Virus record (IMG/VR): IMGVR_UViG_3300044799_000049
Coordinates: 1-37,228 of that record
Origin: a virus
Length of the DNA stretch: 37,228 bases
Reading direction: 5' to 3' (one strand)
Shown in pieces: positions 1 to 37,228 of this stretch. The translations under genes were made by a program, and so were the position numbers. Numbering within the stretch: position 1 is the stretch's first letter; every line of letters begins with the position of its first letter. The notes beneath the pieces were generated by a model that was not told where the DNA came from, searched no databases, and worked only from the letters and a program-made list of their open reading frames with translations.

Positions 1-27
1 TGCAATATAATGCACTTTTTCGTTGAA
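1..27 (+). repeat. Copy 1 of a short dispersed repeat
   Basis: This 27-base stretch matches 6469-6495 at 23 of 27 positions and 9679-9705 nearly as well. An 18-base core also recurs at 21682-21699. Read from base 1, it encodes C-N-I-M-H-F-F-V-E and continues to a stop at 55-57, so it may be the tail of a gene cut by the window edge. It also contains a perfect TATAAT at 6-11, but the -35 region would lie outside the window. The two explanations, coding tail or promoter, cannot be separated here. Confidence 0.5.
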
Positions 28-43
28 ACCATAGGGGGACGAA

Positions 44-271
44 ATGGAAGCAGGTAAGGTTGAAAAACTCATTGAGGACATAAAAACGTTGAAGGTTGAG
101 GACATACCGAAACTTTATGAATGTGCTGTCGGTGGCGACAGGGAAAGCATTGAGAAGTTTGTGGTTTATAGCATTTACAAAAAAATGAGTAATGACAAAA
201 CCGAAGAAGAAATAAAAAGCATACTGGAATTGGTGCGGATAGAAATTGATGTCGTAGGGAAGAAGGTATAA
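44..271 (+). CDS. Small unknown protein before tape measure
   Basis: A 75-residue acidic, mostly helical protein with no family I recognise. The ATG follows an ATAGGGGGA ribosome binding site at 31-39. Its stop lies 2 bases before the tape measure start, so the two are translated together. Genes directly before a tape measure usually encode tail assembly chaperones, and the size fits. I see no slippery site or frameshifted extension as in lambda G/GT, so the chaperone role rests on position only. Confidence 0.75.
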   Translation: MEAGKVEKLIEDIKTLKVEDIPKLYECAVGGDRESIEKFVVYSIYKKMSNDKTEEEIKSILELVRIEIDVVGKKV

Positions 272-273
272 AA

Positions 274-2265
274 ATGGCAGAAGAACTGCAAGAACTGTTA
301 ATAAGGGTCAAGGTTGACGCTGAAACAAAGAAGATAGAAATTGTTGACGCTAACCTGAAAAAAGTTGAGAAGGACGTCAGGGCGACACAAAAACCTACCA
401 AAGATTTAAGCGGTAATTGGAAATCACTTGCGTCTGCGTTTGGTCTTGGTGCTATCGCAGGTATGGGAACTGTGGAGATGTTGCGGTCAGTCGTGAATTA
501 CACGAAGGACGCAATAAAAGAAGCGGTAAACGAAATAAAATCAATAAAGCAGTTGCAGGTTGCACTTGAAAATAATGGCGTCGCATATAAAAGTATCAGC
601 AAGGACTTGGAAACGTTCTTCAAGTCAATGCAGAACCTGACACGGTTCAGTGATACGGATATGAGAAATACGCTTGCGAACTTGGTTCAGGCAACAGGCG
701 ATTTTGATACTGGGTTGAAACTGTTAAAAATATCAATGGACGTTGCGTCAGGCACGGAACAGGAGTTGTCGTCAGTGGCTACGGACTTCGGATTTGCGTT
801 GGTAAGACAGCAATTCGGTATGACAAGTTTGCAGAAAACTTACGGTGCTATGGTAGGCAAGGCAAAGGACGTCAATGAAGCGATAACTATTCTCGGTGAT
901 ACATACAAGGATTATTCAATAAAAGAGGAAGGAGTTATCAAAACAAGTTCGCAGTTAAGGAATAAATTTGACGATATAAAAAAGACAATAGGGACAGCGT
1001 TGATACCGATATTCCAGAAGTTGGGACTTCTTGCACTCGGATTTGTCGGTGATATGATTATGGCATTTGAGAATATGGGTATTGTTTTCAAGGGCGTGGT
1101 CAACGTTATGAAAGCGGTTGCACATAAGAATTTTACGGACATAGGAAGTATATGGAAGAAAACAACGGAAGATATGAATAAAAATATAGACGAACACAGG
1201 AAAAAACACGACGGCGTGCAAAATAAAATACAGCAAAAAATAAATCAGACGACGCAGTTGCAAATAAAGAACTGGCAGGAAATAAGGTCAACGTCGGAAA
1301 AGGTTGAAGCGGACATAATAAAACTGTCGCAAAGCGAATACCAGTCAAAGTTGGATTTGTTGAATAAGGACTTGGAAAACTTCCGTAAGATAGGATTTGA
1401 TAAGGTTGAGGCAGAAAAATACAACACTTATGAACGCCTGAAACTGCGTGAAATAGAACTTGCCGAACAGGAACGCATAAATGGAGTTGTGCAGACCTTA
1501 AATAAATTGCACCTGTCAACGATAAGGGACGACACCATACAGCATTTTGAAGAATTGAAAATAAATTATGAGGCAGACCTTGAAAGTTATAAAGTTCAGT
1601 TGGAAGAAAAGAAAATCACCGAAGAAGAATATCAACAGTTGACACTTGAAAGAGAACAGTCGTTCAGGGCAGAACAGCGTTCTTCACTTGAAGAATTTGT
1701 GGGTGGCTTTAAGACACAGTATGAAAACTTGAAAACCATATCAACCGCAACGACAGACAGTTTGACGGACAGTTTTGATAGTATGTTTCAGTCGTTTATT
1801 AGCACTGGAAAAATAACAAGTGAAAGTTTGAAGGGATATTTCAACGACATAAAAGACGCTTTCATATCGGCGTTGACAAAAATGTTTGCCGAATATCTGG
1901 CGAAAAAAATCATTTTCAGCATACTGGGAGTGGCTACTGGGGGGTTCAGTGGACTGGTCGGCAGTATTCTGGGAAGCAAACAATATGGCGGCGAGGTCAA
2001 GGAAACTGGTCTGTATCAGTTGCACAAAGGCGAAGAAGTTGTAAGACCCGAAGGCAAGGGTAATGCAGGCGGTGAAACAAAGTCAATAAGCATACAGGTC
2101 GGAAACATTGAAATAAGTTATCCGAATGTGTCGTCATTTCAGGACTGGTTGAACGCAGACCCAAGAGTGATAAAAAATGTCATTGAAAAAAAGATACTGT
2201 ATGCTATGGACGTTCTTGCAAAAGAAGGAAAAATTGACGATATAGTGAGGTCAAGGAGTATATGA
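274..2265 (+). CDS. Tail tape measure protein
   Basis: A 663-residue protein that sets tail length and is threaded through the tail tube during assembly. The N-terminal part (about 1-45) is polar and helical, followed by a Gly/Ala segment (about 55-70). Long helical and coiled-coil stretches cover about 90-490, with a hydrophobic patch near 240-275. The C-terminus has a hydrophobic Gly-rich segment (about 545-575) followed by the motif YGGEVKETGLYQLHKGEEVV, typical of lambda gpH-like tape measures. At about 0.15 nm per residue, the known rule for such proteins, the tail would be near 100 nm. No lytic transglycosylase or peptidase domain is evident. It overlaps the next gene by 4 bases (ATGA). 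Confidence 0.9.
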   Translation: MAEELQELLIRVKVDAETKKIEIVDANLKKVEKDVRATQKPTKDLSGNWKSLASAFGLGAIAGMGTVEMLRSVVNYTKDAIKEAVNEIKSIKQLQVALENNGVAYKSISKDLETFFKSMQNLTRFSDTDMRNTLANLVQATGDFDTGLKLLKISMDVASGTEQELSSVATDFGFALVRQQFGMTSLQKTYGAMVGKAKDVNEAITILGDTYKDYSIKEEGVIKTSSQLRNKFDDIKKTIGTALIPIFQKLGLLALGFVGDMIMAFENMGIVFKGVVNVMKAVAHKNFTDIGSIWKKTTEDMNKNIDEHRKKHDGVQNKIQQKINQTTQLQIKNWQEIRSTSEKVEADIIKLSQSEYQSKLDLLNKDLENFRKIGFDKVEAEKYNTYERLKLREIELAEQERINGVVQTLNKLHLSTIRDDTIQHFEELKINYEADLESYKVQLEEKKITEEEYQQLTLEREQSFRAEQRSSLEEFVGGFKTQYENLKTISTATTDSLTDSFDSMFQSFISTGKITSESLKGYFNDIKDAFISALTKMFAEYLAKKIIFSILGVATGGFSGLVGSILGSKQYGGEVKETGLYQLHKGEEVVRPEGKGNAGGETKSISIQVGNIEISYPNVSSFQDWLNADPRVIKNVIEKKILYAMDVLAKEGKIDDIVRSRSI

Positions 2266-2639
2266 GCAACGGAAACGTAATGGCACTTGAAGAACAGGGT
2301 GGAGTGAGGTTGGATTTCAGTCCGACACGTGAATACAAAAAACCCGATGATATGTTTGCGATACACCAACGTTCAAACAATGGCACATTGTATTCTTACA
2401 GGATTTATTGTAAACGCAGGTGGGAAGTTCCGTTGTCGCAGTTGGACAAAACAACCGCAGACCAGATAAACACGTGGTGGTTAAATTTGACGAACCTGAA
2501 ATTTTATCCCGACATAATAAACTTGCCTGCCGAATTTTATAATGTTCGTATAACGGATAACGACAGACCGTTGTCGGGAATGACGGACTGGGCGTGGGAA
2601 ACACTTTACGAAGGTTCAATGAAGGTTCAGGAGATATAA
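2262..2639 (+). CDS. Minor tail protein, distal-tail position
   Basis: A 125-residue protein starting at an ATGA overlap with the tape measure. It is rich in aromatic residues and beta-forming segments (KRRWEVPLSQL near 50, WAWETLYEGSMKVQE at the end), as in lambda gpM-like or short distal tail proteins that join tube and tip. The sequence match is too weak to name a family. The role is inferred from its place between the tape measure and the large tip protein, with shared translation. Confidence 0.6.
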   Translation: MSNGNVMALEEQGGVRLDFSPTREYKKPDDMFAIHQRSNNGTLYSYRIYCKRRWEVPLSQLDKTTADQINTWWLNLTNLKFYPDIINLPAEFYNVRITDNDRPLSGMTDWAWETLYEGSMKVQEI

Positions 2640-2640
2640 G

Positions 2641-3831
2641 ATGTTGCAGGTGTCAGTGGCTTTCAGAAATCAGTTGGACGACAAGATGTCCAAACCGAGA
2701 ATAACGTTTATGTATAAGTCCGTTGATGAAAGTGCGAGAATTGAGGACTTCGGTGTCGTGAACCGTCGTGGCGATAACTTGACAAGTGGCGACCTTATAC
2801 TGCCTTTACGAAATAGCGACAAATACTGGGACGATATAATTTCTAATATGCAAAATCATTTCTTGAAATATGGTGAAATGAGAGTAAGTTTTGATACCAT
2901 ACCTGCTGAATATATAACCGTGTTCAAGGCACAGTTGGAAAATGCAAGGTATAACAGCGACGGTGCGGAATTGAGTTTCAGGGACAGAATGGTTTATTTT
3001 TCGCAGAAAAAAGTCGGCAGTTCGCAAAATCCAATAAATTATTACGGTGGCGACTACAACCCTGCGGACTTGGTGTGGAGTGTGCTGACAGTTTATGGCG
3101 GTCTGTCAGGTCTTACCGACCCTTCAAATCCCGATATTGATTATAATGCGTGGTTGACGTGGAAATTGTATATGTCCACGTGTCAATATAAAATCAGGGG
3201 AAGGTTCACTGGACAGACGATACTGGACATATTAAATCAGGTAGGTGCAATAACAAGTAGCACGTTCTACACGGAAGGCGACGGAAAAATTAGGTGCGTG
3301 TTTTGGATAGGTCAGGATACCGCAGACATATTCAGTTATGGCGAGGACAGGAAAGAGGATATTGTTGTGCTTGACATTGACAGGTTGAATATGGTAAATA
3401 GATATGTAATTTATTATGGATACAACCCTGCAACAGAAACGTGGGCAGGAAATGTGGTTGTTGAGGATTTGAGTAGTCAGGCGATTTATGGTGTGCTTGA
3501 AGATGTTGCCGACAGCGACGTATTATGGCACTCAATTTATCAAAGTGCATTTGATTTTGCAACAAGAGAGTTGGACGAAACCAAAAAGCCGAAACAGGAG
3601 TGCAGGTTCAATGCTTTTCTGTCAGCGTTCACGCAACAGGTCAGCGACGGAATAAAATTGACGGACAGTTGTCATAATCTTACAAATCAGGGAATGAAAG
3701 TTGAAAGTTTGAGTTTTGACGTCAACAATATGAAGGTTGTCATTTCTGGGTATCTCACCACGCTGTTCCATTTTTTAATCCTTGACGATACATATTATGG
3801 TGTTCTTGACGACGTAAACGGTCTGATGTAA
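2641..3831 (+). CDS. Tail tip / hub protein
   Basis: A 396-residue beta-rich protein with many Asp, Tyr and Trp residues, third in the tail tip set after the tape measure. The ATG is 1 base after the previous stop and is preceded by GGAGAT. The order (tape measure, small distal protein, mid-size protein) matches the hub (Tal or lambda gpL/gpJ-like) position in siphoviruses, but no protease or cell-wall hydrolase motif is visible. Hub function is an inference from order. The length is short compared with lambda gpJ, so a separate receptor-binding protein is expected; the fibre-like genes here are candidates. Confidence 0.6.
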   Translation: MLQVSVAFRNQLDDKMSKPRITFMYKSVDESARIEDFGVVNRRGDNLTSGDLILPLRNSDKYWDDIISNMQNHFLKYGEMRVSFDTIPAEYITVFKAQLENARYNSDGAELSFRDRMVYFSQKKVGSSQNPINYYGGDYNPADLVWSVLTVYGGLSGLTDPSNPDIDYNAWLTWKLYMSTCQYKIRGRFTGQTILDILNQVGAITSSTFYTEGDGKIRCVFWIGQDTADIFSYGEDRKEDIVVLDIDRLNMVNRYVIYYGYNPATETWAGNVVVEDLSSQAIYGVLEDVADSDVLWHSIYQSAFDFATRELDETKKPKQECRFNAFLSAFTQQVSDGIKLTDSCHNLTNQGMKVESLSFDVNNMKVVISGYLTTLFHFLILDDTYYGVLDDVNGLM

Positions 3832-3841
3832 AGGGGGTATT

Positions 3842-4141
3842 GTGGAAGAAAAAATTATTGAGAAAATCATAGGCGAAGAACCGAGAAAAATCAAATGTTT
3901 CAGGTGCGGTAAAGAACAGACCGAGAGGGTGTTCGGCGAAGGGTTTATGGGGTGGCAGAAGTTGTCGGAAGTCGTCGCTGAAATTTCTATTCCGAAAACA
4001 ATATCGCAAAACGGAATAATCAGAACCGTAGTTGAGAAGGTGAGAGTAAATCCCGAATTGTGTCCGCAGTGTATGGCAGAATTTTGTCAGTGGTTAGAAC
4101 CGAAAAAACAGGGGGTAAACGCAAATGGCGGTCTGGTATAA
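3842..4141 (+). CDS. Zinc-ribbon protein in tail region
   Basis: A 99-residue protein with a GTG start just after a GGGGGTATT ribosome binding site. Two CxxC pairs are visible, KCFRCGK near residues 19-22 and LCPQCMAEFC near 73-80, which would bind one zinc ion. Similar Cys-pair proteins are scattered through this genome. It overlaps the next start by 17 bases. I cannot tell whether it is in the virion or acts as an assembly factor. Confidence 0.7.
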   Translation: MEEKIIEKIIGEEPRKIKCFRCGKEQTERVFGEGFMGWQKLSEVVAEISIPKTISQNGIIRTVVEKVRVNPELCPQCMAEFCQWLEPKKQGVNANGGLV

Positions 4142-4403
4142 TTTAACTTTTGCTTACAAAGAAATTCTAACGTCAACGAAGATGAACCAGTTGGACGGAA
4201 ACTTTGACGCACTTGCGGAAGGCGTTGCAGGTTCACCGTTGATACAGCGTAATGCGTTGCAGAACTCACTGATAAACGTTGATAAACTTGACAGTGGCAT
4301 TGACGCAAAGGCGAAGTTCTTTATATCGTATAACAGCGACTATCTTGACGGTTATCACGCAAGCGACATATTGTCGTTGACGTTGGCGTGGTCAATACTG
4401 TAA
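4125..4403 (+). CDS. Short tail fibre-related protein
   Basis: A 92-residue protein. Its N-terminus (KEILTSTKMNQLDGNFDAL, residues 11-29) resembles the conserved start of many phage tail fibre proteins, where a pattern like 'aakLNaLddai' anchors the fibre. Near the end, YLDGYHASDIL is another motif common in phage fibres. The protein stops soon afterwards, so it looks like a fibre reduced to its attachment part, or an adaptor. It has a GGGGGT ribosome binding site inside the previous gene. Confidence 0.65.
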   Translation: MAVWYNLTFAYKEILTSTKMNQLDGNFDALAEGVAGSPLIQRNALQNSLINVDKLDSGIDAKAKFFISYNSDYLDGYHASDILSLTLAWSIL

Positions 4404-4420
4404 TGTATGGGGGGTGAAAT

Positions 4421-4816
4421 ATGGCAGTAAATTTAAGGCGAGAAATAATAAACTTAGCTGTGCCTGCAAGTAGTGCGGCGGGTGTTTACATTTCAATAGG
4501 TCGTCCCGTAGGCGAGGTCTGGAAAATCTTTGCTTCTCTGGGGTCTGCATTAACAACTTCGTTATCAAATAAAATTACAGGAAATATACGGGGGTATAAT
4601 AACGCACAAACAGTCGCACTTGCTATGGCTATCGGCGGTTTCTTGGGGTGGGATAACCAAGTAAATGCATCTTTGTGTGGGGGAATGATTTTCACGTCGG
4701 GATTTTTTCACGGTGATGAAATAGTGTTTTACTGGGCGTATAATTATGAAAGCACTGTAAGAGCAATGGTAGGAACTTTTACTGGTGTTAATGTATCAGA
4801 CGGTGCAATAGTTTAA
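4421..4816 (+). CDS. Unknown virion-type protein
   Basis: A 131-residue protein rich in Gly, Ala, Ser and aromatic residues. The pattern (short beta segments, several Gly pairs such as IGGFLGW and LCGGMIF) looks like a small fibre head or decoration domain. No family is recognised. It has a GGGGGTG ribosome binding site 7 bases before the ATG and sits between two other small tail-region genes. Codon use is richer in GGT, TAT and ATT than in its neighbours. Confidence 0.6.
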   Translation: MAVNLRREIINLAVPASSAAGVYISIGRPVGEVWKIFASLGSALTTSLSNKITGNIRGYNNAQTVALAMAIGGFLGWDNQVNASLCGGMIFTSGFFHGDEIVFYWAYNYESTVRAMVGTFTGVNVSDGAIV

Positions 4817-4831
4817 GGGGGGGGGTGAATT

Positions 4832-5026
4832 ATGGCGTTGAGAAGATACTGGATACCTTTGGAAGTTAATCCCGATACACAGGCGTATCAACCGAAGAAG
4901 GTTGACGTTATGCACGACTGTAAAATCGTGTATGAGATACCCACGCAGGCGATAGTTGATATGAACACAACCGACGACGAACATACACAACTTGTAGCGG
5001 TTGCGACACAGTGGGAAGATTTATAA
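4832..5026 (+). CDS. Small unknown protein before ATP-grasp gene
   Basis: A 64-residue protein whose ribosome binding site lies in a run of nine G (4817-4825). Its stop is 2 bases before the ATP-grasp start, so the two are probably translated together. The sequence is acidic at the C-terminus with no Cys cluster or membrane segment. Its position directly before a peptide-modifying type enzyme makes it one possible substrate or partner, but nothing in the sequence proves that. Confidence 0.6.
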   Translation: MALRRYWIPLEVNPDTQAYQPKKVDVMHDCKIVYEIPTQAIVDMNTTDDEHTQLVAVATQWEDL

Positions 5027-5028
5027 AT

Positions 5029-6321
5029 ATGAAAATTCTCGTGTGGTCAAAATATGGCGACGCACTTTCACTTGCACGTTTAATGCGTGAGAAGGACAAC
5101 AACGAAGTCGTGCTTTACGTTGACATTGATTACAACAAGCGTGTAGGTGAAGGCATAATCCCGAAGGTTGAGAACTGGAAGGAATACGTGGACTGGGCAG
5201 ACCTTATCGTGTTTGACGACGAAAATCAGGGTAAATACGTTGAAGAATTGAGAGAAAAGGGTAAGGTTGTGTTCGGCACAAATGAGTTCGGTGGTCGTCT
5301 TGAAAACGACAGGGACTATTCGTTTGATGTGTCAAGGGACTTGGGCGTTAAGACGATACCATACTGGAAGTTCAAGAGTTTGGACGAAGGCATAAAATTC
5401 ATAAGAGAAAATCCGTCAAGGTATGTGTTCAAACCCTTCGGACAGCGACCACGATATTATACGAAGGTCAGCGAGATGATAACTGGCGAGGACTTGTTGT
5501 GGTTTATGGAATACCTAAAAAAAATATGGAAAGGCGGTCAGGACTTCATTTTGCAGAAATATATTGAAGGAATTGAAGTCGGGTGTTGCAGTTGGTTCAA
5601 CGGATACGAATTTTTAAGACCGTTTGAAATCTGTTTTGAACATAAGAAGATGAAAAACTACGGTGGCGGTGGAAACTGCGGTGAGGCAGGCAGTTTGATT
5701 TTCGCAAGTCCCGAAAGCAAAATCTTTGACGAAATCCTTGCACCGTTTGAAGAATGGTTGAAAAATACGAAATACACAGGTCAGTTTTATGCGAATACGA
5801 AAGTCAATGACGACGGAATATGGTTGTTGGAGTATGTTCCACGTCTGGGAATACCTGCGACGTATCTGTATAACGAACTTTTGCAGGAACGTTGGACTGA
5901 TGTTTTCAAGGGTATAGCGACAGGCGAGTTGAAAAAAATGCCTTTGGAACTGGGAAGGTTTGTCGTAGGGGTCAAGATAGACGTTGAACCCATACCCGAC
6001 CTTGACGCCGAAGCAACTTATACAGTGCCTGTTGAAACGCCAGTAAAGTTTGATTTTGACCCTATCGGTGCGGAAGCAGGTTTCTTTGAGGGTGATTTGA
6101 GAAAAGACAAAACAGAAAATCAATACTACCTTACAGGCAAACAGGGACACGTCGGAATTGTCGTGGGAAGCGGAAAGACCGTTCAGGAAGCACAGGATAT
6201 GTGCTATAAAGTCGTAGAAAAGATATTTTGTCCTTTCAATATAACCTTCAATGCGGAAATCGGCGAGAAATACGACTACGTTGCACCGTATTTAGTCAAA
6301 CAGGGTATCTTCAAAGTGTAG
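5029..6321 (+). CDS. PurD-like ATP-grasp ligase
   Basis: A 430-residue enzyme that should form an amide-type bond between a carboxylate and an amine using ATP. It has an N-terminal Rossmann-like part (MKILVWSKYGDA), then an ATP-grasp fold. KPFG (135-138) and QKYIEG (176-181) bind ATP; GGGGNCGEAGS (212-222) and FYANTKV...LLEYVPRLG (253-274) carry the metal and phosphate contacts as in GAR synthetase (PurD). No other purine genes are present, so nucleotide synthesis is unlikely. With the amidoligase and amidotransferase downstream it recalls the amidoligase clusters described for phages such as phiEco32, thought to modify peptides or cell-surface material. The start is set at the ATG 2 bases after the previous stop, rather than a GTG 18 bases upstream. 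Confidence 0.85.
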   Translation: MKILVWSKYGDALSLARLMREKDNNEVVLYVDIDYNKRVGEGIIPKVENWKEYVDWADLIVFDDENQGKYVEELREKGKVVFGTNEFGGRLENDRDYSFDVSRDLGVKTIPYWKFKSLDEGIKFIRENPSRYVFKPFGQRPRYYTKVSEMITGEDLLWFMEYLKKIWKGGQDFILQKYIEGIEVGCCSWFNGYEFLRPFEICFEHKKMKNYGGGGNCGEAGSLIFASPESKIFDEILAPFEEWLKNTKYTGQFYANTKVNDDGIWLLEYVPRLGIPATYLYNELLQERWTDVFKGIATGELKKMPLELGRFVVGVKIDVEPIPDLDAEATYTVPVETPVKFDFDPIGAEAGFFEGDLRKDKTENQYYLTGKQGHVGIVVGSGKTVQEAQDMCYKVVEKIFCPFNITFNAEIGEKYDYVAPYLVKQGIFKV

Positions 6322-6348
6322 TTCCTTCCTTCAAAATTTTTGCAAACC

Positions 6349-6432
6349 GCTAATTACTTATCTATACTTACGTTAAAATACTATGATAAGATAGGGGGGA
6401 GTATGAGGGGGGAAAGAGAAGATGAGCAAAAT
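6349..6432 (+). repeat. Early-region copy of related intergenic sequence
   Basis: Shares with 21760-21848 a series of blocks in the same order: GCTAAT, TTACTTAT, ATACTTACGTT, GAGTATG, a run of G, AAAGAGA and AGCAAAAT. Spacing differs by a few bases. The two copies lie just outside the two ends of the early and middle gene region. They may be regulator sites, promoters of a non-sigma70 type, or packaging or replication sites. Confidence 0.6.
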
Positions 6433-6501
6433 GTTGTCCCGATTTGCAACTGCTTTATAGGTCAAAACTGCAAAATAATGCAAAATTTCGTTGAATGGTA
6501 G
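6403..6501 (+). CDS. Possible 32-residue cysteine-containing peptide
   Basis: An ATG follows ATAGGGGGGAGT, a strong ribosome binding site, and opens a frame of 32 codons with three cysteines (CNC near 15-17 and one at 23). Its last residues, C-K-I-M-Q-N-F-V-E-W, are encoded by the dispersed repeat and match the frame used by the copies at 1-27 and 9679-9705. The related region at 21.8 kb does not keep this frame open, which argues against a gene. It could be a real small peptide or chance. Confidence 0.3.
   Translation: MRGEREDEQNVVPICNCFIGQNCKIMQNFVEW
6469..6495 (+). repeat. Copy 2 of the short dispersed repeat
   Basis: Matches 1-27 at 23 of 27 bases. The shared core is ATGCA, three variable bases, then TTTCGTTGAA. 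Confidence 0.5.
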
Positions 6502-6692
6502 ATTTCCTTCCGAATGTAATCCCGAAGTCAATTCAATGAAAAAACAAACCCAGTTGAGAATTACATCTGAAATGTGTCGTTGTCAAATCAGGCAACGCAG
6601 GTAGGACATTTTCAGGCATACCAAAAAAGGTTGTCAAAAAAGGTCTTTTCTGGGGTTTCAAAAAACAAAGGAAAATAAAGTTTATTTTTTGC

Positions 6693-6721
6693 TTGACAAT
6701 TATTAAAGGACTTTATACAAT
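6693..6721 (+). promoter_or_regulatory. Sigma70-type promoter P1
   Basis: TTGACA at 6693-6698, a 17-base spacer and TACAAT at 6716-6721. It points toward the early operon. A perfect inverted repeat starts 23 bases after the -10 box. A second, better promoter follows about 146 bases downstream. Confidence 0.65.
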
Positions 6722-6743
6722 TTATTACAAGATGACAGAAAAA

Positions 6744-6771
6744 TGTCGTCAAAAGTGGTTGTCCGACGACA
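6744..6771. promoter_or_regulatory. Inverted repeat, possible operator
   Basis: TGTCGTC at 6744-6750 and GACGACA at 6765-6771 form a perfect 7-base inverted repeat with a 14-base gap. It lies about 15 bases after the expected start of P1 transcripts. It could bind a dimeric regulator, such as the ribbon-helix-helix protein at 19.3 kb, or form a hairpin in the RNA. There is no T-run after it, so it is not an intrinsic terminator. Confidence 0.4.
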
Positions 6772-6838
6772 AATACCCCCCCCCCTGTTTCAAGGTCTTT
6801 CAGGTTAAGAAAAAAAATGCTGAAAATAAAAATAATGC

Positions 6839-6867
6839 TTGACAAACAATAAAATCTGTGATATACT
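6839..6867 (+). promoter_or_regulatory. Sigma70-type promoter P2, early operon
   Basis: TTGACA at 6839-6844, a 17-base spacer and TATACT at 6862-6867, with transcription expected near 6874. The flanks (ATAATGC before, ATTATTA after) and much of the spacer match promoter P4 at 20920-20948, so the two were probably copied from one another or kept under the same control. It would drive the 53-residue gene, the amidoligase, the amidotransferase and probably the long early operon. Confidence 0.8.
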
Positions 6868-6912
6868 ATTATTAAGGAAAGGCAAGGGACTTAATAAGGG
6901 GGGTGATTGAAG

Positions 6913-7073
6913 ATGACAAAAGGTGCAGACCCGAAGGAAACGAAAAGAAGTTATCGGTCAATAGGGTTTTACGAAATGATGACCGCAGGAAAGTTCAGGA
7001 CAGCGATAGTTAATCTATTGCTGTTATTTAATTTGTGCCAGTTGGCACATAAAATCTTAACAAGGGGGTGGTA
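6913..7073 (+). CDS. 53-residue peptide gene before amidoligase
   Basis: The first gene after P2. The ATG follows GGGGGGTGATTGAAG. The product has a basic, polar first half (TKGADPKETKRSYRS) and a hydrophobic helix near 31-44 (AIVNLLLLFNLCQLA), ending in HKILTRGW. The hydrophobic part is too short and mixed to call a membrane segment with certainty. The gene covers the ribosome binding site of the amidoligase and ends 3 bases before the amidoligase ATG, so translation is coupled. It has no recognised family. It could be a leader peptide controlling the ligase, or a small substrate of the enzyme cluster; both are inference. Confidence 0.6.
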
Positions 7074-7076
7074 GAT

Positions 7077-8240
7077 ATGTTAGGTGCAGACCCAGAATTT
7101 TTGATTATGAGAAGCGAGGATAACATTATTGACGCAAGCAGTCATTATGAGTTCAACGAAAGGGTTAGAGATAGCCGACTGCCAGGGAGTATCGGGACAG
7201 ACGGTTGTTCTACCGTCGGCGAAATCAGACCTTACCAGTGTTCAAGACCGCAGGCATTGGTTGAACGGTGCGGACAGATTTTGAAACTGGGGTTAGGCAA
7301 GGTCAATGACGCATACAGGATTTTTGCAGGCAGTGAAAAGCGAGGTTATGCGTTAGGTGGACACATTCACGTATCGTTTGCGGACAGAATAATGGACAGC
7401 GACAGGATAAACATTCTTGTCAGCGAACTGGCGAGATATGTGTCAATACCAATGCGGTGCGTAATGCCACCGCATACATTCAGGCAAAGGGTGGGACAGG
7501 GATATGGTGCTTTGTATGACCATAGGGTAAACAAGGGGTATGTTTTGGAATACCGTTCCCCTTCAAGTTGGCTTTGCGACAGGAAACTTGCGGAAGCGTT
7601 GATTTTTATTGCCCACGAAATTTCAAGGCGGTATATGTTGCTTGATTATGCACCGATACCAAGAGAAACTGTTGACGCTTACAACTGTTATGGTAGCGGT
7701 GGTGCAAGGGACACGGAACACAGGGAAAAACTGGTGTTGTTTACGAAGCAAATGCTTGAAGACATAAAAACTGAAAAAAAGCAATATATCCTTGACCTTA
7801 TTGAACGTAATGAATTTGTGAATGAAGAAGCGGATTTAAGGGAAGTGTGGCAGACAGGATACGAAGTCCCAGAAAAAATAGTTCAGGCAAGGATACAAAA
7901 CATTACTTTGAATGACGGTGATGAAGGACTTAACACAATAGCACGGTCAAGAGAATGGTTGAATTACGTCAGGAATAACAGGCAACTTTCAACAGGATTT
8001 ATGGTTTACGGAATAAAATCTGAAAGACCGTTGGGGATTTACGTAAGTTCAAGGATAAAAGACGTATTAAGCAGTCAGGGTATTGACGCAATAGCAGGCA
8101 GGGAAATCTTCGTCCACGATTTAAGTGGAAGTGGACGTGGTTTGAGTGTAGGGTTGCACAGAAGGGACAGGGATACTATGCCAGTTGAAATCATAGTTGA
8201 AATACTGGAAAAAATCTATAATACCATAAACGGAAACTAA
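7077..8240 (+). CDS. phiEco32-type amidoligase (COOH-NH2 ligase)
   Basis: A 387-residue enzyme of the glutamine synthetase-like COOH-NH2 ligase group, which joins a carboxyl to an amine with ATP. Visible signatures are GADPEF at 3-8, G-x-DG...GEIRP at 40-52 (metal and ATP contacts) and GGHIHVSF at 94-101, followed by an EYRSPSSW segment. Family members are known from phages such as phiEco32 and from bacterial peptide-modifying clusters. The ATG at 7077 is chosen because the GGGGGTGG ribosome binding site overlaps the upstream GTG at 7068. The C-terminal 120 residues are less conserved and may recognise the substrate. The next gene supplies ammonia, which suggests amidation as one possible reaction. 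Confidence 0.85.
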   Translation: MLGADPEFLIMRSEDNIIDASSHYEFNERVRDSRLPGSIGTDGCSTVGEIRPYQCSRPQALVERCGQILKLGLGKVNDAYRIFAGSEKRGYALGGHIHVSFADRIMDSDRINILVSELARYVSIPMRCVMPPHTFRQRVGQGYGALYDHRVNKGYVLEYRSPSSWLCDRKLAEALIFIAHEISRRYMLLDYAPIPRETVDAYNCYGSGGARDTEHREKLVLFTKQMLEDIKTEKKQYILDLIERNEFVNEEADLREVWQTGYEVPEKIVQARIQNITLNDGDEGLNTIARSREWLNYVRNNRQLSTGFMVYGIKSERPLGIYVSSRIKDVLSSQGIDAIAGREIFVHDLSGSGRGLSVGLHRRDRDTMPVEIIVEILEKIYNTINGN

Positions 8241-8256
8241 AAGGGGGGTGATAGTT

Positions 8257-9306
8257 ATGTGCGGAATAATGGGATATGTAAAACTGGAAGGGTGCGAAAT
8301 AGATGATAGGCAGTTATGGAAAAACGTAAAATATCTGTTAGAGGAATTGCAGTGGCGAGGTAAGGACGCAACAGGAATTGCGTATAGGAAAGGTGAACAA
8401 ACAATGGTTTGTAAAGCACCGATAACAGCAAAGAAATTTGTTGCAGATGAACAGTTCAGAAAACTCAAACAGAATATGCCGACGCTGTTTATTGCACATA
8501 CCCGACAGGCAACGCAGGGTAGTCCGCAGGATAACAGAAATAATCACCCTATTTATTCAAAGGAAAACGGTTGGGCGGTTGTGCATAACGGAATAATCTA
8601 CAATGACAAGGTATTGTTCAGTAAGTATGGTTTGCACAGGGACGCAGATGTTGACAGCGAAATCATACTGAAACTTTTTGAACATAAGTATAGCATTACA
8701 AAGAGTGCGGTTGAGAGTGCGAAAAGCATAATATCGGAAATAGACGGAAGTTTGACGTTTGCTTTTCTGACAGACGATAAAATAATCCTTTACGGAAACG
8801 GTGGAAGGGTGCATATTGCTTATGATGAACAGCAAAAGGTGATTTACTTCTCGCAGGACAACGATAGTTTAAGGAAAGTTTTATCAGGCAAGAAGGTAAT
8901 GAATTATTTTACTATCAGGACAGGCGACATAAGGGAAATTGATGATGACGAAATTTTGTTTTTATCAAACAGGGGTATATTGAAATACGAAGCACCGAAA
9001 AGAGAAACGACAGTTTACGGATACGCTAATCAGCAATACTGGGGGTGGGGACGTGGCAGGACTGATGACGAAACAAAGGAAGATAAGGGGTTCACTGTTG
9101 GAAGCAAGGCAGGGGAGTTTGTGCAGATAGGACAGGTGGCACAGGCGGTGTTAGACAAGGAAAACGAAAACAAGGACAGCGAAGTCCGTTGTCCCATAAA
9201 CTATTTCAAGTATTGCGAAACGTATCCCGAAATGACAATTACACAGGCGAAGGAAAGCGGATACTGTAATAAATGCGTGCAGGATATAATGGAAAGTTAT
9301 GATTAA
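8257..9306 (+). CDS. Class II glutamine amidotransferase
   Basis: A 349-residue Ntn hydrolase that frees ammonia from glutamine. The ATG at 8257, not the GTG at 8248, places the catalytic cysteine at residue 2 (MCGIMGYV), exposed once Met is removed. Glutamine-binding motifs are RGKDATG (34-40), HTRQATQGS (81-89) and HNG (110-112). There is no sugar isomerase or synthetase domain as in GlmS or AsnB. The C-terminal part has a Gly/Trp-rich stretch (QQYWGWGRGR) and a Cys-containing tail (CPINYFKYC...CNKC) that may bind metal. It probably passes ammonia to the amidoligase encoded 16 bases upstream, or to the ATP-grasp enzyme. Confidence 0.9.
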   Translation: MCGIMGYVKLEGCEIDDRQLWKNVKYLLEELQWRGKDATGIAYRKGEQTMVCKAPITAKKFVADEQFRKLKQNMPTLFIAHTRQATQGSPQDNRNNHPIYSKENGWAVVHNGIIYNDKVLFSKYGLHRDADVDSEIILKLFEHKYSITKSAVESAKSIISEIDGSLTFAFLTDDKIILYGNGGRVHIAYDEQQKVIYFSQDNDSLRKVLSGKKVMNYFTIRTGDIREIDDDEILFLSNRGILKYEAPKRETTVYGYANQQYWGWGRGRTDDETKEDKGFTVGSKAGEFVQIGQVAQAVLDKENENKDSEVRCPINYFKYCETYPEMTITQAKESGYCNKCVQDIMESYD

Positions 9307-9323
9307 AACAGGGGGTGGTTAAA

Positions 9324-9542
9324 ATGGCAGGCGACTTGTTTTTGGAAACCAAAGGCATAAAGTATCTCGGTATCGTTTGCGAGAGGTCGGACACCTTGAA
9401 CATTCAGGTAGTAGTGGGGTTCGGCAATTTTGAAAGTGCGGAAAAATGGCAAGATGAAGATAAGGTAAGCCGAAGGATTTACAGGGTTATGCTGAACACT
9501 GGAAGCGAGGATTTACTCTTGCAGTTGAAACGCAAATACTGA
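9324..9542 (+). CDS. Small unknown protein
   Basis: A 72-residue protein directly after the amidotransferase. The ATG at 9324 is used because GGGGGTGG forms the ribosome binding site. Short beta segments (IKYLGIVCE, LNIQVVVGFGNF) suggest a compact alpha/beta domain. No family is recognised. Confidence 0.65.
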   Translation: MAGDLFLETKGIKYLGIVCERSDTLNIQVVVGFGNFESAEKWQDEDKVSRRIYRVMLNTGSEDLLLQLKRKY

Positions 9543-9561
9543 CAGGGAAAGGAGTAAAAAA

Positions 9562-9834
9562 ATGGTTTTCTGGGTAGCGGAAACGTTAAAATCAGGGCTT
9601 TTTAAGGGGACGGATACCCTTTTACATACCGAAGGTCTGGAATGGCTTGGAAACGTTCATTTTCAAGTTATCGGGAAAACGAAAATAATGCGGAATTTCG
9701 TTGAAACGTTCAAGAATTTGCTGGGGGGTGCGGACACGGAAAACAGCATAAAATTGAGAAAAACGTTGAACGTTAGATGGGTGGAATTTAAGTTGGGGGG
9801 GGGGCGTCGTGATTATGATTACTGGGCAGTTTGA
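9562..9834 (+). CDS. Unknown protein containing the repeat motif
   Basis: A 90-residue protein with a GGAAAGGAG ribosome binding site. Residues 40-48 (T-K-I-M-R-N-F-V-E) are encoded by copy 3 of the dispersed repeat. Its last codons run through a run of ten G (9795-9804), which also serves as ribosome binding site for the next gene; the two genes overlap by 20 bases. Slippage in the G run could fuse the two frames or shorten the product. No family is recognised. Confidence 0.6.
   Translation: MVFWVAETLKSGLFKGTDTLLHTEGLEWLGNVHFQVIGKTKIMRNFVETFKNLLGGADTENSIKLRKTLNVRWVEFKLGGGRRDYDYWAV
9679..9705 (+). repeat. Copy 3 of the short dispersed repeat
   Basis: The 18-base core at 9688-9705 differs from copy 2 at only two positions. 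It lies inside a gene and is read in the same frame as copies 1 and 2 would be. Confidence 0.45.
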
Positions 9835-10096
9835 ACGGAATGAACTGATAGGGAAAGCGAAAGAGATGAGGTTGCAGGTTGTGTTGCACGGACACCAGAC
9901 ACGTTGTAAAAAACCGATACCAAACGATTTTGTTTTTGGAGTTCCACTGTGCTTTCAGGTAGTAAGAGATATGACGACAGGATATAAATTTTATGACGCA
10001 CTGGGAATGTGGTTGGACAGTTCGGAATTTTGGTCAACAGGCGATATAAAGGAATTGGTTGAGATAGCGGAAAAATATATAAAGGGGGAATTGTAA
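9815..10096 (+). CDS. Small unknown protein
   Basis: A 93-residue protein that may start at ATG 9815 or GTG 9809; the ten-G run just upstream acts as ribosome binding site. The sequence has an alpha/beta look, with GMWLDSSEFW near the middle and a helical end (KELVEIAEKYIKG). No known family. It is joined to the next gene by a 1-base gap. Confidence 0.65.
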   Translation: MITGQFERNELIGKAKEMRLQVVLHGHQTRCKKPIPNDFVFGVPLCFQVVRDMTTGYKFYDALGMWLDSSEFWSTGDIKELVEIAEKYIKGEL

Positions 10097-10097
10097 A

Positions 10098-10340
10098 ATG
10101 GAAAACCTGATAAAAGACATTGACAGGTGGTGCGAGAAGTATGAGAAGGGCTACAAAAGAGAGATGTTCAAGAAGGGATACAAAAGACAAATCAAAATGG
10201 GCGAGGAGTTCAAGGCGTATAAACTCTTGAAGCAGTGCAGAGGCGTTTTAGCGGATACACATAAGCGGTTGACAAAAATCGTGGGGAAGATAAACAATGC
10301 ACTTGACAAGGGGGGTGATTTGAAATGTCAAGACGAATAG
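10098..10340 (+). CDS. Small basic helical protein
   Basis: An 80-residue lysine-rich protein, predicted mostly helical, with repeated EKGYKRE/KKGYKRQ words near residues 16-32. The ribosome binding site (AAAGGGGGA) lies inside the previous gene. It overlaps the next gene by 16 bases. The basic charge allows nucleic acid binding, but no domain is recognised. Confidence 0.65.
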   Translation: MENLIKDIDRWCEKYEKGYKREMFKKGYKRQIKMGEEFKAYKLLKQCRGVLADTHKRLTKIVGKINNALDKGGDLKCQDE

Positions 10341-10552
10341 ATTTTGAGAACTGGAATGTTTATAAGGACTTGAAAAAGTTTGTTGAGAAGAATTACAAGA
10401 ATAATAAAATCTTGAAAGAAGTCAGCGTGATGTTGCAGTATGTCGGGGGTTATGTTGACTACTATATCTGGCAGAATAAAAATCCCCGAAAAATAAAAAA
10501 GGGGATTATGACGTTGAAGGGGAAACACGTAATTTACAAGTGCAGGGGGTGA
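10325..10552 (+). CDS. Small basic unknown protein
   Basis: A 75-residue basic protein whose ATG follows GGGGGGTGATTTGAA inside the previous gene. It is helical in the first half and ends in a lysine-rich part (NPRKIKKGIMTLKGKHVIYK). DNA encoding residues 55-63 forms an AATCCCC/GGGGATT hairpin without a T-run, probably by chance. No family is recognised. Confidence 0.6.
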   Translation: MSRRIDFENWNVYKDLKKFVEKNYKNNKILKEVSVMLQYVGGYVDYYIWQNKNPRKIKKGIMTLKGKHVIYKCRG

Positions 10553-10558
10553 GTTAAA

Positions 10559-10756
10559 TTGGACGATATAATACAGGCAGTAGTGTTTGCGATACTTATG
10601 GAAAATAACGACGGTATAATAGGTAAAGCACCGAGTTATGTTTTGGAAAAATGGAAGTCAGTAAAAGATATGATAGCACCCGAAGATTTGCTGGACTGTA
10701 ATAATATGGCGAAGTTAAATCAGTGGAAGAAAATGTGGCAATATATAAGGGGGTGA
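10559..10756 (+). CDS. Small unknown protein with TTG start
   Basis: A 65-residue protein starting at TTG, placed 7 bases after GCAGGGGGTGAG. It is helical and acidic near the N-terminus (MDDIIQAVVFAILMEN), with KAPSYVLEKW in the middle. It resembles small phage proteins of unknown role that occur in early operons. Seven bases separate it from the next gene. Confidence 0.6.
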   Translation: MDDIIQAVVFAILMENNDGIIGKAPSYVLEKWKSVKDMIAPEDLLDCNNMAKLNQWKKMWQYIRG

Positions 10757-10763
10757 TGAAATT

Positions 10764-11153
10764 ATGGCAAAAAAGGGCGGTAGTATCCTGTTAAGTCCGA
10801 AGTTCGGGGTTAATCCCACTATCCTGAAATGCGTAATCTGTTGCGAGGACACAGGCGAGATAGCGTTAATGGGAAGGGTGAAGGAAACAAGCAAACAGGG
10901 AAGCATTACAAGGGCGGTAAGAGGTAGCGATATTCAAATGCCTATGTATTCACGTGGGGGACTGTGTAAGAGATGTAAGGATTTGTTGAAGGCAGGGAAT
11001 ACAGGGTTTGTGAATAAGAACACAGGGGACACCGCAATTTTGAAACAGGAAGCGGTCAAGAGAATGTTCGGTGGTTATCCCAGTGCCGACTTGAAGGCAG
11101 AAAGTATGAAGAGAAAAATCGTGTATGTGGAAAACACATTTTGGAAGCAGTAA
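10764..11153 (+). CDS. Phage zinc-ribbon protein of unknown role
   Basis: A 129-residue protein with KCVICCEDTGEIALMG near residues 22-37 and GLCKRCKDLL near 67-76, two Cys pairs that should bind zinc. The pattern 'G.NPti..C..C....GEIALMG' recurs in phage proteins of unknown function. The gene sits just before the annealing protein and nuclease genes, as such proteins often do in early operons, so a role in DNA metabolism is possible. The ribosome binding site is AAGGGGGTGATG. Confidence 0.7.
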   Translation: MAKKGGSILLSPKFGVNPTILKCVICCEDTGEIALMGRVKETSKQGSITRAVRGSDIQMPMYSRGGLCKRCKDLLKAGNTGFVNKNTGDTAILKQEAVKRMFGGYPSADLKAESMKRKIVYVENTFWKQ

Positions 11154-11180
11154 AAATCTAATTGAAGGGGGTAAAACAAA

Positions 11181-11957
11181 ATGGCAGGCGAAAAAGTAGA
11201 AGGCAAAGAAAATCAGGAATTGTTAAATGTGAGTGGCAAGGGGTTGACGGATATTACTGACGACATTATAGCGTCAGCAGAAAGAAGGGTCGCACAGGTT
11301 CAGAAAATCGTTGAACTTGCGTTGAAACGGACTAACTGGCACGACTGGGTTGACCAGAACGGAAAACCGTATCTGGGGTCAAGTGGTGGTGAAAAAGTGG
11401 CGAGGTTGTTCGGTATATGTTGGAAGGTCATTAAAAGCGAAAAAATAATGACGGAAGATGAAAAAAGCAAGTTCTACTTTTATGAATACATAGGACTGTT
11501 CTCGTTTGCAGGAAGTAGCGATTACATTGAGGCGGTAGGCACTTGCAGTCAAAAAGACCAGTTTTTTGCAAAGGTCGGGAATGAATACAGACCGTTAAGC
11601 GAGATAGACGAAACGAACATAAAAAAGAGTGCCTATTCAAACTGTGTCGCAAACGGTATCACAAGGTTGTTGGGCATAAGAAACTTGACGTGGGAAGAAG
11701 TGTCAAAGGCGAACCCCGACATAACAAGAGAAAAATGTGCAAAAATCAAGTATGCGGAAGGTGGACAGGGCGGTGGGAAAATATCGGAAGGGCAAAGAAA
11801 ACGTCTGTTTGCAATATCAAAAGAAGTTGGAGTGTCAGAAGAAGTGTTGAAAAATTATCTGAAAGAAAATTACAAGATAGAGCATACGGCAGACATAGAA
11901 AAGAAAGATTATGACCGTATATGCACGTGGGTTCAAAGTTTGGCGACAGGGCAATAA
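11181..11957 (+). CDS. Candidate single-strand annealing protein
   Basis: A 258-residue protein before a Cas4-like nuclease, the usual order for a phage recombination pair. The central part (about 50-175) has NWHDWVDQNGKPYLGSSGGEK and an aromatic-rich middle. The C-terminal segment from about 200 (KISEGQRKRLFAISKEVGVS) matches the small helical module at the end of Sak/Erf-type annealing proteins and other phage proteins. I cannot assign it firmly to Erf, Sak or RecT. Binding of single strands during repair and genome end joining is the proposed role. Confidence 0.55.
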   Translation: MAGEKVEGKENQELLNVSGKGLTDITDDIIASAERRVAQVQKIVELALKRTNWHDWVDQNGKPYLGSSGGEKVARLFGICWKVIKSEKIMTEDEKSKFYFYEYIGLFSFAGSSDYIEAVGTCSQKDQFFAKVGNEYRPLSEIDETNIKKSAYSNCVANGITRLLGIRNLTWEEVSKANPDITREKCAKIKYAEGGQGGGKISEGQRKRLFAISKEVGVSEEVLKNYLKENYKIEHTADIEKKDYDRICTWVQSLATGQ

Positions 11958-11971
11958 ATAAAATGAAAGTA

Positions 11972-12023
11972 GCGTGGGCGGTGTCAGTCAGAGGGGTCTG
12001 CACCGCACCGCCTACGCACTTTT
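11972..12023 (+). terminator. Strong hairpin, possible terminator
   Basis: GCGTGGGCGGTG at 11972-11983 pairs with CACCGCCTACGC at 12006-12017, 12 base pairs with one G-U. The loop is 22 bases and only four T follow (12020-12023). It lies in the 81-base gap between the annealing protein and nuclease genes. The short T-run suggests weak termination or RNA protection. It would lower nuclease expression relative to the annealing protein. Confidence 0.5.
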
Positions 12024-12038
12024 GAAAGGGGGTGCAAG

Positions 12039-13055
12039 ATGTCATTAGAGATAACGGAAAAACTCGTCAATGAAATTGTTGAACGTAGGAAGCAATATCT
12101 GTTAAGCAAAATCAAAAGGTATCCTGTAAACAATTTCAGGGCGTCGGATATACCCGACTGCGACAGGTATATGGTTCATTCAATACTGAACTGGGACGAA
12201 AGGACGTTGTATGATGAATGGTTGCAGGCGACTTTTGACAGGGGAAATGCGGAAGAAAAGCAGGTCATTATTGATTTGATGACGTTGGGGTTTGAGTTCA
12301 TACATCAGCAAATGCCTTTTGAAATAAAAAACAGGGCAAGCGAAGTAATATGCAGGGGACATATTGACGGAAAAATACTGTGGGAAGGCAAGGCAATACC
12401 TTGTGAAATTAAGAGTATGAATATAAATACTTTTAATTCCTTGAATAGCATTGAGGACTTTACAAAGAAACCGTTGCACAGGAAGTATCTACGTCAAATG
12501 CAGTTGTATCTTTTTGGAAACAACGAAGAAGCAGGCGTATTTATATTGACGGACTTACAGGGACACTACAAGTTTATCGTCGTAATTCTCTCATACGAAG
12601 AATGTGAGTGGATACTGAAAAGGTTAGAGAAGAACTGGGAGTTTGTAAAGAACCGTGAATACCCAGACCGCATAGAATATAGCGATAAAATCTGTGGCAG
12701 GTGTGCGTTTTCGCACCTATGTCTGCCCGAAGTCAAGCACGAAGGGTCGCAGATGATAGAAAATGAGATACTGGAAGGCAAGTTAGAACGCAGGGAAGAA
12801 TTGAAAAAACTTGCCGACGAATACGAAACACTTGACGACGAAATCAAAGAACCGTTTAAGAAAAACAGGATACCGCAGGCGTTTGTAGGCACGAGTTGGC
12901 AGATAACGACGAAAGTCAGCACAGGGACAAGAGTTGATACGAAGTCAATGCCTGATGACATAAAAAAGCAATATGAAGTGCCGACGGAAAAAGTCGTTGT
13001 TCAGATAATAAACCTTGACAAAAACAAAAAGAGGGGTGATGAAAGTGGTCAATGA
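12039..13055 (+). CDS. Cas4-like iron-sulfur PD-(D/E)XK nuclease
   Basis: A 338-residue nuclease of the RecB/Cas4 type. D110 with E123-I-K125 gives the D...ExK catalytic site, and QMQLYLF near 153-159 supplies the conserved Gln helix. Cys41 together with C219, C222 and C228 gives the four ligands expected for a 4Fe-4S cluster closing the fold, as in Cas4 and AddB. It probably degrades DNA ends to expose single strands for the annealing protein encoded upstream. The C-terminal 100 residues are charged and helical. No cas genes or CRISPR repeats are present, so a CRISPR adaptation role is unlikely. Confidence 0.8.
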   Translation: MSLEITEKLVNEIVERRKQYLLSKIKRYPVNNFRASDIPDCDRYMVHSILNWDERTLYDEWLQATFDRGNAEEKQVIIDLMTLGFEFIHQQMPFEIKNRASEVICRGHIDGKILWEGKAIPCEIKSMNINTFNSLNSIEDFTKKPLHRKYLRQMQLYLFGNNEEAGVFILTDLQGHYKFIVVILSYEECEWILKRLEKNWEFVKNREYPDRIEYSDKICGRCAFSHLCLPEVKHEGSQMIENEILEGKLERREELKKLADEYETLDDEIKEPFKKNRIPQAFVGTSWQITTKVSTGTRVDTKSMPDDIKKQYEVPTEKVVVQIINLDKNKKRGDESGQ

Positions 13056-13368
13056 AATAGAGAAAATTGTTGAAGCACTGAACGTTATCAAATACTTCAA
13101 GGAGTTGGAAGATAAACAGGATTTTGCAACGAAGTTGGTTAAAATATCGGGAAATGAGTTTGATATTGTCAAGGAATTATTCAAAATGGAGTTCTGGTTG
13201 GACATAAACCCGAAGCGTCGTAAGAAGGATTACAAAAAGTTTATCTATAACTGGGTAAGTAGGATATTGCAACGCAAGGAAAACGTCAGGAAGATGTATC
13301 AGTTTGAGAGGGGGTATAGAGATGGACGAACAGACCAGTTCAAGCCAAGCAAAAAAATTGTTGAATGA
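13045..13368 (+). CDS. Putative replication accessory protein
   Basis: A basic protein of 107 residues if the GTG at 13045 is used, with the GGGG ribosome binding site 8 bases away; an ATG at 13039 is possible. The C-terminal half (NPKRRKKDYKKFIYNWVSRIL, split here as NPKRRKKDY then KKFIYNWVSRIL) resembles the DNA-binding tail of phage replisome organiser and DnaT-like proteins. It overlaps the helicase loader gene by 47 bases, which supports a shared task in starting replication. The N-terminal part is helical and acidic. Confidence 0.6.
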   Translation: MVNEIEKIVEALNVIKYFKELEDKQDFATKLVKISGNEFDIVKELFKMEFWLDINPKRRKKDYKKFIYNWVSRILQRKENVRKMYQFERGYRDGRTDQFKPSKKIVE

Positions 13369-14002
13369 GGACGAACAGGCGAAGTGCAAGTTCAACATTT
13401 GCAACGGTAGTGGTTGGATTTCATTTATAGACAGCGAAGGCGTGGAACGGTGGAAACCTTGCAAGTGTTTAATTGATAGAAGGAAAGAAAAAATACTGGG
13501 GTTCTTCAAGGACGTGGACTTATTCAAAACAGAACCGCAAAACGAAAGTCAAAGGAAAGCACTGGAAACCGTAAAGGTAAATCCTTATGGTAGTTATTAC
13601 ATATTCGGTGAGATACGGACAGGTAAAACGCACCTTATGGCAGGCATTTATAATTATGTGTATGACAATATCACGCAAAAAATTGAATGGTATCGTGATA
13701 AGGATTTGAAAGAGTTTTTCAGGGAATGTGAAATGGGTATGAATGACTTGGACGTTATCACGGACATAAAAGAAAAAAGGAAAGTTATGATATTCTTGGA
13801 CGACTTGGGTAAGGTTGAGTTAAACGATTTTGTCAGGCAAGAGTTTTACGAATTTATTGACGAAGTTTACGTGCAGAAATGCAAAATGGTATTGACAAGC
13901 GTGTTCGGACTGGAAGAACTGGTTAATCTGTATGGCGTCAGCGTAGTCCGACGTATAGAAGATATTGTTGACAATATAATAAAAATCAAACCAAAGGAGT
14001 AA
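13322..14002 (+). CDS. DnaC-like helicase loader ATPase
   Basis: A 226-residue AAA+ ATPase that should load the host replicative helicase onto phage DNA. The N-terminus has four cysteines (22, 27, 47, 49) in a likely zinc site, as in other phage DnaC/DnaI proteins. The Walker A motif is GEIRTGKT (96-103); the Walker B motif is VMIFLDD, ending at 160-161. A sensor region follows (KMVLTSVFG) and an arginine pair near the end (VVRRIED). The start at ATG 13322 follows GAGGGGGTATAGAG. No helicase, primase or polymerase gene was found, which fits dependence on the host machinery. Confidence 0.85.
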   Translation: MDEQTSSSQAKKLLNEDEQAKCKFNICNGSGWISFIDSEGVERWKPCKCLIDRRKEKILGFFKDVDLFKTEPQNESQRKALETVKVNPYGSYYIFGEIRTGKTHLMAGIYNYVYDNITQKIEWYRDKDLKEFFRECEMGMNDLDVITDIKEKRKVMIFLDDLGKVELNDFVRQEFYEFIDEVYVQKCKMVLTSVFGLEELVNLYGVSVVRRIEDIVDNIIKIKPKE

Positions 14003-14137
14003 ATGTATGAACCATTTGAAAAGAAGGTATGTCGTCAGACCATTGAAAAGGCAGGGGTTGAATTATATACAAATAGGCAGGATACTGTGTGGTATGAACG
14101 TAGGGACAATTCAAAATCCTATCAGCATATATTGTAA
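14003..14137 (+). CDS. Alternative overlapping 44-residue frame
   Basis: This frame gives a 44-residue product (MYEPFEKKVCRQTIEKAG...) with natural-looking composition, including VWYERRDNSKSYQHIL at the end. It overlaps the 14007 frame along its whole length. Start spacing is poor, so it may be a chance frame, or the region may be truly dual-coding. Confidence 0.25.
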   Translation: MYEPFEKKVCRQTIEKAGVELYTNRQDTVWYERRDNSKSYQHIL

Positions 14138-14231
14138 TCCGAAGAAGAAAACCATACCGATTATTGAATTGTCGTTGTGGCAGAGGATTTGGAAATGGAT
14201 AAAAAACTTTTTTACAGGCGGTGAAAAATGA
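14007..14231 (+). CDS. Small basic protein; second frame overlaps
   Basis: A 74-residue basic protein. AAAGGAG at 13993-13999 is 7 bases from this ATG, the best spacing. Residues 18-32 (LNYIQIGRILCGMNV) could form a helix-turn-helix-like part, and the end (LWQRIWKWIKNFF) is an amphipathic helix. A second ATG at 14003, only 3 bases after the ribosome binding site, opens another frame that also looks protein-like. I favour 14007 because its stop overlaps the next start (ATGA). Confidence 0.55.
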   Translation: MNHLKRRYVVRPLKRQGLNYIQIGRILCGMNVGTIQNPISIYCNPKKKTIPIIELSLWQRIWKWIKNFFTGGEK

Positions 14232-14551
14232 AACTTGAAAATCAGGTATGTTCTCTTGAACTTGCGAAGAAGTTAAAAGAATTGGGAGTAAAACAAGAGA
14301 GTTTATTTTACTGGGTTCGTCATTGGAATGAAGGAAAATGGGTTGACAAATTATTTTATCTGAAAGACGAAGACGATAAAGTTAATTCATTTACTTCTGC
14401 TTTCACGGTCGCTGAACTTGGGGAGATGTTGACGAAGCAACAGATAAAAAATTCCCTTGACGGTTCAAATGATACCGAAACCAACGCAAGGGCAAAGATG
14501 CTGATATATTTGGTTGAAAACAAACTGATAGAAGGGGGTGAGGTAAAATGA
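14228..14551 (+). CDS. Conserved phage protein of unknown role
   Basis: A 107-residue protein of a type common in phage early operons: N-terminus NQVCSLELAKKLKELGVKQ (residues 5-23), then LFYWV, then SAFTVAELGEML, then NARAKMLIYLVENKLI. The function is unknown. It overlaps the previous gene by 4 bases and the next by 4 bases, so all three are translated together. Codon use is richer in AAA, GAT and TTT than in the replication genes. Confidence 0.7.
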   Translation: MKLENQVCSLELAKKLKELGVKQESLFYWVRHWNEGKWVDKLFYLKDEDDKVNSFTSAFTVAELGEMLTKQQIKNSLDGSNDTETNARAKMLIYLVENKLIEGGEVK

Positions 14552-14949
14552 CTGACAAGGAATATATGAAAATGCTGATAGGTAAAACCATAATGGAAAA
14601 CCATTGTGGACTTAAAAATTCAGTCAGAAGAAGCGTGCTGTGGAAGGAAGTTATGGGATTTATGAATGAGAACGTCCTTGAAAGGATACAGTCGCACAGC
14701 AAAGAGTTCAAGGGATATGCTGACGTTATGTTCAGGTCGTATGTCAAAGAATTGATTATGGAAGGGTCAGCAATAGGAACGTCGGCAAGGTATGGGTATT
14801 ACTGGATTACAAACGAAGAAGATTTACTTGAAGCGTTGAAAGAACTGGAAACGAAGGCGAAGTCCATAAGCATAAGGAAGAATAAATTGAAGGAAACTGT
14901 TGAACACCAGTTAGGAAGGCAGATACAGTTGCCTTTGTGGTCGGTGTGA
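14548..14949 (+). CDS. Putative winged-helix phage protein
   Basis: A 133-residue protein. The segment VMFRSYVKELIMEGSAIGTSARYGYYWITNEED (about 55-92), with a turn followed by an aromatic strand, looks like the wing of a winged-helix DNA-binding domain, as in several phage proteins near replication genes. The C-terminal part is a charged helix (ELETKAKSISIRKNKLKE). The ribosome binding site is GAAGGGGGTGAGG. A DNA-binding role in replication or control is inferred. Confidence 0.6.
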   Translation: MTDKEYMKMLIGKTIMENHCGLKNSVRRSVLWKEVMGFMNENVLERIQSHSKEFKGYADVMFRSYVKELIMEGSAIGTSARYGYYWITNEEDLLEALKELETKAKSISIRKNKLKETVEHQLGRQIQLPLWSV

Positions 14950-15218
14950 TGAACATAAATATAAATATGAAGAACAGCGAGATGATTTATATAATTGTCC
15001 TGATAGCGACAATATTCACAGGTCTGATGTTTGACTGGGTGCTTCTGAAACGAATTGTTGAACTGAAAGAAATCGTTTTTGAGAAATGCTACATAATCGT
15101 AATGCAGGAAACTTCGTATGGTCAGTTGCTGATGTATAATAATAATTTGACGAAACAAAACAATAAACTCACAGGAAAAACAGGGGGTGGCAGAAATGCG
15201 AAGAAGGTTGGACGATAA
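14949..15218 (+). CDS. Small membrane protein
   Basis: An 89-residue protein starting at a TGATG overlap. One membrane segment is clear at about 12-31 (MIYIIVLIATIFTGLMFDWV), followed by a charged and polar tail ending in GGGRNAKKVGR. The last 23 bases overlap the next gene, whose ribosome binding site lies inside. There are at least three other single-span or two-span small proteins in the early operon. The function is unknown; early membrane proteins of phages often act on host functions or block superinfection. Confidence 0.6.
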   Translation: MNININMKNSEMIYIIVLIATIFTGLMFDWVLLKRIVELKEIVFEKCYIIVMQETSYGQLLMYNNNLTKQNNKLTGKTGGGRNAKKVGR

Positions 15219-15348
15219 AATTCAAATGGTATTTCTTGCAGTGTTTATCCTATACATACTCTATCACGTCGTAATGTGGAGTAAGCGAGAGTTCAAAGTT
15301 GAAAGTTATAGAGTTGAAGGGGGTGGTAAAATTGAAACTGTTAAATAG
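15196..15348 (+). CDS. Small membrane protein, 50 residues
   Basis: The ATG follows CAGGGGGTGGCAGAA. The N-terminus is basic (MRRRLDDK), with one membrane span at about 10-27 (MVFLAVFILYILYHVVMW) and a charged tail. It is placed between two overlapping genes and shares 17 bases with the next one. The basic start suggests the N-terminus stays in the cytoplasm. The function is unknown. Confidence 0.6.
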   Translation: MRRRLDDKIQMVFLAVFILYILYHVVMWSKREFKVESYRVEGGGKIETVK

Positions 15349-15532
15349 GAAGAACGTCAGGCAGTTCGTTCACAAGCACAGGAAACAGATAAACAACGAA
15401 GCGATTAAGGTGTTGGAATTGAGGGTATTTGAGATTTTGGAAAACTGCGTAAAGACCGTAAGGCAGAAAAGGATAAACAGCAGTGATATGGCAGTCGTCA
15501 GCAATTACAAGGGGGGTAAACCAAGTGCCTAA
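15332..15532 (+). CDS. Candidate histone-fold small protein
   Basis: A 66-residue basic protein with a TTG start at 15332, 7 bases after GAAGGGGGTGG. The predicted layout is a short helix (8-16, NVRQFVHKH), a loop (17-22), a long helix (23-46, NEAIKVLELRVFEILENCVK and on), a second loop (RINSSD, 47-52) and a short last helix. This resembles the helix-strand-helix-strand-helix plan of archaeal histones and of short phage and bacterial histone-fold proteins, where 'eAi..L...v...i' and a final Asp are typical. The long helix is slightly shorter than in archaeal histones. DNA binding is inferred; a plain helical protein is the alternative. Confidence 0.45.
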   Translation: MKLLNRKNVRQFVHKHRKQINNEAIKVLELRVFEILENCVKTVRQKRINSSDMAVVSNYKGGKPSA

Positions 15533-15812
15533 ACAAACTGTCTGTAAGGGTTGTGGAATGGAATTGCTTGCGGTTGATAGGGACGGAAAACCTGCGTGTC
15601 CGATTTGTATAGGGTTGCATAAGGACAGTGGTGTGCCTGTTGAAGTTGACATACCGAATAAGGCACACTGTTCATATTGCAAGGTTGAGGCGGTGTATGA
15701 CGAAAAGACAAAGTTGTGGACGATAGGCAAAAGCACAGAAACATATAAAGAACTTCCGTTTTACAATTCAAAGACGAACACATTTTATTGTGGGTGCAGG
15801 GGGTGGGACTAA
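15525..15812 (+). CDS. Double zinc-ribbon protein
   Basis: A 95-residue protein with a GTG start after AAGGGGGGTAAACCAA. Cys pairs appear as VCKGCG, ACPICIG, HCSYCK and YCGCRG, enough for two zinc sites. It overlaps the previous gene by 8 bases and the next by 1 base. The function is unknown; such proteins may bind nucleic acid or host proteins. Confidence 0.7.
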   Translation: MPKQTVCKGCGMELLAVDRDGKPACPICIGLHKDSGVPVEVDIPNKAHCSYCKVEAVYDEKTKLWTIGKSTETYKELPFYNSKTNTFYCGCRGWD

Positions 15813-16105
15813 TGATATTCAGTGAGAATTACACGAAGTTAGACAAGGGCGTGTTCACGACGATAAGGAAGAACACTAATCACTACAAAGTCGGTAAGAC
15901 ATATTCAATGCAGGTAAAGGGTAAAATTGATTTCCCTGCAACGATTATAGGTGTCAAAATGTTGAAGAAGGCAGACATAACCGAAGAAATAGCGAGGACA
16001 GACGCTGACCGTTCAAGACAGGAATTGGTGGATATGCTTGAAGGTTGGTATGGCAAGGAGTTTGACGATTACGTTTTGATAACGTTGCAGAAGGGAATAC
16101 TATAA
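15812..16105 (+). CDS. ASCH-like domain protein
   Basis: A 97-residue protein. The pattern YTKLDKGVFTTIRKNTNHYK, then a beta-rich middle (VGKTYSMQVKGKIDFPATIIGV), then ADITEEIARTDADRSRQELV and WYGKEFDDYVLITLQKG, recalls the small beta-barrel ASCH/PUA-like proteins found in phages, which are thought to bind RNA or modified bases. The call is moderate, based on overall pattern. The start at 15812 shares one base with the previous stop. Confidence 0.5.
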   Translation: MIFSENYTKLDKGVFTTIRKNTNHYKVGKTYSMQVKGKIDFPATIIGVKMLKKADITEEIARTDADRSRQELVDMLEGWYGKEFDDYVLITLQKGIL

Positions 16106-16308
16106 TGGAAGAATTTTTAGATACTTGTTCGTTCTGTAATTTTTTGGAAACAAAGTTCCAAAAATATGAAGATAAAATGACATTAGTTTGGTGCAGAAAA
16201 AATAGAAAATGGGTTTCTATATTTACCGCAAAGTGTATTGAATTTGAAAAAAGAGGGGGTGCAAACCGTGTTAATCAAAATCATATTGAAGGACAAGGAC
16301 AAAATTGA
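16105..16308 (+). CDS. Small cysteine-rich protein
   Basis: A 67-residue protein with CSFC near 8-11, a Cys near 30 and one near 44, which could bind one zinc. It starts within one base of the previous stop. The last 41 bases overlap the next gene and contain its ribosome binding site. Codon use is more AT-rich than in the neighbouring genes (GAT, TTT, AAA common). No family is recognised. Confidence 0.55.
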   Translation: MEEFLDTCSFCNFLETKFQKYEDKMTLVWCRKNRKWVSIFTAKCIEFEKRGGANRVNQNHIEGQGQN

Positions 16309-16504
16309 CATTGTGAACCTGAACGGTGTGATGAAGATAGAGGTTGAGAGGGAAAAGGTAAAGTTTATCACAATGCGAGAGAACGAAATCGTTTACGAAA
16401 AAAAAGACGTTGAGGACTTTGACGGTATCGTTGACACGTTGCGGAGTTTGTTTGTGCCAAACGTATTTGTTATGGGAATGGGTGGGAAGGAAAGCGTGCA
16501 TTGA
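16268..16504 (+). CDS. Small unknown protein
   Basis: A 78-residue protein with a GTG start (16268) after GAGGGGGTGCAAACC. It is beta-rich in the first half (LIKIILKDKDKIDIVNLNG), ending in FVMGMGGKESVH. It resembles small alpha/beta phage proteins with no known role. Confidence 0.6.
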   Translation: MLIKIILKDKDKIDIVNLNGVMKIEVEREKVKFITMRENEIVYEKKDVEDFDGIVDTLRSLFVPNVFVMGMGGKESVH

Positions 16505-16516
16505 GGGGGTGATAAA

Positions 16517-16633
16517 ATGATTTGGTATAATCAGGAATTGCAAAAAAAATGGACAAGGATTTATATTTTGTTGTCATTTGGTATAGGATTATATCTGGGA
16601 GTTTTCATAGGGTATTTGTTATTCAGAAAATAA
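16517..16633 (+). CDS. 38-residue membrane protein
   Basis: The ATG follows GAGGGGGTGATAAA. After a polar N-terminus (MIWYNQELQKKW) there is one long membrane segment (about 15-36). The gene is flanked by 12- and 15-base gaps and has its own ribosome binding site, so it is probably real despite its size. The function is unknown. Confidence 0.55.
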   Translation: MIWYNQELQKKWTRIYILLSFGIGLYLGVFIGYLLFRK

Positions 16634-16648
16634 AGGGGGGTAAGGGAA

Positions 16649-16909
16649 ATGCCGAAAACACTGGTTGAAATTGAATGGGATAAACCCGACGAAAAGGAAT
16701 GGTTGAACGTTTTTAATATCCGAATTGCGTTAAGTCAGTGTTGTCCGAACACGAAGTTCATTGTGAAAGAAGTCAAGGGTGCGAAACTGTCGCACAAAAA
16801 CTTGAAGAACCTTCTGTTCCTGATGAAAGTCGGAATGAAAAGCAGTGCGGATATTGTGTTGAGTGAAGGAAAGGATTTTGAAATTATGGAAGGGGTGGTG
16901 GCGAAATGA
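16649..16909 (+). CDS. Small unknown protein before RusA
   Basis: An 86-residue protein with ribosome binding site AAGGGGGGTAAGGG. An N-terminal EIEWDKPDEKEWLN is followed by a basic middle (KEVKGAKLSHKNLKNL). It overlaps RusA by 4 bases, so translation is coupled. It might help RusA or the replication set, but no family is recognised. Confidence 0.65.
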   Translation: MPKTLVEIEWDKPDEKEWLNVFNIRIALSQCCPNTKFIVKEVKGAKLSHKNLKNLLFLMKVGMKSSADIVLSEGKDFEIMEGVVAK

Positions 16910-17325
16910 TAAAGTTTGAAGTCAGGGGAAACCCTGTGCCGAAACCGAGAATGACAAGGCGAGATAAATGGTTGAAGCGACCTATTGTTGAAAGATACTG
17001 GGAGTATTCAACACGATTACAACAGGCGTATGTCAAGGAAATAAATAAACTGGGAATGGGAGTAAGGCAGGCGGTGATAACGTTGGGAGTTCGGTTCTTC
17101 ATTGTGGGGTCATTGAACGTTTGCGATATTGATAACTGTATGAAGGGCATAACAGACGCACTGGTCAGGATAGGTGCAGTAGAGAACGACACTATGAAAT
17201 ACGTCAGGGGTTATAGATACGTTGACGTCGTTTGGGTATGTGAAACCTGCGGTTCAATGAATAAATGCAATAAAGTGAAGATATGCGACAGGGGAAAGAC
17301 GGAAATATTAATAGGGGGTGTGTGA
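16906..17325 (+). CDS. rusA: RusA Holliday junction resolvase
   Basis: A 139-residue endonuclease that cuts four-way DNA junctions, needed to clear branched DNA before packaging. Family marks are GNPVPKPR (8-15), the acidic centre D74-I-D76-N77 with K80 and D84, and ND at 94-95. An unusual feature is a C-terminal cluster of cysteines (112, 115, 121, 127), which could bind zinc and is not part of the usual RusA. It overlaps the genes on both sides. Confidence 0.85.
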   Translation: MIKFEVRGNPVPKPRMTRRDKWLKRPIVERYWEYSTRLQQAYVKEINKLGMGVRQAVITLGVRFFIVGSLNVCDIDNCMKGITDALVRIGAVENDTMKYVRGYRYVDVVWVCETCGSMNKCNKVKICDRGKTEILIGGV

Positions 17326-17540
17326 TGAAAGATTTAATTGTAAAAATGAAAGGTGAAACTATCAATTTGGAAAAGTTGAAGTTCAGCGTCAAAAGGTTTC
17401 TTGCAGGTCATTCGGAAGCGAACCTAAAATTTGAAACAAGGGTTGATGATTTGTTGGACAGTATGGTTATTCGAATTGAAAACCGAAGTGTTAGGCGAAA
17501 AATTAGAAAAAAAGAAGGTAGTGGTGTTTCAGTATCCTAA
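17325..17540 (+). CDS. Small basic unknown protein
   Basis: A 71-residue protein starting at ATG 17325, which overlaps the RusA stop by one base and follows AGGGGGTGTG. The second half is basic (ENRSVRRKIRKKEG). No family is recognised. The next gene begins inside its 3' end. Confidence 0.5.
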   Translation: MKDLIVKMKGETINLEKLKFSVKRFLAGHSEANLKFETRVDDLLDSMVIRIENRSVRRKIRKKEGSGVSVS

Positions 17541-17733
17541 CGGTTGGTGGCAGGCGTTCAAACTTCAATTTTTTCCTGTTTGGTTGTTAAAAAGATTTCC
17601 TGTAAAATATAAGGTTGAAAGAATAATTGTCAGTTTTGAAGAATATGCACTATACCCGAAATTTCCGAAAGTTCTTCCACCGCAAGAGTATGGTGCAGTA
17701 GTTGTATATAAGGATTTCATAAAAGAGTTATAG
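17524..17733 (+). CDS. Small aromatic-rich protein, start uncertain
   Basis: About 69 residues if the GTG at 17524 is used, which has GAAGG 5 bases upstream; GTG 17488 or ATG 17446 are longer choices. The product is rich in Trp, Phe, Tyr and Pro (FQYPNGWWQAFKLQFFPVWL). A beta-rich small domain is likely, but no family is recognised. Confidence 0.45.
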   Translation: MFQYPNGWWQAFKLQFFPVWLLKRFPVKYKVERIIVSFEEYALYPKFPKVLPPQEYGAVVVYKDFIKEL

Positions 17734-17745
17734 GGGAGATGAAAG

Positions 17746-17925
17746 ATGAAATGTCCGATTTGTAAGGGAAAGGGTGAAATAAATTATCCTAAAAATAATT
17801 TGCGTTTGTTGAGAGAACGAGCAGTAAAGATATTAAGAAAAAATGGGTTTGGACTGCGAGAAACACAAAGGTTAGTTGGGTATAAAAGTCCACATTCAAT
17901 TCAGCATTTAGAAGGGGGTGGGTAA
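17746..17925 (+). CDS. Cys pair plus helix-turn-helix protein
   Basis: A 59-residue protein with ribosome binding site AGGGGAGATG. The N-terminal CPICKGKG looks like half of a zinc-ribbon. Residues 20-55 (LLRERAVKILRKNGFGLRET, then QRLVGYKSPHSIQHL) fit a helix-turn-helix of the recombinase or sigma-like kind: a helix, a Gly turn, 'reT..lvGykSp.Si' as the recognition helix. It is a candidate DNA-binding regulator. Its last bases hold the ribosome binding site of the DUF5131 gene, which starts 1 base inside its stop. Confidence 0.6.
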   Translation: MKCPICKGKGEINYPKNNLRLLRERAVKILRKNGFGLRETQRLVGYKSPHSIQHLEGGG

Positions 17926-18557
17926 TGAATAGAACAACAATAGAGTGGACGGAAAGGACGTGGAAGATAACGGAAGGGTGCTTGCATAACTGTCCATATT
18001 GCTACACAAAACGATTTATGAAGGACAGGACGCCACGTTTCAGGGCAGACAGGTTGAAAGAACCTTACAGGATAAAAGAACCGTCGCTTGTATTCGTGGC
18101 AAACACTGGGGACTTGTTCGGGGATTGGCAGAAAGACGAAGATATAAAAAAGGTAATGAAGGTTATGGAAGAAAACCCACAGCACACGTTCCAGTTGTTG
18201 ACGAAGAACCCGAAGCGTATGAGTGAGTGGTCGTATCCTGCGAATGTATGGTGTGGAACTTCCATTGAGAGTGCGGATAAACTGGACAGGTTGAAATGGA
18301 TAAAGAGAATTTGTTGTGGCTTTCACTACATATCATTTGAACCATTGTTGGGATTTATTGGTGAACCCGACTTACAGGACATTGGTTGGGTAATAATCGG
18401 TGCGGAAACCGAGAAGGCAAGTCATATCCCGAAGGACGAAAGGCAGTCAAAGATATGGGCAGAACCTTTGATAAAATATGTCAAGGAGTGCAAGATACCA
18501 TTGTTCTTGAAACCGAACTTGCGGTGGCACGAAAAAATACAGGAGTTTCCGAAATGA
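17925..18557 (+). CDS. DUF5131 (phage Gp37/Gp68) radical-SAM-like protein
   Basis: A 210-residue protein. EWTERTWKITEGCLHNCPYC at 7-26 carries C19-x3-C23-x2-C26, the iron-sulfur motif of radical SAM enzymes, within the wording typical of the DUF5131 family. Other family marks are GDLFGDW, FQLLTKNPKRM, NVWCGTSIES and the WVIIGAE segment. The reaction of the family is not known to me. It is a little short compared with usual members. It overlaps the next gene by 4 bases. Confidence 0.8.
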   Translation: MNRTTIEWTERTWKITEGCLHNCPYCYTKRFMKDRTPRFRADRLKEPYRIKEPSLVFVANTGDLFGDWQKDEDIKKVMKVMEENPQHTFQLLTKNPKRMSEWSYPANVWCGTSIESADKLDRLKWIKRICCGFHYISFEPLLGFIGEPDLQDIGWVIIGAETEKASHIPKDERQSKIWAEPLIKYVKECKIPLFLKPNLRWHEKIQEFPK

Positions 18558-18718
18558 GTAAAGCAAAAGAAAATAAAATGTTGATGAGAATGAAACAAAA
18601 GGCAGATGAACGCAGTAAACAAGGAGATGAGGTTAAGCAGTTTAATAAACAAATTGTTGAGGTAGTAGCGTCGGCAATAATATGGAGTAAGTATTTGAAT
18701 ATATTTAGGAAAAAATGA
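18554..18718 (+). CDS. Small basic helical protein
   Basis: A 54-residue protein starting at an ATGA overlap with the DUF5131 gene. The first half is strongly charged (SKAKENKMLMRMKQKADERS), the second half less so. No family is recognised. A longer frame upstream in the same phase overlaps the DUF5131 gene and is not needed. Confidence 0.5.
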   Translation: MSKAKENKMLMRMKQKADERSKQGDEVKQFNKQIVEVVASAIIWSKYLNIFRKK

Positions 18719-18730
18719 GGGGGTGCAAAA

Positions 18731-18913
18731 ATGATTTGGGTTGTTAGAATATGTGCGACGATAGTTTTGTTTATGATTTTGATACAAGCGGTATTCAAAG
18801 ATGACAAAATGGATTTAAGGAATGAAGGTCAATTTATTCAGTCGCTTTATGCTTTGGTTATATCTTGCATTATCGTTGTATCTTGGTGGATTTCATTAAA
18901 GGTCATAAAGTAA
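18731..18913 (+). CDS. Small protein with two membrane segments
   Basis: A 60-residue protein with ribosome binding site GAGGGGGTGC. Membrane segments lie at about 3-21 and 39-58, joined by a charged loop (FKDDKMDLRNEG). The topology is holin-like, but it lies at the end of the early operon, far from the lysis cassette, so an early host-membrane role is as likely. No terminator is visible after it. Confidence 0.6.
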   Translation: MIWVVRICATIVLFMILIQAVFKDDKMDLRNEGQFIQSLYALVISCIIVVSWWISLKVIK

Positions 18914-18994
18914 AGTAATGGTAAAATATGGAAACCCTTTGGAAGCAAATGGTAGTAAATGGAAAAACTATTTTCACATTTTAATAAAAAACAC

Positions 18995-19023
18995 TTGACA
19001 GGATTATTAAATTGTTGTATAGT
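18995..19023 (+). promoter_or_regulatory. Sigma70-type promoter P3
   Basis: TTGACA at 18995-19000, a 17-base spacer and TATAGT at 19018-19023. It lies in a 136-base gap and drives the small Cys protein, the ribbon-helix-helix protein, the ParB-like protein and the glycosyltransferase. Confidence 0.75.
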
Positions 19024-19049
19024 GTAAAATAAACAGGGGGGTATGTTAA

Positions 19050-19286
19050 GTGGAAGATAAAAAGGAAGAAGAAAAACCGTTGAAGGAAAGTTGTATGTTC
19101 ATAAATATCAGTATTCCTTCAACAAGACGAAATATGTTGACAGGTCAACCCGAAATTCATATCAACGCTTCAAGCGTGGACTGTATGAGGGCAGAATGTC
19201 CGTTTGGTCTGTGGCTTGTTAAACAGGGAAATTGTTTTATCAAACAGGTAAAAAAAGAATATGAAGAAAAAAAGGGGGTGATGTAA
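19050..19286 (+). CDS. Small cysteine-containing unknown protein
   Basis: A 78-residue protein with GTG start after GGGGGGTATGTTAA. Charged ends flank a core with four cysteines (near 15, 45, 50 and 62) that could hold a metal: ESCMF, VDCMRAECPFG and GNCF. It is the first gene of the P3 unit and lies 2 bases before the next gene. Confidence 0.6.
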   Translation: MEDKKEEEKPLKESCMFINISIPSTRRNMLTGQPEIHINASSVDCMRAECPFGLWLVKQGNCFIKQVKKEYEEKKGVM

Positions 19287-19288
19287 GA

Positions 19289-19552
19289 ATGGAAGATTAC
19301 AAAATCACGACTATTTCACTGGACAAGGAAAATCACGAATGGTTGAAGGCGGTAAACGAAAAGTTGGAAAAGAAACTCAAACTCGGTATCGGTGTCAGCA
19401 AAATCGTCAACATTATCTGTGAGATGATAAGGGAAGATAAAAGCGGTGAACTGGAAAAACAGGTGCTGAACGAAACGAAAGTTGAGTTAAAGACAAAGGC
19501 GTTTAACGAATACGTTGAAAAAACGAAAGGAGTGGATAAATTAAATGTCTAA
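19289..19552 (+). CDS. Ribbon-helix-helix DNA-binding protein
   Basis: An 87-residue protein. ITTISLD (5-11) should form the beta ribbon; two helices follow (ENHEWLKAVNEKL, then GVSKIVNIICEMIRE), as in CopG/Arc-type repressors. The C-terminal half is charged and helical, perhaps for oligomers. It is a candidate regulator of phage promoters or the partner of the ParB-like protein encoded next, with which it overlaps by 8 bases. Confidence 0.65.
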   Translation: MEDYKITTISLDKENHEWLKAVNEKLEKKLKLGIGVSKIVNIICEMIREDKSGELEKQVLNETKVELKTKAFNEYVEKTKGVDKLNV

Positions 19553-20174
19553 AAATATCCGACTTAAAATCGTTTACGTCAAGATAGACGACCTGAAACC
19601 TGCTGAATACAACCCACGTAAGATAACAAACAAGGTCGCTTACGATATTAAGAACAGCATTGAGAGATACGGTATTGTTGACCCTATCATTGTCAATGGT
19701 GCGAAGGAAAGATTTAATGTCGTGATAGGGGGACACTTGCGGTTGCGTGTTGCGAAAGAACTGGGGTATGAGGCAGTGCCTTGCGTGTATCTGAACATTC
19801 CCGACATAAAAAAAGAGAAGGAATTGAATTTACGGTTGAATAAAAATCTCGGTGAATGGGACATAGGACTGTTGGCAGGATTTGAGAAGGACTTGCTGTA
19901 TGATGTGGAGTTTTCAAGCGAAGAACTGGAAGGCATTTTCAAGAACGTCGGCAGTGATAACAGGGAAGAACGGTTGGTTGAAGATATGGAATTGAAGGCG
20001 TTTGAACATTACGATTACGTTGTGTTTGTGTTCAGGAACGTCTATGACTGGATTAAGACGTTGCAGACATTTGAAATCAAAGATGTCAATTACAGCGTAG
20101 TCGCAAGCAAGAAAAAAATCGGACTGGGGAGAGTGATAGACGGTGCAAAACTTTTGGAAAAACTTAAAGTTTAA
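19545..20174 (+). CDS. ParB N-terminal-domain protein
   Basis: A 209-residue protein with the ParB/Srx-like fold: VKIDDLKPAEYNPRK (12-26), then GIVDPIIVN and the GGHLRLR motif at 62-68, the nucleotide and phosphate site. Only the N-terminal domain is clear, and the DNA-binding HTH of plasmid ParB is missing. In phages this type often sits beside DNA-modifying enzymes, and here a TET-associated-type glycosyltransferase overlaps its end by 32 bases. The C-terminal part (from about 125) is acidic. Confidence 0.8.
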   Translation: MSKNIRLKIVYVKIDDLKPAEYNPRKITNKVAYDIKNSIERYGIVDPIIVNGAKERFNVVIGGHLRLRVAKELGYEAVPCVYLNIPDIKKEKELNLRLNKNLGEWDIGLLAGFEKDLLYDVEFSSEELEGIFKNVGSDNREERLVEDMELKAFEHYDYVVFVFRNVYDWIKTLQTFEIKDVNYSVVASKKKIGLGRVIDGAKLLEKLKV

Positions 20175-20889
20175 GGTAGTCATTCTTTCAAGGGGACGGT
20201 GGAAAGTGATGATTACGCACAAGTTATTCCCCGACGCTGTGCTTGTCGTCCCCGAAAGCGAGAAGGAAAATTATAGCGGATACAAACTTCAAATCAAAAC
20301 CGTGCCTGATGAAATCGTCGGGTTGAGTAAACTCCGAAACTGGGTGTTGGATAACTTCTGCGAAGAAATAATTTTAATGGTAGATGACGACGTGAAATGT
20401 TTGAGTTATGTCGCAGGATACCTGACAAGGCGAATTATAGAACCCGAAGTCGTGTGGCAGATAGTTGAAAACACTGGACTGTGTGCAAAGGACATAGGGA
20501 CAAGTTGTTTCGGATTTAATCAGAACTGGGACAGTAGGAAGTATCAACACAACAAACCCTTCAAATTGTCGGGGTGGTGTGGCGGTGCAATAGGGGTAGT
20601 GGGCAGGAAAATTCGCTTTTTTGAAAGAAATATGTTGAAGGTTGATATTGACTACTGCTTGGAAACAATGTTGAAGGACAGGATACTGTGGATAGACAAC
20701 CGATATGCGTTCTACCAAATCAGGAATATAAACGTAGGTGGCAACAGCACGTTCAGGACGAAGGAAAAGGTCAGGCAAGAGATAGCGAACCTGAAAGAGA
20801 AATGGGGTAAATTCTTCGTGCATAAATACACACGGACAGGCGAAGAAGTGCAGATAAAGGTTGACAGGACGCAGACCATAAACGCATAA
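20143..20889 (+). CDS. TET-associated-type glycosyltransferase
   Basis: A 248-residue GT-A-like glycosyltransferase. FKVVILSRGRW (10-20) with SRGR at 16-19, PDAVLVVPESEKENY, LRNWVLDN and the sugar-nucleotide and metal motif DDD at 81-83 match the TET-associated glycosyltransferase group, predicted to add sugars to hydroxymethyl bases in phage DNA. No TET/JBP oxidase, hydroxymethylase or methyltransferase was found in the window, so the acceptor is unknown and could be a protein. The start is a GTG inside the ParB-like gene; no ATG lies in frame before residue 23. Confidence 0.75.
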   Translation: MQNFWKNLKFKVVILSRGRWKVMITHKLFPDAVLVVPESEKENYSGYKLQIKTVPDEIVGLSKLRNWVLDNFCEEIILMVDDDVKCLSYVAGYLTRRIIEPEVVWQIVENTGLCAKDIGTSCFGFNQNWDSRKYQHNKPFKLSGWCGGAIGVVGRKIRFFERNMLKVDIDYCLETMLKDRILWIDNRYAFYQIRNINVGGNSTFRTKEKVRQEIANLKEKWGKFFVHKYTRTGEEVQIKVDRTQTINA

Positions 20890-20919
20890 AAAGAAAATGG
20901 TATTTTATTAAAATAATGC

Positions 20920-20948
20920 TTGACAAAACAATAAAAATATGTTATACT
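20920..20948 (+). promoter_or_regulatory. Sigma70-type promoter P4
   Basis: TTGACA at 20920-20925, a 17-base spacer and TATACT at 20943-20948. Nearly identical flanks and a similar spacer link it with P2. It drives the gene at 20974. Confidence 0.8.
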
Positions 20949-20973
20949 ATTATTATAGGGAAGGGGGTGCAAA

Positions 20974-21534
20974 ATGACTGAAAGATACAGACCACAGACG
21001 ACAAGAGGTTATGATTTATATGAAGTGATGTCGGCAGTGCAGAAGGCGATAAGGCGTGGGGAAACCAAACTCGCAGGATATTTTGCGTTAGAGATTTTTC
21101 ATAGCGGTTTCTGGTTTCTTCTATGGAAGCGATTACTCACAATATCCGCAGAAGATGTCGCAGACGTTATCACTACCGAGATTTACTCTCTATTTCAAGC
21201 GTTCCTTTACATAAACGATAAACGCAAGGAAGTTGACAAGGGACGTATCTTCATTTCAAAGGCGGTCATTATTCTATGCAAGGCACTCAAAAACAGGGAC
21301 GCCGACCATTTACAAAATTTCGTTTACGATAAAAAGTTGGGCATAACAGACAAAGAGATAAACGACTTCCTGAAAGGACTGGAAGGTAAAACTTACAAGA
21401 TACCCGATTATGCACTGGACTGTCATACTGTTGCAGGCAAGATAAGGGGTAAGACAAAAGAAGATTTCTTCCGAGATGAACTGAAAGGGTTGAACCCCAG
21501 ACAGAAGGGACTGTTTGACGATTTGGTGGAATGA
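20974..21534 (+). CDS. RarA/MgsA C-terminal-like protein
   Basis: A 186-residue protein lacking any ATPase motifs. VMSAVQKAIRRGETKLAGYF, then LLWKRLLTISAEDVAD, match the helical C-terminal part of RarA/MgsA, where 'IRRGd...A' and 'RRL..iasEDvG' are typical. Phages often carry this part alone. The last 60 residues (KIPDYALDCHTVAGKIRGKT) match the end seen in these phage versions. RarA acts at stalled forks, so a role in replication or recombination is likely. It has its own promoter (P4) and ribosome binding site (GAAGGGGGTG). Confidence 0.65.
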   Translation: MTERYRPQTTRGYDLYEVMSAVQKAIRRGETKLAGYFALEIFHSGFWFLLWKRLLTISAEDVADVITTEIYSLFQAFLYINDKRKEVDKGRIFISKAVIILCKALKNRDADHLQNFVYDKKLGITDKEINDFLKGLEGKTYKIPDYALDCHTVAGKIRGKTKEDFFRDELKGLNPRQKGLFDDLVE

Positions 21535-21681
21535 CCTTCCCAGATACCCGATAAATCCCCCTGAAAGCGTTTTTATCACCGCAAAACAAGGTTTTTTGAC
21601 CCCAGACCATACCCAGACACCCCCACCCCCCCAGACACCACAAAAACCACGTAGGCACGTTTCAATGAAAAAACGAATTAA

Positions 21682-21699
21682 ATGCACCTTTTTGTTGAA
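21682..21699 (+). repeat. Copy 4 of the repeat core
   Basis: Matches the core of copy 1 (10-27) at 16 of 18 bases. Confidence 0.4.
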
Positions 21700-21759
21700 C
21701 CCTATTTTTGACTGATTTCGTTGAAAGCGGATTTCATCTGAAAAAACATTTTGCTATTT

Positions 21760-21848
21760 GCTAATATGTTCACTTACTTATACTTACGTTGTAATGAAGA
21801 TATGAGTATGGGGGATTAAAAGGGGGAAAGAGAGAAGTAGAGCAAAAT
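21760..21848 (+). repeat. Terminase-side copy of related intergenic sequence
   Basis: Partner of 6349-6432; the shared blocks are listed there. It ends 27 bases before the -35 box of P5. Confidence 0.6.
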
Positions 21849-21875
21849 CTTTTTAGAAGGTTGAAAATTTTTCAC

Positions 21876-21904
21876 TTGACAAGTTTGGGAAAATGCGTTA
21901 TATA
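21876..21904 (+). promoter_or_regulatory. Sigma70-type promoter P5, terminase
   Basis: TTGACA at 21876-21881, a 17-base spacer and TATATA at 21899-21904. Hexamers plus spacer match P6 at 22 of 29 bases. Transcription would start about at the terminase ATG (21912), giving an mRNA with almost no leader. Confidence 0.7.
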
Positions 21905-21911
21905 CTTATCA

Positions 21912-22274
21912 ATGGCACACCGTAAACCCTACAAACTGGACAACTATAAAAAAGAACAGTGGCTTGAAGATTATAAAAAGAGTGGGTCGTTTACGAATTC
22001 CTGTATGTCTATTAAGATGTCAAGGGCTTCGGTGTATGACGCACTGAAAAGAGATAGTTCGTTCAGAGAAAAAAAAGAAGAAATTGACGAACTCATAAAT
22101 GACACTGTTGAAGGGCGGTTGTTCGCTTTAACCAAAACAAATCCTACCGCTTGCATATTCTGGTTGTGCAACCGCAGACATTTGAAATGGAAAAACCTGA
22201 ATGAAACCAAACACCAGTTCCCGAATGAAGTCAATGAGGCGTTGGATAAAATAGCAAGTGTGCTAAAAAAATAA
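21912..22274 (+). CDS. terS: Terminase small subunit
   Basis: A 120-residue protein that should recognise the packaging site. A helix-turn-helix lies at about 22-48 (GSFTNSCMSIKMSRASVYDAL), followed by helices and the segment NPTACIFWLCNRRHLKW, typical of phage small terminases and related HTH proteins. The ATG at 21912 has no ribosome binding site and lies at the expected start of P5 transcripts. A TTG at 21861 lies upstream of the promoter and is not used. One base overlaps the large subunit gene. Confidence 0.75.
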   Translation: MAHRKPYKLDNYKKEQWLEDYKKSGSFTNSCMSIKMSRASVYDALKRDSSFREKKEEIDELINDTVEGRLFALTKTNPTACIFWLCNRRHLKWKNLNETKHQFPNEVNEALDKIASVLKK

Positions 22275-23686
22275 TGCCCAAGTGTAAAACTTCAAGCGTA
22301 GATATTTCAAAATTCTCCAAACTATTCAAAGATGATGACGGTAATGAGTTAATTCTCACCGAAGGTCAAAGTCAAATCTTCAAAGTAATCCTGAACCGAG
22401 AACCAAAACGCAACGTTGCGATTACTTGCACGCAGTATGGAAAGTCATTGACCTGTGCGTTAGGTATGGTTATCAGGGCTTCTTCTGTGCCGAATGACAA
22501 GTGGTGCATAATCGGTGCGACGGACAAAAAGGCAAAGATTATGATGAACTACGTCATTCAGCATATTTTTGATAACACGCTTTTTTATTCGCAGTTAATT
22601 GCCGATACGTCCCTTGAAAGATTACGGACTGAACGCAGTAAGGAAAGGTTGACGTTCAGACGTGGCGGTGAGATTTACATATTGTCCGCACAGGCGAGAA
22701 ATAGGAAGGCGGTAATCAATGCGTTGATAGGATACGGAAACAAGAACATTATTGTTGACGATAGTGGACTGATAGATAACGATTTATACGCTATGATAAA
22801 AAGAATGTTAGGTGGACGCAAGGACAGTTTCTTATTGGAAACAGGAAATCCTTTTAAGCGTAATCATTTCTTCAAAGCACTCCATTCGTCAAGGTATAAC
22901 AAAATAGTTATTGATTATGAACAGGCGTTGAGAGAGGGTAGATATACGCAGGACTTCATTGACGAAATGAGAGAAGAAGCGTTCTTTGATGTGCTGTATA
23001 GTTGCAAGTTCCCCGAAGCAAACGAAATAGATGAATACGGTTGGACTGTTCTCATTCCCATTGAAGATATTGAAAAGAGATTTGTCAATGAACTGCCGAA
23101 GTTGACTACGAATAAAATACTGGGAGTTGACGTGGCGAGAGGTGGAAACTTCAATACTTATGTGTTAAGGACGAAAGAAGTGGCTTGGTTAAAATCAAAA
23201 GACAGAAACAATGATACTATGTCAACAGTGGGAAGGATAGAGCAAGTGATGACGGAAGAAAACGTAAATCCGAGTGATGTCTATATTGATATGGTCGGAC
23301 TGGGCGGTGGAATTGTTGACAGATTAAGAGAACGCAAGATTTATGTGAATGGAGTTAATGAAGGCGAAAGGGCAGATGACAGTTCAAGATATTCAAACAG
23401 GCGTGCGGAAATGAACTGGCGAATGAAGAAGTGGCTTGAAGAAGGTGGGAAGTTGTTGAGAAATGATGACTTTTATCAGATAGCCGACAATAAATATAAG
23501 CCCGACAGTTCAGGTAAAGTCAAGATGATGTCAAAAGAAGAATTGAGATTAAACGGAATAAGCAGTCCTGATATAAGCGACGGACTTTCATTGACGTTTG
23601 CAAAGGACTATGTTCAGGCAGTGAAGATGAGTGGACTGCAAATTACAGGGATAGGGCAAGTTGAGAGTGCAGGAATTTACAGATAA
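22274..23686 (+). CDS. terL: Terminase large subunit
   Basis: The 470-residue packaging motor. ATPase: a variant Walker A, CTQYGKS at 52-58, and Walker B ending VDD at 161-163, where Asp replaces the usual catalytic Glu. RNase H-like nuclease: D286 (GVDVARGG), D339 (YIDMVGLGGG) and D436 (SPDISDGLSL). It cuts and pumps DNA into the head through the portal encoded next. No ribosome binding site is visible, and translation probably depends on the small subunit. Confidence 0.9.
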   Translation: MPKCKTSSVDISKFSKLFKDDDGNELILTEGQSQIFKVILNREPKRNVAITCTQYGKSLTCALGMVIRASSVPNDKWCIIGATDKKAKIMMNYVIQHIFDNTLFYSQLIADTSLERLRTERSKERLTFRRGGEIYILSAQARNRKAVINALIGYGNKNIIVDDSGLIDNDLYAMIKRMLGGRKDSFLLETGNPFKRNHFFKALHSSRYNKIVIDYEQALREGRYTQDFIDEMREEAFFDVLYSCKFPEANEIDEYGWTVLIPIEDIEKRFVNELPKLTTNKILGVDVARGGNFNTYVLRTKEVAWLKSKDRNNDTMSTVGRIEQVMTEENVNPSDVYIDMVGLGGGIVDRLRERKIYVNGVNEGERADDSSRYSNRRAEMNWRMKKWLEEGGKLLRNDDFYQIADNKYKPDSSGKVKMMSKEELRLNGISSPDISDGLSLTFAKDYVQAVKMSGLQITGIGQVESAGIYR

Positions 23687-23704
23687 AAAAGGGGGGTAGG
23701 TATT

Positions 23705-26011
23705 ATGGGATTTCTTGACAAAGTGTTTTTGAGGACGAAGCCAATTCAGGCGACAAAACCGTTAATGGACACGGAGTTAGCGATAACCGAAGAAGCGATA
23801 TGGAAGCGAATGAAGTTAGTTCCATATCAACCCGACAACCTGTTCAATAAAAAGAAAATTCAGATATATAATGATATGATGTATGACGCAGAAATTGAGA
23901 GTTCAATAAATACTTTGAAAACGATTAGGTTGAGTAGCGGTTGGGACATTCAACCTGCAAGCGACAGTCCCATACATAGAGAACAAGCGGATTTTGTCAA
24001 ACATAATTTTGAGAATGTTGAAGGCAGTTTTGAGGACGACCTACGTGAAATAATGGGTGCAGTGGAAATGGGAGTAAGCATAAGCGAGATAGTCCTTCAC
24101 CAGTTTGAGAAAGGGACGTGGAAAAACAAGATAGGGTTGAAAGCGTTGAAGTGCAAGAACCCGAAATACTTTAATCTATTCGTTGACGACTTTGACAATT
24201 TAAGGGAAAACGGAGTAGTGAACATTTCAAGCATTGATTACGGTCAGCAATATCCGACGGAAAAATTCTGTATATATAGTTTCAACAAGAAATACGAAAA
24301 CGTTTTCGGGACAAGCAGGATAAGGTCGCTGTATGATTTATGGTTCATCAAAAATATCATTATGAAAGCGTGGGGAGTATATCTTGAAAAATTCGGACAC
24401 CCACTCCCTATCATTAAGCACCCACCATTAGACGACATTACGAAACAAAATCTGTTGGAAGCGTTAAGACAGATACGATACGAAACTGGACTTCTTGTTC
24501 CGAAGGATTTGGAGTTGGAAATTAAGGAAGCAAGCGGAAGGGGTGCAGATGTTCATAAGGCGTGCATTGACTATATCAATGAACAGATACGCAAAACCAT
24601 ACTGGGACAGACATTGACGTCATCAACTTCTGGTCAGGGTAGTTATTCACTGGGCGCAGTTCACTTTGACATTTTATTATTTTACGAAGAACAGTTAGGC
24701 AAGGACGTTTCAAGTCAGGCGATAAACGAACAGTTGATAAAGCGTCTGATAGATTACAATTATGTTGACGTTGAAGATTACCCGAAGTTCCAATTCAAAC
24801 CTTTGGTGCAGAAAAACATTGAAGGAATAATTGACAAGTATTTCATAGGCATTGAAAAGGGCGTTTTGAAACCCATTCCCGAAGATGAAAACCTGATAAG
24901 AGAATGGTTGAACCTTCCGAAACGCAAGGAAGCGGAAGCACCTGCACCTGTCGTTCAACAGACACCGCAACAGGCACAGCAACCGACGGACAGGCAACAG
25001 GCACAGGAATTGACACGTGAACTGGAAAAATCTGGATTTGAAGTAGTCAACAAGGATATGATTTTCAAGGAAGTAGAGAAATTTCAAGAGAAGATATTTA
25101 CTGGTGTAGGCAGAAGAAGATTTACACCTTATGAAGAAGCGACGGATTTCGTTGAAGCGAAGTCAATTCACGAAGTCAACACGGAAAGATATGCTACTAA
25201 AATCGGCGAATTTGTGCAAAGGGGTATGTCAGATTTGACAAGGCAGATACAGAAGAACAGGATTATTGAGGACAAGAATTTTGACGCTTTCAAGTCGCTT
25301 GCATTGTCAACGACTGGGGACATTAAAAATGAATTTCATAGAATGTTGACGGAAGGATACGAACAGTCGGTAAGACAGGCAAGGCAAGAGATTATGAATA
25401 AAAAAAGGAAGAAGAATAATTACAGTGAACTCATTAAGTTCCAGTATGAAATGGATTTGAGGAAGATAACACCCGAAGAAGCGTTGAAATACTTTGAAGC
25501 GAAGTCGTTTGATATGGCAGGCATTGAACGGAATTACATTTTGGAAAAAGTCAGGACGACATTATACAACACGATAAAAACAGGTGCAACGTTAAGGGAC
25601 ACCATTGAGGAATTGCAACGACAGTTATCACCTTATTATGAAAGGGGACTGGTAGGTGATGAAGCGTTGCGAGGATACAGGTTGGAAACTGTGGTAAGGA
25701 CAAACCTGAATGAAGCGTTCAACGAAGGACGTAAGGGATTTTTTGAAGCACCTGAACTGGAAGGATACGTTGTCGCTTATCAATACAGTGCGATACTTGA
25801 TGACAGGGTAAGACCGAACCACGCCTGTATGGACGGAAGGATATACAGTGTGAACAGTCCGATATGGGATACCCATACACCGCCGAACGGATTTAATTGT
25901 CGCTGTATTTTGATACCGATTACAACAGATGAAGAATGGCAAGAAGATGACAGACCGCCAAAGAGTTGCGACCCAGACGCAGGATTTTCTAAACCTGCTG
26001 TGCCGAAATAA
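23705..26011 (+). CDS. Portal protein fused to MuF head protein
   Basis: A 768-residue fusion. Residues 1 to about 410 form a DUF935 / Mu gp29-like portal (IESSINTLKTIRLSSGWDI near 60-80; FGTSRIRSLYDLWF; the FGHPLPIIK segment). A Gln/Pro-rich linker spans about 414-437. The C-terminal part ends in the MuF / SPP1 gp7 signature: DDRVRPNHACMDG (699-711) and PPNGFNCRC (726-734). Portals form the packaging vertex; MuF proteins are minor head proteins, sometimes injected with DNA. The two are separate in Mu (gp29, gp30). The ribosome binding site is AAGGGGGGTAGG. Confidence 0.85.
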   Translation: MGFLDKVFLRTKPIQATKPLMDTELAITEEAIWKRMKLVPYQPDNLFNKKKIQIYNDMMYDAEIESSINTLKTIRLSSGWDIQPASDSPIHREQADFVKHNFENVEGSFEDDLREIMGAVEMGVSISEIVLHQFEKGTWKNKIGLKALKCKNPKYFNLFVDDFDNLRENGVVNISSIDYGQQYPTEKFCIYSFNKKYENVFGTSRIRSLYDLWFIKNIIMKAWGVYLEKFGHPLPIIKHPPLDDITKQNLLEALRQIRYETGLLVPKDLELEIKEASGRGADVHKACIDYINEQIRKTILGQTLTSSTSGQGSYSLGAVHFDILLFYEEQLGKDVSSQAINEQLIKRLIDYNYVDVEDYPKFQFKPLVQKNIEGIIDKYFIGIEKGVLKPIPEDENLIREWLNLPKRKEAEAPAPVVQQTPQQAQQPTDRQQAQELTRELEKSGFEVVNKDMIFKEVEKFQEKIFTGVGRRRFTPYEEATDFVEAKSIHEVNTERYATKIGEFVQRGMSDLTRQIQKNRIIEDKNFDAFKSLALSTTGDIKNEFHRMLTEGYEQSVRQARQEIMNKKRKKNNYSELIKFQYEMDLRKITPEEALKYFEAKSFDMAGIERNYILEKVRTTLYNTIKTGATLRDTIEELQRQLSPYYERGLVGDEALRGYRLETVVRTNLNEAFNEGRKGFFEAPELEGYVVAYQYSAILDDRVRPNHACMDGRIYSVNSPIWDTHTPPNGFNCRCILIPITTDEEWQEDDRPPKSCDPDAGFSKPAVPK

Positions 26012-26013
26012 TT

Positions 26014-26175
26014 ATGAATACAAGTTGTATCAAATGCGGTCAACCGATTACAATAGAGAAGATACCAGCAAACTTAAAGTCAAGGAAACTGCTGTGTTGG
26101 AAGTGCAGGGGACAGGCAACGAAGAAGCGAATAACTGGAAGGATTAAAAAAGAGAACGTTTCAAAAGAAGGATAG
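26014..26175 (+). CDS. 53-residue zinc-ribbon protein
   Basis: The ATG lies 2 bases after the portal stop. SCIKCGQPI near 4-12 and LCWKCRGQA near 27-35 form a CxxC...CxxC zinc site. The tail is strongly basic (TKKRITGRIKKENVSKEG). No ribosome binding site is visible, so translation may follow from the portal gene. Such proteins look like small RNA or DNA binders; the role is unknown. Confidence 0.6.
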   Translation: MNTSCIKCGQPITIEKIPANLKSRKLLCWKCRGQATKKRITGRIKKENVSKEG

Positions 26176-26178
26176 AAG

Positions 26179-26283
26179 ATGTGGGACAAATGTCTGAATA
26201 GTCCGTCTGTGATTAAGGCAACAAAAGAGATGTTGGACAAACACCAAAAAAAGAAAATTAAGAAAAAGAAAAAAAGTTCTTGA
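26179..26283 (+). CDS. Possible 34-residue lysine-rich protein
   Basis: The ATG follows AGAAGGATAGAAG. The product ends in a lysine run (KKKIKKKKKSS). Its stop lies inside the -35 box of P6. Small size and simple composition make it uncertain. Confidence 0.35.
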   Translation: MWDKCLNSPSVIKATKEMLDKHQKKKIKKKKKSS

Positions 26284-26308
26284 CAAGTTCGGAGTTTTGT
26301 GTTATATA
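26280..26308 (+). promoter_or_regulatory. Sigma70-type promoter P6 in late region
   Basis: TTGACA at 26280-26285, a 17-base spacer and TATATA at 26303-26308. It is close in sequence to P5. Its transcript would begin near 26314 and run straight into a terminator hairpin. Confidence 0.7.
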
Positions 26309-26313
26309 TCAAA

Positions 26314-26337
26314 ATGCAAGGTTTTGAAAGGCAGTAA
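26314..26337 (+). CDS. Possible 7-codon leader peptide
   Basis: ATG at the expected transcript start of P6 opens M-Q-G-F-E-R-Q, and its stop is 1 base before the terminator stem. No ribosome binding site. It would act, if at all, by ribosome position affecting hairpin folding. Confidence 0.2.
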   Translation: MQGFERQ

Positions 26338-26338
26338 G

Positions 26339-26416
26339 AACCGAATTGTTCTCAATAGAGAACCGATAGTCCCAGTAGGGATTAGAAGGTTGAACGAACA
26401 GTTCGGTTATTTTTTT
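26339..26416 (+). terminator. Leader RNA ending in intrinsic terminator
   Basis: AACCGAATTGTTC at 26339-26351 pairs with GAACAGTTCGGTT at 26396-26408, 13 base pairs with one G-U, followed by seven T (26410-26416). The 44-base loop contains nested pairings: AACC with GGTT and TCCC with GGGA. A competing small hairpin, GAAC...GTTC, near 26393-26404 would break the terminator stem. Together with P6 this makes a structured RNA of about 100 bases, either a small RNA or an attenuator for the genes that follow. Confidence 0.7.
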
Positions 26417-26420
26417 GAGT

Positions 26421-26615
26421 ATGGCAAAATACAAACAGAACTTCAAAAGCGAAAGTGAAGCGAAGAAACTGTGCAAGCAATTAAAAGGCGAGGGTTTCAA
26501 ACCTTCGCTTATTTTTTTTAATGATAGCGGACAGAATGTTTATACTGTTGAATGGGAAAGGGAAGATAACATTGATGACGCAATAGTGCAGTCAATGATA
26601 AGGGCAGACAGTTAA
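26421..26615 (+). CDS. Small unknown protein with internal terminator
   Basis: A 64-residue protein. SESEAKKLCKQLKGEGFKPS followed by VYTVEWERED looks like a small alpha/beta domain similar to those sensing or binding in phage accessory proteins. The ATG has no clear ribosome binding site beyond GAG. Its DNA carries a perfect terminator hairpin and eight T at 26487-26519, translated as KGEGFKPSLIFFN. Five bases separate it from the protease gene. Confidence 0.55.
   Translation: MAKYKQNFKSESEAKKLCKQLKGEGFKPSLIFFNDSGQNVYTVEWEREDNIDDAIVQSMIRADS
26487..26519 (+). terminator. Intrinsic terminator inside a gene
   Basis: GCGAGGGTT at 26488-26496 pairs with AACCTTCGC at 26500-26508, 9 base pairs with one G-U and a 3-base loop, followed by TTA and eight T (26512-26519). 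It looks fully functional. Together with the terminator 90 bases upstream it should limit transcription into the capsid genes unless antitermination or translation interferes. Confidence 0.65.
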
Positions 26616-26619
26616 AACT

Positions 26620-28665
26620 ATGCCAAGCAAAGAAGAACTGGAAAAACTTGTTGACAAATGCGTAAAAGAAAAGGGGTGGTCAAGAGAACACTGCCGAAGA
26701 TATATCGCAGGGGGTATATGGGGTAGCGAGTTTATCACGCCCACACCTTCTGACGTTCACGTTCCCACCGCAAGCAATATAGTATCCGTGAAACAGAAAC
26801 AAAGAAATCAAAACGTTTTCAGCATTACAGCAGTCCCTATTTTCAAGGCAGGTGAATGGAAAGGAAACAGATACACCGTTGACGACCTTGAAGAAATAGT
26901 AAGGAATACTATGTCCTTAATAAAAAGAAATTTACACGAACCGCCGATAAAGTTGGGACACGGCGAAGGTCAGGAATTGCTGAAAAACGACGGACTGCCA
27001 GCAGGTGGATACGTAGCGAAGATTTACAGGGTAGGCGACGAAATTTTTGCGGATTTAGTTGACGTCCCGAAAAAACTATCTAACCTTATTGAGAAGCGAG
27101 CATATAGCAAGGTAAGTGCCGAGATATACCATAAATTTGAACACCCGACGACAAAAGAAAATATTGGAAAAGTGTTGAGAGCAGTTGCACTGTTAGGTTC
27201 GGATATACCTGCGGTGAAAGGGTTAGGCGATATAGAAAAACTATATCACAGTATGCCTGATACACAATTTGACTATGTTGTGTTTTCAGAGCAAGATTTA
27301 AGTGAGGTGAACGCTATGACAAAGGAATGGACGTTGAAGGAAGTGGAAACTTATTTTCCGTGTTGCATTGAAGAAGTCAAGAAGTTTATGGAAGAAAAGA
27401 AACTTGACACCATAGGTCTTGACAAAATGGCAGAAATCGTCCAATTAAAAAGATTTGAACAGGTGCAGAAACTTATGCAGGAAGAAGGTAAACCCGAATG
27501 TCCACCGAATTTTACGTGGGACGAACAGAAGGGTTTTTGCGTTCCGCAGGGTGAAACAAAGGACGTTCAAGAACCTGAACGTAAGGTCTGCCCGAAAGGA
27601 TATAAGTGGGACGACGCTGAACAGAAGTGCGTTCCTATTGAACCTGCAAAGAAGGAAGAAAAACCCGAACCAAAACCCGACGAAAAACCGAAAGTTGATG
27701 AGAAGCCCAGTGATGAAAAACCTATTGAAGATGACGGAATAGGTGAAGATATTGCTGATGAAATTTACAAAAAGAAATATCAGGACTTGACGCCAGAAGA
27801 AAAGGAAAAGGTTGACGGTGTCAGCAAACGCATACGTGAGAAGATAAAAAAACCCGAAGTAAAAGCCGACGAAGGTAATCCGAACCCCGAAGTTCTTAAA
27901 AAAGAACCTGACGGTTGGACTGACGACGAAATAAAGGCAATGAACGGAGTATATAAGAAGGACAAGGACGCAGGTGGGACAAGGGGACAGGACATTGCCG
28001 ACGATATGAAGAAAGGTGGAGTTAGCGAAAAAATGCAAGCGGAAAGACCCCCGAAAGCGTGGTGGGACAAATGTGTGGCAAGTGTAAGCAAGAACCCCGA
28101 CGTTAGCGACGCTTCGGCATTGTGCGGTTGGATTTGGTATCACCAGATGTTAGGTTCACCTGCGAAAAAAGACGAAACAAAACCTGATGAAAAACCAGAA
28201 ATAAAAGCACTCCAAGAGAAAGTTCGTCAGTTGGAAAATGACAAGATGTCGCAGGTAATCAATGAACTGAAAGAGAAGAACAGGGGTATCCTGTTGCCGA
28301 AGTTTGACGAATACCTGAATAAGTTTTCTGAAATTTTCAAGGAAAACGACAAGGCAGTGAAGTTCGGTGAAAACGATTTCAGTCCGCTTGAACTGTTCTA
28401 CAAATTCCTGAACGATTTTGTGAACAGCAAGGCAGTGATATTCAAGGAAATATCAAAGACGCCGAAGGACGAAAAGGACTTTTCTGTGTCCGACGACGAA
28501 AAGAATAAAATCATTGAGAAGTATTCCGAACTCAAAAAAGGCGAAAAGGTAGAAAACATAGAGTTATCTTTGCTTGCTGAAAAAATTGAGAAAGAGCAAA
28601 ATGTTCCTTATAAGGACGCCCTTTCTATTGCAGGGAAGATACTCAAAAATGGGGGTGAGAAGTAA
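26620..28665 (+). CDS. Mu gpI-like protease and scaffold, cysteine modules
   Basis: A 681-residue protein. Residues 65-230 resemble the Mu gpI head maturation protease family (VFSITAVPIFKAGEWKGNRY; PPIKLGHGEGQ; AYSKVSAEIYHKF). The C-terminal half is a charged, coiled-coil, Lys/Glu/Pro-rich scaffold that would fill the procapsid. Unusual: four paired-Cys segments. They are C14/C25; C294/C307 and C324/C337, two copies of CP..(F/Y).WD....CVP; and C485/C502 (WWDKC...CGWIW). The last type also occurs in other phage proteins. A second start, giving a shorter scaffold as in lambda Nu3, is possible at the ATG within LSEVNAMTKEW near residue 233, preceded by GAGGTGAACGCT. Confidence 0.7.
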   Translation: MPSKEELEKLVDKCVKEKGWSREHCRRYIAGGIWGSEFITPTPSDVHVPTASNIVSVKQKQRNQNVFSITAVPIFKAGEWKGNRYTVDDLEEIVRNTMSLIKRNLHEPPIKLGHGEGQELLKNDGLPAGGYVAKIYRVGDEIFADLVDVPKKLSNLIEKRAYSKVSAEIYHKFEHPTTKENIGKVLRAVALLGSDIPAVKGLGDIEKLYHSMPDTQFDYVVFSEQDLSEVNAMTKEWTLKEVETYFPCCIEEVKKFMEEKKLDTIGLDKMAEIVQLKRFEQVQKLMQEEGKPECPPNFTWDEQKGFCVPQGETKDVQEPERKVCPKGYKWDDAEQKCVPIEPAKKEEKPEPKPDEKPKVDEKPSDEKPIEDDGIGEDIADEIYKKKYQDLTPEEKEKVDGVSKRIREKIKKPEVKADEGNPNPEVLKKEPDGWTDDEIKAMNGVYKKDKDAGGTRGQDIADDMKKGGVSEKMQAERPPKAWWDKCVASVSKNPDVSDASALCGWIWYHQMLGSPAKKDETKPDEKPEIKALQEKVRQLENDKMSQVINELKEKNRGILLPKFDEYLNKFSEIFKENDKAVKFGENDFSPLELFYKFLNDFVNSKAVIFKEISKTPKDEKDFSVSDDEKNKIIEKYSELKKGEKVENIELSLLAEKIEKEQNVPYKDALSIAGKILKNGGEK

Positions 28666-29027
28666 TGAGCCAACAGTTATTAAACAGTAGGGTAATCACG
28701 TTGCCTGCGGAAGTTGACTTGACACCGCATATGTATTACCTTGTGATGTTAGGGGATACAAATGGGTTGAAGAAAGCAACCGCAGACGCCGACTGTGTAG
28801 GTGCGTTGCAGAACAAACCGAAAACAGGCGAGGCAGGTCTTGTCGCACTGGGGGAAACCACGAAGGTAATTCTTGGTGGGGACGTATCCTTCAAGGCAGA
28901 ACTTGTCAGCGACGACGACGGAAAGGCGATAACAAGGACGACAGAACATAATATCATAGGCGTCGCACTGGAAGGTGGGGTCGCAGGTGATGTTATTGAG
29001 ATGTTAGTCAAGAAAGTTTACAAATAA
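28665..29027 (+). CDS. Capsid decoration protein, DUF2190-like
   Basis: A 120-residue protein with the small beta-barrel pattern of capsid decoration proteins: Gly-rich turns, VGALQNKPKTGEAGLVALGE, then KVILGGDVSFKAELVSDDDG and IIGVALEGGVAGDVIEML. These match the DUF2190 and lambda gpD-like stabilisers that bind the expanded capsid at three-fold points. The position between scaffold and capsid genes fits. The ribosome binding site GGGGGTGAG lies in the scaffold gene, and the start shares one base with its stop. Confidence 0.75.
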   Translation: MSQQLLNSRVITLPAEVDLTPHMYYLVMLGDTNGLKKATADADCVGALQNKPKTGEAGLVALGETTKVILGGDVSFKAELVSDDDGKAITRTTEHNIIGVALEGGVAGDVIEMLVKKVYK

Positions 29028-29045
29028 AGGGGGTGAAAAAATAGT

Positions 29046-29978
29046 ATGAACCCAACACCGAGAGATTTACACATAGACCAAGCATTATCAAACGTAAGCA
29101 TAAAAAAGAAAAATGCGTCGTTTGTAGGGGAAAAATTGTTCACGCCGTTAATGGTGAACAAGGACAGCAACCTATACTTCAAGTATGGGAAACAGGATTT
29201 CAGGTTGTTCAATACGATACGTTCCGCAGGTTCAAGGGCGAAACAAGTGGAATGGATTGTTGAGAAATCAGACCCGTATTTCACGAAAGAACATTCGTTG
29301 GAAATGCAACTTGTTGACGAGGTAAGGGATAACGCAGATGACCCGATTAAGTATGACGCTGATAGCGTTGAAATCTTAACGAATATGTTGATGTTAGACC
29401 TTGAAAAAAATCTCGCTGATATTGCACAGAACAGTGGAAACTACGACCCTGCACATACGGAAGATTTGTCGGGTGATAATCGTTGGGACGATTTCATTCA
29501 TTCAAATCCATTGTCAAAAATCCGTGAAATGAAAGAAGCGATAAGAAGCAAAATCTTCCAGTATCCGAATACAATGATAGTCGCTTCAAATGTCCATACG
29601 AAACTCATTGACCACCCTGTCATAGTTGATAGGATAAAATATACCCAGTTGGGTATAACGACAGAACAGTTGCTTGCGAAACTTTTTGAGATAGACAACT
29701 ATCTCGTTGCAGGCGGTGGATACATTTCCAGTGCAGAAGGACAAGCGGAAGTTCAGGCAAATATCTGGGACAAGACAGTCATTCTTGCATACGTAAATCC
29801 GTCAGCAGGGATTAAGCAAATAACTTTTGCTTACCTGTTCAGAAGGAATGGATACCGTATGGTAGAAAGGTGGCGTGATGACCCATTGAGAAGCGACTGG
29901 GTGAGAGTAAGTGATAAGTATGACTATCACATAATTTCAAACGTCGCAGGTTATCGTCTTGGCACAGTTATATCATAA
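29046..29978 (+). CDS. Major capsid protein
   Basis: A 310-residue protein in the standard place after scaffold and decoration genes. It has an N-terminal arm (1-50), long helical parts (about 95-130, ADSVEILTNMLMLDLEKNLADIA) and the pattern NTMIVASNVHTKLIDHPVI, then a C-terminal region (YLFRRNGYRMVERWRDDPLR) common in HK97-fold capsid proteins of the Mu-like and gpE-like groups. It is not clear whether the N-terminus is cut. GGGGGTG lies 13 bases before the ATG, rather far. Confidence 0.85.
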   Translation: MNPTPRDLHIDQALSNVSIKKKNASFVGEKLFTPLMVNKDSNLYFKYGKQDFRLFNTIRSAGSRAKQVEWIVEKSDPYFTKEHSLEMQLVDEVRDNADDPIKYDADSVEILTNMLMLDLEKNLADIAQNSGNYDPAHTEDLSGDNRWDDFIHSNPLSKIREMKEAIRSKIFQYPNTMIVASNVHTKLIDHPVIVDRIKYTQLGITTEQLLAKLFEIDNYLVAGGGYISSAEGQAEVQANIWDKTVILAYVNPSAGIKQITFAYLFRRNGYRMVERWRDDPLRSDWVRVSDKYDYHIISNVAGYRLGTVIS

Positions 29979-29998
29979 GGAATTTGGCTTTGCTACTT

Positions 29999-30045
29999 CG
30001 GTAAGTCCGTTGCTGACTTGTAGAGGGTCGGTAGCGGACTTACCG
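29999..30045 (+). other. Long hairpin after capsid gene
   Basis: CGGTAAGTCCG at 29999-30009 pairs perfectly with CGGACTTACCG at 30035-30045, and the stem goes on with eight more pairs, several G-U (30010-30017 with 30027-30034), leaving a 9-base loop. No T-run follows, so it is not a standard terminator. It may protect capsid mRNA or reduce read-through. The next gene (30064) has no ribosome binding site, which adds to the interest. Confidence 0.6.
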
Positions 30046-30063
30046 TCTGCCACTTAAAAATAT

Positions 30064-30582
30064 ATGCCTATTTATGTCAACGCTACTGATGTTAAAGGGA
30101 AAGCAATAGATGAACGTATTACACGTGCAGGTTGGTCAGACGCTGATATAAATAAGTGTATAGACGAAGCGGAAAGTTATGTTGAAGGCAAACTGATACG
30201 TCTGGGATACACAAGACAGCAGTTGTTGACCGCACCTTCAAGTCCTGCACCGCTTTTGAAACAGTTGTGCATACTCTATTCACGGTATTGCATAATACGT
30301 GATATATTTACGAATATCGCACCGAATGTGAGTGCAGGCGACCCTTACGACAAATGGAAAACCGCAGTCAACGAAATAATCGGAAAAATTGAAAAGAACG
30401 ACGTTAGAATGGTTGACAATAACGGTCTTATTATAAATCCTATCGCAGGGGACAGTCGGTTCAAAATAGAAACGACGACGAAGAATGTCATAAGGGCAAT
30501 AAGGATAAGCGACGTCGTGGACTGGCGGTTAGACCCGACGTATGAGGACGAAGAAGTAATCGGTAAGGCAGACGGACTGTAA
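30064..30582 (+). CDS. Head-tail connector, DUF1320 / Mu gp36-like
   Basis: A 172-residue helical protein. DINKCIDEAESYVEGKLIRLG (about 28-48) and LLKQLCILYSRYCIIRDIFT follow the pattern of DUF1320 and gp6-type adaptor proteins, which sit below the portal. The C-terminal part is less clear. There is no ribosome binding site before the ATG, and a large hairpin lies 18 bases upstream. Confidence 0.75.
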   Translation: MPIYVNATDVKGKAIDERITRAGWSDADINKCIDEAESYVEGKLIRLGYTRQQLLTAPSSPAPLLKQLCILYSRYCIIRDIFTNIAPNVSAGDPYDKWKTAVNEIIGKIEKNDVRMVDNNGLIINPIAGDSRFKIETTTKNVIRAIRISDVVDWRLDPTYEDEEVIGKADGL

Positions 30583-30584
30583 AA

Positions 30585-31139
30585 ATGGCAGTAAGCATAA
30601 AACTTGACGAACAGAAATTAAGGGACGTGAAAGCAAGGTTGAAATCACAAATAGACGTGATGAAGAACCTTAATACACCGTTGTCAAAAATAGCAACTAA
30701 CCTGTATCAAAGCGTTATGCAGAATTTCAGGGAAGGTGGCACGGACAAAGAGAAGTGGCGTCCACTGGCTATGTTCACGCTTTTTGTAAAGTCGCACAGG
30801 AAAGAAAAGCAAACCAAAAAACCGTTGCTGTTGCAGGACACAGGATATATGCGTATGAGCATAGTCCCAGTCGTCGGCGACAATTTTGCACAGGTCGGGA
30901 CGAATGTTCCGTATGCGAAACTGCACCAGTTCGGTGGAATGTCAGAACCGAACAGCGTGAGAATAGCAAGTTTCTGGCGTAGGCGTCCTTCAACAGGCGA
31001 ACAGGACGTAAGGGTTCACGAATATACAATGAACATACGAAGGCATAGAGTTCCTGCAAGACCGTTCTTGACAATAAGAGAACAGCATAAGCAACGGATT
31101 ATGGGAATAGTCAGGAGTTGGTTCAGGGGTCAGGGTTAA
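30585..31139 (+). CDS. Mu gpG-like virion morphogenesis protein
   Basis: A 184-residue protein. PLLLQDTGYMRMSIVPVVGD, then VGTNVPYAKLHQFGG and VPARPFLTI match the Mu gpG / HK97 gp10-like tail completion family: a short helical N-terminus, then a beta barrel. It joins head and tail or ends the tube. The ATG is 2 bases after the previous stop. Confidence 0.8.
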   Translation: MAVSIKLDEQKLRDVKARLKSQIDVMKNLNTPLSKIATNLYQSVMQNFREGGTDKEKWRPLAMFTLFVKSHRKEKQTKKPLLLQDTGYMRMSIVPVVGDNFAQVGTNVPYAKLHQFGGMSEPNSVRIASFWRRRPSTGEQDVRVHEYTMNIRRHRVPARPFLTIREQHKQRIMGIVRSWFRGQG

Positions 31140-31144
31140 AATGT

Positions 31145-31588
31145 ATGGCGACGAAGGTAGAGGATATATGGAAGGAAGTTGTAAGCATATTAAAACATTC
31201 TACGGTTCTGGGTGCGTATGTTCAGGAAATTGACGAAGGGGTCAGGGAAGATGTGCCGAAATACCCAGCAATTATTCTTGAACCTATCCGAGAGGACGAA
31301 GTTCAGCATACAGTTCCGCAATACAAACGTATCACATTTCACATATCAATTACGTGTTGGATAGAAGTTTACACAAGGGACAAGCAAATTGTCGGCGAGA
31401 AGTCGGATATAGGAGTGCTTGACATAGCAAGGGACGTGAAAAACGAATTGAGTAAATTTCAAAACTTGAACGGTAAGGCAATAAAAATAGATTTTCCGAA
31501 TACGACGTATGTGTTTGAAACATATCCGTATCGGAGTGCGGAAGTGTTGATGACTGCCGAGTTCATAACGCAGTCAACAAGCAGGTAA
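31145..31588 (+). CDS. Tail completion / terminator protein
   Basis: A 147-residue protein whose place and pattern (helical start, YPAIILEPIREDE, then beta segments and a late helix) suit a tail terminator or minor tail protein of the lambda gpU/Mu gp37 sort. The start at ATG 31145 is preferred to the earlier GTG at 31118 and the ATG at 31141 in another frame; CAGGG lies about 11 bases before it. The assignment depends on gene order. Confidence 0.6.
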   Translation: MATKVEDIWKEVVSILKHSTVLGAYVQEIDEGVREDVPKYPAIILEPIREDEVQHTVPQYKRITFHISITCWIEVYTRDKQIVGEKSDIGVLDIARDVKNELSKFQNLNGKAIKIDFPNTTYVFETYPYRSAEVLMTAEFITQSTSR

Positions 31589-31589
31589 G

Positions 31590-31766
31590 ATGACAGACAA
31601 AAAGAAAAAAGAATTTCCGAAAAATAATCCGACAGGCACAGTCAAACAGGACTGTGTGATAACACACCTTGCGACTGTCTATATGTTCAAAAAAGGCGAT
31701 AGTGTTGACAACGACGAAATCGCCGAACTGTTAGACAGGCAAGGACTTTTAGACAAGGGGGTATAA
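31590..31766 (+). CDS. Small unknown protein before tail tube
   Basis: A 58-residue protein between the tail completion and tail tube genes. Basic start (MTDKKKKEFPKNNPTGTVKQ), then a helix pair ending DNDEIAELLDRQGLL. It resembles short proteins found in this position in Mu-like phages. AGCAGGTAAG precedes the ATG. Its end carries the ribosome binding site for the tail tube gene. Confidence 0.6.
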   Translation: MTDKKKKEFPKNNPTGTVKQDCVITHLATVYMFKKGDSVDNDEIAELLDRQGLLDKGV

Positions 31767-31770
31767 GAAA

Positions 31771-32727
31771 ATGGTTTACGCTATTGAACAGAAGTATGTG
31801 GCATTGGGTAAGGAAACTGTGAGAGGGACTGCGGTTGCACCGACAAGATACATTCCTGTCGGTCTTGACAGCGAAATGGAATATAAGTTGAACCTTATTG
31901 AAGATGAACTGGTAAGGGGTATATTTGAGAAGTTTCCTGCGAAGGCAGGGACGAAGGAAGGCAGTGGTAGGATAACAGGTATGGACATTACAAGCGAGAA
32001 CGTTGGTGAACTTTTGCTTGGTCTGTTGGGTAGCGTAGTGTCCGCACAGCAAGGTGGCACGTCGGCATATAAGCATACCTTCAATAAACTCAACGCTGTT
32101 GAACACCCCAGTTTCACGTTCCATTTTGAGAGAATGTTAAGCAAGAAGCAGTATTCTATGTCTGTAATAAAATCAATAACATTCACGAAAGTCGTTGACG
32201 GTAAGTTGACCTGCGACGCTGATATTCTTTTTAAGACGGAAGAAGTAGGTGGCTTTGCGTTGTCGCCGATATGGACAGACCCGAAACCCTTTATGTTCTA
32301 TCAGTGCAAGGTTAAATTTGACGGTGTTGACAACCTTACTGATGTGAAGGACTGGACTTTGACGATAGACAACGGAAGCGTGGCACAAAGAGTGTTAAGC
32401 ACCAGTCAGGACGTCAAGAATATATTGACGTTTGCGAAGTTGCTGATAAGCGGAACAATGAACATATACTTTGCCGACGAAGTGCAACGGAATAAGTTTC
32501 TGGCAAACACTTCCGTAGGGTTGGACTTTGAGTTGACAGGCGACCTTATTGAAGGTTCGTATTACAATAAACTCTTGCTGTCGCTTCCCGAAATACATTA
32601 TACAGCGTTTCCGTTTGGAAACCTTGACGGACTTCTTGGTGCAAGCGTATCATTCAACGCATACTATAAGGTAGCAAGTGCGAAGTCGGTTCAGGTTGAA
32701 CTGACAAACCCGATAGTGTCATATTAA
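31771..32727 (+). CDS. Major tail tube protein
   Basis: A 318-residue protein, likely the tube subunit. It begins AIEQKYVALGKETVRGTAVA, the hallmark of the phage tail tube family seen in siphoviruses, followed by beta-rich segments (GSGRITGMDITSENVGELLL; KSITFTKVVDGKLTCDADI; WTLTIDNGSVAQRVL). The ribosome binding site AAGGGGGTATAAG is strong, as expected for an abundant protein. No sheath gene is next to it, which argues against a contractile tail. Confidence 0.8.
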   Translation: MVYAIEQKYVALGKETVRGTAVAPTRYIPVGLDSEMEYKLNLIEDELVRGIFEKFPAKAGTKEGSGRITGMDITSENVGELLLGLLGSVVSAQQGGTSAYKHTFNKLNAVEHPSFTFHFERMLSKKQYSMSVIKSITFTKVVDGKLTCDADILFKTEEVGGFALSPIWTDPKPFMFYQCKVKFDGVDNLTDVKDWTLTIDNGSVAQRVLSTSQDVKNILTFAKLLISGTMNIYFADEVQRNKFLANTSVGLDFELTGDLIEGSYYNKLLLSLPEIHYTAFPFGNLDGLLGASVSFNAYYKVASAKSVQVELTNPIVSY

Positions 32728-32746
32728 AAAATAGGGGGTAGAAAAA

Positions 32747-33250
32747 ATGGACAAAAGTAATTTATTCAAACACGCAGTTCTCATTTTCGTTGATAAGGAC
32801 AGTGGTGAACCTGTAATGGCGAAAGGCACAGCAGACGGAAAATTGCTTGTTGACGCTGTTATAGAAGTAGGCGATATTGAGATAGGTGCGGTTGAAATAA
32901 AAAGCGGAAAGACAGGGGACGAAGGTAGGGCGTATGTAGAAGATATATTTGGTCAAAGTGTAAAGGGTATGCTTATCAAAAGCAAAGAACCGATAACCCC
33001 TGTTCAGTGGAATAAGGATATAACTGGCGGTGAGGACTGGGATAGTCATTCTTTTGGTGATGACCCGACACGACTTGTTATGATTAAGGCAAGGGGTGAA
33101 AATGAAATTTTATTGACGTGGGGGGACGGAACGTCATATATAACTATTCCGATAGGTGGAGTTTACACCGTTGAAGCAAATGTCAGTGGCAAAACAGCGA
33201 AATTCAAATGTGCAGAAAACGAAGTCGTTGAGATAGAGATTTGGAAATAA
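32747..33250 (+). CDS. Unknown structural-region protein
   Basis: A 167-residue beta-rich acidic protein, AGGGGGT 7 bases before the ATG. It has Asp/Gly-rich turns (DKDSGEPVMAKGTADGKLLV; GENEILLTWGDGTSYI). The first 80 residues recall the small N-terminal parts of fibre-associated proteins. It probably belongs to the virion, but no family is recognised. Confidence 0.55.
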   Translation: MDKSNLFKHAVLIFVDKDSGEPVMAKGTADGKLLVDAVIEVGDIEIGAVEIKSGKTGDEGRAYVEDIFGQSVKGMLIKSKEPITPVQWNKDITGGEDWDSHSFGDDPTRLVMIKARGENEILLTWGDGTSYITIPIGGVYTVEANVSGKTAKFKCAENEVVEIEIWK

Positions 33251-33266
33251 CAGGGGGGATAAAAAA

Positions 33267-34274
33267 ATGATAAAATTATTTTCTAATTTCAGACCGCATA
33301 AACACAGTGTTGCGGATAAGAGTGGGCAGATAAAGACCGACCAAGATGTGCTAATTTGGTCAGGTAAAAAACTTTCCTTAAATGAAGACGCAAATAAATA
33401 CCTGATTTATGATAGTGCAAATAACCATATAAAAGTAATGGGTGCGGGTGCTTTATATCCCGAAAGTAATGTAATCCTTAATCCATTTTCTGGGTTATAT
33501 TTTGACGCACCAGCAAATAGCCGACGGATATATTTTGATAGTGATAATAACCAAATAAAAATTGAAGGTTCAGAACTTCGTATCGTATCAAATGATATTC
33601 GGCTTGCACACGGAAGATTTTTATATCTTGGTGGCGAAGGTTCAAATACCGCTATTTACAAAGTTCCAGATACAGAAATAGTAATGATAAGAGAAGGAAA
33701 TTTTGCAATACCAGTTAATTTAATGTTTTATCTTGACGGATATTTTAATAAAGGATTATATAGCGACGGAACGGAAATGAAGTTTCAAGGTGCAAGTGTA
33801 AAGATAGTTGGTGGTCATTTTGGTATTGATGATTTTTACAGAATATATTTTGACACCGCAAAAACAAAAAGCATTACATACGACGCAGGTGTAGGACAGT
33901 TGCAGTTATGGGGTGATAAAGTCCGCATATTCGGTGGAGATTTTTACATTGATAATAATGCGAAATTAAATCTTGGTGTTGTTCAATTCAAATATGATAG
34001 CGGACTTGGTGTTGTTAAAATTCTTGGTGCAGGAAAACATCTTGGACTTCAAACAGATACCGCTTTATACTTTGACGATAGTTTTAATACTGCTTGGATT
34101 ATTTATGATAGTGCGTCTGGAAATCTTCTAATCAATGGAGTTCCAGTAAAATTCGCAAACGATATAGAAATTGCAGACGCAACGAAGGGTGTAATATTGA
34201 AGTCGCCTGACAATTCAAGGTGGCGAATAACAGTCGGGGACGACGGACTGTTGTCAACGACAAAAATTGTTTAA
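33267..34274 (+). CDS. Repeat-built tail fibre protein
   Basis: A 335-residue protein made of about seven imperfect repeats of 20-45 residues: a strand 'yIYDS' or 'iYFDs', a turn 'aNN', a strand 'IKVmG', a Gly turn, then 'l.iv'. Examples are YLIYDSANNHIKVMGAG, RIYFDSDNNQIKIEGSE and WIIYDSASGNLLINGVP. This is the layout of a trimeric beta-helix or beta-prism fibre shaft. Codon use (GAT, AAT, TTT, TAT frequent) differs from the neighbouring genes, which suggests recent exchange, common for receptor-binding genes. Confidence 0.65.
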   Translation: MIKLFSNFRPHKHSVADKSGQIKTDQDVLIWSGKKLSLNEDANKYLIYDSANNHIKVMGAGALYPESNVILNPFSGLYFDAPANSRRIYFDSDNNQIKIEGSELRIVSNDIRLAHGRFLYLGGEGSNTAIYKVPDTEIVMIREGNFAIPVNLMFYLDGYFNKGLYSDGTEMKFQGASVKIVGGHFGIDDFYRIYFDTAKTKSITYDAGVGQLQLWGDKVRIFGGDFYIDNNAKLNLGVVQFKYDSGLGVVKILGAGKHLGLQTDTALYFDDSFNTAWIIYDSASGNLLINGVPVKFANDIEIADATKGVILKSPDNSRWRITVGDDGLLSTTKIV

Positions 34275-34286
34275 TGGGGGTGCAGT

Positions 34287-35381
34287 ATGGCAGTTAAGCA
34301 CGTTGGCGAGGGCGTAAATTTCGGAGTTGATATTGTAAACAATGTTATTTATGTTGACGGAAGCAGGGGTGATACCTATGTAGAGGACGGAACGATAAGG
34401 TTTCCGTTCAAAACTATTGCTTCGGCGTTGGCAGTAGCAACCGCAGGCAAAATGATTTTGTTGTTTCCTGCGACATACTCGGAACAGATAACGTTGAAAG
34501 ACGGTGTTTCAATAGTCGGTGTTGAAAGGGACAGGGTTCTGATAACAAGTGCTTTGGACACTATAACAATGACAGACGGTGCGTATTGTGTTGTCAAGGA
34601 CGTAAAAATTACGACTTCCGCAAACAATTCAAAGTCGGCACTGAAAATCGGTTCAATGGCAAGCGGTTGGTTGAAATTGCAGAATGTATGGATAGGTGCA
34701 GAACCGCTTGATTACAGCATCTATTGTAATGGTGGTAAAAATCTATGGGGACGATATGTGGAAACGGAAGGCGGTAAAGTCCACATTGAAGCGTCGTCAG
34801 GAATACACATTGACAAAATGCAGTTTATGGGAAACGACCCTGTTTCAGCGTTGTATATAAAGGACTGCACAAGCGACAATGCTGTCATAATCAGGGACGG
34901 TGCGATACTCGGAATAAACGTAGGTGCAGGCAACAAGGCAGTTGAAATTATAAATTCAAAAGTTCAGTTTGCAGAAAACAGATTTCAAAGTGCGTTAGAT
35001 GATGTTATTGATATTTCGTCTGGTGCTGATGTTGTAATTGCGACAAGCGACCTTGTTATGAATAATCCTGCAAAGGATAACATAGTTCTTGACAATTCGT
35101 CGGCATTGAAGGTAGTGTTGGGCGACATAAAGGACTTGGTTTCTAATGGTTCAAACATAACGCTTATGAATTGCGTCGTGGATACCATTGACGGAACGAA
35201 TGGTGGAAACGTATATTTGAGAAACGTTGATATAAAAACAACGTTCACGAAAGGGACAGCGACGTGGACGCTTGAAAATACGTTTGTAGGTAAGAAGTTG
35301 TTAATGAAAGACGCTGACGGTGATTACAGGACTGCTGAATTGGACGGGGACGGTGTTTGGAGTGTTTCCGCACCGCTATAA
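34287..35381 (+). CDS. Pectin-lyase-like beta-helix tail spike
   Basis: A 364-residue protein. VDGSRGDTYVEDGTIRFPFK (about 24-43) and TIASALAVA match the start of right-handed parallel beta-helix spikes. Repeated short strands follow (VSIVGVERDRVLIT; YCVVKDVKITTSANNS; NAVIIRDGAILGINVG). It may bind, or cut, surface sugars. I see no clear catalytic acid set. The ATG follows ATGGGGGTGCAGT. A short variable C-terminal domain follows the helix. Confidence 0.75.
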   Translation: MAVKHVGEGVNFGVDIVNNVIYVDGSRGDTYVEDGTIRFPFKTIASALAVATAGKMILLFPATYSEQITLKDGVSIVGVERDRVLITSALDTITMTDGAYCVVKDVKITTSANNSKSALKIGSMASGWLKLQNVWIGAEPLDYSIYCNGGKNLWGRYVETEGGKVHIEASSGIHIDKMQFMGNDPVSALYIKDCTSDNAVIIRDGAILGINVGAGNKAVEIINSKVQFAENRFQSALDDVIDISSGADVVIATSDLVMNNPAKDNIVLDNSSALKVVLGDIKDLVSNGSNITLMNCVVDTIDGTNGGNVYLRNVDIKTTFTKGTATWTLENTFVGKKLLMKDADGDYRTAELDGDGVWSVSAPL

Positions 35382-35396
35382 TTTAAGGGGGTATCA

Positions 35397-35591
35397 ATGT
35401 CAGAAGTAATGAAGACGACGGAAATCGTTGAGAAGTTTTCAAAGATAGCACAGGCACAGGGACTGAAAAGTGGGACACCGATTAAGGTAATCATAGGACA
35501 AGAAACTGTCATTGACGTTGAAGTCCCGAAGGATTATATTTTCATAGGAAACATAGGTGTTGACGGAGTTCTGAAAAAAGCCAATGGATAA
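35397..35591 (+). CDS. Small unknown protein
   Basis: A 64-residue protein between spike and lysis genes; the ribosome binding site is TTAAGGGGGTATCA. It has a helix, then beta segments (PIKVIIGQETVIDVEV). No family recognised. It overlaps the next gene by 8 bases. Confidence 0.6.
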   Translation: MSEVMKTTEIVEKFSKIAQAQGLKSGTPIKVIIGQETVIDVEVPKDYIFIGNIGVDGVLKKANG

Positions 35592-35835
35592 ATACCTGAT
35601 GTGGTTGTTTGGTGTTGTGTTTGTGGCAGGTGGATTTTATTTTCTCACGAATTACAGGGTTGGAAGGCACGGAAGAACTATTAAAGAACACGAAACCAAA
35701 ATTGAAGGTCATACCGTAGCGATAGTAGAACTCAAAAAAGACGTTGGTTATATTAAGGAAGGCGTTGACGAATTGAAGCAAACGCAGAAGGTCGGGTTGC
35801 AGGAAATAAAAGACCTGTTAAACAATAAAACATAA
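35584..35835 (+). CDS. Membrane-anchored coiled-coil lysis protein
   Basis: An 83-residue protein with one membrane span at about 5-23 (LMWLFGVVFVAGGFYFLTN) and a coiled coil after it (HETKIEGHTVAIVELKKDVG and on). This resembles XhlA-type lysis partners, although those usually have the span at the C-terminus. It precedes the likely holin by 13 bases. The first 8 bases overlap the previous gene, and no ribosome binding site is evident. Confidence 0.6.
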   Translation: MDKYLMWLFGVVFVAGGFYFLTNYRVGRHGRTIKEHETKIEGHTVAIVELKKDVGYIKEGVDELKQTQKVGLQEIKDLLNNKT

Positions 35836-35848
35836 GGGGGTAAAAAAG

Positions 35849-36103
35849 ATGACAATTCCCAGTCCAAGTGTGAGTATGACCGTGATGATTAGTGCAGGCA
35901 TTGAGTTCGTGAAACTCTACCTGCCTGATAACATTGAACCGAAGGTGTTGCCTATTGCTTCCATTGTGCTTGGTGCTATCATAGGTTTTGTGTCTGGCGA
36001 CATATTGACAGGAATAGTGAGTGGCATAACAGCAAGCGGTATCTACAAATTCACAACGAAAGTTGCCGATAAACTCGGCGGTAATGGAAATTCAACACCA
36101 TAA
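35849..36103 (+). CDS. Putative holin
   Basis: An 84-residue protein with hydrophobic segments at about 35-50 (VLPIASIVLGAIIGFV) and 52-68 (GDILTGIVSGITASGIY), a short polar N-terminus and a Lys/Gly tail. Such small two-span proteins next to an endolysin form the hole that frees it. The ribosome binding site is AAGGGGGTAAAA. Confidence 0.7.
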   Translation: MTIPSPSVSMTVMISAGIEFVKLYLPDNIEPKVLPIASIVLGAIIGFVSGDILTGIVSGITASGIYKFTTKVADKLGGNGNSTP

Positions 36104-36236
36104 GTGTCCACGCTGTGGTATGATGATGTATGTGAAAGAACAGACGAAGGACAGCAAAAAATATAAATGTCCGAATTGTCCTTATGAGGAAGAAGTAAAA
36201 TGCACGGAAAACTATTCTGCGAAGACAAAAAAATAG
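36084..36236 (+). CDS. Zinc-ribbon protein nested in lysis cassette
   Basis: A 50-residue frame overlapping the holin end by 20 bases and the endolysin start by 37. KCPRCGMMM near 7-15 and KCPNCPYEE near 28-36 form a clean CxxC...CxxC site. It also has a third Cys near 40. GGCGGTA lies just before the ATG. The two perfect Cys pairs make chance unlikely. Its job in a lysis set is unclear. Confidence 0.55.
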   Translation: MEIQHHKCPRCGMMMYVKEQTKDSKKYKCPNCPYEEEVKCTENYSAKTKK

Positions 36237-36550
36237 ATGACCTTGACCAAGAGTTAAGGGGTCTGATGAACGGAATTGAAGGCACGCTGAAAATAGATTT
36301 TGAGATAACAAGCGGTGTGAGATGTGAGCAGTGCAATAAAAACGCAGGTGGTGTCCCGAAGTCCGCACATACGCAAGGTAAGGCACTTGACATAGCAGTC
36401 CCGAACAGCAACGTCAGGTTCTTGCTTGTCAAACAGTTGATACTGCGAAACATAAACAGGATAGGCATAGGAAAAACTTTCGTCCATATTGACAACGATA
36501 AGTCCCTTCCGAAAAATGTGATATGGGATTATTATAACGAAGGCAAATAA
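36200..36550 (+). CDS. M15-type peptidase endolysin
   Basis: A 116-residue zinc peptidase expected to cut peptide bonds of the cell wall. The motif S55-A-H57-T-Q-G60-K-A62-L-D64 and H96-I-D98 supplies the zinc ligands (H57, D64, H96) and the catalytic Asp of the M15A (D-Ala-D-Ala peptidase-like) group. There is no signal peptide or wall-binding domain, so it needs a holin. GAGGAAG lies 5 bases before the ATG. Two further cysteines (42, 45) might bind metal. Confidence 0.8.
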   Translation: MHGKLFCEDKKIDDLDQELRGLMNGIEGTLKIDFEITSGVRCEQCNKNAGGVPKSAHTQGKALDIAVPNSNVRFLLVKQLILRNINRIGIGKTFVHIDNDKSLPKNVIWDYYNEGK

Positions 36551-37045
36551 ATGAATTACAAAACGTATGCCTATCTCGGTATCGCTTTTGCGTTTCTTTT
36601 CCTTTTTTACAGTTGGCACAGAAGCGTGCTGAAATTGGAAACAGCGAAAGTTGAACTGGCAAAAGTAAGTGAAGATAACGCAACCTTGCGGAAGGCGATA
36701 GAAAACCCCAGTGTTATTGAGAAAAAAATATACGTTCAAGGTAAGGAAACAATAATTGAGAAGGTTGTTGTTGTAAGTAGTGGCACTACAACGACAACGG
36801 AAAGGACGATACAAAAAGACCCGACAACCGAAATCGTTGACAGCAACAAGACGCCAGTTGTTCCAGAAATTCATACTGGCACGGACAAGAAGTGGGAGAA
36901 AATCACGGTCTTGGTTGGATATGAATTTGAACCGCAGGACATAAACGTAGGGTTAGGATACAATATCAGGCAGAATTTATGCTTGGGTGCGAGTTATTCC
37001 AAAAAGTCAAAAATCGGGGTTTTCAGCACTTTGAGGTTATTTTGA
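36551..37045 (+). CDS. Spanin-like protein, outer-membrane-type end
   Basis: A 164-residue protein starting directly after the endolysin stop. One membrane span lies at about 5-22, then a helical coiled coil (about 26-55, LKLETAKVELAKVSEDNATL), a Thr-rich beta stretch and a C-terminal set of short strands (ITVLVGYEFE; INVGLGYNIRQ; LCLGASYSKK; IGVFSTLRLF) ending in Phe. An inner-membrane anchor with coiled coil after the endolysin is the plan of i-spanins. The end looks like outer-membrane beta-hairpins, which is not typical. No lipobox or nested o-spanin was found. Confidence 0.55.
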   Translation: MNYKTYAYLGIAFAFLFLFYSWHRSVLKLETAKVELAKVSEDNATLRKAIENPSVIEKKIYVQGKETIIEKVVVVSSGTTTTTERTIQKDPTTEIVDSNKTPVVPEIHTGTDKKWEKITVLVGYEFEPQDINVGLGYNIRQNLCLGASYSKKSKIGVFSTLRLF

Positions 37046-37084
37046 CTTTGAAGAACGCAAGGAAAGGGCATAAAAAGGTTTTAT

Positions 37085-37114
37085 CTGGGGTAGGTTGATA
37101 CTGGGACACCCCAG
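37085..37114 (+). other. Hairpin after last lysis gene
   Basis: CTGGGGT at 37085-37091 pairs with ACCCCAG at 37108-37114, with a 16-base loop. No T-run. It lies 40 bases after the last stop and before the terminator. It may protect the mRNA end. Confidence 0.4.
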
Positions 37115-37157
37115 TTCTCAATATCTGGTTAAAGTGGGCAGGTAGTGGCTTGAATAA

Positions 37158-37191
37158 GCCCTGTCTATGTAAGGTAGGCAGGGCATTTTTT
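37158..37191 (+). terminator. Intrinsic terminator of late region
   Basis: GCCCTGTCT at 37158-37166 pairs with AGGCAGGGC at 37176-37184, 9 base pairs with one G-U and a 9-base loop, followed by A and six T. It ends the late transcript after the lysis genes. A smaller alternative hairpin, GGCTT/AAGCC, just upstream shares its left arm. Confidence 0.8.
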
Positions 37192-37196
37192 ATGGT

Positions 37197-37218
37197 GGGT
37201 GAAAGGGTGGGGGGGGGG
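37197..37218 (+). other. G-rich tract after terminator
   Basis: GGG, GGG and a run of ten G with short gaps meet the usual G-quadruplex pattern on the + strand. It is the last distinct element before the window end. Confidence 0.4.
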
Positions 37219-37228
37219 ATATGACACC

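Follow-up and report, generated by a model that had tools for sequence, protein, structure and literature searches.

A late PurD-like ATP-grasp gene and an early ligase-amidotransferase gene pair, very likely separate units, adjoin in a viral record

Three genes of amide chemistry, all of them open and intact, lie close together in the window, by which we mean the whole 37,228-base IMG/VR record analyzed here. They had been proposed from the sequence as a single cluster, consisting of a PurD-like ATP-grasp gene, a COOH-NH2 ligase gene and a class II glutamine amidotransferase (GATase) gene, and the open reading frames were found where that proposal had placed them (Table 1). Pfam family searches agreed with all three enzyme assignments. 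The split arrangement described in the original prediction was also confirmed: the ATP-grasp gene, which starts 2 nt past the stop of the preceding tail-unit ORF, ends the tail unit, and a noncoding gap of ~590 bp with two sigma-70-like sites separates it from the ligase and GATase genes, which begin downstream of these sites and are spaced by 16 nt. The sites at 6693 and 6839 were the two best in the region covered by the promoter scan, each with 11/12 matches, and a scan of the + strand from the ATP-grasp stop to these sites found no terminator-like site. The best start of the ligase gene, ATG 7077, is preceded by AAGGGGGTGG. The 53-aa ORF directly upstream is coupled to the ligase gene and had no Pfam match; speculatively, it is possible that it encodes a leader or substrate peptide. 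Most of the small ORFs in the tail unit had no family match, and codon use did not separate the ATP-grasp, ligase and GATase genes from each other. No end repeat was found in the 37,228 bases, and a near-DNA search with the window retrieved no related phage.

Table 1. Features of the window between the tail unit and the end of the GATase gene
Feature	Position	Strand	Evidence
Tail unit (tape measure gene and following ORFs) ending in the ATP-grasp gene	274..5026	+	PHROG tape measure match, ORF map
Late PurD-like (GARS fold) ATP-grasp gene (ATG 5029, stop at 6321, 430 aa), of a viral and cellular family that is uncharacterised as far as our tools show	5029..6321	+	GARS_A, purD score, fold, alignments, residue table
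Noncoding stretch at the late/early boundary; holds two strong sigma-70-like sites (6693-6721, 6839-6867)	6322..6912	+	Promoter scan
Small ORF, 53 aa, directly 5' of the ligase gene	6913..7074	+	Sequence and RBS
COOH-NH2 ligase gene (PF14395, predicted glutamine-synthetase-like fold; ATG 7077, stop at 8240), first large gene of the early operon	7077..8240	+	PF14395, motifs, Foldseek
Class II (Ntn, Cys2) GATase gene with two C-terminal Cys pairs (ATG 8257, stop at 9306)	8257..9306	+	GATase_6, catalytic motifs

The ATP-grasp protein matched Pfam GARS_A (E 8e-9) and scored 79 bits against the NCBIfam purD model (TIGR00877), the cut-off of which is 288. The 15 best PDB fold matches of its predicted model (pLDDT 79) were all PurD/GARS structures, with TMq values of 0.68-0.76. 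A tblastn search gave one phage relative with 28-30% identity, MW202796.1 (42140-43468), in which the copy is unannotated and comes immediately after the final annotated tail-region gene. Scans of viral contigs with single proteins, either the ATP-grasp or the ligase, retrieved nothing. A profile scan started from the MW202796.1 copy yielded 190 candidate viral loci; 80 of these were retained, and a clade-specific scan added five more. The profile of this family retrieved PurD structures at 1e-45, and a GARS_C-like domain was present in 20/21 members, none of the 21 having a match in PHROGs. Three INPHARED matches (MT838306, MT837288 and MT836161) were considered as further phage members and rejected: all are true PurDs, and those of MT838306 and MT837288 are surrounded by genes for purine synthesis or of other chromosomal type, so the three records served as PurD references only. 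By the searches made here, the PurD-like proteins form an uncharacterised family outside PHROGs.

Compared with PurD/GAR synthetase (TIGR00877), the window protein retains the overall fold, the ATP-grasp lysine and the catalytic Glu and Arg, but its gene stands alone, its score is far below the cut-off, and the GREH, TGGMG, ExN, GDPE and SP.P features are lost. An alignment with three true PurDs showed that the loss extends to the whole family, including the N-terminal GREH loop and the SP.P segment; the glycine of TGGMG is replaced by Glu, and both the Asn of ExN and the DPE of GDPE are gone. Four residues, K135, N256, E268 and R272, were kept in 26/26 members. We take Lys135, Glu268 and Arg272 to be core ATP-grasp residues, that is, the ATP-grasp lysine and the catalytic Glu and Arg. 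Asn256 is new relative to PurD and invariant across the family; its position presumably corresponds to the metal-ligand site of D-Ala ligases, and the ExN asparagine is presumably the Mg asparagine of PurD. The window copy has the family features EHKK, GE.G, N256 and E268..R272, and differs from the family residues at three positions (K142 to R, T217 to C and R408 to N).

In the phylogenetic tree, the window gene grouped with a cellular clade and one viral locus, L013 (support 100/97), on a long branch of 1.6. By residues and tree, it is a member of the family found in MW202796.1, in IMG/VR records and in DPANN, CPR and Bacteroidota, from which it differs in its long branch, in the type of phage and in its position at the end of a tail unit. 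Cellular homologs were detected in Micrarchaeota, Aenigmatarchaeota, Woesearchaeota, CPR, Bacteroidota and other groups, and a true PurD was also present in 18/22 of the genomes that carry one. Because the PurD motifs are lost and the homologs coexist with true PurD in cells, the PurD-like protein is probably not a purine enzyme. At one locus, in a Gammaproteobacteria MAG, the PurD-like gene lies behind an ATP-grasp gene and a PGM1-type ATP-grasp gene; this single case is compatible with amide ligation.

The gene upstream of the PurD-like gene was on the same strand in 77/79 viral loci, and within 50 bp in 71; tail or ejection clusters were located upstream in 41/45 loci having >5 kb of upstream sequence. 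At L013, L127 and L002 the gene follows tail or ejection-type genes, as it follows the tail unit in the window. Podovirus-like carriers have it directly after large ejection-protein-like genes, and in some carriers the ejection-like genes and the PurD-like gene are followed by fibre-like, lysozyme and spanin-like genes. It is this position that would favor a PurD-like enzyme packaged in the virion and ejected to act in the newly infected cell. However, in other carriers the gene has the portal gene on one side and head protease/capsid genes on the other (L129 and L130), or is flanked by a Phage_base_V spike gene and a gp25 baseplate gene (L128), and such packaging seems unlikely to us. The factor common to the PurD-like loci, which come from very different types of phage, is a virion operon, and no particular neighbor. 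GNAT genes also recur near these loci.

The two early genes belong to families that are better known in phages. The ligase matched PF14395 with an E-value of 2e-29 (103 bits, curated cut-off 25), and its GADPEF, DG..ExRP, GGHIH and ExR motifs were nearly invariant across an alignment of 8 members. Its predicted model, of low confidence (pLDDT 61), had YbdK, glutamine synthetase and Dop as best Foldseek matches (E 4e-8, TM ~0.4). The GATase matched GATase_6 (E 2.6e-13) and has the catalytic motifs Cys2, HTR, HNG and DVDSE. Judged by sequence, the window ligase is very divergent: tblastn against 50,697 phage records returned nothing even at E 10, and the eight-member alignment was too diverse for scanning. 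Two ligase-motif scans led to seven other viral contigs, and in 7/7 a class II GATase was the next gene (L133, L138, L139, L140 and L141) or lay one small gene beyond the ligase (L137 and L142), the GATases of L140 and L141 having been missed by the Pfam search and called from Cys2/HNG motifs and weak BLAST matches. A RimK-like ATP-grasp was found further on in 4/7 contigs, with only L133 run against Pfam (a match below cut-off) and the others called by eye; it is also present in LUZ24 and thus is not universal. Neither is gamma-glutamyl cyclotransferase, which was detected in LUZ24 and in L140, the latter having cyclotransferase, ligase and GATase genes. In L142 and L137 the ligase is followed by genes of 150-196 aa, and by eye it seemed plausible that these share an accessory domain with the C-terminus of the ligase, but the similarity was no better than that of shuffled sequences, and therefore no such sharing is claimed.

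Amidoligase genes of the phiEco32 type have been discussed in the literature following Iyer et al. 2009. The likeness to phiEco32/LUZ24-type genes on which the original prediction drew holds for the ligase and GATase, and LUZ24 has the same kinds of genes: two ligases, a GATase, a RimK-like gene and a gamma-glutamyl cyclotransferase gene close together. The window resembles LUZ24 in having a PF14395-type ligase and a class II GATase in an early, replication-side region, as well as in the C-terminal Cys pairs of the GATase (compared by eye), but it lacks the second ligase (Amidoligase_2), and searches of it for a RimK-like ATP-grasp (best E 0.28) and a cyclotransferase gave no match. Such genes have been reported for UFV-P2 as well (PMC3890496). 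Alteration of host wall material, a modified peptide and the hiding of a virion protein, the roles suggested for the three genes, are guesses, the first of them repeated in the literature by papers citing Iyer 2009 (PMC10580990, PMC11318856). The ligase-GATase pair is a reduced, divergent addition to an already known phage module, and would represent its ligase-GATase(-RimK-like)(-gamma-glutamyl cyclotransferase) composition with the last two components absent.

Searches across the two sets of relatives separated the pair from the PurD-like gene. Among 48 records with the PurD-like family, none had PF14395 and none had GATase_6 (0/48 each), and the LUZ24 positive control was detected in both searches; conversely, the PurD-like family was found in 0/8 ligase-GATase records (the seven contigs and LUZ24), again with a working positive control. 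Since many of the compared records are fragments, single absences are weak; the summed mutual absence is strong evidence. The three-enzyme cluster of the original prediction therefore did not survive as the default reading: the three genes do not occur together in the relatives, and the ATP-grasp that accompanies the ligase and GATase there is RimK-like, a family other than the PurD-like one. It is very likely that the pair and the PurD-like gene are two separate units, and their closeness is probably due to chance at the late/early boundary, where two independent amide-forming units would meet because the last late gene neighbors the first early genes.

A caution should be noted: both units are present in the window, where the pair has no RimK-like gene, and the PurD-like enzyme could have taken that vacant slot. 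All three enzymes would then serve one pathway, with the PurD-like ATP-grasp in place of the RimK-like one. Besides the empty slot, the span of 4.3 kb and the membership of all three genes in amide-chemistry families are in line with such a replacement. However, the combination was present in no other record compared, and the genes lie to either side of the late/early boundary, separated by two promoter-like sites, which makes a common pathway quite unlikely.

For the pair, a different role would be DNA base hypermodification together with the TET-associated glycosyltransferase (TAGT) gene at 20143, which matched its family at 1.1e-9 in the window; TAGT was also found in one other ligase record, G078. 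Against this, TAGT was absent from 6/7 other ligase contigs and from LUZ24, and no TET/JBP match was obtained in the window, in a search whose positive control did not ring. We regard this role as very unlikely. G078 was also examined as a possible relative of the window phage and rejected: the ligase and a ParB-TAGT pair are common to both, and it is otherwise an unrelated phage.

We favor two units with different timing. In the early unit, the ligase, with its predicted glutamine-synthetase-like fold, would join a carboxylate to an amine using ATP, and the class II GATase would free ammonia from glutamine or else remove or transfer the product amide. In the late unit, the PurD-like ATP-grasp would be an amide ligase that uses ATP and is produced alongside the virion proteins; its predicted fold and conserved residues suggest carboxylate-amine ligation, in which an amino acid or a similar amine may be added to a small molecule or to a protein, either of the virion or otherwise late. 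We give this explanation as a whole, an early pair next to a late, virion-linked PurD-like amide ligase, a probability of roughly 60%. That the enzyme acts on a virion or late protein is a tentative proposal, as neighborhood in a late operon is no proof. It is more doubtful that tailed phages of widely differing types carry a dedicated late ligase of PurD origin by which a virion protein receives an amino acid or similar amine as the particle is assembled.

Viral purine synthesis is the least likely use of the PurD-like gene, less likely than ejection or replacement of the RimK-like enzyme, and highly improbable: the purD match, below cut-off, and the PurD fold would fit it, but the score is far under the purD cut-off, the PurD motifs are lost family-wide, true PurD coexists with the homologs in cells and the viral genes sit in virion operons. 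Metagenome papers have taken viral purD calls as purine synthesis (PMC11097641, PMC12043954).

Whereas the ligase-GATase pair is a minimal, divergent example of a phage module, the PurD-like family, widespread in viral contigs and absent from PHROGs, outweighs it in importance. The family matches the purD model only and may therefore be filed as viral purine metabolism, a label against which both its residues and its operon setting speak. If the PurD-like enzyme does modify particle proteins, this would be a new step of virion maturation, and an unrecognised maturation chemistry would have been annotated as purine metabolism.

The PurD-like ATP-grasp family includes a 443-aa ORF that lacks annotation in the complete phage record MW202796.1. 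In a Gammaproteobacteria MAG (L105), the PurD-like gene belongs to a row of three ATP-grasp genes (generic, PGM1_C-bearing and PurD-like). In the Bacteroidota chromosomal copies (L102, L104, L106 and L108), a GNAT-like gene, Pfam-checked in L102, lies just downstream of the PurD-like gene; some phage copies have a GNAT gene about four genes upstream. True purD was found in three phage-labelled INPHARED records (MT838306.1, MT837288.1 and MT836161.1). In the first two, it is surrounded by other bacterial purine or chromosomal-type genes, and these records are therefore probably bacterial DNA rather than phage.

Features and their positions
Feature	Record	Positions	Remark
53-aa ORF	window	6913-7074	coupled to ligase
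GATase Cys pairs	window	9190-9300	
DUF5131 / radical-SAM gene	window	17925-18557	early region; match 1.1e-37
ParB_N gene, TAGT glycosyltransferase gene, terminase genes (in this order)	window	19545-20889 and 21861-23686	
ParB-TAGT pair	G078 (L150)	3888-7078	adjoins apparent terminase genes
PurD-like ORF	MW202796.1 (L002)	42140-43468	
Three ATP-grasp genes	L105	487-4588	
GATase with Cys pairs	L144	1132-2088	
GATase with Cys pairs	LUZ24 (L003)	8001-9530	
Macrodomain-like gene	L142	12855-13376	by eye

The GATases of the window, of the viral contig L138/L144 and of phage LUZ24 all close with two Cys pairs, which, judged by eye only, look like a zinc ribbon. In the 137-kb viral contig L142, the macrodomain-like gene follows ligase, GATase and RimK-like genes. 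Another ligase-carrying record, G078, has a ParB-TAGT pair comparable to that of the window phage, despite the two phages being otherwise unrelated.

The 53-aa ORF of the window has a charged N-terminal half and a hydrophobic C-terminal half, and is a candidate leader or substrate peptide.
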